Below, piece by piece: positions 1 to 51,378 of a stretch of DNA of 51,378 nucleotides. The notes under the pieces are model-generated. The model was not told the DNA's origin, searched no databases, and saw only the letters and a program-made list of their open reading frames with translations. The first letter of the stretch is position 1. The number at the start of each line of letters is the position of its first letter. Source of the stretch: a virus. Both the position numbers and the translations under genes were made by a program. The stretch covers positions 1 to 51,378 of the IMG/VR virus record IMGVR_UViG_3300046616_000291, one strand, 5' to 3'.

Positions 1-127
1 CTGAACCGCCTTGCCATCATAATGTCATATCGAAGAGTGTGCACATCATTAGGCTTTAAAACCTTGTCACATTGCTTATCGAATTCATACAAATGATCAT
101 GGTCACTGCAACATCTTAAATATTGTT
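1..127. repeat. Terminal direct repeat, left copy
   Basis: The first 127 bases are identical to 51252-51378. A 127-base exact overlap is what an assembler leaves when it closes a circular or terminally redundant genome with a k-mer of that size, so it is better read as an assembly overlap than as a biological terminal repeat. The gene crossing the join (215 to 1, continuing at 51251 to 51161) is open throughout, which supports closure. Confidence 0.95.
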
Positions 128-215
128 CCAATAACTCAAACCTTTGTATTTGAGCATCACGCTCCCTCCTTTTTAAAGTCCAAAGAAGGCGTAGTATTCT
201 GAATGGGTTTTTCAT
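1..215 (-). CDS. Hypothetical protein, N-terminal part; continues across the genome join
   Basis: Starting at the ATG at 215-213 the frame is open to base 1 and continues, through the circular join, at 51251 down to a stop at 51161-51163, giving 101 residues in total. The start overlaps the stop of the upstream gene as ATGA, implying translational coupling. The protein begins MKNPFRILRLLWTLKRRERD and is rich in Arg, Lys, Glu and His, with several Cys (a CC pair near residue 35). I recognise no family. Confidence 0.75.
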   Translation of the reverse strand, partial: MKNPFRILRLLWTLKRRERDAQIQRFELLEQYLRCCSDHDHLYEFDKQCDKVLKPNDVHTLRYDIMMARRF

Positions 216-493
216 GGCTTGTGTGGTTTAGGTGAAGTAGTCATTCTCTTGTCTTTAGTAAATTTTCTGTGCTTTAAAGAATAGTTTACAGTTGGGTCAT
301 ATTTACTCTTTTCAATGAAATAATATTTAGATTGAACTGACATTGACTTTCCATATAGGCACTCGGTAATGGATGAAGCATATTTTAATTCAAGTGCCTT
401 TTTTGCTTCTTTTGCACTCAAATATTCGCCTATTAAATTCCCGTCTAAATCTAAACAGACAATCTCGGTTGCTTCTTTTCGGGCATATATCAT
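212..493 (-). CDS. NUMOD1-like DNA-binding domain protein
   Basis: This is a 93-residue protein. Residues about 10-60 (VCLDLDGNLIGEYLSAKEAK, then a short helix and SKYYFIEK) match the pattern of NUMOD1, a small DNA-binding repeat usually attached to HNH or GIY-YIG homing endonucleases. No nuclease domain is attached here, so it may be the leftover tail of such an enzyme or a free-standing DNA-binding protein. The C-terminus is basic. It is coupled to the next minus-strand gene by an ATGA overlap. The domain call comes from pattern recognition only. Confidence 0.6.
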   Translation of the reverse strand: MIYARKEATEIVCLDLDGNLIGEYLSAKEAKKALELKYASSITECLYGKSMSVQSKYYFIEKSKYDPTVNYSLKHRKFTKDKRMTTSPKPHKP

Positions 494-535
494 AAGTAAT
501 AAAGAGGGTTTATAATTAAGTAAAACAAAAGGGTG

Positions 536-718
536 CTACAGGCTAAATTGTTCCTGTAAGTGGGAGATAATTTCTTTTGCTTGTATCTCGTCAATATAAA
601 GAGATGGATCATTTTCAGGCACAAAGCACTCGACTTCAATTCTGTCTTGTCCATCCGTGTGTGTACTTATATCTGAAAAGGTTAATGCCCTTCCGGCAAA
701 AAATATTCCTAATGGCAT
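536..718 (-). CDS. Hypothetical protein, 60 aa
   Basis: A short acidic protein beginning MPLGIFFAGRALTF. It lies just downstream of the terminator at 745-799 and upstream of the NUMOD1-like gene. I see no recognisable motif and no clear promoter in the 27 bases between terminator and start. It could be translated from read-through transcripts. Confidence 0.5.
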   Translation of the reverse strand: MPLGIFFAGRALTFSDISTHTDGQDRIEVECFVPENDPSLYIDEIQAKEIISHLQEQFSL

Positions 719-744
719 AATACTTGAGTTTATAGGGTGGGGTT

Positions 745-799
745 AAAAAAGAAAGGGTGGATGCATCACTACATCTTACATGGATTCCCACCACCCTTT
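745..799 (-). terminator. Rho-independent terminator, minus strand
   Basis: Perfect 9-base arms AAAGGGTGG (752-760) and CCACCCTTT (791-799) are separated by 30 bases. Read on the minus strand, the stem is followed directly by CTTTTTT (751-745). The T tract on this side only gives the direction: it ends transcripts coming leftward from the promoter at 1511-1542. The loop is long for a terminator, but the stem plus U tract is convincing. Confidence 0.7.
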
Positions 800-808
800 G
801 CTGTATTT

Positions 809-903
809 ATGGTGAACTTTGAGGATGATTCGTGCGACAACACATGCGGATCGTTACTCTTTTCCTTCGTTCCTCTCTGTGAGTATCAGATTTAGTTCAC
901 CAT
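809..903. repeat. 10-base inverted repeat in the non-coding region
   Basis: ATGGTGAACT (809-818) and AGTTCACCAT (894-903) are perfectly complementary, with 75 bases between them. The enclosed sequence holds a smaller imperfect hairpin (GATTCGTG with TGCGGATC). In RNA this would form a long closing stem. Confidence 0.7.
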
Positions 904-1242
904 GTATTATAGAAGCAGTTCTTCTTTCATAATTTACCTGGATCATAGTCCATCTGCTGAATATTTATTTCCTGTACATTCTTTGTTTGTATATTTCCCC
1001 CTTTGCGCAACTCGGTATATACTTTTTAGTGCAGACAAGTCAATGCAGCTATACCTATGCCATTCATCCTAAGGAGGAGCGTTCATACGCAAATGCGAGC
1101 GTAGTATTTCAAAGAACTTAAAGGGCATACATTCGTCACGTCCGATTTATCGGTCAAATTTTCATACCCTTATTTTTACTGATTTTGAAGCCGGAGGATC
1201 AATTGCAGATCCGGGTTTATGTGATAACCCTCAAAACAAACC

Positions 1243-1273
1243 GCATTCAGGGAACTCTACGAAAACTGAATGC
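1243..1273. repeat. 8-base inverted repeat hairpin in the non-coding region
   Basis: GCATTCAG (1243-1250) and CTGAATGC (1266-1273) are perfect arms around a 15-base loop. On the minus-strand RNA the stem can extend by further G-U pairs. Two copies of CTTTAAACCCT (1280-1290 and 1307-1317) lie next to it. Confidence 0.65.
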
Positions 1274-1344
1274 AACGGGCTTTAAACCCTTGTCCGACTA
1301 TCCACTCTTTAAACCCTAATCAAACCTTCTTTAATCTGAATATT

Positions 1345-1494
1345 TTAATTAGCAGCGTATCTTTTTATGTAATCCGCAATCTTGGCAGATAAGGAATGTC
1401 TTTTTTGATATGCTTTTTCTCTTGCCTGATCAAGTATTTCCTTATCTATTCTGAACGTTCCAACAACCTTTGGTATTTTCTTTTCTCGTTTCAT
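1345..1494 (-). CDS. Ribbon-helix-helix type regulator, 49 aa
   Basis: The short gene encodes MKREKKIPKVVGTFRIDKEI, then a helical stretch and the end KIADYIKRYAAN. A basic N-terminus, one short beta strand (VVGTFRID) and two predicted helices fit the CopG/Arc ribbon-helix-helix fold of small DNA-binding dimers. An in-frame ATG at 1500 would add Met-Lys. It lies right behind a strong promoter whose spacer contains a near-perfect palindrome (1524-1538), so autoregulation is likely. Downstream is the structured non-coding stretch. Confidence 0.65.
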   Translation of the reverse strand: MKREKKIPKVVGTFRIDKEILDQAREKAYQKRHSLSAKIADYIKRYAAN

Positions 1495-1510
1495 TTTCAT
1501 TAAGTTTTAT

Positions 1511-1542
1511 CAAAGATAAACATGTGATACGGTATTACCAAA
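1511..1542 (-). promoter_or_regulatory. Bacteroidota-type promoter with embedded operator
   Basis: On the minus strand TTTG (1542-1539), a 20-base spacer and TATCTTTG (1518-1511) match the Bacteroidota -33/-7 consensus exactly. The spacer contains GTGATACGGTATTAC (1524-1538), a palindrome with six of seven pairs matching, well placed for a repressor to block RNA polymerase. The same arrangement recurs at 38912-38943. Confidence 0.75.
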
Positions 1543-1553
1543 TTAATTTCAAT

Positions 1554-1724
1554 TTATTTTTCAGGATTTAAAATATCTTCAACTTCACTGGTTATATTGG
1601 CTAACATTAATTGTGTTTCAAGCTTCCAAATATAAGCAGAAAGTTTGTTTAAAGCATTGAGTCTGGCAAGCATATCATCGGAAATTGCTTTATCGAATAG
1701 GTCTATCTTTTCTTCTGTAGTCAT
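1554..1724 (-). CDS. Hypothetical protein, 56 aa
   Basis: A small helical protein beginning MTTEEKIDLFDKAISDDMLA and ending ILNPEK. It starts at the ATG at 1724-1722 and follows the 1727-1945 gene by two bases. The heptad-like spacing of Leu and Ile suggests a short coiled coil. No function can be assigned. Confidence 0.6.
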   Translation of the reverse strand: MTTEEKIDLFDKAISDDMLARLNALNKLSAYIWKLETQLMLANITSEVEDILNPEK

Positions 1725-1726
1725 GG

Positions 1727-1945
1727 TTAGAGTTTAAAATGATCTTTAATGCTTTTTTCAATCCTATCGAATGCTATGCGTTTACTTGCCTCCCAATATC
1801 CTTCCTGAAACTCGGCCATTTTACCATCCTTATAAACCGATACGAATACCCACCTATATCCATTCTCTCCCCTTGAGTTTTTATAAGATATGAGGTCTAT
1901 CTTGTGCCATTTAAGCAAAAGTCCTATTTCTTTTTTTATGGTCAT
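1727..1945 (-). CDS. Hypothetical protein, 72 aa
   Basis: The preferred start is the ATG giving MTIKKEIGLLLKWHKIDLIS, which has AGAGA a few bases upstream and begins ten bases after the previous stop. A longer start at 1969 would overlap the previous gene. Aromatic-rich strands (GYRWVFVSVYKDGKMAEF) followed by a helix (ASKRIAFDRIEKSIKDHF) suggest a small alpha/beta fold. Family unknown. Confidence 0.6.
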   Translation of the reverse strand: MTIKKEIGLLLKWHKIDLISYKNSRGENGYRWVFVSVYKDGKMAEFQEGYWEASKRIAFDRIEKSIKDHFKL

Positions 1946-1955
1946 GTCTCTAAAT

Positions 1956-2399
1956 TTAAATATGAGCATTAATAAATCTACCTTCTATAATATCCAGCAA
2001 TGCTTCTTTGAATATTCCGGTGTAGATAGAGTGTTCAGATACTTTTTTATGGTGGTTATCCAAAAAATATTCTCTGGTCAAGAAAGGTTGTTCAAGCTCT
2101 TGTATGTCCTTCAAAAAGTGCTTCAACTCCATGTTGATATCAGAATCGTTTTCCCGATAGATCATTACCCACCATTCACCGTATTCAAAAGTACATCCCA
2201 TTTTATCAGCCAACTCTTCAAAGGATATAAACTTAAAAGTACTGGCAGTTTTATCGAATGTTTGCGCTTCGTTATCTACTAAGTTTTGAGCAGTAACAAT
2301 TATTCGTTTAAGGGTGTAATTAATTGAATATTCCAGGTCATCAGGATCAAAGCGATGGGTGAAGCTCATGTTTTCGGGTTGAATATTAGGTGTGCTCAT
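1956..2399 (-). CDS. Hypothetical protein, 147 aa
   Basis: The start MSTPNIQPENM is preferred because it follows the upstream stop by five bases; a longer start at 2420 overlaps that gene. The protein is acidic and mostly helical, with no motif I recognise. It is part of the leftward operon 1554-2912. Confidence 0.6.
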   Translation of the reverse strand: MSTPNIQPENMSFTHRFDPDDLEYSINYTLKRIIVTAQNLVDNEAQTFDKTASTFKFISFEELADKMGCTFEYGEWWVMIYRENDSDINMELKHFLKDIQELEQPFLTREYFLDNHHKKVSEHSIYTGIFKEALLDIIEGRFINAHI

Positions 2400-2404
2400 G
2401 GTTT

Positions 2405-2710
2405 TTAATTTGCGCAACAAAATGCAGGTTCTTTAATTTGTGAAAAAGTTACTTCTTTAAATGAATCTTCCTGAATAGGGATAAACATATCAGAAGAAAA
2501 AAATAATGTGTCTCTATCAGGCAAATAAATATCGCACTTTGTGCATCCGTTTCTTGTACCTCCCTTAAAAATGCCAACATCTAATAACAAAGTATGGCAC
2601 TTACATAAACACATAGTTAAATCTTTTACCAAAAAAGTATCCCCTTTTCTGAATTTACCTTGCGAGTGATCTTTAATTGCTATTACTTGCATTCCTATTT
2701 CAAATCTCAT
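2405..2710 (-). CDS. Hypothetical Cys-rich protein, 101 aa
   Basis: It begins MRFEIGMQVIAIKDHSQGKF, like small beta-barrel (SH3-like) phage proteins with a GxxVxAIKDHSxGxFKKGD pattern. A central CLCKCH stretch, a later CTKC and a terminal CC could bind a metal. It overlaps the XRE repressor gene upstream by 11 bases, so the two are probably co-translated. Function unknown. Confidence 0.6.
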   Translation of the reverse strand: MRFEIGMQVIAIKDHSQGKFRKGDTFLVKDLTMCLCKCHTLLLDVGIFKGGTRNGCTKCDIYLPDRDTLFFSSDMFIPIQEDSFKEVTFSQIKEPAFCCAN

Positions 2711-2912
2711 TGTTAATATTTTTAGTTGGGATTAATTTAATTTCTACTGAAAGAACTATGCAAAGTTTACTTAGTGTATCAAGGGATGGCTGTCTTTCTC
2801 CTTTTTCAATATAATAGTACATAGACTTTCCAATTCCGCAGCTTTCACAAATGTTTTTCGTAGATAATTTTAGTTGCTTCCGGCGTTCTCTGATCTCTTT
2901 TGATAAATCCAT
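2700..2912 (-). CDS. XRE-family helix-turn-helix regulator
   Basis: The 70-residue protein from MDLSKEIRERRKQLKLSTKN carries a compact HTH_3/XRE domain: helix 1 KEIRERRKQLKL, turn-recognition segment NICESCGIGKSMYYYIEKGE, then PSLDTLSKLCIVL. The start is set at 2912, because an upstream TTG at 2960 would overlap the TAAATTTG promoter box. It is transcribed away from the antirepressor at 3211 and may be the repressor that the antirepressor counters. A repressor role is inferred from fold and position. Confidence 0.75.
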   Translation of the reverse strand: MDLSKEIRERRKQLKLSTKNICESCGIGKSMYYYIEKGERQPSLDTLSKLCIVLSVEIKLIPTKNINNEI

Positions 2913-2957
2913 TTCCTGATTTGTTTTAACAAAGATATCCACTCTGTGTGTAATAAC

Positions 2958-2965
2958 CAAATTTA
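2958..2965 (-). promoter_or_regulatory. Candidate -7 promoter element for the XRE gene
   Basis: TAAATTTG on the minus strand matches TAnnTTTG. No good -33 element is seen at the expected distance, so the promoter may be weak or activator dependent. It would give a leader of about 40 bases. Confidence 0.4.
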
Positions 2966-3073
2966 TTTTCCATTCTTTCCCATATTTATATTGAAAGCCT
3001 TACTGATAGCGGAAAGAAATTTTATTCCATGGTATTTTATTCACCCATTCAAAATATATTTTCTCCTTTTCTC

Positions 3074-3102
3074 TTGTTTAATTGAAAAAGATATTACATT
3101 TG
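3074..3102 (+). promoter_or_regulatory. Promoter for the antirepressor operon
   Basis: TTG (3074-3076), an 18-base spacer and TACATTTG (3095-3102) fit the Bacteroidota consensus. Transcription would start near 3107, leaving an untranslated leader of about 100 bases before the ATG at 3211. Confidence 0.6.
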
Positions 3103-3110
3103 TAAGAATA

Positions 3111-3175
3111 GTTGCGGTCTGACAATATGCAACAGAAACTAACTTGCCGGATTATCAAAGTAGAGAAGTCAGACC
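3111..3175 (+). promoter_or_regulatory. Antirepressor 5' leader with inverted repeats
   Basis: GGTCTGAC (3116-3123) is perfectly complementary to GTCAGACC (3168-3175). GTTGC (3111-3115) is complementary to GCAAC (3129-3133), so its loop contains the first arm of the larger pair. The two pairings could be alternatives. This may be an RNA switch, a protein-binding site or a DNA operator. Confidence 0.4.
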
Positions 3176-3210
3176 CTTTACAGCGATAGTTCGGCATTTC
3201 TTTTTTCATA

Positions 3211-3888
3211 ATGGATGAATTGATTAAAATACGGGTTAATGGTAACGGCGAACAATCGGTAAGCGCCAAACATTTGTTCCTTTTCCTTGGATTTGATAAA
3301 AGTAACTGGAAAAGGTGGAGTACTAAAAACATTATCAAAAACCAATTCGCCGCGGAGGGCATTGATTGGGTAGGGTTCGTCAATAAGACGAACGGTAATG
3401 AAACATCTGATTATGTGCTGTCACTTGATTTTGCTAAGAGATTATCAATGTTGGCAAAGACAACTCAAGGCGATCAGGCGAGAACATATTTCTTGCAATG
3501 CGAAAGGGATATGAACAAAACCCATGAGCTTACGCCATTGCAAATTGCTCAACGCTTGGTTCAGCTTGAAGAGGAAAGGCTATTGAACGCTCCAAAGGTA
3601 GAATACTTCGATCAGGTAATGCAATCTGATTCTTTACTCGCTACTACTGCAATTGCCGCCTTGCTCAATATGAGTGCGATTACTCTAAACAAGAGGCTTA
3701 AAGAATCGGGTATTCAACATCGGGTAAATAGTCGTTGGGTACTGACAGTCAAATACATGGGCAAAGGATTTACAAAGGACAAGACGGTAGTTTATAAAAC
3801 GGATGATGATGGCACTACCCATACCAACACGACAATGTACTGGACAGAATTAGGGAAACAATTTTTATTAACTCATTTTAAACCGTAA
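3211..3888 (+). CDS. Phage antirepressor (AntA/AntB + KilAC)
   Basis: The 225-residue protein has two parts. Residues about 14-95 match the AntA/AntB domain (VSAKHLFLFLGFDKSNWKRW, then DYVLSLDFAKRLSMLAKTTQ and QARTYFLQCERDM). Residues about 125-222 match the KilAC DNA-binding domain (LLNMSAITLNKRLKESGIQ, WVLTVKYMGKGFTKDKT, WTELGKQFLLTHF). Antirepressors of this family lift lysogenic repression by binding the repressor or DNA. It is the first gene of the rightward operon opposite an XRE gene, which fits that role. Length is normal for the family. Confidence 0.88.
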   Translation: MDELIKIRVNGNGEQSVSAKHLFLFLGFDKSNWKRWSTKNIIKNQFAAEGIDWVGFVNKTNGNETSDYVLSLDFAKRLSMLAKTTQGDQARTYFLQCERDMNKTHELTPLQIAQRLVQLEEERLLNAPKVEYFDQVMQSDSLLATTAIAALLNMSAITLNKRLKESGIQHRVNSRWVLTVKYMGKGFTKDKTVVYKTDDDGTTHTNTTMYWTELGKQFLLTHFKP

Positions 3889-3891
3889 TAA

Positions 3892-4119
3892 ATGAAATAC
3901 TTAATACTATTGGCGTTTATTGTTTCTTCATGTAATGAAAATATAAAAAAACCAATTAAAGATGTAAATGAGAAATCCCCACAAGAAACAAAAGGGAAAT
4001 ATAGCATATACATTCAAATTATAGACTCTTGCGAATATATAATTGTAGATAAGGAATATTTGCGTGAAGGATCAATATCGATAACCCATAAGGCAAATTG
4101 TAAAAACCACCTAAAATGA
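3892..4119 (+). CDS. Small predicted lipoprotein
   Basis: The N-terminus MKYLILLAFIVSSC is a lipoprotein signal with Cys 14 as the likely lipidated residue. The mature part of about 60 residues has two more Cys (DSCEYI and KANCKNH), which could form a disulfide in the periplasm. Phage lipoproteins encoded next to repressor/antirepressor genes sometimes act in superinfection exclusion, but that is inference from position. It is coupled to the next gene by an ATGA overlap. Confidence 0.65.
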   Translation: MKYLILLAFIVSSCNENIKKPIKDVNEKSPQETKGKYSIYIQIIDSCEYIIVDKEYLREGSISITHKANCKNHLK

Positions 4120-4337
4120 CCAACCAACAAAAAGTACTAAAGCTATATCCTAATGCTATTTGCAAGCATATGATGTCCGTAATACACGGTAGCCGTTATT
4201 ACATTCATGTTCCCGTAGAACCCAACGCAATAACCATGAGAATGCACAAAACAGAAGACCTTGCATGGGATTGGGCATACAGGAACTACTGTTCTGATCA
4301 GGTGGATATTAACCTTTCGGATATTGCTAACTTTTAA
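4116..4337 (+). CDS. Hypothetical protein, 73 aa
   Basis: Last gene of the antirepressor operon, followed by a strong terminator (4362-4399). It contains several His and aromatic residues (HGSRYYIHVPVEP, DLAWDWAYRNYC). It resembles the 34792-35007 protein in its opening (KLYPNAIC against KKFPMAYC) and in its later AWxxAY segment, so both may belong to one small phage family of unknown function. Confidence 0.55.
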   Translation: MTNQQKVLKLYPNAICKHMMSVIHGSRYYIHVPVEPNAITMRMHKTEDLAWDWAYRNYCSDQVDINLSDIANF

Positions 4338-4361
4338 AACCATATAAATAATCCCAAAACA

Positions 4362-4399
4362 AAAAATAGTCGTACAATTAACTTTGTATGGCTATTTTT
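4362..4399 (+). terminator. Rho-independent terminator, probably bidirectional
   Basis: A 16-pair stem is formed by 4362-4377 and 4384-4399, with two G-U pairs, a TTAACT loop and an A run before / T run after the stem. It closes the antirepressor operon. The late promoter box begins two bases beyond the stem. Confidence 0.8.
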
Positions 4400-4400
4400 G

Positions 4401-4408
4401 TATCTTTG
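4401..4408 (+). promoter_or_regulatory. Candidate late promoter -7 element
   Basis: TATCTTTG matches TAnnTTTG and lies 20 bases before the ATG at 4428. TTTG at 4383-4386 is too close to be a standard -33 element, so late expression may need an activator. The whole upstream part of the promoter lies inside the terminator hairpin. Confidence 0.5.
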
Positions 4409-4427
4409 AGTACTAAACAAAATATAA

Positions 4428-4745
4428 ATGTCAAGAAGTTTAATTACAACAACCGGAACAAGTCCTGTAATTATATACATGAATAACAGCGACTATATAA
4501 TAAACACTGATGGGTCATGTATAGCATATCTGCCGAACCCAGCAGAAGCGCCTATTGGGTATGAATTGACTATATTTGGAGCAGATGACACAACACAAGG
4601 AGAGACATTTGTTAACTGTATCCAAGGTACTACAAGCGATTTTAGATTTGATGGTGTACACCTACAGACCGTCTACATTCCATCATTAAAGTCTGCTACG
4701 TTCAAAAACCTGGGCAATACCTGGGCAGTCGTGTCAAAAGGATAG
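4428..4745 (+). CDS. Small beta-rich protein, possibly virion-associated, 105 aa
   Basis: First gene of the late operon. The sequence is beta-rich and short of charge (ITTTGTSPVIIYMN, TVYIPSLKSATFKNLG, NTWAVVSKG) and resembles the C-terminal folds of phage fibres, where FxNLGxTWxVV patterns are common. No specific family is recognised. Position before the terminase fits a minor structural protein or a decoration component. Confidence 0.5.
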   Translation: MSRSLITTTGTSPVIIYMNNSDYIINTDGSCIAYLPNPAEAPIGYELTIFGADDTTQGETFVNCIQGTTSDFRFDGVHLQTVYIPSLKSATFKNLGNTWAVVSKG

Positions 4746-4815
4746 AATAAGCAAAATTTAAACAACAAAGGGTTCAATATCAGGATTGAAATACTTAAAT
4801 TGAAAACTAAATATT

Positions 4816-5562
4816 ATGAGTGAAGAAACAGAAGTAAAGCTAACCGATAGGCAATCGCTTTTTTGTATTGAATATGTAAAGGATCTAAATGCAACACAGG
4901 CCGCAATACGTGCTGGATATAGTGTGGATTCTGCAAGATTCATAGGGCATGAAAACCTAACAAAGCCCTACATTAGACAAAACATTGATAATTACCTAAG
5001 AGGGAAGGTTATTTCAAGTGAGGAAACGGTAAAACTCATAAGTGATATAGCAAAAAGTAGCCTAAATGATTATCTTACAGTAAGAACAATAGAGAAAAGA
5101 CGTAAGGTCGTAAAACCTATTCAAGATAAGATTAATGAACTTGGCATTCAAATACAAAAGAAGCGCCGGCTACAAGAATTATCAGATTGGACAGAAGAAA
5201 GAAGTGATGAAAACTTCAAGGATATCACAAATATTGAAGAGCAGATATTAGAACTTCAAATAGAGTTAGAGTTCAATCCGGAAGCAACAATAATAGACTG
5301 GAGCGAACCTGAACTTGCTGAGACTACTGATATAGATATGGTTAAACTAGCTAAAGACAAGGAGCTGGGCAGGATTAAGTCACTGTCCTGGACTGAATCT
5401 GGATTGCCAAAGGTAGAACTGTATGCTGCTGATGCTGCTTTGGTGAACATGGCTAGAATACATGGTAAATTTGAAAAGGACAATGAACAAAGGCAACCCG
5501 TATCTGATTCCGATCGTGCCGCCAGAATTCAGGCTTTAAAGGCTAAAATGGATGAAATTTAA
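4816..5562 (+). CDS. terS: Terminase small subunit
   Basis: Residues 8-70 match the Terminase_2 family: LTDRQSLFCIEYVKDLNATQ, AAIRAGYS, then a helix ending YIRQNIDNYL. This DNA-binding HTH recognises the packaging site and recruits the large subunit. The middle (about 95-155) is a predicted coiled coil for oligomerisation, and the C-terminus (RAARIQALKAKMDEI) is the usual short helix that contacts the large subunit. It lies directly upstream of terL. Confidence 0.87.
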   Translation: MSEETEVKLTDRQSLFCIEYVKDLNATQAAIRAGYSVDSARFIGHENLTKPYIRQNIDNYLRGKVISSEETVKLISDIAKSSLNDYLTVRTIEKRRKVVKPIQDKINELGIQIQKKRRLQELSDWTEERSDENFKDITNIEEQILELQIELEFNPEATIIDWSEPELAETTDIDMVKLAKDKELGRIKSLSWTESGLPKVELYAADAALVNMARIHGKFEKDNEQRQPVSDSDRAARIQALKAKMDEI

Positions 5563-5660
5563 GAGTGATTTTAATATTACCTATTTATGCACCATAATTT
5601 TGTCTTCAACCGAGAAATTTTAGCATATTTACATATTAAATACCTTAAAAATAATAAAAC

Positions 5661-7109
5661 TTGATTTCTGACGCTGAAATACTTGAATTAGAAACGCTCC
5701 TTTTAGAAGAGGAGCGTTATCAGTTACAGCAAGACCTGATTTATCCAGAGGAAAGGGGCAAAAGTAAGAACTATTGCTTCCTTCATAATGCGATCATTTC
5801 TCAAAAATATAACGAAAAGGGTGAACTCGTTTCGGGATACCGGGGGGCTTCACTTGAAGGTTCCAGCCGGTCTACAAAAACATGGTCAGGTGTTGACATA
5901 ATTATTTGGCTATGCACGGAAGTTGAAACCAATTGCTCCATTAAGATTTACCGTGAAACATATAACGAGATAAAAGAAACCCTTTACGATGATTTTAAGC
6001 GCCGGCTTGATGATTTTGGACTACCAAACCCATTCCATACAGCACAGGAAGTAAAATCATTCAAAATAGGTAATAATAAGATATCATTTTTAGGATGTGA
6101 TAAGATAGGCAAAGCCCATGGGTCAGGATGTGATTATGCTTTCTTCAATGAGATAATCCATATTCCGAAAGCAATATTTGATCAGGTTGAAATGCGTTGC
6201 CGAAAGTTCTGGTGGTGTGACTTTAACCCATCACTAACGGAGCATTGGGTATTTGATAGTATTATTACTCGTGATGATGTTGGCTACCTTCATTCTACAT
6301 TCAGGGATAATCCTTATTTATCAATTCAGGAACGAAACAAAATTTTGAGTTATGAACCATGGGAAACCGGATCTTATGAAATAGTAAACAATACTGATAT
6401 TTACTATAAGGGTAATCCTGTAACCGACAAGAACCAACCGCCGCCACATAAGAAAAATGTAAACCAAGGGACAGCAGATGTTTACATGTGGACTGTATAT
6501 GGGCTTGGCCTTCGCGGTGCAATGGAGGGCGTTATATTCAATCATGTTACATGGATTAGCAGGGAAGATATACCGGCTCATCTTGCCCCCATTGGGACTA
6601 TAGATTTTGGATTTACAAATGATCCGTGCGCAATTAATAGGTATTGGGAAGATGCGCTAAACATCTACATAGAGCCGCTAATTTACACACCAATTGATAA
6701 TCCAAATGATATCTCCGAGGCATTAAAGGCCTTGGGATTTACCAGGAATATGCCTATTATTTGCGATTCTTCAGATAAATATACCCATGAAACGAAGGGC
6801 GCTGTGGAGATGGTTATTGGTCTTAAAAAATTAGGCTGGTCAGCTTCAAAGGTAAATAAAACAAAATCTGTTGTTTTTTGGCTAACTTCGATGAAAACTA
6901 AGAAAATTCACATAATTACCAATCATTTGTATAAAGAAGCCAAAAAAGAACGCGAAAACTACAAATGGAAGGAAATAAACGGAATTTTGATAAACCAACC
7001 GGATGATAAATTTAATCATATGTGGGATTCCGCACGATATGGGCATATAGTTTTCAATCAAAATAAAGTGCAAAACAATACCCAATCATGGGCAGGCGGA
7101 TTCGGATAA
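5661..7109 (+). CDS. terL: Terminase large subunit
   Basis: This is the 482-residue packaging motor. The ATPase has Walker A EGSSRSTKT (about 66-74) and Walker B DYAFFNEI (about 156-163). The RNase H-like nuclease begins at GTIDFGFTNDP (about 312), whose Asp is the first metal ligand, with later acidic ligands in IICDSSD and in the C-terminal HMWDSARYG. The pattern is that of the Terminase_3 / PBSX-like group. The start is a TTG at 5661: a stop lies two codons upstream and no in-frame ATG appears before the Walker A motif. A TAATTTTG box (5595-5602) lies in the gap before it. Confidence 0.92.
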   Translation: MISDAEILELETLLLEEERYQLQQDLIYPEERGKSKNYCFLHNAIISQKYNEKGELVSGYRGASLEGSSRSTKTWSGVDIIIWLCTEVETNCSIKIYRETYNEIKETLYDDFKRRLDDFGLPNPFHTAQEVKSFKIGNNKISFLGCDKIGKAHGSGCDYAFFNEIIHIPKAIFDQVEMRCRKFWWCDFNPSLTEHWVFDSIITRDDVGYLHSTFRDNPYLSIQERNKILSYEPWETGSYEIVNNTDIYYKGNPVTDKNQPPPHKKNVNQGTADVYMWTVYGLGLRGAMEGVIFNHVTWISREDIPAHLAPIGTIDFGFTNDPCAINRYWEDALNIYIEPLIYTPIDNPNDISEALKALGFTRNMPIICDSSDKYTHETKGAVEMVIGLKKLGWSASKVNKTKSVVFWLTSMKTKKIHIITNHLYKEAKKERENYKWKEINGILINQPDDKFNHMWDSARYGHIVFNQNKVQNNTQSWAGGFG

Positions 7110-7122
7110 AAATATAAACAAA

Positions 7123-8568
7123 ATGGATATACAATTTTTTAAGACCAATCTTTATGCTCCATCTGTATTCATTCCAAAGATGAAAAAAGAATGGAAAGGT
7201 TATTTTGAGTGGAAAGCATTCAAGCAATATGATCCTGCTTGCCATGAGATTGTAACCAACAAAACAAAGAGAAAGGATAAAAAAATATCCGTTCCGATTC
7301 CAGGTGCCGCCTGCGATCCGATAACCGGCAAAGCCCCTGAAGAATTACAAACGGTTCATGTTGCCCGTATCCCATTGGCCTTACAACGTATCATTACGAA
7401 CCGGCGAACAGCATTCCTAACCGGAGGCAAGGTAGAATTTAAATCTAAGCCAAATAATCCCATTGAGCAGGCCATGTATGACGCTGTTACCCAAACATGG
7501 AGAAGGAATAAGCTGGATTTCAAGAATTCGGCTATATCTAAAGCTTTCATGAGTGAAACAGAGTGTGCAGAAATATGGTACAGCAAGGTTAACGAAGACA
7601 TGAGCGTGTCTATGCGATGTAATATCTTCTCACCATCAAAAGGATATGAATTAATACCGGTGTTTGATAGCCTGGAGGATCTACTCGCGTTTGGGCTGGG
7701 ATATGAGTCTACGGATGCGAAAGGCAATAAGATTAAATGCATGGATATTTACGACAAAGAGTATATATCTAAGTATGAAGATACCGGTAAAGGGTGGCAA
7801 AAAATAAATGAATCAAACGGCGTTCCTTGGCAAATAGAACATAAATACGGAAAAATACCGGTTATTTACTATTCTCTTGAAAAGGCCATCTGGGCAGATG
7901 TCCAGGTAATGATAGAAAGACTTGAAACATTGATTTCCAATTTCGCAGATACTAATGATTATAATGGATCACCAATTCTTTTTGCAAAGGGATTAATTGA
8001 TGGATGGAGCACCAAAGGAGAAACAGGAAAGGTTATACAAGGAAAGGATGATCCAAATGGAGAAGGTGCTGCGGATCTGAAGTACGTAAACTGGGATCAG
8101 GCACCGGAATCTATTAAACTGGAAATAGAAACATTGACAGATTTTATTTATTCTCTCTCCCAAACGCCAAATTTAAGCTTTAAAGCCATGGCCGGATTAG
8201 GGGATATTTCTGGGGCTGCATTCGATAGAATGATGATTGATTCACATCTTGCCGCAGCAGACCTTCAGAATGGGATGTACGGGGAGTGTATTCAGCGTAG
8301 GCTTAATTTCCTATGTTATGCTATGGCGGCGACCCAGAAGGGACTGGAAAAGGCAAAGGACATGGAAATAACAGTAGTCTTTAATAAGTTTAGTATAGAT
8401 AACGTTTCTGATAGAATAGAAAATGCCAAGAAAGCTAATGGCGGGAAACCGGTTATTGATCATCTAGGCTCCATCAAGATGGCTGGATTAACAGATGATG
8501 CAGAGGCAACGTACCAACTTATTCAGGAAGAGACAGTAAAAGAAACAACAATCCCCGCTTTGGTTTAG
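7123..8568 (+). CDS. Portal protein (SPP1 gp6-like)
   Basis: The 481-residue protein follows terL by 13 bases, as portals do. The pattern of the SPP1 gp6-like family is visible: an N-terminal segment with RIPLALQRIITNRRTAFLTG, a beta-rich clip/wing (ECAEIWYSK, GKIPVIYYSLEKAIWADV), and a C-terminal helical stem/crown (SQTPNLSFKAMAGLGDISGA, RRLNFLCYAMAATQKGLEKA). It forms the dodecameric ring through which DNA is packaged. It is the last plus-strand gene before the inverted cassette. Confidence 0.88.
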   Translation: MDIQFFKTNLYAPSVFIPKMKKEWKGYFEWKAFKQYDPACHEIVTNKTKRKDKKISVPIPGAACDPITGKAPEELQTVHVARIPLALQRIITNRRTAFLTGGKVEFKSKPNNPIEQAMYDAVTQTWRRNKLDFKNSAISKAFMSETECAEIWYSKVNEDMSVSMRCNIFSPSKGYELIPVFDSLEDLLAFGLGYESTDAKGNKIKCMDIYDKEYISKYEDTGKGWQKINESNGVPWQIEHKYGKIPVIYYSLEKAIWADVQVMIERLETLISNFADTNDYNGSPILFAKGLIDGWSTKGETGKVIQGKDDPNGEGAADLKYVNWDQAPESIKLEIETLTDFIYSLSQTPNLSFKAMAGLGDISGAAFDRMMIDSHLAAADLQNGMYGECIQRRLNFLCYAMAATQKGLEKAKDMEITVVFNKFSIDNVSDRIENAKKANGGKPVIDHLGSIKMAGLTDDAEATYQLIQEETVKETTIPALV

Positions 8569-8619
8569 TGGGTATTGTTTGAATTATACAAGTAAATGAT
8601 AAGGAATGACACCTTTAGA

Positions 8620-8642
8620 CTAAAAATGTGCTTTAATAAAGC
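8620..8642 (-). terminator. Weak terminator at the end of the minus-strand cassette
   Basis: GCTTT (8630-8634) and AAAGC (8638-8642) form a short five-pair hairpin. On the minus strand it is followed by ACATTTTTAG. It could end leftward transcripts from the cassette before they run into the portal gene. Confidence 0.4.
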
Positions 8643-8648
8643 AATATA

Positions 8649-8852
8649 CTATAAATCTTTCTTTCTAAGTTTGTTCAAGTGGTTTATGGAGAGTATAATT
8701 AATATTATACCATATATTAATGAAATTGTTGGATGAATAAGATACAATTTATCCAACCCTCTTTTTAACATCCAATAATAACCAAATGCCGATATCATAA
8801 GAACGAATATTCCTACCGTAATAACAAAGTGAGCGAATCTTAATTTCATCAT
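8649..8852 (-). CDS. Small membrane protein, two transmembrane segments
   Basis: 67 residues with two hydrophobic helices: about 6-26 (AHFVITVGIFVLMISAFGYY) and about 38-56 (HPTISLIYGIILIILSINHL), then a basic tail KLRKKDL. The layout would suit a small holin-like or superinfection-related membrane protein, but nothing fixes the function. Its start overlaps the stop of the lectin-like gene as ATGA. It is the last gene of the minus-strand cassette. Confidence 0.65.
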   Translation of the reverse strand: MMKLRFAHFVITVGIFVLMISAFGYYWMLKRGLDKLYLIHPTISLIYGIILIILSINHLNKLRKKDL

Positions 8853-9910
8853 AATGAATATTTAGCCTTCAGGTAAGATTCAATCCCGCCAATTTCAAAT
8901 GCCGTGAGCTTCCTGCGATAAATTATAATTTCAAATACTATTCCTTTGAAGAAATTGGAAGTATTATTTCTGCTACCAACATAAAGAATATTATCAATAA
9001 AGTTATTAGTATTATCTGCGGTATCAGGCGACGTGCCATCTAAGTTGCTTCCATTTATAAACAAATCACAGTCTTTTCCTGTATTGCTCCTGAATATGTC
9101 ACCTCTGATTAAAATAGGAGTAGCTAAAGGAGCATTTATTAATCTGGTATCTAATCCTACGTCCCCATTATCCCCTATTGTTATATCGCCATTTGTGCCG
9201 TCATTAGTAGTTATTGCAAAGGCGTTATCAGCCGTATAATCCGCGCCTGCCTCCATTAATATTCCGGGCAATTCAACATCATTTTGAATAACAGCAAATA
9301 TTGTTAAGTCTGGAAACCCTGCAAAAGGCAAATCTGATGAAGATACCATTCCCTGGGCACTGGTAAATATAACCCCGCCATCAGGTGTAATAACGCTTGG
9401 CCTTAATGCTCCGGATGCTTCTAAATCATTTCCAAAGCCACTTAAATCGCCCCATGTTGCGATAAGTCCGGGGGAAAGTGTCCCATCATCGCATTTAACA
9501 TGGAATATCCTTGGACTTATGGATGTGGGATCAATCGCCGGAACCAATCCTGTAACATAAATAGTTTCAGTAACGGAATCATAATAGATAACCCAACCCT
9601 GTGCTACACTATCTATATATTCCTTAACTACATTGTCCTGAAATGCTTTGATGATTATTGCTGCGTTATAGTCTAATATATCTTGCTGTGCTTCAGATTG
9701 CGTATCTACTACGGATATAAGAGATTCGGCATCTTGTGCATCAACTAGCAACTGTTCATATGTCCAATGGTCAGAACTATCCGCTTCCCATTCAGCCTGG
9801 GAAGCATCCGCAGGGTTTATAGATAGTTCATATAACTTTGAATATGCAGCTATATAAGCACCTACCGCGATGCCTAATTGTAATCTATTTAATTCTTGTA
9901 CTGTTGCCAT
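8849..9910 (-). CDS. Concanavalin A/LamG-like lectin domain protein
   Basis: The 353-residue protein has a helical N-terminal third (residues 1-110) and a C-terminal beta-sandwich of the concanavalin A/LamG type (about 135-350). Signs are TWGDLSGFGNDLEASG, the F/V-rich strands after it (PDLTIFAVIQND), FKGIVFEIIIYRRKLTAFEI and IESYLKAKYSL. Such domains bind glycans and often end phage tail fibres. No signal peptide is present, which favours a virion or cytoplasmic protein. It is encoded on the strand opposite to the late operon, in a cassette with its own promoter. Host-receptor binding is inference. Confidence 0.65.
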   Translation of the reverse strand: MATVQELNRLQLGIAVGAYIAAYSKLYELSINPADASQAEWEADSSDHWTYEQLLVDAQDAESLISVVDTQSEAQQDILDYNAAIIIKAFQDNVVKEYIDSVAQGWVIYYDSVTETIYVTGLVPAIDPTSISPRIFHVKCDDGTLSPGLIATWGDLSGFGNDLEASGALRPSVITPDGGVIFTSAQGMVSSSDLPFAGFPDLTIFAVIQNDVELPGILMEAGADYTADNAFAITTNDGTNGDITIGDNGDVGLDTRLINAPLATPILIRGDIFRSNTGKDCDLFINGSNLDGTSPDTADNTNNFIDNILYVGSRNNTSNFFKGIVFEIIIYRRKLTAFEIGGIESYLKAKYSL

Positions 9911-10017
9911 GATGTTGTTTTAAATAAATATATCTCCCACAAAATAACTATTATTTCGGCAATCGCCAACGCTACCCATAACGCCTTTGCGTTTCTGTCA
10001 AACCAATTTTCCTTCAT
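9889..10017 (-). CDS. Single-span membrane protein, 42 aa
   Basis: The frame starts at the ATG at 10017-10015, sharing one base with the upstream stop (TAATG), and ends inside the lectin-like gene at 9889. It begins MKENWFDRNAKALWVALAIA and has one transmembrane helix (about 12-32, ALWVALAIAEIIVILWEIYL), then a short polar tail. Tight overlaps on both sides support translation. Confidence 0.6.
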   Translation of the reverse strand: MKENWFDRNAKALWVALAIAEIIVILWEIYLFKTTSWQQYKN

Positions 10018-10223
10018 TATAATGTTGCTTTAACTGTTATATCCGTTCGCAATAATGTATCATGTGGGAATCCGTAGGTATTTTGAATCGTTATTTCGGC
10101 AATCATTCCTGTTTGATAATGGAACTCTTTAATAGCTGCCTCTATGGCTGATTTTAATTTCATAGATTGTGCAGCAAGACCAATTAGGCTTAATTCATCT
10201 TTAAGTCTATCGTCTATATTCAT
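10017..10223 (-). CDS. Hypothetical protein, 68 aa
   Basis: A helical N-terminal half (MNIDDRLKDELSLIG) is followed by a beta hairpin (AEITIQNTYG, TDITVKATL). No family is recognised. It lies in the middle of the minus-strand cassette. Confidence 0.55.
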   Translation of the reverse strand: MNIDDRLKDELSLIGLAAQSMKLKSAIEAAIKEFHYQTGMIAEITIQNTYGFPHDTLLRTDITVKATL

Positions 10224-10275
10224 AGTTTGTTGTTTAGGAGGGTTATTAATTCGGTTCGGCTATCTGTACCAACAA

Positions 10276-10617
10276 TTATTCCCCTGGATGATAGCTTGTG
10301 CCCTCTGGATAATACTTAGGAATGGGTGCCGCAGCAATAACAGATAATTGTGCACGAGCTGTAAATGTTGCAACTATTATTCTAATTATCACATTAGCAT
10401 AAGTTTCTTTTTTGCGCGGTCTCCGGTTGAATCCTTTGAATATCTTTTTCTGAGAAGATGGCAGCCGTTTAATTTGTTCAGCAATTTGTTCAGCAGTATT
10501 AAATGTGATACTTGCCATAGCAATTTGTCTTTCTAACCTCGATTTCTGCATGGGATCGGATATGGCATCTGCAACGGATTGCATGTGTTTAAGCACTGAT
10601 TCTTTATCTGGTGTCAT
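10276..10617 (-). CDS. Hypothetical protein, 113 aa
   Basis: A largely helical protein with a basic patch (GFNRRPRKKETY) and an alanine/isoleucine-rich segment (IIRIIVATFTARAQLSVIAA) that is borderline hydrophobic. It overlaps the upstream gene as ATGA. No function assigned. Confidence 0.55.
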   Translation of the reverse strand: MTPDKESVLKHMQSVADAISDPMQKSRLERQIAMASITFNTAEQIAEQIKRLPSSQKKIFKGFNRRPRKKETYANVIIRIIVATFTARAQLSVIAAAPIPKYYPEGTSYHPGE

Positions 10618-10937
10618 AATTTATATAGCCTCGTTTTTTGATCCTCTTTTTTCAAATCGGGATATAGGGTATGCACTCTATCGTCACCCTTAATCTCGTG
10701 GGTGAAAGAGGTAGACTCATAATCTTGCGGTACAACATAACACTCTTTGAATGGTGGCAAGTTAATGCCGGTTAATTCAATTATATGTTGCCTTACTTGT
10801 TCATTTTTGTCATTCATTTCCTCTTGCGACAATTGACGCATAAACAGAAAATATCCAGATGGCATCATGTCAAATGTCCAACATGCACGCTTATTTTGCA
10901 TCCGTTGTTTGAAGTACTTAATTGATCTCTTATTCAT
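10614..10937 (-). CDS. Hypothetical protein, 107 aa
   Basis: It begins MNKRSIKYFKQRMQNKRACW and has a basic N-terminus and a mixed acidic C-terminus. I see no recognisable motif. Four bases separate it from the 10942 gene, in keeping with one operon. Confidence 0.55.
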   Translation of the reverse strand: MNKRSIKYFKQRMQNKRACWTFDMMPSGYFLFMRQLSQEEMNDKNEQVRQHIIELTGINLPPFKECYVVPQDYESTSFTHEIKGDDRVHTLYPDLKKEDQKTRLYKL

Positions 10938-10941
10938 TTCA

Positions 10942-11238
10942 TTAGTATTTATTTACACAACATGGGCAACAATCATCAGGAAATGCGGGAGTATTCTTAA
11001 TCTCTTCCTCTTGCCGTTTAACTTCTTCTTCAAATTGTTTAATCAACTCTGAATCAACGAAATTTTGACGACAAAAGAATCTTCCATAACCTTCATACAA
11101 TGGCTCCTTTCTAACTTCATCAAATAACTTGTTCAAGTTGCTTTCTGCTTCTTCAAACAAGTCTAATACACAATGCGTATAATCTTCTCCAAAGTGGTAG
11201 GTCTGCCATCCATTAAAGTAAATTTGTGGTAGTATCAT
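10942..11238 (-). CDS. Hypothetical protein with C-terminal CCPCC motif, 98 aa
   Basis: The C-terminus carries DDCCPCCVNKY, a tight cysteine cluster that could bind a metal; the rest is acidic and helical (LFEEAESNLNKLFDEV, KQFEEEVKRQEEEI). It overlaps the upstream ribbon-helix-helix-like gene by four bases (ATGA). Function unknown. Confidence 0.55.
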   Translation of the reverse strand: MILPQIYFNGWQTYHFGEDYTHCVLDLFEEAESNLNKLFDEVRKEPLYEGYGRFFCRQNFVDSELIKQFEEEVKRQEEEIKNTPAFPDDCCPCCVNKY

Positions 11239-11492
11239 TTGGTTTCCTTTAGTACAGTTTCCATTTTTTTGATTTTGTTTTCAATTTGTTGCCAAACATC
11301 TACAGAGTACCCACTTGGAAAATCCTTTTCAAGGTTTGTGAATGCCTTTGCCTCTAATGACATTAACATTAAGGCATCAGTAAACGTGCACACTCTTTTA
11401 AGCCTTTGCTCCTGCTTTGCCTTGTATTCAAGTAAGGTAAGGTAAACAGATTCAGGTACATTGGTTAGTCTTATTTCTCTTGTTTTACACAT
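11235..11492 (-). CDS. Ribbon-helix-helix-like protein, first gene of the inverted cassette
   Basis: 85 residues. The N-terminal strand EIRLTNVPESVYLTLLEYKA and the following helices (FTDALMLMSLEAKAF) resemble a ribbon-helix-helix DNA-binding dimer, followed by a C-terminal coiled-coil-like tail. It starts about 12 bases from the predicted transcription start of a consensus promoter (11508-11537). As the first gene of a self-contained operon, it may regulate that operon. Confidence 0.6.
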   Translation of the reverse strand: MCKTREIRLTNVPESVYLTLLEYKAKQEQRLKRVCTFTDALMLMSLEAKAFTNLEKDFPSGYSVDVWQQIENKIKKMETVLKETK

Positions 11493-11507
11493 GTCCGTAT
11501 ATTTTCA

Positions 11508-11537
11508 CAAAGCTACACATAAAAGACAATAAAGCAA
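11508..11537 (-). promoter_or_regulatory. Promoter of the minus-strand cassette
   Basis: On the minus strand TTG (11537-11535), a 19-base spacer and TAGCTTTG (11515-11508) match the Bacteroidota consensus. It gives the eight minus-strand genes 8649-11492 an expression signal independent of the late operon. Bases 11528-11537 are a copy of AATAAAGCAA also found at 8635-8644, at the other end of the cassette. Confidence 0.7.
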
Positions 11538-11605
11538 CTTAAATAAATACACTTTTTACTTAATGCCTAACTAACAATATAAATTTACAGCAAAATAACA
11601 TTACA

Positions 11606-12271
11606 ATGGCTGTAGAAAAGGGCAAAGTAATAGCTAAACTTAATGAAATATTTAAGGGGAAAAGCGTTACGAATACTTTCAAAGAAAATCTTGCTACCAA
11701 GTGGGCGGCTAAAATTGAAACTGATGAAGATATTGACGCTTACGTCGAAGATCGCAAGGAGGATATTTTAGAAGCATCAACAGAAGCAGACAGACGCGCA
11801 ACACAGGCTGCCGATAAAGCCCGTAAGGATGCTGCAAAAGCAGCGGCGGGTGACAAGCCAGATGACGTAAAGCCGGAAATTCCAGATGATACGCCAGCAT
11901 ATATGAAGGCATTCATGCAGGAGTTTAAGGAAATTAAAGCGGAAATATCTGGTATTAAGGCTACCAAGCAAGCGGAAACGGTAGAATCAAAATTCAGGGC
12001 ACACACAGCAATTAAGGACATCCCCGAAAGCTTTTACAAACGTGCTATTCCTTCAAAGGAAGAAGATATTGAAACTACTGCTACCGAAATTGCGAAAGAG
12101 TGGGGCGAAATCCAAACACAATACAAATTCTCGTCTTTCGGGAATGACAAACCGGGTGCAAACCGGGGTGCCATAGTTAAGGAAGAAGGAGAAAGCAAGC
12201 CTGATGAAGCAGTAGCAAACTTCGCAAAGGCAAAAAACGAAAAGTTTATACAAGAACAATCTAAAAACTAA
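11606..12271 (+). CDS. Putative scaffold protein
   Basis: A 221-residue, highly charged, Ala/Glu/Lys-rich helical protein with a coiled-coil segment (about 55-80 and 100-130, such as AFMQEFKEIKAEISGIKATK). It sits before the decoration and major capsid genes, where capsid scaffolds are coded. Composition, position and lack of a globular core support a scaffold of the GP20 kind. No protease motif is visible. Confidence 0.6.
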   Translation: MAVEKGKVIAKLNEIFKGKSVTNTFKENLATKWAAKIETDEDIDAYVEDRKEDILEASTEADRRATQAADKARKDAAKAAAGDKPDDVKPEIPDDTPAYMKAFMQEFKEIKAEISGIKATKQAETVESKFRAHTAIKDIPESFYKRAIPSKEEDIETTATEIAKEWGEIQTQYKFSSFGNDKPGANRGAIVKEEGESKPDEAVANFAKAKNEKFIQEQSKN

Positions 12272-12274
12272 TTT

Positions 12275-12892
12275 ATGTTAGAAACTGGAGGAATGGGTAT
12301 TTCCCGTTCTATTGGTACAGGATCGCGTCCTGTTTGGCAGGGTACTAACAAAGATATTCAGCTTGCACAAGGCGGATTTCTTTTGGATATTACCGGATTA
12401 AGCCCCGGAGATGTCCTTTTGCCTGGTACGCCACTTGTGTTTGATGAAACTACCCGTATTGCGGCTGTTTTACATACAGGCATAGCTTACGCGAATGCCG
12501 GAGCTGCTGCAACTACCTATCAGGTAGTAAAGGGTTCAAGCCTTAAGGTAGGCGATAATTTTGCATCAGGAGTAACGGGCGGTAAGGCATATCCTATTAC
12601 GGTCATTGATAAGACAAATGCCGCTTATGATACCATTACAGTAGGTACCACTATTGGTGCTGTTACGGCAGGCGATACATTATACGCTTCAACGGCTACA
12701 GGTGCAACAGCATCCGCGTTGCCAGCAGCAAATGGACTGCTTTATGAAGAAACGGAAGTATTCCCAACTGGCTTGAAAAATAGCGTTTCTGCTGTTATTC
12801 GTGGTACTGTTTATGCTCGCCGTGTTCCTTATTCTGCTGCAATTGCCGCTTTGACTGGCCTTCGTTTCATTATTTATTCACAATCTCATTAA
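12275..12892 (+). CDS. Putative capsid decoration / head fibre protein
   Basis: A 205-residue Gly/Ala/Thr-rich beta protein placed between scaffold and major capsid. The end (VIRGTVYARRVPYSAAIAAL) and the repeated GDxLYASTA-type turns resemble head decoration proteins coded directly before capsid genes in related Bacteroidota phages. Assignment is from position and composition. Confidence 0.5.
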   Translation: MLETGGMGISRSIGTGSRPVWQGTNKDIQLAQGGFLLDITGLSPGDVLLPGTPLVFDETTRIAAVLHTGIAYANAGAAATTYQVVKGSSLKVGDNFASGVTGGKAYPITVIDKTNAAYDTITVGTTIGAVTAGDTLYASTATGATASALPAANGLLYEETEVFPTGLKNSVSAVIRGTVYARRVPYSAAIAALTGLRFIIYSQSH

Positions 12893-12900
12893 TCATCACT

Positions 12901-14040
12901 ATGGCAGCGACTATACCAAGTATTTTCGGAAATCTTGCGAATGATGCTAATCTTCAGGTGATGATTGATAATTCACTTGATGCATTACAAGGGCAAACCA
13001 CATGGAGAAGTCTCCTTGATATGGGTATGCCGCAGGCATCATTAACTTTTGAAACAGTAATCGGCCGTTCTCGTATTGAGGCTGCGGCATCCATTGTAGA
13101 TCCTGATGCGCCAGCTCCTTTACGTGGGCGGAATAAACTGGAATTACTTGTAGGTAAAATCCCTACAATGAAACAGAAGTTCCGTTTACAACAGGCAGAA
13201 ATGCGTACTATCCAGAACATCCTTGAAAATGGACGTTTTAAAGAACAGGATCGCGTTAATGCACTTATGAATACATTATATGATGATGTGAGTAAGTGTG
13301 CTACTGCCGGGGATCGCCGTGTGGATATGATGCTCATGCAGGGTATTTCTACCTTAGCAATCGATGTAACAACAACAAATAATCCGGATGGTGCAGCTTA
13401 TGGAAATATATCATTACTAGCCCGTGCTTATCAGAAACAAGGAGTCCCTGTTGTTTGGAGTGATATTACTACTTCAAAGCCTATTACGGACATTGAAAAC
13501 TATACTGAGGCAATTTACACCAACTTTGGTCGCACTTTCGGCAAGATTATGATGAGCCGCGATCTTTGGTTATTGTTTAAACGCAACGCTGAAGTGATTG
13601 ACCGGTTGAAATCATTCTACAATATTGGTAAAGCAAATGGTACTTATTCAAGCACGTTGAATAATGTGAATGAAATGTTTGCTGCAAATGGATGGCCTTT
13701 GATCGAAGTGGTGAATGATTCTGTTGGTATTGAAGATGATGGTATCATAACTGTTAAGAAATCATTCAATATCAATAACGTTGCTTTCGTTCCAAATGGT
13801 AAACTGGGCATGTTGGAAAATGCATATTCAATGCATTTGATTCACCCGGTAGCCAATAAGAGCTATGCAACATTTGGCGCAACCCTAGTATCTAAATGGT
13901 GTGAAGATGATCCGTTGGTTGAGTTTACGGGAATGGAAATGAATGCTTTCCCTGCGCTTACAGCAATAGATGGTATTTATGTATTGACTACGAATGTAGT
14001 TCAGGCAAACTTTGCATTTACGGATACAAGCTTCCTTTAA
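12901..14040 (+). CDS. Major capsid protein (HK97 fold, E-like family)
   Basis: 379 residues, the usual size for an HK97-fold capsid subunit. The E-like (Phage_cap_E) pattern is seen in an N-terminal arm, RNKLELLVGKIPTMKQKFRL, the long spine helix region (QAEMRTIQNILENGRFKEQD), NAEVIDRLKSFYNI in the A domain, and the late KLGMLENAYSMHLIHP and PLVEFTGMEMNAFPALTAID. No N-terminal delta domain is obvious, which fits the separate scaffold upstream. Confidence 0.82.
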   Translation: MAATIPSIFGNLANDANLQVMIDNSLDALQGQTTWRSLLDMGMPQASLTFETVIGRSRIEAAASIVDPDAPAPLRGRNKLELLVGKIPTMKQKFRLQQAEMRTIQNILENGRFKEQDRVNALMNTLYDDVSKCATAGDRRVDMMLMQGISTLAIDVTTTNNPDGAAYGNISLLARAYQKQGVPVVWSDITTSKPITDIENYTEAIYTNFGRTFGKIMMSRDLWLLFKRNAEVIDRLKSFYNIGKANGTYSSTLNNVNEMFAANGWPLIEVVNDSVGIEDDGIITVKKSFNINNVAFVPNGKLGMLENAYSMHLIHPVANKSYATFGATLVSKWCEDDPLVEFTGMEMNAFPALTAIDGIYVLTTNVVQANFAFTDTSFL

Positions 14041-14663
14041 TGTTTTACGACCAGACAGCTATAGATTATCTTATTGATAGATTAGGGTGGGCGGAACCAA
14101 TACCGCCCACATCCCTGGTTATAGATTCACGAAATACCTTATCTAATTCGGGACGGTATTTCGATGAATTCAATAAAATGGTCACAGTAGAAAATGTATG
14201 GTCAACCATTAATAATGCAACTGTACAACAAGCTGATTATAATTATTATCTGTATAAGCTCAAACAAGAGACCGTACTATTTGCATTAAGCGTAATATTT
14301 GACAATAATGAAAGAGCATATTACGGGTATTGTGGCACAAACAGAAAAGACATATCTGGCGTTGATTATTCCGGTATAATCCCCACAAAGGGAGGATTAT
14401 TTGATAATCTGATAGGATATTGTATGTCATGTAAGGCTTTGGAATTATTTCTTACAACAAACCGAAAAAATGGGGATGAAAGAGGGAATAAATTCAATTA
14501 TTCAAATATCCAGACAGAACTAAACGGGATCAAGAATGAATATGGGAAAACGATGACAATTGGACTGTACGCCCTTAAATCAATGGCAGCCGAGAAAGTA
14601 ATAGACATACTTTGGCCCACAAACAAAAATCGTCCTATATTGACGGGAAGGAGGGTTTGGTAA
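14040..14663 (+). CDS. Putative head-tail connector (adaptor) protein
   Basis: A 207-residue protein that starts on the last base of the capsid stop codon (TAATG). It is predicted mostly helical, with a long YYLYKLKQETVLFALSVIF segment. The position right after the capsid gene is that of the head completion adaptor. No conserved motif is visible, so this is a positional call. Confidence 0.45.
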   Translation: MFYDQTAIDYLIDRLGWAEPIPPTSLVIDSRNTLSNSGRYFDEFNKMVTVENVWSTINNATVQQADYNYYLYKLKQETVLFALSVIFDNNERAYYGYCGTNRKDISGVDYSGIIPTKGGLFDNLIGYCMSCKALELFLTTNRKNGDERGNKFNYSNIQTELNGIKNEYGKTMTIGLYALKSMAAEKVIDILWPTNKNRPILTGRRVW

Positions 14664-15226
14664 TGCCTTTTTATGGTAAGGGAAACCCAAAGGGGATAGA
14701 TATTGTCATACAAAAGATACAAGTCAAGGTGTATGACTACTTGGTTGACACTTGGGATATAGACGACCCTAATTACATTAGTTACGGGCGGGTTTACAGG
14801 AACCAGGATAAGGACGGCAAATATATTCCGGAGGCTTATGTTTCAGATAATGAATATGTTGACCCCCTTTATAATGATAAAGAGATGTGCCTGTGCACTT
14901 CTTTCTTTGGGGTTGGAAGCGATCAGCAATCATTAGGAGGAGGTTTGTTTACAGCCAAATGCCATATCATATTTTCATTGAATATTGCCCAGCTAAAGCC
15001 AGGAATAATTCATAGGGCTGATGAAGAAGTACATATTGATTGTTTGGATGCTCTCAGGAAAGCTTTACCATTTGATACAATAACAAATTTAATTACGTGG
15101 AATGATAATGTTTTCAGAGAATATAACGGGTATAAAGCACAAAATGGGATCATTTTTACAGACATGCATCCTAAGCACAATTTTAGAATAAATTTTGATC
15201 TAACTTTTATTAATAACGATTGTTAA
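14663..15226 (+). CDS. Putative neck / tail completion protein
   Basis: 187 residues from the ATG that overlaps the previous stop as TAATG; an upstream ATG at 14612 would overlap far into that gene. Mixed alpha/beta (VKVYDYLVDTWDIDD, KCHIIFSLNIAQLKPG, NFRINFDLTFINND). It lies between the adaptor and the tail tube gene, the place of stopper or tail terminator proteins. Confidence 0.45.
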   Translation: MPFYGKGNPKGIDIVIQKIQVKVYDYLVDTWDIDDPNYISYGRVYRNQDKDGKYIPEAYVSDNEYVDPLYNDKEMCLCTSFFGVGSDQQSLGGGLFTAKCHIIFSLNIAQLKPGIIHRADEEVHIDCLDALRKALPFDTITNLITWNDNVFREYNGYKAQNGIIFTDMHPKHNFRINFDLTFINNDC

Positions 15227-15237
15227 AATAACATAAC

Positions 15238-16212
15238 ATGGCTAACATACTTGGCATGGAGTGCGGCACAGAATTGGTTAACACAGGCAAGCAGAAATGT
15301 GATGCTAAATTGGGTTATCCCACCGGACTTCTTTCAGTAGAAACGGGGTATGGTATTCCCATCACTTCAACCATTCAGGATACATTGTATGTGACTTTAG
15401 AAACAAAAGCTGCAAACAATGATCCATCACTTCGTCTTTATCCTTTATTCGGTGTTAAATCAGTAACCGACAACACACAGGATCGTACCGTAGCAACAGC
15501 CGCAGGTACAGGAGATACACAAACATTACGTGATGCCAAACCATCATGGTTATACACATTTTGGCCTACCATCTGTATGTGGGCTGCATTTGAAGCACAA
15601 AACGGGCAGGAAGGAAACCGGGATTATTATGTTGTAACCGACACTAATCAACTTGTAGGTATCACACGAAATAATGCCGTTGGCGGTCTTAGACTATCTG
15701 ACATTTACGTATCTCCCTTATCTTTCAGGGGTGATGATGCCCCAAGTGTAGGTACTATCTCTATGACACTTTTAAACACGGAAGAGTGGAGAAAGAATAT
15801 TACTGTCATTGTTCCTACTGATGGTGATTTATCTAACCTTGTTGGACTAAGTGATGCTCAGCCGATTGACCTTAATGCATTTCCTTTGCCAGTTGCGGGA
15901 ACTGTTAAAATTGGTGTTGTTTCGGGATGCGCTGGTGGTGCCGGATCAACAAGTTTGATTCCTACCTATGAAGCCATATTGGAAGATACCGATAATTGGG
16001 TAGTAAGTAATGCTACTACGGGCGCGGCAATTACTTTGACCAGCATTACGGCTACAGTTAACGGCAATGCAAGCTTCCTGACTTTTGTAATGCCTACAAC
16101 ATCTCCTTATGTTGCCGGACAAAACCTGAAGTTTAAACTTGCGGATGTTACTACACTTGATGCCGCCGGAATGCCTGGCTTTGAAGGTAAGTCTGTAATT
16201 GTAAAAAACTAA
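15238..16212 (+). CDS. Putative major tail (tube) protein
   Basis: 324 residues. The position before the chaperone region and tape measure, the beta-rich composition and the size fit a siphovirus tail tube subunit. The last 100 residues (from about 220, VAGTVKIGVVSGCAGGAGST to the end) look like an added Ig-like or carbohydrate-binding domain such as many tail tube proteins carry. The tube domain (about 1-210) contains LRLYPLFGVKSVTD and DIYVSPLSFRGDDAPSVG. Confidence 0.55.
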   Translation: MANILGMECGTELVNTGKQKCDAKLGYPTGLLSVETGYGIPITSTIQDTLYVTLETKAANNDPSLRLYPLFGVKSVTDNTQDRTVATAAGTGDTQTLRDAKPSWLYTFWPTICMWAAFEAQNGQEGNRDYYVVTDTNQLVGITRNNAVGGLRLSDIYVSPLSFRGDDAPSVGTISMTLLNTEEWRKNITVIVPTDGDLSNLVGLSDAQPIDLNAFPLPVAGTVKIGVVSGCAGGAGSTSLIPTYEAILEDTDNWVVSNATTGAAITLTSITATVNGNASFLTFVMPTTSPYVAGQNLKFKLADVTTLDAAGMPGFEGKSVIVKN

Positions 16213-16302
16213 GCGGGGGCGGGTTTGATTATGTCCTTGATTTCCCATTAGGCTAATCCGCTCCCTGTCGATATTCTTTTAAAATGGGATTAAACAATAG
16301 TC

Positions 16303-16485
16303 ATGCAAAAGAAAAACAGTTTACGGATCAATGGGACTACGTTTAACAAAACAGCAGTAGTATTAATGAAGAAAGATGATTTCATTAAGCGGTATCTGCC
16401 AATTGAAAATGTTCTGCCCAGTTCAGACCCAAAGAAACGAGAAGAACAATTAGGAGAGGCATATGATCTGCTAACCAAAAAATAA
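16303..16485 (+). CDS. Hypothetical protein, 60 aa
   Basis: A small basic protein (MQKKNSLRINGTTFNKTAVV) ending KKREEQLGEAYDLLTKK. A similar ending, with the stop lost and a different frame upstream, appears at about 16916-16970, so the gene has been partly duplicated. Function unknown; it lies in the tail module. Confidence 0.6.
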   Translation: MQKKNSLRINGTTFNKTAVVLMKKDDFIKRYLPIENVLPSSDPKKREEQLGEAYDLLTKK

Positions 16486-16512
16486 TGAACACAATAGCTT
16501 AAATTAAAAGAA

Positions 16513-16881
16513 ATGGCAGCAACACTGATTACATGGGATGATAAGGTAACATTTGAACCACATCCGGAAATACCAGATGAAAATAAAGTGACCGCTGATG
16601 ATATGAACCAAGTTAAAACGGTAATGAATAACAATGCAAAGTTTATTCCAATTACCGGGACAGCATCATCAAGTGGCGGTGGCACAACATTTACTGTTTT
16701 GCCTATCCCCAGCATACCTGCGCCATATGAGGTATTTATTACACCAAAAACAGCAGATGCGGCAGGGGCGCACTATGTTACTAATGCTATTTCTGGACAA
16801 TTTACTGTTGAATATATATCGCCAACCAATGTCGGGGTAGGTAATATTGGTTTTGCTTTTTCTATACATAGAACAGCCTAA
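16513..16881 (+). CDS. Putative structural protein, 122 aa
   Basis: It begins MAATLITWDDKVTFEPHPEI and has VTADDMNQVKTVMNNNA, a pattern (DMNxxKxxVNxN) often seen near the N-terminus of Bacteroidota phage tail fibre or tail-associated proteins, then a Ser/Gly linker and a beta-rich domain ending GNIGFAFSIHRTA. A minor tail protein is likely, but the role is not fixed. Confidence 0.5.
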   Translation: MAATLITWDDKVTFEPHPEIPDENKVTADDMNQVKTVMNNNAKFIPITGTASSSGGGTTFTVLPIPSIPAPYEVFITPKTADAAGAHYVTNAISGQFTVEYISPTNVGVGNIGFAFSIHRTA

Positions 16882-16968
16882 AGGTGAGTTGCCTACCGTG
16901 TGAACAGGAACGATTAAGAAGAGAGAAATGCAATTGGCCGAGGCTTACAATGTGCTTACTAAAAAAGA
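16880..16968 (+). pseudogene. Mosaic remnant of two neighbouring genes
   Basis: Bases about 16884-16915 encode CLPCEQERLRR after a possible GTG start, matching CLPCEQERARL at the start of the 17409 gene. In another frame, bases about 16916-16968 encode KKREMQLAEAYNVLTKK, matching the end of the 16303 gene (KKREEQLGEAYDLLTKK), with the stop changed so that it runs into the next gene's start. The two fragments are fused out of frame. It looks like a scar of duplication or recombination inside the tail module. A GTG-initiated 32-codon ORF (16884-16982) is possible but doubtful. Confidence 0.6.
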
Positions 16969-17412
16969 ATGTCAAACTTTAGTCAATTTGCATCAAACTA
17001 TATGAATGCTATTTCAGATGGTATTTATAAGGAAGATGCAATATTGTCTACCGACATCGAATTGATAGAGGTGAATAAACAAAACTTGCTCCGGGGGTTA
17101 AGCGCACTCGGAGCAAAAATTACACCACCTTACAAAAATGATCGCTACGCACAGCGTAAGCAACAGAAAAATGCATTACCGCCATACGGCATACCGGATA
17201 TCTATAATACAGGATCTTTTCAAAGCAGAATAGAATTTCATATTGCCGGCAGGGTAGCCATATGGGAGGACTCAGACCCAAAGGCGGTACAATTGTTGGA
17301 AAAATACGGGTCATTATTGGGTGTATTTGAAAATGATTTACTTGAAAAGTACAGGATATTGTACGCACTTCCAGCGCTTGTTCGTGAAGTAAAAAATAGG
17401 ATGAAAATATGA
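16969..17412 (+). CDS. Hypothetical tail-module protein, 147 aa
   Basis: MSNFSQFASNYMNAISDGIY begins a helical N-terminal region, followed by a polar middle rich in Lys/Gln/Pro and an end YRILYALPALVREVKNRMKI. It overlaps the 17409 gene by four bases (ATGA). No family recognised; a tail assembly or completion role is suggested only by position. Confidence 0.5.
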   Translation: MSNFSQFASNYMNAISDGIYKEDAILSTDIELIEVNKQNLLRGLSALGAKITPPYKNDRYAQRKQQKNALPPYGIPDIYNTGSFQSRIEFHIAGRVAIWEDSDPKAVQLLEKYGSLLGVFENDLLEKYRILYALPALVREVKNRMKI

Positions 17413-17621
17413 ATGGCGGTGTATGTTTACCATGTGAGCAAGAAAGGGCAAGATTAAAAACTTTAGCCTATAACAAAACAAAGGAAAGAGCAATAGAATA
17501 CGCGAAAACCCATGGACTTACTCAAATTCTTATCGTACAGACAAAAAACCACCCGGGCTTCAAAAGAGCAGACGATCCCGAAGCTGCCAGATTCCCCATC
17601 ATTGAAGTTATTCTCCTTTAA
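17409..17621 (+). CDS. Small CxxC protein overlapping the putative chaperone gene
   Basis: 70 residues beginning MNGGVCLPCEQERARL; the CLPC pair could bind zinc. The C-terminal half (KTHGLTQILIVQTKNHPGFK, FPIIEVILL) is an alpha/beta segment that remains well formed while overlapping the next gene by 110 bases in another frame. A run A AAA AAC at 17542-17548 lies within the overlap. A shortened relative of the first residues is found at 16884-16915. Confidence 0.6.
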   Translation: MNGGVCLPCEQERARLKTLAYNKTKERAIEYAKTHGLTQILIVQTKNHPGFKRADDPEAARFPIIEVILL

Positions 17622-18243
17622 TGACCTTATGCTAAATGTATTTTGGGACATTTGCATTACAGACAACAAGAATTTACTGATAAAAGAAGGTATTGCAGAA
17701 GACTATCAGCTATCAAATCAATGGGCAGCGATTACTATTGAATATGCTGATATAATGTCTGTAAAGGCGCGTCAAATAGTGCAGGAAGATGCCAAATTTG
17801 AGTTCTTACGATATAAAGTAAACTATGTGGAATCAGTGATACATCTTTTGCGATCTGCAATGAGATATACCACTGCTCCTGATGAAGAAGCAGAATTTCA
17901 ATTTCTATGCGATTCTCTCACCAAGTTTTTCCCATCAATAAAACTGGATTACAAACAACGTGAAAGACTATTGCCTGCTTTTGATCGGTGCCAGGCTCTC
18001 GCAAATAAATGGAAGATCGAAATCCAGGAACAAGCAGAAAAGATAAATGGTAGAACAATATCGGAATCTAAGGCAGAATACATAGACTTTCAAAGGATGT
18101 TGAATAGTGTGGTTAAATTTCATGAATTGCGCCCTACGCGGCCTACAGAAATAACGGTAATGGCATTTGCGGCGTACTATAAGGAAATGAATGATTATTA
18201 TGAGACTCAAAAAGTGAAAGATGGCAGAGCTAGGCAAAATTAA
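17512..18243 (+). CDS. Putative tail assembly chaperone-region protein, 243 aa
   Basis: It starts MDLLKFLSYRQKTTRASKEQ inside the previous gene; an internal ATG at 17629 is the alternative start, but the overlapping part (LPDSPSLKLFSFNDLML) reads like real protein. It is a charged helical protein immediately before the tape measure gene and overlaps it by 23 bases. Siphovirus tail chaperones occupy this place and often use overlapping frames. No sequence motif proves it. Confidence 0.5.
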   Translation: MDLLKFLSYRQKTTRASKEQTIPKLPDSPSLKLFSFNDLMLNVFWDICITDNKNLLIKEGIAEDYQLSNQWAAITIEYADIMSVKARQIVQEDAKFEFLRYKVNYVESVIHLLRSAMRYTTAPDEEAEFQFLCDSLTKFFPSIKLDYKQRERLLPAFDRCQALANKWKIEIQEQAEKINGRTISESKAEYIDFQRMLNSVVKFHELRPTRPTEITVMAFAAYYKEMNDYYETQKVKDGRARQN

Positions 18244-21200
18244 TCTTGATGATATATTGGGAGGGGATATTTTAGGGGTCTTTGAAGAAAGGCTTCCTAA
18301 AATATTTCGTGATGTAGCCAAAGAATATATTTCGCTTTCAACTACTGTAAGTTCAAATAAACTGAACTTCAACTCCAATGCTGCCAATATCAAAAAAGAT
18401 GCTGAGGCTATAAATCTTTTACGTGATGCAAATAACAAACTTGCCGCTTCTAATGCTGAAGTAACGAAAAATGATTTATTACAAGCCAAAATAACCAAAG
18501 AACTTTCGCAGGCAAAACTAGCAGACGCTAAGGCAACTGAAATATTAGAACGTGCTCAACAAAGAAAGATTGCTGCCGATTTAAAAGAAGCAGAATCCAT
18601 AAAGCGTAAAAAGGATGCTCAAAATACCCCCATTACCGCACAAGGATCTTATTCTGGTGCAAGCGATACTTTACCCATAGATCAGGCACAACAAAAGCTT
18701 ACTGAGGCACAGGCAGAAGCACAAGTTCAGGCAACAGAAGCAGCCGGAGCTACTAAAGTGTATTCTGACGCTCTGAAAGAGAATGCAGCTGCCCAAACTG
18801 TTGATGCAGGAGCAATAACCGAAAATCTTATAGTATCCAAACAATTATCTGAAACGCTTATTGTTGCAAAGGCTGAATTGTCTGCTGTTAACCTGGCTCT
18901 AAAAGAGAATACTTTAGCCTATAAATCCGGCACTATATCCGAAGCTGAATTTGTTGCTACCGGCCAAAATCTATTAAGACAGCAATCTGAATTAAAGGCA
19001 ATAATCAGTACTACAAATTCAGAACTTACAAAACAGACTAAAGCTAATCTGGCCGCTTCGGGATCAATGGAAAAACTATCTATTGACCTGGAGATTTTAA
19101 AGACAGAATACAAAGCCTTAAATGCAGAACAGAGGGCAAGCCCATTCGGGTTGGCTTTACAGGAAAATATTAAAAAGGCTGATGCAAACATTAAAAGCCT
19201 TAGCGCAACCATTGGTGAAAACCAACGCAATGTTGGTAATTATACTGGCGGTATTTCAAAGGCTTTTTCAGGGGCATTTTCATTTTTACGTCAAATAGCC
19301 TACATCATTCCTGGGTTAGGTATAGCCGGTATTTTCAATTTGGCATTTGAGGCAATAAGTAAACTTACTACAGGAATGGGCGAGCTTACAAAAGAACAGA
19401 AAAAGTATAAAGAATCAATAAATAGCATTGAGGAAAGTTCAAGAAGTAGTGCACAACAAGATATTGCCCGGCTAAATGTTTTAACAAGTTTAGCAGCAAG
19501 CGAATCCCAAACAATGAAAACTAGGCTGGGAGCAATAAAAGAACTACAAGATACCTATCCGAATACTTTCGGGAATTTGAAACAGCAAGCCATATTGGAA
19601 GGCAATCTTGGGGATGCTGTTAATAAAACAACACAGGCGTTATTGCAAAGAGCAGCCTTCCAGGCTGCTGAAAAAAAATATGCAGCAGCTTCTGAATTGG
19701 TATATGATTTGCATGTGAAAGAAGAGGATGCTGCATTGGCGGCAGGTAAAGCGCAAAATGCATACAATAAGGCACTGGAAGAAGGGAAGAAAGGGAAAAC
19801 TGCATATGCTGAAGGGCTTGATGAAAACACGGGATTAGGCAAAGCAACAGTTGCTTTTACAAATACACAGAGGGTTCTTAAAAATGTAATAAAAGATAGA
19901 TTAGAAGCAGAAAAAGAACAAAAAAGATATTTAGAGGATGCTGTAAAGTTTTCTGAAAAAGCAGGGGATGCATTAAAATTTAAACAACCAAAAAATACTT
20001 CCGCAAAAGAACTTCGCGAGCAGATGCGCGAAGAAGACCAATTGGCTAAAGCGCAAATTGCCGCACAAAAAGAACTTTCAGATGCTATAAGAGATAACCG
20101 CGCGGCTTTGGCTGAAGAGAATGTCCAGACAAACAAAAAAATATTTGAAGATGAAACGCAAACTCTTGACATGCGCATGGAAGCGTATTCAGAATATTAT
20201 GCTGCCCGGCAAAACCAAGCGAAGTTTAATGCACAGAAAGAGTTATCTGATATTAATGAGCTAGAAGCACAAATTTCAAAAATAAGAGGGGAAGACCCAT
20301 CACATCACAGCGCGGCAGATAAGGCACTATTGTTACGTGCTGAAGGTTTGGCAGAGCGAAGAAAGGGAATAGAATACAAACTTGCATCTGATCTTCAGGA
20401 AATTTCAACCCAATCAGCAAATGATCAAATAAAAATACTAGAATCATATTCTCAACGAGAAATAAGATTATTAGAGACACGAATTAAGGCAGCAAAAGAC
20501 AATGAAAGTCAAATCACATCTGATGAAATGATCGAATTGACTAGTCGGCTAAAGTCTCACCAACTTACCTGGAAGAAATATCAGTATGAGAAAGCAAAAA
20601 TAGTCATAGCATCTAATAAGGAATCTTTAGATACTGAAATATCTGCTATTAATAATGTTTTATTGACTGAAACCTTATCCGAGGAGGCGCAAGAAAAGCT
20701 GATAAATAAGAAATATGATCTAATTAAAAAAAGAAGGGAAGAAGATCAAAAAAGCGCAGAAGATGCAGCCAAAGAAGATTTGGAAAAATTTGAAAAAACA
20801 GTCAGTGAAATAGCTAACATAGCTAGTAGTCTGGGAAGTTCATATTTTGATTTTCAGAAAAACAGGATACAGGGGGAACTTGATGCTTTAGATGCAGAAA
20901 AAGAAAAGATAAATGAAAATCTACAGTTACAATTAGACGCTATTAATGCACTTGGATTATCCGAAGAAGAAAGATTAAAGAGAACATCTGAGGCCGAAGC
21001 AAGGGCTGCTGCTCAAACAAAAAATATTGATGATGAAAAGAGGAAAAGAAGTTTAGAGCAGGCAAGATTTGATAAAGCACAGGCAATATTTAACATCATT
21101 GTGAGCACTGCTGCTGCGGTAGCAAAACTTTTAGTAACACCACCCCTAGCTATTGCTGCGGCCATTCTAGGCGCGGCGCAGTTAGCCGCCGCAGCCGCGG

Positions 21201-21625
21201 CGCCCCTTCCAAAATATGCGAAAGGAACAAAGGGCCACAAAGGCGGCTTCGCTGAAGTGGGAGATGGGTATGAGCGTGAATTAATTCAGGATGGAAATAA
21301 TACATATTGGTCTCCTAGTGTCCCTACTGTTGTTTACATGGGCAAAGGGGCTAAAGTTACGCCTGAATCTGATCTTATAAAAATTGCACATAGTGAAGCT
21401 GTAAGGAACATTGGGAACACTGTTACACCGGAATCTTATGCAAATGCCTATATCAATTCTTTTGAACGATTAATAGGTGGCGTTTCTAATGAAATGAAAA
21501 CACTGAATACTACTGTAAAAAATCAAAAGTCAGCCTACATAAATATTACTGGCAAAGGCATGGAATATTTTACAAAACAAGCTAATAGCAGAACAGAGTA
21601 TAAAAACAAGAATGTACACTTTTAA
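18221..21625 (+). CDS. Tail tape measure protein
   Basis: This is the longest gene, at 1134 residues. Long coiled-coil stretches (about 20-330 and 540-920) flank hydrophobic segments: about 353-382 (AYIIPGLGIAGIFNLAFEAI) and about 956-1002 (LAIAAAILGAAQLAAAAAAP). After the second comes KYAKGTKGHKGGFAEVGDGY, a motif common near the C-terminus of Bacteroidota tape measure proteins. The protein sets tail length and later moves into the host envelope. By the usual length rule it predicts a tail of roughly 170 nm. It overlaps the tail tip gene by one base. Confidence 0.88.
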   Translation: MAELGKINLDDILGGDILGVFEERLPKIFRDVAKEYISLSTTVSSNKLNFNSNAANIKKDAEAINLLRDANNKLAASNAEVTKNDLLQAKITKELSQAKLADAKATEILERAQQRKIAADLKEAESIKRKKDAQNTPITAQGSYSGASDTLPIDQAQQKLTEAQAEAQVQATEAAGATKVYSDALKENAAAQTVDAGAITENLIVSKQLSETLIVAKAELSAVNLALKENTLAYKSGTISEAEFVATGQNLLRQQSELKAIISTTNSELTKQTKANLAASGSMEKLSIDLEILKTEYKALNAEQRASPFGLALQENIKKADANIKSLSATIGENQRNVGNYTGGISKAFSGAFSFLRQIAYIIPGLGIAGIFNLAFEAISKLTTGMGELTKEQKKYKESINSIEESSRSSAQQDIARLNVLTSLAASESQTMKTRLGAIKELQDTYPNTFGNLKQQAILEGNLGDAVNKTTQALLQRAAFQAAEKKYAAASELVYDLHVKEEDAALAAGKAQNAYNKALEEGKKGKTAYAEGLDENTGLGKATVAFTNTQRVLKNVIKDRLEAEKEQKRYLEDAVKFSEKAGDALKFKQPKNTSAKELREQMREEDQLAKAQIAAQKELSDAIRDNRAALAEENVQTNKKIFEDETQTLDMRMEAYSEYYAARQNQAKFNAQKELSDINELEAQISKIRGEDPSHHSAADKALLLRAEGLAERRKGIEYKLASDLQEISTQSANDQIKILESYSQREIRLLETRIKAAKDNESQITSDEMIELTSRLKSHQLTWKKYQYEKAKIVIASNKESLDTEISAINNVLLTETLSEEAQEKLINKKYDLIKKRREEDQKSAEDAAKEDLEKFEKTVSEIANIASSLGSSYFDFQKNRIQGELDALDAEKEKINENLQLQLDAINALGLSEEERLKRTSEAEARAAAQTKNIDDEKRKRSLEQARFDKAQAIFNIIVSTAAAVAKLLVTPPLAIAAAILGAAQLAAAAAAPLPKYAKGTKGHKGGFAEVGDGYERELIQDGNNTYWSPSVPTVVYMGKGAKVTPESDLIKIAHSEAVRNIGNTVTPESYANAYINSFERLIGGVSNEMKTLNTTVKNQKSAYINITGKGMEYFTKQANSRTEYKNKNVHF

Positions 21626-23793
21626 TGGATCAGGTATTTAAATATTATCTAAAATCAGGAGAAAACTACTACCGTATACAAAATGGAGTAGTATTGCTTG
21701 ATGCCATTAAAACTCCCTTACAACATGCACCAATAGATTGGCAGGATACCGAAATATCTTTTGAACGAAACCTCAAATATTGGGGTGTTTTCATTGAAAA
21801 TTCTTTACCATTCGGGTTTGCTCTGGATTCTGCAAAAATACTACGATCAATCCTGTATTCTGATGGTGTTGAGGCAGATTGTACGCTTTACATCGAAAAG
21901 CTTAACACTACCACAACTATTTATGAGTTTTATTATCAAGGAACAATAAACTTTTATACTGCTGTAGATGAAAAAACAAGGTTCAATGTTGAAATACTTG
22001 ACAAAGGCGTTTCTGGGATAATTAAATCAAGACAAGATACTCCCGTAGAAGTTTTATTAACACCATCAAATTCCGTAAAAGTAAAACTGGATGGCGTATT
22101 AGTTCGGTCAAATGCTTTATTTATTCCTGGACAAGGGGATTCAGATGCTGCAGAAATACCTATAAATGAACTTACTAGCTCAGCGGTTTCGGAAATACTG
22201 AATATAACTTATTCCGGACAGCAAAAGGCGGTCACATCTTTTATTTCACCAAAATCTCAAGAGTATGGCTTGATTTCACCATCATCTGGCGTTTTTGATT
22301 ATGGACAATGGTTATTTAGATCAAATACTGCAATACAAGATGTGAATTTCAAAGGAGTAATACAGGCTTATACAAATGTTGACGATGCGGTAGGGGGGGA
22401 TTATCAATATTTCATACAAATAAGGGTAAGAAGGGCTGGGGCTACTATATTAATTGAAAACATGTATGTAAGCCCACAGGAGCCAATTGACACTGATGTT
22501 TATCATGAAATAAACATAGATCACAATCTTTCAATTCCGCTTCAGACTGATGATTTTGTATATGTACAATCAAATTTTGGCGGTATTGGGATGGCCACCA
22601 CCAAGCAAACAATTTATCCTACAAATAAATCAATACTATATGTTAGCTATTTGGCTAAGGTAGCAACAAGTGATTGCAGGGTAATCGCCCCATTGGATTT
22701 GATGAATGAAGTAATGTCCAACATTTCCGATGGTGAATTTAATGTTGTTTCAGATTTTCTTTCAGTAGATCAAATTGATGCTACAAGCCGGTTTAAAAAT
22801 TGGGATAATTCGCCAAAGTGGACTAGATATACATCGGGAGACAGCCTACGCGGACTAACTGAAGCTAAAATAAAAACAACCTTCTTTGAGCCTTTTAAAG
22901 ACTTGTATGCCCATCATTGTTTGGGCATGGGAGTTGAGGGTAATTCAGCCAGGGTTGAACCATTAAAATATTTCCTCTCCGATACTTTAATTGAAACAAT
23001 AGAAAATAACGGAGATGTAATTGTATCTCAACCTACAGATAGATTTATCAATCAAATAAAGGTGGGGTATGAGAATGCCGAAAATAATAATGTGGTTGGC
23101 AAAAATGAATTTAATACAGGGATTACATTTTTGCCAGATAAAGTGAAAAATGCAAAGTCTAACGAAGATGATCTTGTAAGCCCATACAACTTTGGCATTT
23201 ATAGCATAGAGGCGGCCAGGGCAGAAACATTAAGTGAAGACAAGCAGGATAATAGATTCGATAATGAAACTTTCGGATTAGAATTAGACCCCGTTCCGCT
23301 AACAGACATAAATGGGATCTATTACAAAGTTTATAGGCCATCAGGAACGATTACCGGAGTAGATGATCCGGTTAATGTGTATAACGTTTTGCGGTCTCCC
23401 GGAAGGGCAGAAAGGCGGCACTTACCCCGCACAAGGAGCACAATCCGGAAAGGGACTCTGGTTTATCAAACAACCGACAAAAATCCAGATTTAATATCTA
23501 CTTTTGGAGCAGGAACCGTGGTCGAAACAGAAAATATAAACCTGGAATCAGACACCTATAACGGGCATGATGTATCAAGATTATTTCTTCCTTATGTCTT
23601 TGAATTTGACTGTCCAATGGGTAATCTATACAATAACGTAAAGAATAATCCATACGGATATATAGAGTTCAATTTTTACGGTGAAATAATGAAAGGCTTT
23701 GTACTCGAAGTCGGAATGACACCGGCAAAAGGGATATGCCGATGTAAGTTATTAAGCCACCCTGATAATGACGAAAGCAAATTGATAAGATGA
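21625..23793 (+). CDS. Tail tip / baseplate protein (distal tail position)
   Basis: 722 residues directly after the tape measure, where the distal tail or hub protein is coded. The N-terminus (about 30-150) has WQDTEISFERNLKYWGVFIE, a pattern shared by large tail proteins of Bacteroidota phages. The C-terminal part has beta strands such as PYGYIEFNFYGEIMKGFVLE. It probably joins tail tube and fibres. The exact sub-role cannot be told from the sequence. Confidence 0.6.
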   Translation: MDQVFKYYLKSGENYYRIQNGVVLLDAIKTPLQHAPIDWQDTEISFERNLKYWGVFIENSLPFGFALDSAKILRSILYSDGVEADCTLYIEKLNTTTTIYEFYYQGTINFYTAVDEKTRFNVEILDKGVSGIIKSRQDTPVEVLLTPSNSVKVKLDGVLVRSNALFIPGQGDSDAAEIPINELTSSAVSEILNITYSGQQKAVTSFISPKSQEYGLISPSSGVFDYGQWLFRSNTAIQDVNFKGVIQAYTNVDDAVGGDYQYFIQIRVRRAGATILIENMYVSPQEPIDTDVYHEINIDHNLSIPLQTDDFVYVQSNFGGIGMATTKQTIYPTNKSILYVSYLAKVATSDCRVIAPLDLMNEVMSNISDGEFNVVSDFLSVDQIDATSRFKNWDNSPKWTRYTSGDSLRGLTEAKIKTTFFEPFKDLYAHHCLGMGVEGNSARVEPLKYFLSDTLIETIENNGDVIVSQPTDRFINQIKVGYENAENNNVVGKNEFNTGITFLPDKVKNAKSNEDDLVSPYNFGIYSIEAARAETLSEDKQDNRFDNETFGLELDPVPLTDINGIYYKVYRPSGTITGVDDPVNVYNVLRSPGRAERRHLPRTRSTIRKGTLVYQTTDKNPDLISTFGAGTVVETENINLESDTYNGHDVSRLFLPYVFEFDCPMGNLYNNVKNNPYGYIEFNFYGEIMKGFVLEVGMTPAKGICRCKLLSHPDNDESKLIR

Positions 23794-25646
23794 TTAGACG
23801 CATAATAATACCGCCAGTAAATGAACATAAGTTCGTCACATACGACGATATTATAGAAGGTACGCGATATAATCAACATCAATTTGATAGGGCTTGGTTA
23901 TCTGAACAGGTAAGGGATTGGCAAGATAAAAGAGATTACGCTCAAAAGAAACAGTTTAAAGATAAATGCTCGGTACAAATATCAGCTTTGCCTGATAGTG
24001 TAGTTAGTTTGATACTTTACAAATGCGACCATACGGTTTTTGATACGTATCCAATGCAAGTAGTAGAAATGGGTAATGCTGACCCTATGCCGGTATTTGT
24101 TGATGATATAGAATATAATGCGTATTGGTATTTTAATGCAAAGTTCTGGCAGAATGTTTTATTGACAGAAGGGCGTTATTATTTCGTAATTGAGATAGTA
24201 AGCGGATCAGATACCGATAGAATTATTTCAGAACCAATAGAATTAAAAGAAAAACATCCCAATACCGTTCTACACGAATACACTAACAGATCAAACAAAG
24301 ACCTGTGCATATTTGAACAAACTGGACAAAAATTTTCTTTACGCGTTAGCGGGGATGTGCTGAATTTACAGCCAAAAGTAGAACGCATTTCTTTTTTGGA
24401 TCATCGGCAAAATACAACAGAATTAAGCGCAGTTAATTATCGTGGATGGACTGTTTATGCAGGAACACGTGGCGGCGGTATCCCCGATTATGAATTTGAT
24501 ATACTAAACTACGCTTGGGGGTTGACTTCAAAGCGCGTAGAGGGTAAAGGGTACACAGTGCCTGATGGCGGAGAATGGGTTAAAGATGATGGTCAGGGAT
24601 CAATATTGACAAGTGGATCAATTGATGTAAGGGAGGCAAATATTGATGATGCATACAGAATAATAAAAGGTTCATTTACAGTTATACCATCCACGCCATA
24701 TCCATGGGTAAATATGTTTGTGAGCATCGGCAAAGACGGGATAAAAGACTTTTATTATCCTAGTCCAACTTATATTACAAACGATGCCACAAGGGATCAA
24801 TTTATTGATGATTTGAGTGCTGCTGCTGTTGCGCAGGGACTAGATGGAGAATTTAGCTTAGTTGGGAGCAATATTGACTACGAATTAGGTCCTAATGAAA
24901 CTTACGACCAATCATCTGCACCAATCCTAACCAAATTTATTCAGATCAATTCCATAACTACCGGGTCATCTCAAAACCTTAATCTGTATATAGGAATGAG
25001 GGCTGGTTTGAACGGCGGCAAATCTCCATATGCCTTTATTAATGCTTCGGGAAGCTTAGTTCAAGGGGAATATTTTTCAGGTAATAGCATCTATCCTATT
25101 ACATCAGGGCATGTAGCAGGGGCGGCAGGAACATATAGCTCATATTTATTTCATGACGACACTTTAAGTCTATTGGAGATTAGCGGGGATTATTTAAGAA
25201 GTTTTACAGGAGGGAAATTTCCTGAATTATTGAAAAGCTTCAAATTATTCAACAGTCCAAGAATAATAGAGTTCTTTATATTCACATCGTTAATGCATTG
25301 TGCAAATAGTTTGGAAGTTCTGAATATAAATAACAATATAACATTAGCTAATATTCAGAAATATTCAGACTATACCGTAGGGACAATTTATGGCAATTCT
25401 ATGAAAAAGCTGAACATAATATTGCTCAGGCAGAATAATCAAACCAGCACAAATCTGAATGCCATGTATAATAGTATGAAAAATGCAATGCTTCAAATCC
25501 CGGCACAATTCACTGTTTTTAATGGGATAATGGATACGAGTCTGCAAATTTCCGGAGCACAACCAACTAATTTTCCCGCCACATTGAACAGTTCACAGGC
25601 AAGGAGTATGTTGATTAACACATATCAATGGACAGTAATAATTTAA
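23790..25646 (+). CDS. Tail tip / fibre-attachment protein, 618 aa
   Basis: It overlaps the preceding gene by four bases (ATGA). A beta-rich N-terminal half includes an Ig-like segment (SVQISALPDSVVSLILYKCD). The C-terminal region (about 470-560) has leucine-rich-repeat-like spacing (LLEISGDYLRSFTGGKFPEL, LEVLNINNNITLANIQKYSD). A role in host contact is plausible because fibre and spike genes follow. Confidence 0.5.
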   Translation: MIRRIIIPPVNEHKFVTYDDIIEGTRYNQHQFDRAWLSEQVRDWQDKRDYAQKKQFKDKCSVQISALPDSVVSLILYKCDHTVFDTYPMQVVEMGNADPMPVFVDDIEYNAYWYFNAKFWQNVLLTEGRYYFVIEIVSGSDTDRIISEPIELKEKHPNTVLHEYTNRSNKDLCIFEQTGQKFSLRVSGDVLNLQPKVERISFLDHRQNTTELSAVNYRGWTVYAGTRGGGIPDYEFDILNYAWGLTSKRVEGKGYTVPDGGEWVKDDGQGSILTSGSIDVREANIDDAYRIIKGSFTVIPSTPYPWVNMFVSIGKDGIKDFYYPSPTYITNDATRDQFIDDLSAAAVAQGLDGEFSLVGSNIDYELGPNETYDQSSAPILTKFIQINSITTGSSQNLNLYIGMRAGLNGGKSPYAFINASGSLVQGEYFSGNSIYPITSGHVAGAAGTYSSYLFHDDTLSLLEISGDYLRSFTGGKFPELLKSFKLFNSPRIIEFFIFTSLMHCANSLEVLNINNNITLANIQKYSDYTVGTIYGNSMKKLNIILLRQNNQTSTNLNAMYNSMKNAMLQIPAQFTVFNGIMDTSLQISGAQPTNFPATLNSSQARSMLINTYQWTVII

Positions 25647-25650
25647 AAGA

Positions 25651-26001
25651 ATGAAACCTAATAAAATAGTCAGGGCAGATAAGATATTAGGAGCAGGCAG
25701 TTCGCTTCCTTTAAACCAAAAATATACCTTTGGAGAGGCCAATGAAGACAGGGATAAAAAAAATGAAATAATTGACTATCTTCAGTTTTATGTTACATCT
25801 GATATATCTGGCATAATTGATTCATCGGATCTTATAGGAAAGGATATAGGAATGATTATAGGAGGCGGTGCAATATTGGAGGAAGGGATTGACGGAGACG
25901 GAGTGAACCACTTTTCAAAGGACACGGCAGATAGCATTATCACAATGATAAACGGGAATACATTGATTCCTAATAAAAAGTATTTAATTTTACCACGTTA
26001 A
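25651..26001 (+). CDS. Hypothetical tail-module protein, 116 aa
   Basis: MKPNKIVRADKILGAGSSLP begins a protein with several Gly turns (MIIGGGAILEEG) and an end GNTLIPNKKYLILPR. It sits between a tail tip gene and the fibre gene. No family recognised. Confidence 0.5.
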   Translation: MKPNKIVRADKILGAGSSLPLNQKYTFGEANEDRDKKNEIIDYLQFYVTSDISGIIDSSDLIGKDIGMIIGGGAILEEGIDGDGVNHFSKDTADSIITMINGNTLIPNKKYLILPR

Positions 26002-26010
26002 TTTAAAGAA

Positions 26011-27633
26011 ATGAAAAATTTATTTTTAGTCATTGTTTTATTTTGCTGCTTTTCCGCAGAGGCTCAAAATGTTATCTTGAAGGCAGATACAAACTCTGTA
26101 TGGGTAGACAAGGATCAGATTCCATTAAATAAGTTGCGTGTGCAATGGAGAGATAGCAGCATGGCTATTATCGGGGTAGAAAACAACAATATATACTCCG
26201 GGGCAAAGCCATACTATAGATACACCAACGCTTTTACAGGCACTCCTTTTGGTTCTTTAGATTCGCTTAAGACCTGGATACGTGAAAATTTTTTCGTTGA
26301 TGCCTCCGGCGGCGGTGCTGTTGGGGGCGATACCGCAACCCTAACCTCCGTAACCACAGGAGCAGGAAATAATATAACTCCTAATGCCATTCAGTCAATA
26401 GGATACAACAACCTAAATATGAACAAAACGTCAACCGTTCTTTTAGAGCAGGGGACAAATGGCGGAATATATCGTATAGATTCAACATTGGGTGGCGTTG
26501 CGGGAGCAATAGAAATTAGTAATTCTGTTATTGCATTATCGGCCGCAGGAACAGCATCGCTAAATGTACAAGCAGAAACACCATCTGTTGCAAGCGTTTC
26601 CACATCAGGGAGGCTACAAACACATGCTGGTATAAATGCAAGTGATGCTGTGATAATGTCCCAGCTTCTAACTCTTGGAGAAACGTCAACAACAGCATAT
26701 AGAGGTGATAGGGGTAAAGCAGCCTATGATCATTCGCAACTAACATCCGGAACAAATCCTCATAATACAACGTTTGCCAATATAGCCAGCAAGCCTACTA
26801 CTCTTTCGGGTTTTGGGATAACTGATGCCTATCCCTTATCTGGTAATCCAAGTGGTTTTTTAACTTCTGTTCCGGCGCAAAGTTTTGCATCATTAACTGG
26901 TAAGCCTACAACCGTTGCAGGATATGGCATAACTGATGCTATTATACAAGGAGGGCAAAGCCTTGGGGTCTCTATGTCTATCGGAACTAATGATAATCAG
27001 ACGTTGACATTTAGGGCAAATGGAGCAACAAGGGTAAGCGTTACAGGAGCTGGTAACCTTATTACGACTGGCAGTATATATTCTACGAACAATATCATAA
27101 CAAATACAAACTCAATAACACCTACCCATTCTATCACTATCCCTTCTGTTGGTACTGGCATCGCACAATATAATACTGTGAATCAGACAACGGACTATGA
27201 TAGGGTTAGATTATTTTGGAGTAGCAATGTTTACAATATAACATCTGAAGCCCTTGGCACAGGAACGGTAAGAAATATTTCTATTAATGGTTCAATATTT
27301 AATAGCTCTGGGATAACTGCAACAGCCTTAATAAAATCTGGTGGCACATCAGCACAATTTCTTAAAGCGGATGGCAGTGTAGATGCCAGTAAAACACTTT
27401 CCGGAACGGCCGTACTTACGGGAGATGCCATTGCTACAACCTTTACCGTAACACATGGTTTTGGCAGTACTGGATATGAAGCATCCATTTCCCCTACTAA
27501 TTTATTATCTGGTACAAGTGTTGGAGCTGGTTACTTCATTACAAATAAAACATCCACCACATTTGATGTTTCATTTGTAAGCGCACCTGCTATTGGAGCT
27601 TTAAATATAGACTGGAACATACATAAAAACTAA
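26011..27633 (+). CDS. Tail fibre protein with a Sec signal peptide
   Basis: 540 residues. The first 19 residues (MKNLFLVIVLFCCFSAEAQ) form a classic signal peptide with an AEA-Q cleavage site, as in Bacteroidota exported proteins. Behind it is a typical phage tail fibre: the segment TTAYRGDRGKAAYDHSQ, GTNPHNTTFANI, two copies of the fibre repeat around GFGITDA/GYGITDA (about 270 and 308), and a C-terminal domain with HGFGSTGYEASISPTNL. Fibre function is clear from the repeats. The signal peptide is unexpected for a virion protein assembled in the cytoplasm. Confidence 0.75.
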   Translation: MKNLFLVIVLFCCFSAEAQNVILKADTNSVWVDKDQIPLNKLRVQWRDSSMAIIGVENNNIYSGAKPYYRYTNAFTGTPFGSLDSLKTWIRENFFVDASGGGAVGGDTATLTSVTTGAGNNITPNAIQSIGYNNLNMNKTSTVLLEQGTNGGIYRIDSTLGGVAGAIEISNSVIALSAAGTASLNVQAETPSVASVSTSGRLQTHAGINASDAVIMSQLLTLGETSTTAYRGDRGKAAYDHSQLTSGTNPHNTTFANIASKPTTLSGFGITDAYPLSGNPSGFLTSVPAQSFASLTGKPTTVAGYGITDAIIQGGQSLGVSMSIGTNDNQTLTFRANGATRVSVTGAGNLITTGSIYSTNNIITNTNSITPTHSITIPSVGTGIAQYNTVNQTTDYDRVRLFWSSNVYNITSEALGTGTVRNISINGSIFNSSGITATALIKSGGTSAQFLKADGSVDASKTLSGTAVLTGDAIATTFTVTHGFGSTGYEASISPTNLLSGTSVGAGYFITNKTSTTFDVSFVSAPAIGALNIDWNIHKN

Positions 27634-27636
27634 ACA

Positions 27637-30054
27637 ATGGCTAATACGGTTAAACAAGGTGCATCAGGGCAGACAATAGAAAACTTGGGTTCATTAAACG
27701 TAAGAGAGGATCTTAGTGTTTGGAATGGGTCAGAATTCGTGCCTGTAACCAATGCAGACAACTCTTATACTATTTCAGACATAAGAAGTGAGGGTATTGA
27801 TTTGCCAAAATCTCTTGTAACATCAGGGTTGGGCGGTGGAACATGGGTTTTAGATGAAACAGATACCACAAGTGCAGATAACACTGGCACAATATTGGTT
27901 ACTGATTCAGGGAAGAGATATAAAAGAGAATATGACGGCCATATAAACGTTTTGTGGTTTGGAGCAAAAGGAGATAGTATTACAGATGATACAGAAGCTT
28001 TCCAGAACTGCATTGATTTCTGTATAACCAACCCTGCCAGACCTAAAACAATGTGGATACCGATAGCACAAGGCGGCCGGTATATTTTAACTTCTGATCT
28101 TGTAATAAATGTAAGAGATTCCAGTGTTTCATACAATCCTGCAAGATTCTCTATAATCGGAGAGCAGGGTAAAGGTGGAAGACAAGGACATGATGTAGGA
28201 TGTACATTATACAGAACGGGTGCGCCTGGCAGTATTATACGTATATGTGAAGAGACAGACGGCACCTTTCCTGGTGGTGGTAAAGAAACCGTAGTCAATC
28301 CGCTTAATTTTATGCGGTCTGTTAATATATCCGGATTGAATTTTGTAGGATATGGAGCAACTACACCCAATACAATAACAGGGGTTTCAGGCAGAAGTAT
28401 TGATAACTCTATAATAGAGAGTTGCGGTTTTGCAGGGCTTAATTTCGGAATACGATTTGGCACAGGATTGGAAAATGTTGCCAATGAGGTTACAACCATA
28501 GGCAATGTTACATTAGATTACTGTGAACGTAATTTAATAACCCGTTGTTCCTTTGGGTATGTTCGCAAGCATATATATATTACCGCTCCCGATATCAGCA
28601 CCATTACACAATGTTTCTTCAGCGGCCTAATAAATACCGATGGGAGTGATTATGTTCTGTATTGGGCGGCAGGGAATGATTACCTTACTTTTAGTAAAAA
28701 CATTGTACACCCACGTACCAGCGCATTCCCCACTTCGCCGGTCGGCAGTGTTATTAGATGCTACTCGACACGGGGTGTGTTATTTGAAGAAAATCACTTT
28801 GAAGGGTTGAGTAAGAAGTTGTTTGATTTAGCTATTGTTGAAGACGTGGAAGTGAGAAGCAATTTGATACAGGGTGTAACCATAGCCGGATATGATGTGG
28901 ATAATGTTTTTAACATATCAGGGAAAGAATATGCCCGAATAAATATCCACGATAATAATGTTGCATTGCCTTTAATTACTGATAGCTTTATTAAGGTAGC
29001 GGCAATATCTGATACAGGAAATACAAAACTAAAAACAATAAATTTAAACTATTACCCTAACAGAGCAACTACGGTTTTGGGTGGGACTACACCTTTAGTC
29101 TTAACTTCTAATTTGGATAGCCTATACATAGAAAATGGGCAGGCGTTCAATCCCGGAAGAATAGGACGTAGCTATTTATTTTCTGATGATACAGAACATC
29201 TCAGGACTAAGCTTATTTCTGACGGCAAGCCAAGTGCCAATACAGATGGTGCAATAATGTGGAGTGAGAAATATACCATGTTTAATGATGGCGGGACGGC
29301 AGGCAATGATAATCAAAGACACATACTTCATCCTATTGGTGCTCATTATGATACCGCCTCACCTGATATTACAGGGTGTATTGTATTAAAGCACAATTAT
29401 GTAGAAAGTTCTTTATTAAATGCTGATTTACGAATACAGATGTATAATAGTTCTACATCTCAAAGGAATATAAAAGGTAATGTGAGCCTTAATTTGACCG
29501 CGTGGCTTACTTCCGGTTCTTTTGCCACAGTAGGTTGCACGCTGAAGGGGAATGGGGCTTTTTTTACAAATAAAGTACGAATTGCTAAAGATGCTACGGG
29601 GGCTTTCTGTATTATAATAGGCGATATAACAACATTATGGAGCACATCATATGTCAGGGCTTGGATAGAGAAGCTAAGTGTAGGACGTTCTGGCTCTTCT
29701 GATGCATGGGCTAGTGGATGGAGCTCTTCATTGGAAACAGACCTTAGTACATATGCCGATTTGACCGACACGCAGCCCATATTGCAAATGTCTGGATATT
29801 ACAGCAATCCTACAGTAATGGACTTCGCTTCTATACCTGCAAATTCTCAGGTAGCAGCTCCATTCACTTTAACGGTAATGGGTGCGGAAGTAGGCGACAT
29901 GGCACATGTTATTGCCCCAAATACAACAGGAATAATTTACAAGGCAGTCGTAACATCAACAAACCTGGTAACGGTATATGGATGCAATTTCACAACATCA
30001 GCTGTTGATCCTGCATCCGGTTCTTTCAGGGCATTTGTTACTAAGGTTAATTAA
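27637..30054 (+). CDS. Tailspike with pectate-lyase-type beta-helix
   Basis: 805 residues. An N-terminal region is followed at about 107-123 by NVLWFGAKGDSITDDTEAFQ, the signature that opens Pectate_lyase_3 right-handed beta-helix domains. The helix then runs to about 500 (repeated short strands such as NLIQGVTIAGYDVDNVF). The C-terminus is a separate beta-rich domain with VMGAEVGDMAHVIAP. Such spikes bind and usually cleave surface polysaccharide. The catalytic residues cannot be located by eye. Confidence 0.8.
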   Translation: MANTVKQGASGQTIENLGSLNVREDLSVWNGSEFVPVTNADNSYTISDIRSEGIDLPKSLVTSGLGGGTWVLDETDTTSADNTGTILVTDSGKRYKREYDGHINVLWFGAKGDSITDDTEAFQNCIDFCITNPARPKTMWIPIAQGGRYILTSDLVINVRDSSVSYNPARFSIIGEQGKGGRQGHDVGCTLYRTGAPGSIIRICEETDGTFPGGGKETVVNPLNFMRSVNISGLNFVGYGATTPNTITGVSGRSIDNSIIESCGFAGLNFGIRFGTGLENVANEVTTIGNVTLDYCERNLITRCSFGYVRKHIYITAPDISTITQCFFSGLINTDGSDYVLYWAAGNDYLTFSKNIVHPRTSAFPTSPVGSVIRCYSTRGVLFEENHFEGLSKKLFDLAIVEDVEVRSNLIQGVTIAGYDVDNVFNISGKEYARINIHDNNVALPLITDSFIKVAAISDTGNTKLKTINLNYYPNRATTVLGGTTPLVLTSNLDSLYIENGQAFNPGRIGRSYLFSDDTEHLRTKLISDGKPSANTDGAIMWSEKYTMFNDGGTAGNDNQRHILHPIGAHYDTASPDITGCIVLKHNYVESSLLNADLRIQMYNSSTSQRNIKGNVSLNLTAWLTSGSFATVGCTLKGNGAFFTNKVRIAKDATGAFCIIIGDITTLWSTSYVRAWIEKLSVGRSGSSDAWASGWSSSLETDLSTYADLTDTQPILQMSGYYSNPTVMDFASIPANSQVAAPFTLTVMGAEVGDMAHVIAPNTTGIIYKAVVTSTNLVTVYGCNFTTSAVDPASGSFRAFVTKVN

Positions 30055-30099
30055 AGCAACCAACCACTACCAAAATGAAAAGCCGATAAATAAGATATT

Positions 30100-30693
30100 A
30101 TGAAAGAAGTTATTCAGTACTCATTTCTTTTAGGAGTGTCCCTTTTGGGGCAAGCAATCCACATAATGATTAAAATGAATGCTATGCAGCGAAGGTCAAA
30201 TGCTGCTGGTATCCCATATAGATCCGCGGAAATTTTTGAAAAAGATTGGACAAATATGTGTCTCTCTTTTTTGTGCAACATAGGTTTGTTGGCTGTATTT
30301 TCAGAAATAAGTACCTATGTAGAATTGGTTAAAACATGGCCTAAGTGTCTATTTTTGCTTTCAGGATATACTGGATCATCATTAGTTTTAGGTGCATTAT
30401 CTAAAGCAGATAAGGCTCAAAGACAGGCAATAGAAGAATTTACTAACAGTATAATAAACAACAAAATGGAATATATATGGGAATTGCCCTATTGGAATGA
30501 AGATGATTTGTTTCAACACGAATCATCAAGTTTTACACCCGCAGTGTTCGCACAGGTAACATTTGGTATTATTGATACCGGTGCAAAAACGATAACTTAT
30601 GAAAGCGAACCGGCATTTAGCGAGGTTACGATTTGGCTAAATGGAAATTCGTCAACAACACAGATAGCCGCACCGATCAGGAAGCCTAAATAA
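30100..30693 (+). CDS. Membrane protein, possible holin-like, 197 aa
   Basis: Three hydrophobic segments in the first 110 residues (QYSFLLGVSLLGQAIHIMI; MCLSFLCNIGLLAVF; CLFLLSGYTGSSLVLGAL) are followed by a soluble, beta-containing C-terminal domain. It opens the membrane/lysis cluster after the tailspike and shares one base with the next gene. A holin role is suggested by place and topology, though the soluble tail is long for that. Confidence 0.45.
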   Translation: MKEVIQYSFLLGVSLLGQAIHIMIKMNAMQRRSNAAGIPYRSAEIFEKDWTNMCLSFLCNIGLLAVFSEISTYVELVKTWPKCLFLLSGYTGSSLVLGALSKADKAQRQAIEEFTNSIINNKMEYIWELPYWNEDDLFQHESSSFTPAVFAQVTFGIIDTGAKTITYESEPAFSEVTIWLNGNSSTTQIAAPIRKPK

Positions 30694-31133
30694 TGAACCA
30701 GGTAAAGCAAATATCATTTACTGTTTTTGTGGTATGTTTTACCGCCCTGTCTTTCTATGCACTTAAAATGGTAGTTCCTGAAAGTGAAACTGAATATACG
30801 CAGTATGCTTTAAAGTATCACATGTATGTTTCTTTATCGTTTGCCGGAATTTGTTTTTGCTACTATCGGGGCGTGCTTAATAGGGTCATAAGGGCAGCAT
30901 TGATAGTAAATGCCGGCCAGTTTCTCATTTTGGCATTAAAATGCTTTATGGGGAAGGCTGGTAGTCATAATCATTATGATAATACCATTTTAGGCTGCTT
31001 TATTATCTATGCTTTTATTTATCTGGTAACTCCATACATTAAACCATTCCTTACGCTAACAAAGACTATAGCAAATCAACTTTATATGAGATGGATAACC
31101 AAACACCAAAGGAAGAATCATGGCTCCTCGTAA
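30693..31133 (+). CDS. Polytopic membrane protein, 146 aa
   Basis: Four hydrophobic helices (about 7-26, 44-60, 68-86 and 98-116: ISFTVFVVCFTALSFYALKM; MYVSLSFAGICFCYY; VIRAALIVNAGQFLILALKC; NTILGCFIIYAFIYLV) and a basic C-terminus. It overlaps the spanin-like gene by 43 bases. It may be a holin or antiholin partner of 30100-30693. Confidence 0.5.
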   Translation: MNQVKQISFTVFVVCFTALSFYALKMVVPESETEYTQYALKYHMYVSLSFAGICFCYYRGVLNRVIRAALIVNAGQFLILALKCFMGKAGSHNHYDNTILGCFIIYAFIYLVTPYIKPFLTLTKTIANQLYMRWITKHQRKNHGSS

Positions 31134-31378
31134 GGCTTGTGCATCTCATAAAGCAATTCCCATTTGTTGTGTTTTGTGTATGGATGGGATGGCGGGACAT
31201 TCAAAGGGAAAATAGAATAGTTGAAAAAGAGACAAAACAGGAAGTGAAGGACAATGACCGAGAAAAATTTGACCGAGAGCAACTTATTTATTACCGGTCA
31301 GCAAAGCAGGAAGATCTTGAAATTAAGCGTAAAGAATTAGATAAAAGTTATGAAAAAGATACTTTATCAAAGAAGTAG
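31091..31378 (+). CDS. i-spanin-like protein (one membrane span plus coiled coil)
   Basis: 95 residues. An N-terminal hydrophobic segment (about 12-32, LVRLVHLIKQFPFVVFCVWM) is followed by a highly charged coiled coil (IQRENRIVEKETKQEV, KQEDLEIKRKELDKSYEKD). This is the plan of inner-membrane spanins (Rz type), which join with an outer-membrane partner to fuse the membranes at lysis. The next gene overlaps it by 29 bases in another frame, as in Rz/Rz1 pairs. Confidence 0.5.
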   Translation: MDNQTPKEESWLLVRLVHLIKQFPFVVFCVWMGWRDIQRENRIVEKETKQEVKDNDREKFDREQLIYYRSAKQEDLEIKRKELDKSYEKDTLSKK

Positions 31379-31622
31379 TAAAAGGCTCTCAATAGCATTG
31401 TTTGTAGTGCTTACCCCGCTTATGTCATTAAAGGGTGGTGGGCAATCCAATGATTCCGAAATGAGTCAACAGGAGAAGATAATCCTCATAAGAGGCAATG
31501 AGATTGAGCGGGAAAAAATAGATAAGATAAATGATACCATCCGGTTCATAGATGCTTGGCAACGATACAAGGATAGTATAAATTATTTGAGGTCAAAATC
31601 AGATACTACAATTAAAAAATAA
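31350..31622 (+). CDS. Exported small protein, possible spanin partner, 90 aa
   Basis: The N-terminus (KRLSIALFVVLTPLMSLKGGG) is a hydrophobic signal or anchor, followed by a charged helical region (EKIILIRGNEIEREKIDKIN). It starts inside the i-spanin-like gene. A lipobox Cys, expected of an outer-membrane spanin, is missing, so it may be a membrane-anchored accessory or a single-gene variant. Confidence 0.45.
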   Translation: MKKILYQRSSKRLSIALFVVLTPLMSLKGGGQSNDSEMSQQEKIILIRGNEIEREKIDKINDTIRFIDAWQRYKDSINYLRSKSDTTIKK

Positions 31623-31653
31623 ACCGGCTACTGGATAGTGTAGCGCAAATAAT

Positions 31654-32076
31654 ATGAATATTTTAGAAAGAATAGGATTAATTACTGAATCTATTTTAGA
31701 TTTCTTTTCCAAAATTCCTAAAGAAATAAGAGGATATGCAGCAAAGGCTATCCTTGTAGTAAATGAAATAAAGGAAGCAATTGATTCTGATACGGCAGAC
31801 GATATTACGGAGCTTATCCCTGGTGATTGGGATGATAAATTACGTGATGGCGCAAGCTCACTTATTTCCGGATTAATGGCCATACTTAAAGGCGTGAAAG
31901 AATCAGGAGCAGATGAAGCGGCTATCAGAAAAGCAAAAGGCAATCTTTACCTTGGATTGAGTTCTGGAATCGTTGGCTTGATGGATGGCAATGAATTGCC
32001 GGGCAACCGCTATGATACCTATACTCAAATTGCCTATTCACATCAGAAAAAGCATAAAGCTGATAAAACATCTTAG
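31654..32076 (+). CDS. Hypothetical protein of the lysis cluster, 140 aa
   Basis: A helical protein with ELIPGDWDDKLRDGASSLIS in the middle and an end rich in His/Lys (YSHQKKHKADKTS). The LPGDWDDKLR-like pattern recurs in Bacteroidota phage proteins coded near lysis genes. Its role is unknown; it is one of the candidates for a divergent lysis protein. Confidence 0.55.
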   Translation: MNILERIGLITESILDFFSKIPKEIRGYAAKAILVVNEIKEAIDSDTADDITELIPGDWDDKLRDGASSLISGLMAILKGVKESGADEAAIRKAKGNLYLGLSSGIVGLMDGNELPGNRYDTYTQIAYSHQKKHKADKTS

Positions 32077-32140
32077 TCTCCAAAAGTAAACTAAGCACAT
32101 CCCTTAATATAGTTTTTGGCTTAAAACTAAAATAGTGTTT

Positions 32141-32362
32141 ATGGGCATAGAAAAGATGCAATCAATACTTGGCGTACCGGTAGATGGTAAATGGAATGCT
32201 GAAACCGTTCAGGCCGCTTTAAAATACCAGAAGAAGCATAACATTAAGGAATCGGGATTGCCTAGCCAAGAGTTAAAAGACGTAATGCAATCATTGTTGG
32301 ATCGCGACATGAGGGCAAAAAAGAGAAAGGAACAAAATATAAGACACCCTAAATTTAAATAG
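32141..32362 (+). CDS. Stand-alone peptidoglycan-binding domain protein
   Basis: 73 residues from the ATG at 32141 (a GTG lies two codons upstream). MQSILGVPVDGKWNAETVQA and ALKYQKKHN match the PG_binding_1 fold, which normally sits beside a cell-wall hydrolase. There is no catalytic domain and no signal peptide; the C-terminus is strongly basic (RAKKRKEQNIRHPKFK). It may be a partner subunit of a lytic enzyme coded elsewhere, or a virion-associated wall binder. Confidence 0.65.
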   Translation: MGIEKMQSILGVPVDGKWNAETVQAALKYQKKHNIKESGLPSQELKDVMQSLLDRDMRAKKRKEQNIRHPKFK

Positions 32363-32364
32363 CA

Positions 32365-32658
32365 GTGACGAATACCGTGGAATACATAATCATACTTACT
32401 GGATTAATCTATTATGGAAATGGCCGGATAGCAAAAATACATATTAACCGTGGGTACTTTATTCTCTTTGATGAAAACGGGAAGGAATTGTACATAGTAA
32501 GACGAATAGGAGGAACTGCGGCTATAGTGTCAGGGTTTATACCTTATCTTTCTTTTGGGACAGTGTTGAGGCTCGTGGTGCCTGAAAACAAGCTGTATGC
32601 CGCGAGTGATGAAGAAGGGTTATTGGAGATTGAATGTGAGGTAAATATTCCGGCTTAA
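32365..32658 (+). CDS. Hypothetical protein, 97 aa
   Basis: It starts at a GTG two bases after the previous stop. A hydrophobic N-terminus (VEYIIILTGLIYYGNG) leads into beta strands (HINRGYFILFDENGKELYIV) and an acidic end. It is the last gene of the late operon before the terminator. Function unknown. Confidence 0.5.
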   Translation: MTNTVEYIIILTGLIYYGNGRIAKIHINRGYFILFDENGKELYIVRRIGGTAAIVSGFIPYLSFGTVLRLVVPENKLYAASDEEGLLEIECEVNIPA

Positions 32659-32683
32659 AAACCACCATCCCTAAGAAGAACAT

Positions 32684-32719
32684 ACAAAGCCCAGTAATTT
32701 TTACAGGGCTTTGTTTTGT
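32684..32719 (+). terminator. Terminator at the end of the late operon, possibly bidirectional
   Basis: ACAAAGCCC (32684-32692) and GGGCTTTGT (32706-32714) form a nine-pair stem with a 13-base loop, followed by TTTGTT. It separates the rightward late operon from the leftward early operon, whose last gene ends at 32751. A second inverted pair CCCAAT/ATTGGG lies just to its right. Confidence 0.75.
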
Positions 32720-32750
32720 TAAAATGTCCCAATCTTTGATAAATTAGGAA

Positions 32751-33038
32751 TTATTGGGATTCCCTGAACTTATCCAGTAGTTGTTGGGTGGTGAATCGTT
32801 CATGCCTGTTTTTATGGTAATCTTTCTGCCAGTGGGCAAATTCCCCATTTATTATTATTGGCTTTACATTTCCGGCGCACCATTCAGCAAACTTAATTGC
32901 TTCCTCTTCCTTTGCTTCATATCCCTTTATATAACCGTATTTAAATGAATCTTCGTCTCTATTGGATGGGGATATTGCATCTACATAAGTTCTTGCTTCT
33001 GACAATGCCTCTTCTGCAAGCTTTTCTTTATTGCTCAT
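32751..33038 (-). CDS. Hypothetical early protein, 95 aa
   Basis: The start MSNKEKLAEEALSEARTYVD is chosen because the upstream 50 codons (from 33188) are a Lys/Phe-rich, unlikely extension. It has the FKYGYIKGYEAKEEEAIKFA motif and EWCAGN, typical of a small family widespread in Bacteroidota phages, of unknown function. Last gene of the leftward early operon. Confidence 0.6.
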   Translation of the reverse strand: MSNKEKLAEEALSEARTYVDAISPSNRDEDSFKYGYIKGYEAKEEEAIKFAEWCAGNVKPIIINGEFAHWQKDYHKNRHERFTTQQLLDKFRESQ

Positions 33039-33177
33039 TGTATTTGTTTTTGGTGAAAAAATATCGAATCCAAATATCCTTATGCAAACAGAATATCCAT
33101 GTATAATTTTTCCAACATATCCATTCCTTCTACTGAATAGACATTTGTCTTTCTTTTTAATTGAAAAGAAAAAGTAT

Positions 33178-33498
33178 TTACGGTTCATTGTGTGTGGGGT
33201 TTAGTAGGCTAAGGATGTGATTATATCCATCACAGAAAGAGCATTCTTCATCATAATTTATAGAGTAGTTTTCAGAAACATTTTTCAGTTCATCTACATC
33301 GATTTCTACTTCTTTAAGCCAATGAGTAACAAAATCAGATACTTCTATATCCGATACACCTCCAGAGTAAAGAACCTTCCATTGACCCGGATACCATTTA
33401 GCCATTATATGACCATGATCCTTCGTGAAGATAACTACCCATGCACCAACAGGAGGCAACTCTTTTTTAATATCGGTCTTTACATATACTGTGATCAT
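33178..33498 (-). CDS. DUF551-like protein
   Basis: 106 residues. The N-terminal half has the DUF551 pattern LPPVGAWVVIFTKDHGHIMA, KWYPGQW and then VTHWLKEV; this is a common small phage domain of unknown function. The C-terminal part (ECSFCDGYNHILSL) adds a Cys pair. It overlaps the upstream gene by four bases. Confidence 0.6.
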   Translation of the reverse strand: MITVYVKTDIKKELPPVGAWVVIFTKDHGHIMAKWYPGQWKVLYSGGVSDIEVSDFVTHWLKEVEIDVDELKNVSENYSINYDEECSFCDGYNHILSLLNPTHNEP

Positions 33499-33833
33499 TT
33501 GCTGAGATTTATTTTGTTCACAATTTCCAGGAATATATTATTTCCATCGAGGATTTCTCTAATCTTTTCTGGTGATATTAATTCATTTACCCAGAAAACG
33601 CTCTTACTGCCTCCTCGTTTATCAATGGGGCTACCAGACACAAAAAGTACAGTACGCTTACCGGTTTGAAATATAGATTGATCACCTTTTTTCATTCCCT
33701 TTAATGGATATTCCTCTGGGTTAAAATCCAGTTCAGAAAAACGTGTCTTTTCGCTTCTAAATTCATCGCCAGTTATTTCGTAAAAGTAATGACCTGTATA
33801 TTTAATGGTCGTGCCGTAATAATGAATTCTCAT
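33495..33833 (-). CDS. Hypothetical early protein, 112 aa
   Basis: Beta-rich N-terminus (MRIHYYGTTIKYTGHYFYEI), a basic Gly turn (SGSPIDKRGGSKSVFW) and a C-terminal helix. Not recognised. Coupled to the DUF551-like gene by an ATGA overlap. Confidence 0.5.
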   Translation of the reverse strand: MRIHYYGTTIKYTGHYFYEITGDEFRSEKTRFSELDFNPEEYPLKGMKKGDQSIFQTGKRTVLFVSGSPIDKRGGSKSVFWVNELISPEKIREILDGNNIFLEIVNKINLSK

Positions 33834-33862
33834 AATTATTGATTTTTGAATAAGCTATATTG

Positions 33863-34288
33863 CTATTCAGTTAATTTAAAAATACCCGATTCTACAAGTT
33901 GTTCAACTGAAAAGCCATAAGCAGGTAGTGCATATCCTTTGGAACGTAGGTAATCAACAAGGTGCATAGGCTCTTTTAGGTCATATACTCGTTGCCCATT
34001 AAACGCCTTAGTTATGAGTAATAAGATATCTTTAGCTTGCGCTATCATATCTGTTTGTCCATTAAATTCATAATCAGGGTACATTATTTTAGCCACCTCG
34101 ATTGCATCTTCATCTATTATTGATGATAAGGGTTTAACTTCAATGAGGTGATTAAATCCTTGCCCCTTTTGATTTAGATCCAAATCTTGCCCATCAATCA
34201 TATAAAGAAGGTCTGTTTTTGGCTGTCTTCTAAGTACATTTTGTCCGTAGTAGAGCGCCATTATTTTTACCTTAGTTTCCTGATCCAT
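33863..34288 (-). CDS. Hypothetical early protein, 141 aa
   Basis: It begins MDQETKVKIMALYYGQNVLR and ends with LVDYLRSKGYALPAYGFSVE, a pattern I associate with a conserved but unnamed Bacteroidota phage family in which the last 30 residues read like an instruction-sized helix pair. No catalytic motif. Confidence 0.55.
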   Translation of the reverse strand: MDQETKVKIMALYYGQNVLRRQPKTDLLYMIDGQDLDLNQKGQGFNHLIEVKPLSSIIDEDAIEVAKIMYPDYEFNGQTDMIAQAKDILLLITKAFNGQRVYDLKEPMHLVDYLRSKGYALPAYGFSVEQLVESGIFKLTE

Positions 34289-34300
34289 ATTTATATTATT

Positions 34301-34537
34301 TTATTGGTTAATTGTTACACCTACATTTAGCTTTAAAGAAATTGCATTAAACTCTTCGATGAAAAACCAAACCTGCACAAGAGGATATCCTTTTTTGTAT
34401 TTAACGAAATACTCTGCAAGATTCCACAATCCCAGGTTCGCCTTTTCTTCTTCCAATCTGTACATCTTTTTACATAGGTCGTCAAATGAAAGAATGACTG
34501 GGCGTGATTCCTGAATAGATTGTGTTAATTCTTCCAT
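34301..34537 (-). CDS. Hypothetical early protein, 78 aa
   Basis: A mostly helical acidic protein (FDDLCKKMYRLEEEKANLGL, LVQVWFFIEEFNAISLKL). No motif recognised. It follows its upstream neighbour by 23 bases in the same operon. Confidence 0.5.
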   Translation of the reverse strand: MEELTQSIQESRPVILSFDDLCKKMYRLEEEKANLGLWNLAEYFVKYKKGYPLVQVWFFIEEFNAISLKLNVGVTINQ

Positions 34538-34560
34538 TGTATGGCTGTTAAATATGTGGG

Positions 34561-34752
34561 TTACGAAATAATAGTGTGACCTTTCGCTTCAAGTCCTACT
34601 TTCAAGGCTTCATAAGCTCCTTTTTCAGTATCAGCATACCTTATCATGCCTGGGGTGCCTATTTGCCCGTAATCGCATTTTGTCCAATCTACGGATGCGA
34701 TGTAATGCCCGCTACTGTCTTCTAATTTTCGTACTTCAATTGCTAAATTCAT
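34561..34752 (-). CDS. Hypothetical early protein, 63 aa
   Basis: A small alpha/beta protein (MNLAIEVRKLEDSSGHYIAS, EKGAYEALKVGLEAKGHTII). The pattern of strand, strand, then helix with GxEAKGH resembles HicB-like small domains, but key features are too few to claim that. Confidence 0.5.
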   Translation of the reverse strand: MNLAIEVRKLEDSSGHYIASVDWTKCDYGQIGTPGMIRYADTEKGAYEALKVGLEAKGHTIIS

Positions 34753-34791
34753 AAATTTATTTTGTAAGGTTAAAGTGTATTGATTGTTTAC

Positions 34792-35007
34792 TTATTTTGA
34801 TTGTTTAGGGAGGCTCACTTTGTCATAAGCTAATTTCCAAGCCAACTGTTTAGTTTCTTGTAATTCTCCTCTTTTTTCGTCTTCTCCAATACCTGTTATT
34901 GTATAAGCTGTTTTTGTTCCGCCATTAAATTGAATGACAGGGATAGGCAAGCAATAAGCCATAGGAAATTTTTTCTTAATGGCTTCTTTCATTTTATTTA
35001 TGGTCAT
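34792..35007 (-). CDS. Hypothetical early protein, 71 aa
   Basis: MTINKMKEAIKKKFPMAYCL begins a basic helix, then beta strands and ETKQLAWKLAYDKVSLPKQS. It resembles the 4116-4337 protein in layout (short helix, PNA/PMAYC, later AWxxAY). Function unknown. Confidence 0.5.
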   Translation of the reverse strand: MTINKMKEAIKKKFPMAYCLPIPVIQFNGGTKTAYTITGIGEDEKRGELQETKQLAWKLAYDKVSLPKQSK

Positions 35008-35045
35008 AAACTTTATTTTTTCGGTTAATTAAGGGGTGATTTGTA

Positions 35046-35264
35046 TTAGAATGGGGTTGGTTTGTTTAGTCGTTCAATAAGAGCATCAGCCATATTAACA
35101 GCCCAATCAGCAAGATATTCGTGCGTAAATCCTGAATTTGCCGTATAATCAGCTGCACAAAATCCCTGTAATGCTTTGGCTGAAAAATATTCACGCTTTG
35201 TAAGCCCTGTACCGGTTTGATTGTGTCCGGTTGGGTTAATCGGGTCATTCTCATTTGTATTCAT
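35046..35264 (-). CDS. Hypothetical early protein, 72 aa
   Basis: The start MNTNENDPINPTGHNQTGTG lies four bases after the previous stop; a longer upstream extension would overlap that gene. The segment LTKREYFSAKALQGFCAADY and AVNMADALIERLNK match a short protein family found very often in phages and prophages of many hosts, still without known function. Confidence 0.65.
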   Translation of the reverse strand: MNTNENDPINPTGHNQTGTGLTKREYFSAKALQGFCAADYTANSGFTHEYLADWAVNMADALIERLNKPTPF

Positions 35265-35268
35265 AAAA

Positions 35269-35553
35269 TTATTTTTCAGTTTTAAAGGAAGCAATAGGGG
35301 CGTTGAGAATAGAGCTAGAATCTTTATCAGCGTCATGGCAATCGTCCCAAGCCTTTGCACAAATAACTCTCTGTGCAATTGCCCCCTTTGTAAAGCCCGC
35401 TTTCTCTCCTTCGTTGAACATGTAAGAGGCGTAACGTTCCATCATAGCGCGAACATTAAAAACGGGTATTACCTGCTCTTCTGGTAAAAAGTTTTTTGCA
35501 TCATCATAATGCTTTTCTTCTTTAATAAAATCTTCTAAAGTGAGTGTCTTCAT
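35269..35553 (-). CDS. Hypothetical early protein, 94 aa
   Basis: MKTLTLEDFIKEEKHYDDAK starts a helical, charged protein with FNEGEKAGFTKGAIAQRVIC and a possible Cys/His pair (ICAKAWDDCHDADKD). Not recognised. Two bases separate it from the upstream gene. Confidence 0.5.
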   Translation of the reverse strand: MKTLTLEDFIKEEKHYDDAKNFLPEEQVIPVFNVRAMMERYASYMFNEGEKAGFTKGAIAQRVICAKAWDDCHDADKDSSSILNAPIASFKTEK

Positions 35554-35554
35554 T

Positions 35555-35773
35555 TTACTTTGGTTTTGGGGTTAGAGGGCTTAATTCATTGTATGGTATA
35601 ACATAAAGTCCGGCTAAAAAAGCAGCAGATATTTTACACTCCCTTCTATTATTACCTGTCACGATAACCTGAACATCAATTAAATTTTTTGATCCATCTG
35701 TTTCGTGTCTGATGGTAGCTAAAACTCTATCACCTGATTCAAGGGCATCAGCCCAATGTTTGTATTCTTTCAT
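35555..35773 (-). CDS. Hypothetical early protein, 72 aa
   Basis: MKEYKHWADALESGDRVLAT begins a small protein with a beta-rich centre (RHETDGSKNLIDVQVIVTGN), possibly an SH3-like barrel. No family known to me. Confidence 0.5.
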   Translation of the reverse strand: MKEYKHWADALESGDRVLATIRHETDGSKNLIDVQVIVTGNNRRECKISAAFLAGLYVIPYNELSPLTPKPK

Positions 35774-35808
35774 CTCTTATATTTTAGTTTGTAAGGCTAT
35801 TGTTTTGC

Positions 35809-36186
35809 CTAAGAAGGGTTGGGTATAAGTTTAATGTCGGAAAGTTTATAGTAATGCTTGTTTGCCATTGCATCATTAAGCAACTCGGTTATTTCATTAA
35901 ACTTTTCTTCCGGTATATCATTTAAGAAGTCGGACATTTCATTAGTATCATCACGCACTTCACTGTCCCAATCCTCTGATAATTGATCACTTAGAATTTC
36001 CTTTACCCGTTCTGCATTAGTTTGATATGGTGGATCTGGGTCTTTATTAAAAAGACGTGCTTTCCCTTCTGCTTCTTCTGGTCTGAAATCTACTAAGTCA
36101 ACCATAGCCTGATATCCTTCATCTGAATATCCAAAATGAGTATAACCTTGTTCTTTTGCTTCTGCAACAGTTAATTGTTGTTTCAT
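35809..36186 (-). CDS. Hypothetical acidic early protein, 125 aa
   Basis: A strongly acidic protein starting MKQQLTVAEAKEQGYTHFGY, followed by helices rich in Asp/Glu (ERVKEILSDQLSEDWDSEVR, EEKFNEITELLNDAMANKHY). Highly acidic small phage proteins sometimes mimic DNA, but there is no specific sign of that here. Confidence 0.5.
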   Translation of the reverse strand: MKQQLTVAEAKEQGYTHFGYSDEGYQAMVDLVDFRPEEAEGKARLFNKDPDPPYQTNAERVKEILSDQLSEDWDSEVRDDTNEMSDFLNDIPEEKFNEITELLNDAMANKHYYKLSDIKLIPNPS

Positions 36187-36221
36187 AATAATTTGTTTTG
36201 CGGCCTAAGCCTGTTGTGGGG

Positions 36222-36635
36222 TTAATTGTTCAGTAGTTCCGGATTTTGGTAAATGTTACCAATAACACTAAAGGAAGAAAGGTGTGTGCCTGTTTCATCA
36301 CCATGCATCGCTAAAGAGAGTATTTCCATTATGTATTTGCCACAATGTATCATCCAACCTGCCTGCTCATCCTTCCATTCAACAAATCCCGTGTATACCT
36401 TGTCGGAGTTTGAGCCTTTTCTTACTCCAGACAGGATGTCACCTGAGAAAATGCTATTCCCGTACATGTCTTTAAGCCTTATATATTGGCCTACTGATTC
36501 AGGAATGACATCATACCTTGCACCATCTATGGTATTCATATCTGATATTTCGCATTCGCCGCATGTAATTATTAGGCTACCATAAATTATTTCGTTTGTA
36601 TCTACCCGCTTTCCACGGAAAATTATCTCTCTCAT
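36222..36635 (-). CDS. YopX family protein, copy 1
   Basis: 137 residues from MREIIFRGKRVDTNEIIYGS; the ATG at 36671 overlaps the preceding gene. The YopX fold (a small beta protein with IxFRxxxxxxxxxxYG, then YIRLKDMYGNSIFSGDIL and VIGNIYQNPELL) is common in phages, function unknown. The C-terminal half is very close to that of a second copy at 49876-50325, including GVRKGSNSDKVYTG and EILSLAMHGDETGT. Confidence 0.85.
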   Translation of the reverse strand: MREIIFRGKRVDTNEIIYGSLIITCGECEISDMNTIDGARYDVIPESVGQYIRLKDMYGNSIFSGDILSGVRKGSNSDKVYTGFVEWKDEQAGWMIHCGKYIMEILSLAMHGDETGTHLSSFSVIGNIYQNPELLNN

Positions 36636-36648
36636 TGGTTTATTGTTT

Positions 36649-37221
36649 TTAGTTTGTAATTGGGATGGCAAGACCGGAGCCGATGAGCCTGCTCTTAATG
36701 TCTTCTATTTCCTTATTCAAAATTCCATTGTGTACTACTGGGTCAATGGGGATAATAGTTAAATCGGAACAACCATTAGCGTGCTTTACGGCTTCTTCTT
36801 TTGTATAAACCCCAGCACGATGTATAAAGTCGGTATATCCACATGAGTTAGGTCTGTAGTAATTACCTTTCCTGATGTAGCAATGTGAAATGTTGGGATC
36901 ATTAAGTATATCATAAAGCTTATCCTTTCGTTCCCTATCCTTTAGAATGGAATCAATTCCTTGCCTCGTTAGTTCAACTCCTTCAAATAAAAGTTTGTCA
37001 TAACTTTCGGCACGTAGGATAGGAACATTGGTATATGTTACATCGGATACTGAATAAGCCAACTTGTACTCTTCATGCCTCATTTCTTTAAGTATTTCAG
37101 ACTTAGCGCCGTTTCTTGTGTTTGCATAAACAATAACCTTACAACACAAGTACCCTTCATCTATCATATCCAAATTCAAACGCCACGCTTTTTGCTTAAT
37201 CTCCAATTTTTCTACTTTCAT
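36649..37221 (-). CDS. Hypothetical early protein, 190 aa
   Basis: MKVEKLEIKQKAWRLNLDMI begins a mixed protein with a DILNDPNISHCYIRKGNYYR segment and TKEEAVKHANGCSDLTIIPI near the end. No family recognised. It shares four bases with the upstream zinc-finger-like gene (ATGA). Confidence 0.55.
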   Translation of the reverse strand: MKVEKLEIKQKAWRLNLDMIDEGYLCCKVIVYANTRNGAKSEILKEMRHEEYKLAYSVSDVTYTNVPILRAESYDKLLFEGVELTRQGIDSILKDRERKDKLYDILNDPNISHCYIRKGNYYRPNSCGYTDFIHRAGVYTKEEAVKHANGCSDLTIIPIDPVVHNGILNKEIEDIKSRLIGSGLAIPITN

Positions 37222-37406
37222 AAATTTTGTTTTGGTGGGTGAACAGGATTTAGTTTCTGAAGTTTTATTAATAGCCTTATTTTGGCCTTATCCAAATGCT
37301 TCCTGCAATAAGGGTGCGATGGTATATCAGGATCAACTACAGGCCAAAATGCTACTGCTTTATTCTTACACTTTGGTTCACAACATTCACAATCTTTGGC
37401 TTCCAT
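37218..37406 (-). CDS. Small Cys-rich, probably zinc-binding protein
   Basis: 62 residues. The N-terminus MEAKDCECCEPKCKNKAVAF and then HPYCRKHLDKAK give a set of Cys/His (C6, C8, C9, C13, C34, H37) that suits one zinc site. The FWPVVDPDIPSHPYCRKHLD stretch is conserved-looking. It probably binds nucleic acid or a protein; nothing more can be said. Confidence 0.6.
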   Translation of the reverse strand: MEAKDCECCEPKCKNKAVAFWPVVDPDIPSHPYCRKHLDKAKIRLLIKLQKLNPVHPPKQNL

Positions 37407-37426
37407 AAATTGTTATAGTTAGGGGG

Positions 37427-37789
37427 TTACTTGGGTTGGGTGTTGTACCATTTTATGAAATCAATTACTGTGTTATAAACAGCCTCTATTTTTGTATCAC
37501 ACATACCGCTATAGCATTCTGGAACTTCTGGAATTTCAAACACCATGCTTAATTGAGTGTCTATTTCAATATAAGCCCTACAATCTTTTATGTAAAATAT
37601 CAATGCCTCATCATATAGTTTTTCTATCTTTTCAACTACGGGCATTAACTCGTTCCAACTGCTATCGTAATGAAAATCCTTTAAGTGCATTGAGTAATCA
37701 TGTTTATAGACTATATCTGGAAGGTTTGGATATCTATTGGATTCCCAACCCATAAATTCAGCGATCAGTTTATTGTTTTCTGTGTTCAT
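37427..37789 (-). CDS. Conserved phage protein, 120 aa
   Basis: MNTENNKLIAEFMGWESNRY and then SSWNELMPVVEKIEKLYDEA and IEAVYNTVIDFIKWYNTQ match a protein family I recognise as very frequent in Bacteroidota phage and prophage genomes. Function unknown; typical length for the family. Confidence 0.7.
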   Translation of the reverse strand: MNTENNKLIAEFMGWESNRYPNLPDIVYKHDYSMHLKDFHYDSSWNELMPVVEKIEKLYDEALIFYIKDCRAYIEIDTQLSMVFEIPEVPECYSGMCDTKIEAVYNTVIDFIKWYNTQPK

Positions 37790-37791
37790 GA

Positions 37792-38004
37792 TTAAGTGGT
37801 TTGGTCATTAATAAATGGCGGGGATGGGACAAGTAAAAAGTATTCAGCAAGAGCAAATGGAGGCTTGTCCGTACTCCATAATATTTGTCCGTTGTCAAAA
37901 TTTATCAACATTAGGTCTTGTGACTTATGTGGCATTTCAAAAATTCTATACCATTTGCCATATTCTAAGTGTTGCGTGGATTCTTCGCTCTTAATCTTTT
38001 TCAT
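37792..38004 (-). CDS. Hypothetical early protein, 70 aa
   Basis: Begins MKKIKSEESTQHLEYGKWYR and has a beta-rich middle (QDLMLINFDNGQILWSTDKP). It overlaps its upstream neighbour by 14 bases. Not recognised. Confidence 0.5.
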   Translation of the reverse strand: MKKIKSEESTQHLEYGKWYRIFEMPHKSQDLMLINFDNGQILWSTDKPPFALAEYFLLVPSPPFINDQTT

Positions 38005-38161
38005 CTTCTATTTGTTTAAAAAGGTGTGGGTAATCGAATAGGGAAACCTTGGTTTGTTCTGTTACATAAGCTCTACCGCTTTCGTAAGTAGTTACAAGCT
38101 GGCCTAATTCCAGTATCATATCTGGGTATTCTGCAATTACTTCAAAGGTTATTTCTTTCAT
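37991..38161 (-). CDS. Hypothetical early protein, 56 aa
   Basis: The start MKEITFEVIAEYPDMILELG is preferred over an ATG 16 codons upstream. Small beta protein, possibly SH3-like (LGQLVTTYESGRAYVTEQ), acidic end. Confidence 0.5.
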   Translation of the reverse strand: MKEITFEVIAEYPDMILELGQLVTTYESGRAYVTEQTKVSLFDYPHLFKQIEDEKD

Positions 38162-38230
38162 AGGATGTGTATTAAGTGTTCTGATAATTTTTGGTGATAT
38201 TGTTTTCAATGGGATGGGGATTAATGATCG

Positions 38231-38539
38231 TTATGCTTTTGGCCTTAGCCAATAGGTTTTATACTTTCCAGAAAGCCAATAACCGGATTCATGCTGTTCT
38301 CCAATAATCATACAAATGGTTGCATCTCTTTTAAGGCATTTTTCAAACCCGCATTCAGAAATAAACTTAGTTTGCAAGCCAGACGCTACTTTAGTTTGAG
38401 TCCAAGCCGATACATGTCCGTCATTTGGCAAGTCGCAACACATATCCACTACGAGCATTTTTGCCTCTGGCATATTGGCCTTAATAAATTGAAGGCTTAT
38501 TGCTCTTACTTCTGCTGCGTACTCTTGAATGCGTGTCAT
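38231..38539 (-). CDS. Hypothetical early protein, 102 aa
   Basis: MTRIQEYAAEVRAISLQFIK starts a helical N-terminus; the middle has Cys residues (VVDMCCDLP, SECGFEKCLKRDATICMI) that may bind metal. Not recognised. Confidence 0.5.
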   Translation of the reverse strand: MTRIQEYAAEVRAISLQFIKANMPEAKMLVVDMCCDLPNDGHVSAWTQTKVASGLQTKFISECGFEKCLKRDATICMIIGEQHESGYWLSGKYKTYWLRPKA

Positions 38540-38557
38540 GTTTAATTGTTTTGTGAA

Positions 38558-38893
38558 CTAAAGTGCGTTATGTGAAATGTTTAAAACTGCTAATTCCTCT
38601 TTTAGTTTCGGGTATGAATATTTATGATATCGGTAGTCGTTGGTAAGGCTAAATCCCCATGCTCTCATTTGATCTATCCAATACCTTTCATATATCCTTA
38701 CTTCGGTGATGTGGCATTCATCAATCTTGTCTATCCTAAACTTTATTCCCTTATTTAGAAGCTGTTTAAATTTTCTTGAACTATCAGGGCCTAAATGAGC
38801 TTTAAGCCTAAGCTTCAATTCAGATTTGCTTGCGCCTATATAATGAACATACCCTGTGGCGATATCTGATAAAGAGTAAATGGTGACTATCAT
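38558..38893 (-). CDS. GIY-YIG-like nuclease
   Basis: 111 residues from MIVTIYSLSDIATGYVHYIG. The signature elements of GIY-YIG nucleases can be placed: TIY (4-6), YIG (18-20), the catalytic Arg (29, in KLRLKAH), His 33, the metal-binding Glu in RIYERYWI and the Asn in SLTNDY. It is the first gene after the operator-controlled early promoter. It might act as a homing enzyme or cut host or rival DNA; the target is unknown. Confidence 0.65.
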   Translation of the reverse strand: MIVTIYSLSDIATGYVHYIGASKSELKLRLKAHLGPDSSRKFKQLLNKGIKFRIDKIDECHITEVRIYERYWIDQMRAWGFSLTNDYRYHKYSYPKLKEELAVLNISHNAL

Positions 38894-38911
38894 TTCATGC
38901 TTATTGAAGAA

Positions 38912-38943
38912 CAAAGATATGTCCAATATATTGGACTACCAAA
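38912..38943 (-). promoter_or_regulatory. Leftward early promoter
   Basis: On the minus strand TTTG (38943-38940), a 20-base spacer and TATCTTTG (38919-38912) fit the Bacteroidota consensus exactly. It would start near 38908 and drive the operon 32751-38893. The spacer is almost filled by the palindrome at 38921-38936. Confidence 0.8.
38921..38936. promoter_or_regulatory. Operator, 16-base perfect palindrome
   Basis: GTCCAATATATTGGAC is its own reverse complement and lies between the -33 and -7 elements of the leftward early promoter. Half-sites of the form TTGGAC(A/T)A recur at 38958-38970. The adjacent XRE repressor is the obvious ligand. Confidence 0.75.
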
Positions 38944-38957
38944 TAAAATAGGTACTT

Positions 38958-38970
38958 TATGTTGGACATA
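38958..38970. promoter_or_regulatory. Second operator overlapping the repressor promoter
   Basis: TATGTTGGACATA has five-base inverted arms (TATGT/ACATA) and repeats the half-site TTGGACATA found in the palindrome at 38921-38936 (as TATGTCCAA on the other strand). It lies just upstream of the -7 box of the repressor's own promoter, so it suggests autoregulation. Confidence 0.6.
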
Positions 38971-38976
38971 AAACAT

Positions 38977-38984
38977 TACATTTG
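38977..38984 (+). promoter_or_regulatory. Repressor promoter -7 element
   Basis: TACATTTG matches TAnnTTTG and ends four bases before the ATG at 38989. The transcript would begin at, or within a base or two of, the start codon. The -33 region is poor. Confidence 0.55.
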
Positions 38985-38988
38985 CAGC

Positions 38989-39222
38989 ATGACCTTAAAG
39001 AAGCAAATAGGATCTGCGATAAAGGAGGAACGGAAAAGACAGGGAATGACTATGCGCCAACTGGCAGATAGGATAGGAGTAACCGGTATAAATACTATTT
39101 CTCGTTACGAAAGTGGTTCATTAAATCTTTCTGCCGACCTTATAGAAAAGATATGCAGTGCCTTAGACTGTTCGCTCGAAATACTTTTAAAGCCCCAAAA
39201 AGAAGTAACTACAAAGCTATAA
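38989..39222 (+). CDS. XRE-family phage repressor
   Basis: 77 residues from MTLKKQIGSAIKEERKRQGM. A complete XRE helix-turn-helix is visible: helix 1 KEERKRQGMT, MRQLADRIGVTGINTISRYE (turn and recognition helix), GSLNLSADLIEKICSALDCS. It faces the early operon and has palindromic sites in the shared control region, so it most likely represses the leftward early promoter. There is no C-terminal cleavage/dimerisation domain, so it would not be a LexA-like self-cleaving repressor. The start at 38989 is chosen because an upstream frame (38959) overlaps the operator and promoter. Confidence 0.82.
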   Translation: MTLKKQIGSAIKEERKRQGMTMRQLADRIGVTGINTISRYESGSLNLSADLIEKICSALDCSLEILLKPQKEVTTKL

Positions 39223-39241
39223 ACCGGAAAGGAGTTAGAGA

Positions 39242-39691
39242 TTAGTAAATCGTTTCTTTTGAAATCAAGTAATCTTCAATAATTCTGATAGCATCATCAT
39301 ATCCACAAGCGAACGTTGCGTAGTAGCCTTGCGCCCAAAGAGCATTGTGAACTTCTTTCTGTCGCTGCAAGTGCTCACTCTTCCTTAATTGGCCGGACTT
39401 AACAAAAATCTCGTCACGGCTATGCTTGAGTTCAAGAAACAGGCCGTGGTGGAACAGATTCGCCTTAGCAATGAACATATCGGGGAATCCTTTTCCTGAT
39501 TGCATCGCCTTGTTTTTCGTAGCCTGACCCATTGTAAGCTTCATTCCGCTTGCTACATCTGAATGAAAGATAATGTCAGGATGCTTCAACTTTAAGTACT
39601 GGGCAACCATAATTTGAAGCGATTCCTCTTTCTTTGATTTACCAGGTTTAAGGCTCTTTCGGTATTCGGAGGCGGTGATAACTTTTGTCAT
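39242..39691 (-). CDS. VRR-NUC domain nuclease
   Basis: 149 residues from MTKVITASEYRKSLKPGKSK. The VRR-NUC pattern is seen: an N-terminal helix with SLQIMVAQYLKLKHPDIIFH, then GKGFPDMFIAKAN (Asp ligand), LFLELKHS (Glu-x-Lys) and QRQKEVHNALWAQGYYATFA. These small PD-(D/E)XK nucleases in phages cut branched or replication-associated DNA. It is coupled by ATGA to the small membrane gene 39688-39858 upstream. Confidence 0.82.
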   Translation of the reverse strand: MTKVITASEYRKSLKPGKSKKEESLQIMVAQYLKLKHPDIIFHSDVASGMKLTMGQATKNKAMQSGKGFPDMFIAKANLFHHGLFLELKHSRDEIFVKSGQLRKSEHLQRQKEVHNALWAQGYYATFACGYDDAIRIIEDYLISKETIY

Positions 39692-39858
39692 AATTCTGGA
39701 GGTTTTAAATACCAAAGCACTAATGCGCCTATATAAACAATTGCTGATATGGAGCGGACATCTTTATCCCACTTAAAAGGATCAACATTGGCTTGAACAA
39801 ATGCAAATGCTAAATAAATTACCATGAGAATTACTAATGGGATAAAATATTTTTTCAT
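39688..39858 (-). CDS. Small membrane protein, 56 aa
   Basis: The frame begins MKKYFIPLVILMVIYLAFAF and ends LKPPEL; two hydrophobic helices (about 5-22 and 37-52) flank a polar stretch. Its stop overlaps the start of the VRR-NUC gene (ATGA), which supports translation. Function unknown. Confidence 0.65.
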   Translation of the reverse strand: MKKYFIPLVILMVIYLAFAFVQANVDPFKWDKDVRSISAIVYIGALVLWYLKPPEL

Positions 39859-39868
39859 ATTTTAATTT

Positions 39869-40105
39869 TTAGAAAAGGGTAATAGAAATATACCACCCTC
39901 TGTTTTTTATTTTGTCTTCGTAACATTCAGAAAGAAAGTCGTGAAGTGTTTTGCGCATTAACCTGGTTTGGAATTCCTGCCGGAAGTGTGCCCATTTAAA
40001 TCTATCTCTCATAATTATTTCACCAATTAGGGGCGTATCATTAAAGTGGGTAATGTCCGGTAGGAATAATTCAGGCTCTTGAAGTGATTGTTCACGAATA
40101 GTCAT
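39869..40105 (-). CDS. Hypothetical protein, 78 aa
   Basis: The start is the ATG giving MTIREQSLQEPELFLPDITH; a TTG two codons upstream overlaps the SSB gene stop. The second half is basic and helical (RFKWAHFRQEFQTRLMRKTL). No family recognised. Confidence 0.5.
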   Translation of the reverse strand: MTIREQSLQEPELFLPDITHFNDTPLIGEIIMRDRFKWAHFRQEFQTRLMRKTLHDFLSECYEDKIKNRGWYISITLF

Positions 40106-40107
40106 GA

Positions 40108-40506
40108 TCAAAAAGGTAACGCAGAATCATCGCCCTGGTTATTCAGGAAATCCCCGTTACTTGGCTGTTGGGTAGCAGGTGGCTGTTGAATTGGCGGTTG
40201 TTGACCTTGCGATCCCGCAGCCCACATATTCCAAACGCTTAGTGTATTGAAACACTTCTTTTCGTTTGTATTTTTATCAAAGTATATTTTGCCTTTGATA
40301 TTCACTTTGCAGGTTACTAAATCGCCAGTTCTGAAATTATCAAGGCTATCACAAAGATTCGAGCTGACTTCCAAAAGATATGACTGTGGGAATTGCTCAC
40401 CTGTTTCCGTTACTATAAACTTTCGTTTGTAGTAAGTTTTATCCTGGTAGGTATTGATTTCAGTTTCTTTTACTGATTCCAGTATTCCGGTTATTTCTAT
40501 GTTCAT
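40108..40506 (-). CDS. Single-stranded DNA-binding protein (DUF3127-like)
   Basis: 132 residues from MNIEITGILESVKETEINTY. The OB-fold core (about 1-85, with KRKFIVTETG, GDLVTCKVNIKGKIYFDK) matches the DUF3127 group of Bacteroidota/phage SSB-like proteins. A Pro/Gln-rich linker (GQQPPIQQPPATQQPS) leads to the acidic tip GDDSALPF, the docking tail of SSB. The longer frame up to 40668 is rejected because its first 54 codons lie in another gene and read as junk. Confidence 0.85.
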   Translation of the reverse strand: MNIEITGILESVKETEINTYQDKTYYKRKFIVTETGEQFPQSYLLEVSSNLCDSLDNFRTGDLVTCKVNIKGKIYFDKNTNEKKCFNTLSVWNMWAAGSQGQQPPIQQPPATQQPSNGDFLNNQGDDSALPF

Positions 40507-40517
40507 TTTTCTGGTTT

Positions 40518-40682
40518 TTACTTGATTATTAAATTTTCTTTGTGGCAACTGAATGTTTCGCCCCGTGAATTTGTACACAGGTAAATATCCCCATGGTCGG
40601 TGTTGTATATTGTGACCTTTAAGCCTTTTGCTGCTACTATCCGGCGTGTATCCTTTGCGCCTGTCCACTTATCAATTTTCAT
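40518..40682 (-). CDS. Hypothetical protein, 54 aa
   Basis: The start MKIDKWTGAKDTRRIVAAKG is preferred; an ATG eight codons upstream is possible. Small basic beta protein ending HKENLIIK. It sits between SSB and a helix-turn-helix-like gene. Confidence 0.5.
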   Translation of the reverse strand: MKIDKWTGAKDTRRIVAAKGLKVTIYNTDHGDIYLCTNSRGETFSCHKENLIIK

Positions 40683-40708
40683 TACGGCTGTGTGGGGTAG
40701 GGTCATGG

Positions 40709-40924
40709 CTAAAATGCTTCAAAATCCCAATTAAAATAATCCCCTTTAAATTCCTGGGGTTTTAGATCCGATGCTTGTTTTCTTATCCCCTTTTCAGCAC
40801 AAAACGTTTTTAAGTAGCTGGCGCCATACCCATACTTTTTTTGAAGCTCACCATAGGACATAGCCTTTTTATCTTTCAGTATCGCTTCCCGTTCCTCCGG
40901 TTGCAGGATTATCTTCTTTCCCAT
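40709..40924 (-). CDS. Small helix-turn-helix-like protein, 71 aa
   Basis: MGKKIILQPEEREAILKDKK is followed by MSYGELQKKYGYGASYLKTF, which has the form of a homeodomain-like/HTH recognition unit. It overlaps the end of the replication gene 40869-41756 by 56 bases in another frame. A DNA-binding role in replication or transcription is plausible. Confidence 0.5.
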   Translation of the reverse strand: MGKKIILQPEEREAILKDKKAMSYGELQKKYGYGASYLKTFCAEKGIRKQASDLKPQEFKGDYFNWDFEAF

Positions 40925-41756
40925 CGTTTGTAATTTGATCAGTAAAAAAATTATCAACGCCCTTTTCTGCCATCAACTCGAAAAAACGGAAGTACCTCAT
41001 TCGCCTGGCGTTGTTTACAATTCGTTTGTATTCAGATACAGGCAGCTCGTTGTTTTCTTCAAAATTTGAGTAGATTTTATAAATCTCACTTAAAGCTCCC
41101 TTGTCGCCCTTCTTTTTTGCTCCCTGTGTTTCGCGCCACACCTTCTCATTTTTTGACCGCAATAGCCACATATCCCATGATTCCAATGATTTTAAACCAA
41201 TAAGTCCAAACCGCCGGAGCAAAACATACTTACGGGCGATGAACGGAACAAATTCTTTCCCCATTTCTCTGAATATCCGATAGTCTTCCAGAATCCATTT
41301 TTTATAATCACCGATCGTCATTTTAACTGGAGCCTTTTGCTCCACCTTTTTTGCCTGCTCATAAGCTTCTTTTGCTATTCGTCTTTTTTCGGATTGTAGG
41401 TATCCTTCGATGAAAAACATAAAAGTCCTTGCATTCAGCCCGAAGTATTCGCCGTATTCATTGTAAATCCCATTTTTTATAGCAACCCTAATTTCTTCTA
41501 TTGTGACATGAGGGTAAAGATTAGTACACCTTTCGAGTATTTCATCGGCAAATACCATCATTTCGGGCGTTGTAATCTTTTGGCCTGAAATAGTAACCGC
41601 ATAAGCGACTATCGCCAGTATGTTGTTTGTTGCTTCCTTTGGGCTATAGGTGGATATACTTGGCATTAATGCAATGCGTATCATATCCTTTTGAGCCGGA
41701 TCAATATTCATTGCAGGAAGCATTGATTCTGATTTTATAATTCTATTGTCCTCCAT
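40869..41756 (-). CDS. Putative replication accessory protein (helicase-loader position)
   Basis: 295 residues. Helical protein with EATNNILAIVAYAVTISGQK, a YPHVTIEEIRVAIKNGIYNE segment and Lys-rich stretches (FMFFIEGYLQSEKRRIAKEA). It overlaps the initiator-like gene upstream by 14 bases, which is where phages code the helicase loader. No Walker motif is present, so it is not a DnaC-type ATPase. The assignment is positional. Confidence 0.45.
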   Translation of the reverse strand: MEDNRIIKSESMLPAMNIDPAQKDMIRIALMPSISTYSPKEATNNILAIVAYAVTISGQKITTPEMMVFADEILERCTNLYPHVTIEEIRVAIKNGIYNEYGEYFGLNARTFMFFIEGYLQSEKRRIAKEAYEQAKKVEQKAPVKMTIGDYKKWILEDYRIFREMGKEFVPFIARKYVLLRRFGLIGLKSLESWDMWLLRSKNEKVWRETQGAKKKGDKGALSEIYKIYSNFEENNELPVSEYKRIVNNARRMRYFRFFELMAEKGVDNFFTDQITNDGKEDNPATGGTGSDTER

Positions 41757-42516
41757 ATCGTATTTCGGTTAATCTTTGAGCTTCTTCCAGAGAAGATAGG
41801 TTTTGTGCTAATTTTGATTCAGTTGCTTTTGGCGAAGGATGGGATGTAAAAACATTCGCGCCGGATGGTTCGCTTTTTTTATTTTCCGGCTTAAACCAAA
41901 CAGAAATCATTTTTTGTTTCCAGTTTTTTACCTGATTCCCTTTGCTATCTTTCCATTTCCCGATGTCGTAGTAATTCCATGCTTTTTCTGCGGCCGGCGC
42001 GGTGTATCCTTTTTCTTCAAAATATTCTTTTACTTCGTCAAGTGTCGGAGGGTAGAAAATTTCCTCTTTTCTTATCTTCTTATCCTTCTTTACTTTCTTA
42101 TCTTCTTTCTCTTGTGTATCATTTGCGTTCCGTCTGCGTTCCGTCTGCGGTATTATTTGCGTTCCGTCTGCGGTATCATTTGCGTTTGTTAATTCTTGAT
42201 AAGTGTCATAATTACAGATAGTTATCCGTGTTGTAACCTTCATGTTTTCCGTGCTGATCATGTCGCAACTTTCTAACAATTTGAGGAACGCGGTTACAGT
42301 CGACTTTGTAGTCCTCCATCTTTGCGCCCAAGTCTCTAAAGAACGAACAGATTGGCCTCGGCCGCACTCTATCTTTTGACGGCCGATAATCACATCCTTA
42401 GGCTCGTAGTTGGCATTAATCAGGATGTCAAGCCACCACTTAAACCGGTTTGAATTTTCAGCCCAAAGCCAGTGATCCTGTATTTGCCTATGAATTTTTA
42501 TCCAGCCTACTGCCAT
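41743..42516 (-). CDS. Replication initiator-like protein (winged helix + DnaD-like end)
   Basis: 257 residues. The N-terminus (GWIKIHRQIQDHWLWA, FKWWLDILINANYEPKDVII, GQSVRSLETWAQRWRTTKST, VTAFLKLLE) is the winged-helix domain found in phage replisome organisers. A charged low-complexity linker (about 112-150) is followed by a C-terminal domain with PTLDEVKEYFEEKGYTAPAA and NWKQKMISVWF, common in DnaD/initiator-like phage proteins. The linker is coded by a GC-rich repeat array (42124-42188) that may be the origin. Confidence 0.7.
   Translation of the reverse strand: MAVGWIKIHRQIQDHWLWAENSNRFKWWLDILINANYEPKDVIIGRQKIECGRGQSVRSLETWAQRWRTTKSTVTAFLKLLESCDMISTENMKVTTRITICNYDTYQELTNANDTADGTQIIPQTERRRNANDTQEKEDKKVKKDKKIRKEEIFYPPTLDEVKEYFEEKGYTAPAAEKAWNYYDIGKWKDSKGNQVKNWKQKMISVWFKPENKKSEPSGANVFTSHPSPKATESKLAQNLSSLEEAQRLTEIRYGGQ
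42124..42188. repeat. Iteron-like repeats inside the initiator gene (candidate replication origin)
   Basis: TGCGTTCCGTCTGCG occurs three times, at 42124-42138, 42135-42149 and 42158-42172, with a partial copy TGCGTTTG at 42181-42188. The steps are 11, 23 and 23 bases, about one and two helical turns. A 60-base stretch with almost only purines on one strand (about 42060-42118) adjoins it. Iterons beside an AT-rich stretch within the initiator gene is the layout of the lambda origin inside gene O. Confidence 0.5.
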
Positions 42517-42535
42517 CTTTGCCTCCGTTTTTTGT

Positions 42536-43759
42536 TTACTTGTTTAATTTATTCATTTGTTCTATTACCTTGAAAATCTGGTATGCAACCTGTGGGACTA
42601 TAGCGTTCCCGTGGGCTTTTATGGATTCTTTGATCCAGTTAGAAACGGTAATTCCGTCCAATTCGGCGGGAAGCCCATCATTTCCGATACAAACTGGGGA
42701 TTGAGTTGGGAAGCCTCTGAAGTCACTGATTTCATAATTACTGTCAGGCCAATTTGCTTCCCCATTTTTATTCTTCTCTGAATTGATGGGTCGTTCATGT
42801 TGCCCCGGTCCCGATTGTCCGATGCATTTGGAGTTGGCAACATTCCCCTCCTGCTCTGTTCCTGAAGTTGCATTCCGAATCCGTTCCCGTTTATTCCCTT
42901 TGCTTTGGCTTTTTCCCTTCGGGCTTGTATCTGATCCAAATCCTGTTTCCCGCCCGTGTCCATAACTGTTGGAGTTGGAAGTAATTTCTCTGGTTGCCTT
43001 ACCACAACATCCCGAAGGTTTGATAATTGGGTTCTGCCTGGTCTGGTTATTGTCATTTCCTTTAGAATCGCCTTGTCCGTTTTCGGAGCCATGTGATCCA
43101 TTGTTGTGGGTGTCGGTAGGAGCTTCGCAACTTCCGAAAGGTTCGCTCCTCTCAAACTGTTCTCCCGATAATATCCTCCGTTCACTCCCATTCTCACGCC
43201 GCCATGATTCCCGTTTGCGTCCGTAGTCCTCGCTGTAGGCAACAAACCAAACTCTATCCCTTCTGTGGGGAGCGTTGACGGCACAAGCTGGAAGTATAAA
43301 CGGTGTGACTTCGTAGCCGATAGCTTCCAGGTCAGCCTGCACTTCGTCGAATACCAATCCCCCGTTCCAATTAATAAGGCCGCGAACATTTTCGCCCACG
43401 ACCCAGGTCGGCTGAATCTCTCGTATGACTCTAAGCATTTCCGGCCAGAGGTGGCGGTCATCGTCCTTTCCAAGTCGTTTGCCTGCGACACTGTATGGCT
43501 GGCATGATCAAGGGAAGCCACCTGTGAGAACAATGTCATCTGTTCTCCAGTGGCTTCCGAATCTTTTTGTGAGTTCTTCATTTATTTTGTCGTAAGTGAG
43601 CGTTTTAATATCGTCGTGATGGTATGCATCTGGCCAGTAATAGGATAGTATTCTGTTACAGAATGGGTTTATTTCACAACTTGATAGATTGTCCCATCCC
43701 ATCCACTCAGAAGCGAGATCAAATCCTCCTTCTCCTGAAAACAAGCTTATGTGGTGCAT
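42536..43759 (-). pseudogene. dcm: C5 cytosine DNA methyltransferase interrupted in the catalytic PCQ motif
   Basis: One continuous frame of 408 codons carries a whole C5 methyltransferase except for a TGA at codon 84. Motif I is SLFSGEGGFDLA; motif IV reads TGGFP-stop-S-CQPYSVAG; then ENV (motif VI), APHRRDRVWFVA (motif VIII), a variable target-recognition region, and HGNAIVPQVAYQIF (motif X). Removing the six bases TGATCA (43505-43510) restores GGFPCQPYS exactly. As written, 83 codons are translated from 43759 and a second open part runs 43507-42536 (first ATG at 43436-43438). It is either a broken gene, a site needing read-through, or an assembly variant. Confidence 0.8.
42619..43581 (-). 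CDS. Alternative-frame ORF of 320 codons within the methyltransferase gene
   Basis: In a second frame of the same strand, MKNSQKDSEATGEQMTLFSQ opens 320 codons to LTGSKNP. It contains FSRPGSWAKMFAALLIGTGD, CRLTWKLSATKSHRLYFQLV, repeated LLPTPT segments, and LNPQFVSEMMGFPPNWTELP. I recall sequences of this kind being predicted repeatedly beside phage cytosine methyltransferases, but part of the conservation may simply reflect the overlapping methyltransferase codons. The TGATCA insertion that stops the methyltransferase is read here as Asp-His and leaves this frame intact. Confidence 0.4.
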   Translation of the reverse strand: MKNSQKDSEATGEQMTLFSQVASLDHASHTVSQANDLERTMTATSGRKCLESYERFSRPGSWAKMFAALLIGTGDWYSTKCRLTWKLSATKSHRLYFQLVPSTLPTEGIEFGLLPTARTTDANGNHGGVRMGVNGGYYRENSLRGANLSEVAKLLPTPTTMDHMAPKTDKAILKEMTITRPGRTQLSNLRDVVVRQPEKLLPTPTVMDTGGKQDLDQIQARREKAKAKGINGNGFGMQLQEQSRRGMLPTPNASDNRDRGNMNDPSIQRRIKMGKQIGLTVIMKSVTSEASQLNPQFVSEMMGFPPNWTELPFLTGSKNP

Positions 43760-44178
43760 CGCTTCCTCCCTTTTGTAAATTGGTTATTGTGTGGGGAGTA
43801 TTTACGGGTATGTTCTGATTTAGGGAGGCATTCAAAGTTTGAAACAACATTATTTGACTTATCCTCGTCAATGTGATGTATGTCCCATCCTTCTGGAATT
43901 ATACCAACTTCTTTCTCCCAAACATACCGGTGCATTAAGTCTCTGCCTTTATTAGAAAGGCGATAATATCCATCCTTTCGGCGTGTAAATTTATTACCAT
44001 CATACATTTTGAATGGCCGTGGAATAGGAGACCTAAGTGCGAATCCTCTTAATTTAAAGGATTTGAAAAGAGATTGTCTTGTGATTCCAAAATTCCTTGC
44101 TACACGTTGTACAGAAAGACCACTCTTATACAAATCATAAGCCTTATCAAAATCAGTGCAAACGTAATTTGCTTTCAT
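43747..44178 (-). CDS. HNH endonuclease (homing type) with N-terminal HTH
   Basis: 143 residues. An N-terminal helix-turn-helix (AYDLYKSGLSVQRVARNFGI, TRQSLFKSFKLRGFAL) is followed by an HNH_3 core: YRLSNKGRDLMHRYVWEKEV, GWDIHHIDEDKSNNVVSNFE, CLPKSEHTRKY. HH and N are the nuclease residues. It ends 13 bases inside the start of the methyltransferase gene. Free-standing HNH genes of this type are usually selfish elements that cut alleles lacking them. Confidence 0.85.
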   Translation of the reverse strand: MKANYVCTDFDKAYDLYKSGLSVQRVARNFGITRQSLFKSFKLRGFALRSPIPRPFKMYDGNKFTRRKDGYYRLSNKGRDLMHRYVWEKEVGIIPEGWDIHHIDEDKSNNVVSNFECLPKSEHTRKYSPHNNQFTKGRKRCTT

Positions 44179-44231
44179 ATCTCTACTTATGTTTAAGGTT
44201 TAAAAAGAGGGTAGGGGTTAGAATAGGGTGG

Positions 44232-44408
44232 CTATGGTGTTTCAATTTCAACACTCATAATCTTTTGCTGAACTTCTATCGGTTGACCCACACAAGCTTT
44301 AGCCAATGCATCGGCGGCTACTTGTTTAGCATAATCTTCAATCGCAGAGATTCCTTTTAGGTATGAATCTGATTCAATTATTGATGCTACATAATCTGAT
44401 GTTTTCAT
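44232..44408 (-). CDS. Hypothetical protein, 58 aa
   Basis: The frame begins MKTSDYVASIIESDSYLKGI and ends IMSVEIETP. It is helical (AIEDYAKQVAADALAKACVG) and acidic, starting 60 bases after the previous stop. No family recognised. Confidence 0.55.
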   Translation of the reverse strand: MKTSDYVASIIESDSYLKGISAIEDYAKQVAADALAKACVGQPIEVQQKIMSVEIETP

Positions 44409-44467
44409 GTTTCTATAAATTAAAAAAGCCCCAGTATATGAGGCCGTGGTGAAATAAAATATATGGG

Positions 44468-44851
44468 TTAGCGAACGTTATAATTATCGTCATCTTCGTA
44501 GTCGTAGGGGTATTCAAATTGCGCCTCCCAGTTTTCCTGTTCATATTGTTTGAGCATTGCTATCTCTTTTAATGTCCTATCATGTTCAGATTTCTGCTGA
44601 ATGCGCTTGCATTCATCTTCAAAGTTTCTCATGTACAAAGCACCGTTTTGCCTGTTCGCTGCATTTGACTTAGCAACTTTATATTGTGCTACTGCCTTGT
44701 CGGTAAGCCGTTGGCATGTCTTCCTTGCTTCGTCAATCTCTACAGGGTCTAATCCATTATCATTTTCAAGCGACATGGAAGCCTCAAAGTGTGAATAATC
44801 GTAGGAAAGCATAACTTTAACCGAAGCGTTTTTAATTTTAGTTGTTTGCAT
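44468..44851 (-). CDS. Conserved phage protein, 127 aa
   Basis: MQTTKIKNASVKVMLSYDYS, SHFEASMSLENDNGLDPVEI and EARKTCQRLTDKAVAQYKVA read like a family I have seen in many Bacteroidota phages beside recombination genes. It is a strand-hairpin N-terminus followed by long helices and an acidic end (YPYDYEDDDNYN). Function unknown. Confidence 0.6.
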   Translation of the reverse strand: MQTTKIKNASVKVMLSYDYSHFEASMSLENDNGLDPVEIDEARKTCQRLTDKAVAQYKVAKSNAANRQNGALYMRNFEDECKRIQQKSEHDRTLKEIAMLKQYEQENWEAQFEYPYDYEDDDNYNVR

Positions 44852-44857
44852 AATTTG

Positions 44858-45355
44858 TTATTTTAAAAGGTAAGGCGATATTTTATTTATCTCCCCCTCT
44901 GTTAAATGGGGTAGTAGTAGTAGAACTCTTTCACGAATTAGTGAAGCTATTTTTGCCTCTTTCATAAATCGTTCGGTCTGCAGGTCAAATTTTGAATGTT
45001 CAAAGGCACACAGGTAAATAATATTTAGTGGGCATGTAGAAACGGAAGGATAGCCTGACTTGCTAAGAATGTGTGCAATAATTGTCCTCGGATTTATGAA
45101 GGTTGAATCAAGAAGAGGCATACCAGATTCCATGCAGTTTAAAGGTGCCTGTGCCAACATCTGATTATAGAAAAGGGTAAGCTTTTGTTTTTCTGCTTTA
45201 TCCTTTGGTATCGCTTCTTTTTTCTTAGCACTTATTTTAGGAATCACACACTTTTCTTTCTTTGGCTTCTCTACTCCCATTTGCTTTGCGTGAAGTGTGC
45301 ACCATAATTTACCATCCGGAGTTGGGGCGGTGCACCGGTACCATGAACAAGCCAT
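44858..45355 (-). CDS. HNH-like/NinG-like protein with CxxC knuckles
   Basis: 165 residues. The N-terminus has MACSWYRCTAPTPDGKLWCT with a set of Cys and His (zinc), then a Lys-rich linker. The core LNCMESGMPLLDSTFINPRT, AHILSKSGYPSVSTCPLNII, YLCAFEHSKFD has the shape of an HNH nuclease (AHI, N, H) as in NinG-type recombination proteins. The catalytic set is not certain. Confidence 0.55.
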   Translation of the reverse strand: MACSWYRCTAPTPDGKLWCTLHAKQMGVEKPKKEKCVIPKISAKKKEAIPKDKAEKQKLTLFYNQMLAQAPLNCMESGMPLLDSTFINPRTIIAHILSKSGYPSVSTCPLNIIYLCAFEHSKFDLQTERFMKEAKIASLIRERVLLLLPHLTEGEINKISPYLLK

Positions 45356-45357
45356 GA

Positions 45358-45840
45358 TTAAGCAATTAATGACATCATGAAAACAATATCATCCTTATGC
45401 TTATATCGTGTGAAATGATCTCCATAAGAATGCATTACTTTAAGTTTCAGTATTTCAAAGAAAGCAATACAATTAAAGCCAGCCTTTTGAACTATTATTA
45501 ATTCTGGAACCGTTTCATCAGTTGGGGTAAATACATCAACAGCAATCCCTTTGTATTTGTAAGAACTGCGTTCATAATAATCGTCATCATATTCATTGTT
45601 ATTTGAATTGTTCGCATATGGAACCATGCCATCTGGTTTCGTGAATATTTTGCCGTATGGAAGATAAATATCAATGTCTTTTGGGGTTCGCCTGGTCTTT
45701 AATTCCTGAACATGAAGAGCAACGCTACCAGAAAGTTTACAATACGGGTTAACTTCTAATATATCCTTTGCAATAATTGTTAAGTCGGAAACACATGGTT
45801 CTTTTACGATGTCTAAATTCTTTAATGATTCTAAATCCAT
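45358..45840 (-). CDS. Nucleotidyltransferase-fold protein
   Basis: 160 residues. The DNA polymerase beta-like nucleotidyltransferase signature is present: GSVALH (38-43), KDIDIYLP with the DxD pair (55 and 57), and a third acidic residue in GIAVDVF (D102). The C-terminus (EILKLKVMHSYGDHFTRYKH, KDDIVFMM) is the helical part seen in AbiEii/MNT-like enzymes. Such enzymes transfer nucleotides to RNA or protein and occur in toxin-antitoxin and abortive-infection systems. No partner gene of the usual type is next to it. Confidence 0.6.
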   Translation of the reverse strand: MDLESLKNLDIVKEPCVSDLTIIAKDILEVNPYCKLSGSVALHVQELKTRRTPKDIDIYLPYGKIFTKPDGMVPYANNSNNNEYDDDYYERSSYKYKGIAVDVFTPTDETVPELIIVQKAGFNCIAFFEILKLKVMHSYGDHFTRYKHKDDIVFMMSLIA

Positions 45841-45952
45841 TATTTTAAGTTTTAAACGTGATTAAATAAAAATTGTCAGCCCTAAGAATAAAGCCGACTT
45901 ACTCCTATGTTAAACCAATCTATTCACCCATGAAAGCGAATAAGATGTTACA

Positions 45953-46207
45953 CTATAATTTTATGGTTATTTCTTTTACTCCGAGCCTTTTTGCATAGGC
46001 AATTATTTGCTCGGTCTTTTCAGTTTGGCGGTTGTGCTCAATAGCTGAAAGATTGGAAGATGATCCGAAATGATCAGGACAGTAAGCCACCATTTCCTTT
46101 GTCATCATCTTCATTGACTTCCGGTATGGCCTCATTTGGGATATAAGCCCATTTTTAGCTATGTCCCGCCCATCCAGAATGATTTTAGTTATTGTGAATG
46201 GTGTCAT
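45953..46207 (-). CDS. Hypothetical protein, 84 aa
   Basis: A basic protein starting MTPFTITKIILDGRDIAKNG, with a Met/Lys-rich middle (RPYRKSMKMMTKEMVAYCPD) and a helix-strand end (AYAKRLGVKEITIKL). It overlaps the nuclease-translocase gene by four bases (ATGA), so the two are coupled. Role unknown. Confidence 0.55.
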   Translation of the reverse strand: MTPFTITKIILDGRDIAKNGLISQMRPYRKSMKMMTKEMVAYCPDHFGSSSNLSAIEHNRQTEKTEQIIAYAKRLGVKEITIKL

Positions 46208-48213
46208 GCTTCTACAGTTTCAGGTTTAAAGAATGCCTGGAATCTTACGATATCAGGATATTGGGGGGATCTTATCAGGCCGTCTCCCATTCCCGCCAGT
46301 GACTCCGCGCCAGCCTCATCAAGTACAACCTTAGAGTCAATTTCTTTTGGCACACGGAAACATATTTGTACAGGAAAGTTAACCTTAGCATCACCTGTAA
46401 TTACTTTTACTGATGCTCTTTGTGTAGCTGCCATTATCCTGAATCCACATGAACGCCCTTTTTGTAGTAGGATGCGAAGGTTTTCTTCAATATCTCCTTT
46501 TCGTGATTGGGCTACAGCGTCAGCAAACTCGTCGAATATTACTAAGGTCATTTCCTTTTGGCCGTTCCTGACAAGCTGATTCATGTGGTTTACTAACTTT
46601 TGCATGTACACTTCAATATCTTCAACCTCATTAATCACTATGTGCCGGTCATTGTATCGCAGGAATTCAAACTTTGGATCAAAAATGATTATGTTCTTTA
46701 TTCCTGCTTGCTCTGCATAGTCAATGGTGTTTGCGACTAAAACAGACTTTCCGGAACCGGTTGCACCACATACCAAGGCATGAGGCGTGGAGTGGTTGTT
46801 TAAATCCCATACAATGGTATTGTTGAAGTTATCCTTACCTAGTGGTATTGCCATCCCTTCCAGTTCGCCCGGATCAAAGTCCAAATTCTTTTCTCTTTTC
46901 TTTGAGAATTCAACCGGCATATATGATTTGCCTTCATGCACCCAAAGATTTGAAGGGATACGTACGCTTGAAACGTTCAAAGCATTGGCAATGTCAAGCC
47001 TTTTCCCGTATATAGATGTAATATTTACGCCTGCTGAAAAGGATAACAAGTAGGTGTTGCTGGAATATCCTTCAAATTGATGGGCAACGTCAACAAGGAT
47101 ACCTTTTGTTTTAAGGACATGCTCTATTTTTTCTTTTGGTGTCATATCGGTAGAACTTAAATTGTATTCAATAAATGAAGCGGCATATTTTTTAAATGCC
47201 TTAATTACTGATGGTGTTACTGTTTCTAATGAAGCGTCACGAATCTTTTTAAGTCTTCTGGCAACTAGTTCTTTTTTAGCTTCCGGCACATTAAAATCTT
47301 CAACTTCGCAATACATTGTCCTTGCCCAGAAATCGAACAATTCGGGACGGTCAACAAAATTATCCTGATCGTTAATAAGGAAAACATAATCAGGGTCTTT
47401 TGCAGCCTCAATCATTCGTTTCACCTTTTCGTAAAGGAGGGCTTCGTAAAGTCTACGAGTATTAAGATCAAGTGTAACCTTTATTGGAAGTAATTGCGGG
47501 ATTGAAGCATCTTTGTTCTGGCTGTATTTATTCTCTACAAACCAAACTTCGTCTACCTCTATGCCGTACTTTGATTCAAAGGCCAATGTGCAGGAACATG
47601 CTTGGGTGCCAATAATCATTGCTGCCTCTTCATCATCAGTGAAGGTGCTTTTTGATTTATGGTCAATAATCACAATCTTCCCATTTTTAAGTTTTACAGC
47701 CAAATCAACTACACAGTGAAGTGGAAGAGGTATTTCGACACCATTAAGAACCACATATTCATTATAGTACTTTTCAACATCAAGTATTTCCGATACTTCA
47801 TCTATGTAAGTTTTCATCTCACCATAGAAGTTTTTAAGTAGTAGCGTAACTGTTTTAGCTGCCTTAGTTTTACAATCTATAACCGATGGGGTTGTCTTCT
47901 GTAACTTCCATTGATTGGCCGGCACTTCGTCAATGTATTCAAATGCAATATGCTCTAAAACAGGTAAGTCGGTTTTAACCCCATCCTTAAACTGTGAAAA
48001 GAAAAAGTCAAGTGAACGATGGTAAGCAGATCCGGCTTCGGTAGTTGCGGAAGATTTGCCCCTTATGCCACATACGTACTGCATTTCAAATGCCTTTTCG
48101 TTACGTGCGAATGTTGATACTTTTGAGTACGACCAACTATCAACCAGAAAATTGCTATTGATTTCTTCTAACAATTCTGGTTCTTTTGTCTTATATGATG
48201 ATTGTGGGATCAT
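46204..48213 (-). CDS. Fused PD-(D/E)XK nuclease and FtsK/HerA-type translocase
   Basis: 669 residues with two enzymes. N-terminal (about 25-260): a RecB/Cas4-like nuclease with AGSAYHRSLDFF (His of motif I), CVVDLAVKLKNGKIVIIDHK (Asp about 167, Asp-His-Lys about 182-184 as motif II/III) and TQACSCTLAFE (Gln motif). C-terminal (about 440-665): a FtsK/HerA-superfamily ATPase with Walker A GATGSGKSV (about 482), Walker B LVIFDEFAD (about 557), and ATQRASVKVITGD / GAESLAGMGDGLIR as in FtsK motors. There are no membrane spans, and the C-terminus is too short for a gamma DNA-reading domain. It is coupled by ATGA to the Sak4-like gene. I infer a role in DNA end processing. Confidence 0.85.
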   Translation of the reverse strand: MIPQSSYKTKEPELLEEINSNFLVDSWSYSKVSTFARNEKAFEMQYVCGIRGKSSATTEAGSAYHRSLDFFFSQFKDGVKTDLPVLEHIAFEYIDEVPANQWKLQKTTPSVIDCKTKAAKTVTLLLKNFYGEMKTYIDEVSEILDVEKYYNEYVVLNGVEIPLPLHCVVDLAVKLKNGKIVIIDHKSKSTFTDDEEAAMIIGTQACSCTLAFESKYGIEVDEVWFVENKYSQNKDASIPQLLPIKVTLDLNTRRLYEALLYEKVKRMIEAAKDPDYVFLINDQDNFVDRPELFDFWARTMYCEVEDFNVPEAKKELVARRLKKIRDASLETVTPSVIKAFKKYAASFIEYNLSSTDMTPKEKIEHVLKTKGILVDVAHQFEGYSSNTYLLSFSAGVNITSIYGKRLDIANALNVSSVRIPSNLWVHEGKSYMPVEFSKKREKNLDFDPGELEGMAIPLGKDNFNNTIVWDLNNHSTPHALVCGATGSGKSVLVANTIDYAEQAGIKNIIIFDPKFEFLRYNDRHIVINEVEDIEVYMQKLVNHMNQLVRNGQKEMTLVIFDEFADAVAQSRKGDIEENLRILLQKGRSCGFRIMAATQRASVKVITGDAKVNFPVQICFRVPKEIDSKVVLDEAGAESLAGMGDGLIRSPQYPDIVRFQAFFKPETVEA

Positions 48214-49157
48214 GGCAGTTCAATTTTAAGTTGTGATCCTTCCTGACGTTCTGCAAGCTGTTCCTGAGGTGTTTGGTCTGCTTCCTTAGCCTGGCGTTCA
48301 TATTCACCTGCGGCTTCCTTACACATGTTTTTATGAGCTTCTACTTTTTTCTTTTGAGTAGGTGTAAGTGAATTCCAAATTGTTACAACCGCATCAATTC
48401 CTGATTCGCAGGCCATCAGCATTTCAGACTTAATCTTTTCTATTACTGGATCAGGCTTTTCCCCTTCGTTAATCCATTGGATAATCTTTTGGCCGGTTTC
48501 TAACCCAATGTACCCGGTACCCGTTCCGAATGCATCTTTCAGAAATTCAGGCACCTTTGTAGGGTATTGCGTCTTTCCTTCATTGTACATCATTATCGAA
48601 GCAGTCATTTCAAACATGAAGTTCTTTTCGCAAATCGGCTGCATGCCTAATGATACTGGCTTCATTGGGTCTTTAAAGTCCGTCTTTTCACGGGCGCGAA
48701 TGCAGCAAATAACATTCATATTGCATTGAAGCAAGGTATTCATGAAGCTTTTGTGCTCACGTTTTGCACCGATCCAGTTTGCCATTTTCTTACCGGCCTT
48801 TAATGGAGCGTTTGCAATATCATCACAGCCTCCTTCCCCTTCCCATTCGTGGGATGTGCTGTCAATAACCAATACTTTAACGCCTGCATCCTGGAATTCC
48901 TTTATAGCGTCACTGTATCGCTTTGGAGAGAAAGGCGGGTACAGATCACCAATCATAAACTCTCCATCGAGTATGTCGGCATAAAGCGAACCACGCTTAT
49001 TTTCGGTGTCAAGAAAGCCAATTTCAGATGCTTTGTTTACCATGCCTCTGGCTATCAATAAGGCGGTAAAAGTTTTGCCTGATCCGGATGGTCCGGCGAT
49101 CCCAATAATGGCTTTGCTGCCGCCCCTTGTAGCAGGGCGAATGTTTAAAATTCCCAT
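48210..49157 (-). CDS. Sak4-like RecA-fold ATPase (single-strand annealing recombinase)
   Basis: 315 residues. RecA-like core of the AAA_24/Sak4 group: Walker A AGPSGSGKTFTALLIA (22-29), a GFLDTENKRG acidic site, Walker B VLVIDSTSHEWEG (95-99) and NVICCIRAREK as the sensor strand. The C-terminal 90 residues form a helical extension (PTQKKKVEAHKNMCKEAAGE), then a Gln/Glu-rich tail. Phage Sak4 proteins promote single-strand annealing, usually with SSB (here 40108-40506). It is directly before the nuclease-translocase gene. Confidence 0.85.
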   Translation of the reverse strand: MGILNIRPATRGGSKAIIGIAGPSGSGKTFTALLIARGMVNKASEIGFLDTENKRGSLYADILDGEFMIGDLYPPFSPKRYSDAIKEFQDAGVKVLVIDSTSHEWEGEGGCDDIANAPLKAGKKMANWIGAKREHKSFMNTLLQCNMNVICCIRAREKTDFKDPMKPVSLGMQPICEKNFMFEMTASIMMYNEGKTQYPTKVPEFLKDAFGTGTGYIGLETGQKIIQWINEGEKPDPVIEKIKSEMLMACESGIDAVVTIWNSLTPTQKKKVEAHKNMCKEAAGEYERQAKEADQTPQEQLAERQEGSQLKIELP

Positions 49158-49189
49158 TGTGTTTAGATTGATTGAATAGGTGAGGGGGG

Positions 49190-49372
49190 TTAATAGATGA
49201 TTTTAAAATTTTGGTGAAGCCAAGCAAAGTATGGTTGATCAATTTCTTTTACTTCTTCAATTGATTTTCCCTTATGTTTACCAATGAGCAGAATTGTTTT
49301 TCTATTCATTTCGCTTTGGAATTGGGCTTTATAGCTTTTACTTTTCTTCTTTCTGTTTTTGATAGCGCCCAT
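49190..49372 (-). CDS. Small DUF3820-like protein, 60 aa
   Basis: A basic N-terminus (MGAIKNRKKKSKSYKAQFQS) precedes TILLIGKHKGKSIEEVKEID and YFAWLHQNF, the FGKHKGxxIxxVxxxYLxWL pattern of DUF3820/exonuclease X C-terminal-like units, thought to bind nucleic acid ends. An internal Met (residue 22) could be the real start. First gene of the Sak4 operon, after a terminator. Confidence 0.6.
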   Translation of the reverse strand: MGAIKNRKKKSKSYKAQFQSEMNRKTILLIGKHKGKSIEEVKEIDQPYFAWLHQNFKIIY

Positions 49373-49396
49373 GGTTAAATTTTAAATAGGTGAGAT

Positions 49397-49457
49397 AAAA
49401 AAGACAGGGTCATTAATTCAAAACCCTTGCAAGAGTTAGAGAGATAAATGCCCTGCC
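49397..49457 (-). terminator. Terminator between two minus-strand operons
   Basis: On the minus strand GGCAGGG (49457-49451) can pair with CCCTGTC (49409-49403), with one G-U pair, followed by TTTTTT (49402-49397). The loop is long (41 bases). The G-U pair works only in minus-strand RNA, which sets the direction. It would end the operon 51343-49470 before the Sak4 operon. Confidence 0.55.
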
Positions 49458-49469
49458 GTTACTTTTGGG

Positions 49470-49730
49470 TTAGTAGTAAATGTGCCAAACAAAACCATTA
49501 ATTTGAACTGTGCCTACATACATTTCTTTGGCCATGTCAAAGTGAGCTTCTTGTCCAGTGCCAAGTATATTTATAGTCAAATCTCTTATGGGGTCTTCGG
49601 TGTCAACTTCTGCCCACAAACAAATAACTCCGTTTTGGATTTGAACACATCTCGGAGTAAATCCAGTATAGGGAACCTTTATAGTTTGTGTAGCATGCAA
49701 TCCGAGTTCGTACTTGAATATTGTTTTCAT
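49470..49730 (-). CDS. DUF7352-like protein
   Basis: 86 residues. MKTIFKYELGLHATQTIKVP, VQIQNGVICLWAEVDTED, INILGTGQE and YVGTVQINGFVWHIYY match a small beta-barrel-like domain (DUF7352) that is very common in phages of diverse hosts. Function unknown; the fit is along the whole length. Confidence 0.75.
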   Translation of the reverse strand: MKTIFKYELGLHATQTIKVPYTGFTPRCVQIQNGVICLWAEVDTEDPIRDLTINILGTGQEAHFDMAKEMYVGTVQINGFVWHIYY

Positions 49731-49879
49731 TTATTTTTTGGTTTATACGGCTTACCAAATCCATTAACTACGGATATAATACAGCCTACAATAAAAATGC
49801 CAACTACAAATGAGCCGGCAAGAGTTATAAAAAGTGTAAGAAAGTGTTCTTGGGGTATAGGTTGGTATAGGGCTTTCAT
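49727..49879 (-). CDS. Small membrane protein, 50 aa
   Basis: The start MKALYQPIPQEHFLTLFITL is chosen because it overlaps the YopX stop as ATGA; a longer start would lie within YopX. One hydrophobic helix (about 13-38, LTLFITLAGSFVVGIFIVGC) and a basic tail GKPYKPKNK. Function unknown. Confidence 0.55.
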   Translation of the reverse strand: MKALYQPIPQEHFLTLFITLAGSFVVGIFIVGCIISVVNGFGKPYKPKNK

Positions 49880-50325
49880 GGGGTTAATAGTTCTGGATTT
49901 TCGTAAATGTTGCCAATAACACTGAATCCTGATAAATAGGTTCCTGTTTCGTCTCCATGCATAGCCAGCGAAAGTATTTCCATCAGGAACTTTCCACACC
50001 TTATTACATATCCGCATTGCTGCGTTTGCCACTCAACACAACCAGTGTAAACTTTATCAGAATTAGATCCTTTTCTAACGCCAGTTAAAATATCACTTTC
50101 ATAGATTTCCCTCCCTATGTTATCTTTAAGTCCTATGAACTGCATTACTTCGTAAGCGGTTGGGCAAACGACCAAATCACCTGTATTTTCATTATACTCC
50201 CCTTCTTCGCATATTTCATTTTGTGATAGTCGGAATATCATAAATGGATGAACACCGACATTATAACACATTTCAGAATGGGATTGTCCTTTATAAAAGG
50301 CGCGAAACTTTATTTCTCTTTCCAT
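49876..50325 (-). CDS. YopX family protein, copy 2
   Basis: 149 residues from MEREIKFRAFYKGQSHSEMC. The family pattern (IKFRA, FIGLKDNIGREIYESDIL, GVRKGSNSDKVYTG, VIGNIYENPELL) is complete. Relative to copy 1 (36222-36635) the second half is nearly the same, while the N-terminal insert (CEEGEYNENTGDLVVCPTAY) differs, so the copies share a recent origin or exchange sequence. Confidence 0.85.
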   Translation of the reverse strand: MEREIKFRAFYKGQSHSEMCYNVGVHPFMIFRLSQNEICEEGEYNENTGDLVVCPTAYEVMQFIGLKDNIGREIYESDILTGVRKGSNSDKVYTGCVEWQTQQCGYVIRCGKFLMEILSLAMHGDETGTYLSGFSVIGNIYENPELLTP

Positions 50326-50329
50326 GGTT

Positions 50330-50425
50330 TTAGAAGGTTACATTGTCTGTGAATGTTTCTGTTTCTTGCTGTGGTGTTTCTTCCGGCATCTCGTCTGTGC
50401 ACGGAAATCTTTCTTTGTCGTTCAT
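50330..50425 (-). CDS. Very short acidic protein, 31 aa (possible)
   Basis: The frame begins MNDKERFPCTDEMPEETPQQ and ends FTDNVTF. It starts one base after the stop of the upstream gene (TAATATG), which supports translation, but the length is small and there is no motif. Confidence 0.4.
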   Translation of the reverse strand: MNDKERFPCTDEMPEETPQQETETFTDNVTF

Positions 50426-50426
50426 A

Positions 50427-50669
50427 TTAATCGGAATTTGGTTCAGGTGAATTAATAATGGATTCGATGTTTAATTTAAAGTCTTCGCCTTGTTGAGGCT
50501 GTTCAGAACATAGTTGGCGTTGTTCTTTGCATTTTAGTTTGGCGTATTCAACAGCGGAATCGTAGTAAACTTTATTTATTTCAAAGAAGCAATTTGTTGA
50601 CAAAAGGTCAGATACTAATTTATAACCTCTTGCATTGCATTTTTTAATAATTATGTCTGATAGCTTCAT
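50427..50669 (-). CDS. Conserved phage protein, 80 aa
   Basis: MKLSDIIIKKCNARGYKLVS and VYYDSAVEYAKLKCKEQRQL resemble a short family repeated in Bacteroidota phages (a helix, then YxxVxEYAKLKCxEQR). It overlaps the preceding gene by four bases (ATGA). Function unknown. Confidence 0.6.
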   Translation of the reverse strand: MKLSDIIIKKCNARGYKLVSDLLSTNCFFEINKVYYDSAVEYAKLKCKEQRQLCSEQPQQGEDFKLNIESIINSPEPNSD

Positions 50670-51148
50670 TGCATGTTATATTTAGATAGTAAGTGATTTT
50701 CTCCAAGGTATTCCCATACGTATCCACGACAAGTTTTTCTAGCCTTAGTGAGCGCGGATGAAATACTCCCTTGGTGTATTCCCGTCTTTCTTACGGCATC
50801 AGACACCGATTTAAATTCCATAATTAATTCGCCATTCAAAAAGGCTCCTATCTTTCTGGCAAATAGTATTTTGAATTCCATCCTTTGCTTGTATTTGTTT
50901 TCTTCCCATGTAAGACAGTGTACATTTTCCATAGAATATCCTTTTTTGCAGTTTATTCTATCCACTGTTGGCTTCTTTTCCTTTTTATATCCTGCTGCCA
51001 CCCATTCATTAAAAAGCCTATTAAATCGCTTGTCCGATAGAAATCTTTCGTGTAACTCATTCAGAGTATAGTAAACAGGTTTTCTTGATTTTTGATGTTG
51101 AAAAGAGTTTGTGAGAATTCCCTTTTTTGTTGTTCTATATTTTAGCAT
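50666..51148 (-). CDS. NUMOD1-containing, HNH-associated DNA-binding protein
   Basis: 160 residues. The middle has KKPTVDRINCKKGYSMENVH and CLTWEENKYKQRMEFK, as in phage HNH-associated proteins that recognise DNA. The C-terminus (GELIMEFKSVSDAVRKTGIH, SISSALTKARKTCRGYVWEY) is a NUMOD1 unit. No full HNH triad is visible, so it may be a DNA-binding relic or a divergent nuclease. Confidence 0.65.
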   Translation of the reverse strand: MLKYRTTKKGILTNSFQHQKSRKPVYYTLNELHERFLSDKRFNRLFNEWVAAGYKKEKKPTVDRINCKKGYSMENVHCLTWEENKYKQRMEFKILFARKIGAFLNGELIMEFKSVSDAVRKTGIHQGSISSALTKARKTCRGYVWEYLGENHLLSKYNMQ

Positions 51149-51160
51149 AGCAATCGTTAA

Positions 51161-51378
51161 TTATAATTTGTATTTGCTTAGAATCCGTTCCCCTTCTTTA
51201 ATTCTTGCCCAACGTCTTTCATGCTCATTGCGGCACATGGCTTTGTCTTTTCTGAACCGCCTTGCCATCATAATGTCATATCGAAGAGTGTGCACATCAT
51301 TAGGCTTTAAAACCTTGTCACATTGCTTATCGAATTCATACAAATGATCATGGTCACTGCAACATCTTAAATATTGTT
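51161..51378 (-). CDS. C-terminal part of the join-crossing hypothetical gene
   Basis: This is the right-hand part of the gene that starts at 215 (left end). Within the window it runs from the edge to a stop at 51161-51163. It contains ARRFRKDKAMCRNEHERRWA and ends ERILSKYKL. It should be annotated as one 101-residue gene over the join. Confidence 0.75.
   Translation of the reverse strand, partial: QYLRCCSDHDHLYEFDKQCDKVLKPNDVHTLRYDIMMARRFRKDKAMCRNEHERRWARIKEGERILSKYKL
51252..51378. repeat. Terminal direct repeat, right copy
   Basis: Identical to bases 1-127; see the left copy. Removing it leaves one copy of each gene. Confidence 0.95.

Follow-up and report, generated by a model that had tools for sequence, protein, structure and literature searches.

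We propose that the locus described here encodes a two-component phage recombinase of the strand-annealing type, in which a fusion of a RecB-type nuclease with an FtsK motor takes the place of the usual lambda-Exo/RecE exonuclease and the DNA would be handed over by means of a short C-terminal tail on the annealing protein. We put the probability of this reading at a little over three in four. The case is made by comparing the window (the whole 51,378-nucleotide stretch of viral DNA analysed here) with related loci, with respect to the pairing of the genes, the swapping of partners, the exclusion of other exonucleases, the association of the tail with the fusion, the folds and the conservation of motifs.

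The two central genes, encoding proteins of 669 (P0001) and 315 (P0002) residues and joined by a 4-bp ATGA overlap, are present as an earlier note on this DNA had described them (Table 1). The same note had placed SSB and VRR-NUC genes in the region. The former is there, as an SSB-like DUF3127 gene; for the latter no VRR-NUC match was seen in Pfam, and the gene matched a Holliday-junction-resolvase PHROG instead. Two further features of the neighborhood deserve mention: a C-5 cytosine methylase (42536-43759) is apparently split over two reading frames of 83 and 300 residues, perhaps a frameshift or a decayed gene, and the region is flanked on both sides by HNH_3 and NUMOD-type homing-endonuclease-like genes (43747-44178 and 50666-51148).

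Table 1. Features of the fusion locus, in window coordinates.
Feature	Position	Strand	Evidence
P0001, RecB/AdnA-type PD-(D/E)XK nuclease + FtsK alpha+beta motor (predicted), 669 aa	46204..48213	-	Pfam, phmmer, AlphaFold, VIA-align, 115 full-length homologues
P0001 nuclease half, residues ~22-300: H65, E147, D170, D184-H-K186, Q204	47314..48150	-	PDDEXK_1, AdnA Z 16.3, Foldseek ACE1, conservation
P0001 FtsK alpha+beta motor half, residues 357-669	46207..47145	-	Pfam, phmmer, VIA-align
P0002, Sak4-like AAA_24 RecA-fold ATPase, 315 aa, phrog_1366	48210..49157	-	Pfam, PHROG, phmmer
ATGA stop/start overlap of P0002/P0001, 4 bp	48210..48213	-	same 4-bp overlap in 68/111 relatives
Codons of the P0002 C-terminal tail I-E-L-P-COOH (shared [LM]P tail)	48213..48224	-	
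SSB-like protein, DUF3127/phrog_4932 (context)	40108..40668	-	Pfam, PHROG
Holliday-junction-resolvase-like nuclease, phrog_824/5702 (context)	39242..39715	-	PHROG
DnaD-like helicase loader (context)	41743..42516	-	PHROG

The nuclease-motor fusion and its distribution

The larger protein is a fusion of a predicted nuclease of the RecB/AdnA/Cas4 type with an FtsK motor. In Pfam, residues 25-194 match PDDEXK_1 (1.1e-8), residues 454-544 FtsK_SpoIIIE (4.2e-10) and residues 358-434 FtsK_alpha (1.5e-4, slightly below the cutoff); against the PDB sequences, phmmer finds the FtsK motor at 3.5e-28. The AlphaFold model, made with an alignment of 89 relatives, has a pLDDT of 90.4 and a pTM of 0.54, meaning that the halves are each well predicted but their relative placement is not. 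When this model was compared with solved structures by VIA-align, residues 15-299 aligned to the AdnA nuclease (Z 16.3, rmsd 3.9, 241 aligned), so that the nuclease fold for which a structure-prediction check had been suggested is indeed found; the Cas4-like ACE1 is among the Foldseek matches of the same half. Residues 358-669 aligned to the motor of E. coli FtsK with Z 33 (rmsd 2.6, 306 aligned), as against a Z of only ~20 for HerA. Of the nuclease-FtsK/HerA fusion originally proposed, the fusion itself, the nuclease fold and an FtsK motor with its alpha domain thus stand, and the HerA type is ruled out. The HerA-NurA model falls with it, the motor being FtsK-type and the nuclease RecB/AdnA-type rather than NurA-type. 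Compared with chromosomal FtsK, the protein begins with a nuclease instead of a membrane part, and, since the chain stops with the motor at residue 669, it has no C-terminal gamma (KOPS-reading) domain.

The motifs of both halves can be followed through the 115 full-length relatives. Nuclease motifs of a RecB/Cas4-like type were recognized at the outset near residues 64, 167 and 182-184; the positions of the RecB-family signature H...D...DxK...QxxxY are corrected here to H65, D170, D184-H-K186 and Q204xxxY208. The alpha+beta motor, described earlier as soluble, has Walker A (GATGSGKS, 483-490) and Walker B (FDEFAD, 560-565) motifs that are conserved in all 115, as expected of an FtsK/SpoIIIE motor. 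Residues G61, Y64, D170, D184, K186, Q204, G483, G488 and K489 are the same in all 115, and H65 is kept in 113/115, the divergent pair L047/L157 having both H65D and E147N. In the window protein itself Cys208 replaces the tyrosine of QxxxY, the sole such case among the 115 homologues. In one relative (L158:3784-6684) the Walker A motif is interrupted exactly at GATG|SGKS by a 276-aa intein that contains an HNH endonuclease domain.

The search for the same fusion in other phages, proposed in the earlier note, yielded these 115 relatives from scans of IMG/VR and GTDB genomes. Nearly all belong to Bacteroidota phages or prophages, with named hosts such as Chitinophaga, Flavihumibacter, Flavobacterium, Chryseobacterium, Tenacibaculum, Dysgonomonas and Muribaculaceae; the fusion also occurs in a verrucomicrobial Puniceicoccaceae strain and in a small number of MAG bins that bear the labels of other phyla. 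INPHARED has no phage record that matches P0001 over 80% of its length. The homologue scans showed no case of separate nuclease and motor genes in place of the fusion, and the motor-only matches (L054-L096) were rejected as split versions: they have no nuclease match and most resemble ordinary large FtsK proteins.

Partner genes and the exonuclease slot

The claim that the upstream gene of the window encodes a Sak4-like protein is borne out. P0002 has a predicted RecA-like core with Walker motifs, matches RecA at 2.7e-11 among the PDB sequences (phmmer) and matches Pfam AAA_24 above the cutoff (1.8e-10), this being the family used to define Sak4 (PMC8093625); its best PHROG is phrog_1366, and its match to the Sak4-like phrog_124 is weak.

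A plausible partner lies directly upstream of the fusion in 113 of the 114 loci with a readable upstream gene (L141 has none), and in most cases the two genes share a 4-bp overlap. In each cluster a single representative was given its family name, which BLAST and HMM searches then carried over to the other members. Recognized annealing proteins account for 48 of the partners (RecT phrog_148, 17; RecT-like phrog_561, 16; ERF, 6; Rad52/Sak, 6; Bet-like, 3), and the remainder are Sak4-like (18), phrog_3657 (43), an unassigned family (3) and a singleton (1). Sak4 therefore co-occurs with the fusion (18/113) but is not its exclusive partner, and a Sak4-specific partnership is ruled out. Absence of Sak4 from the relatives, offered earlier as grounds for refutation, is too narrow a criterion because the slot is also taken by RecT, Bet-like, ERF, Rad52/Sak and phrog_3657 proteins. 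RecT, ERF, Rad52 and Sak are held to form one remote superfamily (PMC8093625), so that "dissimilar" is used here in the sense that most of the families showed no sequence similarity to one another; RecT phrog_148 and the Bet-like proteins are related, and there are two folds in all.

That phrog_3657 and the two small families are annealing proteins is in part an inference, drawn from their position, their relatives and a moderate fold match. The predicted phrog_3657 structure has RAD52 as its top VIA match (Z 8.3, 133 aligned, rmsd 4.6), followed by Mgm101, Sak and Redbeta, all with moderate Z (8.3 and below), and Foldseek gave no E-value below 0.001; profile-profile comparison did not link phrog_3657 to the RecT, ERF or Rad52 families. 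Its relatives include proteins annotated as RecT-like ssDNA binding proteins that adjoin a RecE-like exonuclease (Mycobacterium prophage), and 17 of the 18 fusion-free relatives in IMG/VR have an exonuclease-like reading frame nearby.

To follow the partners through time we used a quick tree (LG+G4) of 112 of the 115 fusions, 107 of them different. This tree requires at least 29 changes of partner class, as compared with 62 for shuffled labels, implying that a class is kept for some time yet frequently exchanged. The cleanest swap is between L130 and L132: over the fusion region they share 97.8% DNA identity, yet one has a phrog_3657 partner and the other a RecT-like phrog_561 protein, and identity resumes at ATGCCATGA, which comprises the Met-Pro tail codons and the start of the fusion. 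In both, an array of repeats spaced at 24 bp precedes the gene for the annealing protein (L132:2606-3429, L130:3040-3335), the surroundings being near-identical and the L132 array longer.

The exonuclease genes of these loci give a sharp distribution. Searches with iterative home-made profiles, seeded with YqaJ and with the ExoVIII/DUF3799/RecE proteins found beside fusion-free partners, detected at least one lambda-Exo/ExoVIII-like gene in 237/260 fusion-free loci with the same annealing families and, the fusion itself aside, in 0/115 fusion loci; neither did the YqaJ/ExoVIII-type profiles find anything in the window. These counts hinge on the profiles, and the flanks extend up to 3-10 kb per side, so the exclusion is a local one. 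The fusion-free Sak4-like relatives, for instance, adjoin YqaJ or DUF3799 exonucleases. The distribution indicates that the fusion occupies the exonuclease slot of a two-component phage recombinase, and at the gene level an exonuclease-type gene (the fusion) does adjoin an annealing-protein gene. Thus the view that, in more than 100 loci, the predicted nuclease-motor stands in for the lambda-Exo/RecE-type exonucleases beside annealing proteins is strongly supported by comparison, as is the more general part of the earlier proposal, namely that a single polypeptide would perform resection and feed an annealing protein; the part that made this protein specifically Sak4 is not (18/113).

Could the fusion have a different role? 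Defence nucleases have repeatedly captured HerA/FtsK motors (PMC10853773), and it might be a DndH-like restriction nuclease with a captured FtsK/HerA motor, directed against invaders and merely lying beside recombination genes. The near-constant pairing with annealing proteins in unrelated phages and the local exclusion of lambda-Exo-type genes make this very improbable, and chance adjacency would not yield the tails common to the partners that are described below. The role in DNA degradation or exclusion of rivals that had been entertained earlier likewise finds no support in the present comparison. As FtsK motors move duplex DNA, the motor could also process or move concatemers for packaging or segregation, with the annealing protein only producing them. 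We consider this improbable too: the window phage encodes a terminase and head proteins of its own on the opposite strand, whereas the fusion sits among replication and recombination genes and occupies the exonuclease slot.

The shared C-terminal tail of the partners

The partners have a common ending, with a consensus of approximately K-x-[DE]-[LM]-P-COOH across dissimilar families. Of the 113 partners, 87 end in [LM]P, versus 8/1189 other reading frames of the same loci, and the next-to-last residue is Leu or Met in 110/113, versus 9.7% of those other frames. In most of the 26 tails that differ from [LM]P, the residue after [LM] is L, M, K or A. There are preferences for K at -5, P/V/I/L at -4 and D/E at -3, and a polar stretch rich in K/Q/N/S/G precedes the tail. 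Two other proteins of fusion loci (L139:5017-5775 and L103:13174-13890), neither with a PHROG match, end in DLLP; they are either further clients of the tail or chance.

An exact 4-bp overlap, as in 68/111 pairs, fixes the last base before the stop codon, and the tail might accordingly be a by-product of the ATGA overlap with no protein signal. This seems hardly credible. All six Leu codons, all four Pro codons and three stops are in use, the penultimate residue is free of the overlap constraint, and of the nine partners that lie 37-1590 bp away from the fusion, six still end in [LM]P and eight in [LM]-x. Codon use and the separated genes largely rule out an overlap artefact. In one locus an HNH homing-endonuclease-like gene (L134:7474-8001) lies between the annealing gene and the fusion, and the MP tail is retained.

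Among genomes the fusion is a rarity, with just 1/296 of the phylum matching at E<1e-100 (the centre genome), and the reciprocal, fusion-free test was therefore run on IMG/VR. In this separate retrieval, for which the queries were annealing proteins alone from five families (the phrog_3657 query being alignment A7), [LM]P ended 26 of the 30 proteins with a fusion nearby, new fusion loci such as L289 and L328 among them, and 0/256 of those without one. This rules out the tail as a general trait of the Sak4-like, RecT, ERF or phrog_3657 families. On the fusion tree, tail type (P or not) changes 10 times, whereas shuffling it within each partner family gives 20.6 changes on average. Because partner and fusion are inherited together within a clade, this association is partly one of common descent; nevertheless, clades of mixed partner family that share non-P tails (L010/L011/L015/L016/L044) are consistent with recognition by the fusion. 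Alignment columns varying with tail type, as candidates for a docking pocket, were only phylogeny-confounded ones.

The best reading of these sequence patterns is that the tail is a portable docking plug that would couple any annealing protein to the nuclease-motor. We lean, with rather less assurance than for the locus as a whole, towards a broader proposal: a [DE]-[LM]-P-COOH code would allow a single nuclease-motor to accept annealing proteins of at least six families and two folds (RecA-like and Rad52-like) as interchangeable clients, each family having acquired the code independently when it became paired with the fusion, and different codes (e.g. D[DE]LF-COOH) may be read by other phage exonucleases. 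The recombinase role could be the same and the [LM]P tail nevertheless bind a third partner, i.e. SSB, a sliding clamp, the replisome or a protease. Several repair proteins are docking sites for C-terminal peptides, SSB tips among them (PMC5928155; PMC7496540), other tails such as DDLF or DELF occur on fusion-free RecT relatives, and the binder could be some other protein, of the phage or of its host, that accompanies the fusion. We regard this as unlikely, given that same-family proteins without the fusion lack [LM]P (0/256) and that tail type tracks the fusion clade. Among the fusion-free phrog_561 RecT proteins (L433-L451), SSB-like or clamp-like tips such as D[DE]LF and DDDF are frequent and may constitute a further code of this kind.

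Proposed mechanism, known systems and significance

The system would work as follows. The motor would assemble as a ring on duplex phage DNA and, moving along it, would drive the nuclease at or towards an end, where one strand would be degraded. The exposed strand would pass to the annealing protein, in the window the Sak4-like ATPase, probably aided by SSB, the handover being effected by the tail plugging into the fusion from its polar linker. By analogy with lambda, the docked protein would load onto the new single strand, and the fusion would thus act in phage recombination or replication. Confining recognition to the tail would make dissimilar annealing proteins exchangeable. A point against this explanation is that lambda-type resection works without a duplex-DNA pump; such a pump might serve to strip proteins off the end, to make cutting processive or to keep the nuclease on phage DNA.

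Several known systems share parts of this arrangement. In Lambda Red (lambda Exo + Redbeta) and RecET, an exonuclease gene likewise adjoins a strand-annealing gene, and tail docking is proposed by analogy with the C-terminal domain of Redbeta, which contacts and binds lambda Exo (PMC7496540). The fusion loci differ in having a RecB/AdnA-type nuclease joined to an FtsK motor, and partners from several dissimilar families with a short common tail rather than a folded C-terminal domain. AdnAB, AddAB and RecBCD also join a RecB-type nuclease to a motor, and the nuclease half of the fusion aligns to AdnA, but here an FtsK duplex-DNA motor takes the place of the SF1 helicase, in one 669-aa polypeptide with an annealing-protein partner. 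In HerA-NurA a ring ATPase of the FtsK/HerA class works with a nuclease as two proteins, in contrast to the one chain found here with its FtsK-like motor and RecB-type nuclease. DndH and other FtsK/HerA capture systems do have nuclease and motor in one chain, some with FtsK-alpha (PMC10853773), but they are large defence proteins with other domains and no annealing partner described. Finally, the Sak4 of phage HK620, whose ATP-dependent annealing is stimulated by its cognate SSB (PMC5928155), resembles P0002 in its AAA_24 match, Walker motifs, RecA-like core and the SSB gene in the region; P0002 differs in its PHROG assignment, in ending in ELP and in being followed by the fusion gene. None of the papers covered by our literature search describes the fusion, the partner slot or the tail.

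These results identify a likely exonuclease partner of the annealing proteins of many Bacteroidota phages and suggest that phrog_3657, listed as of unknown function, is a Rad52-like annealing protein. A short tail that can be moved from one protein to another could provide a way of pairing recombineering proteins with a nuclease, also in Bacteroidota, for which few recombineering tools are available. For the phages themselves, the tail would offer a rule by which they may exchange their annealing proteins while keeping their nuclease.
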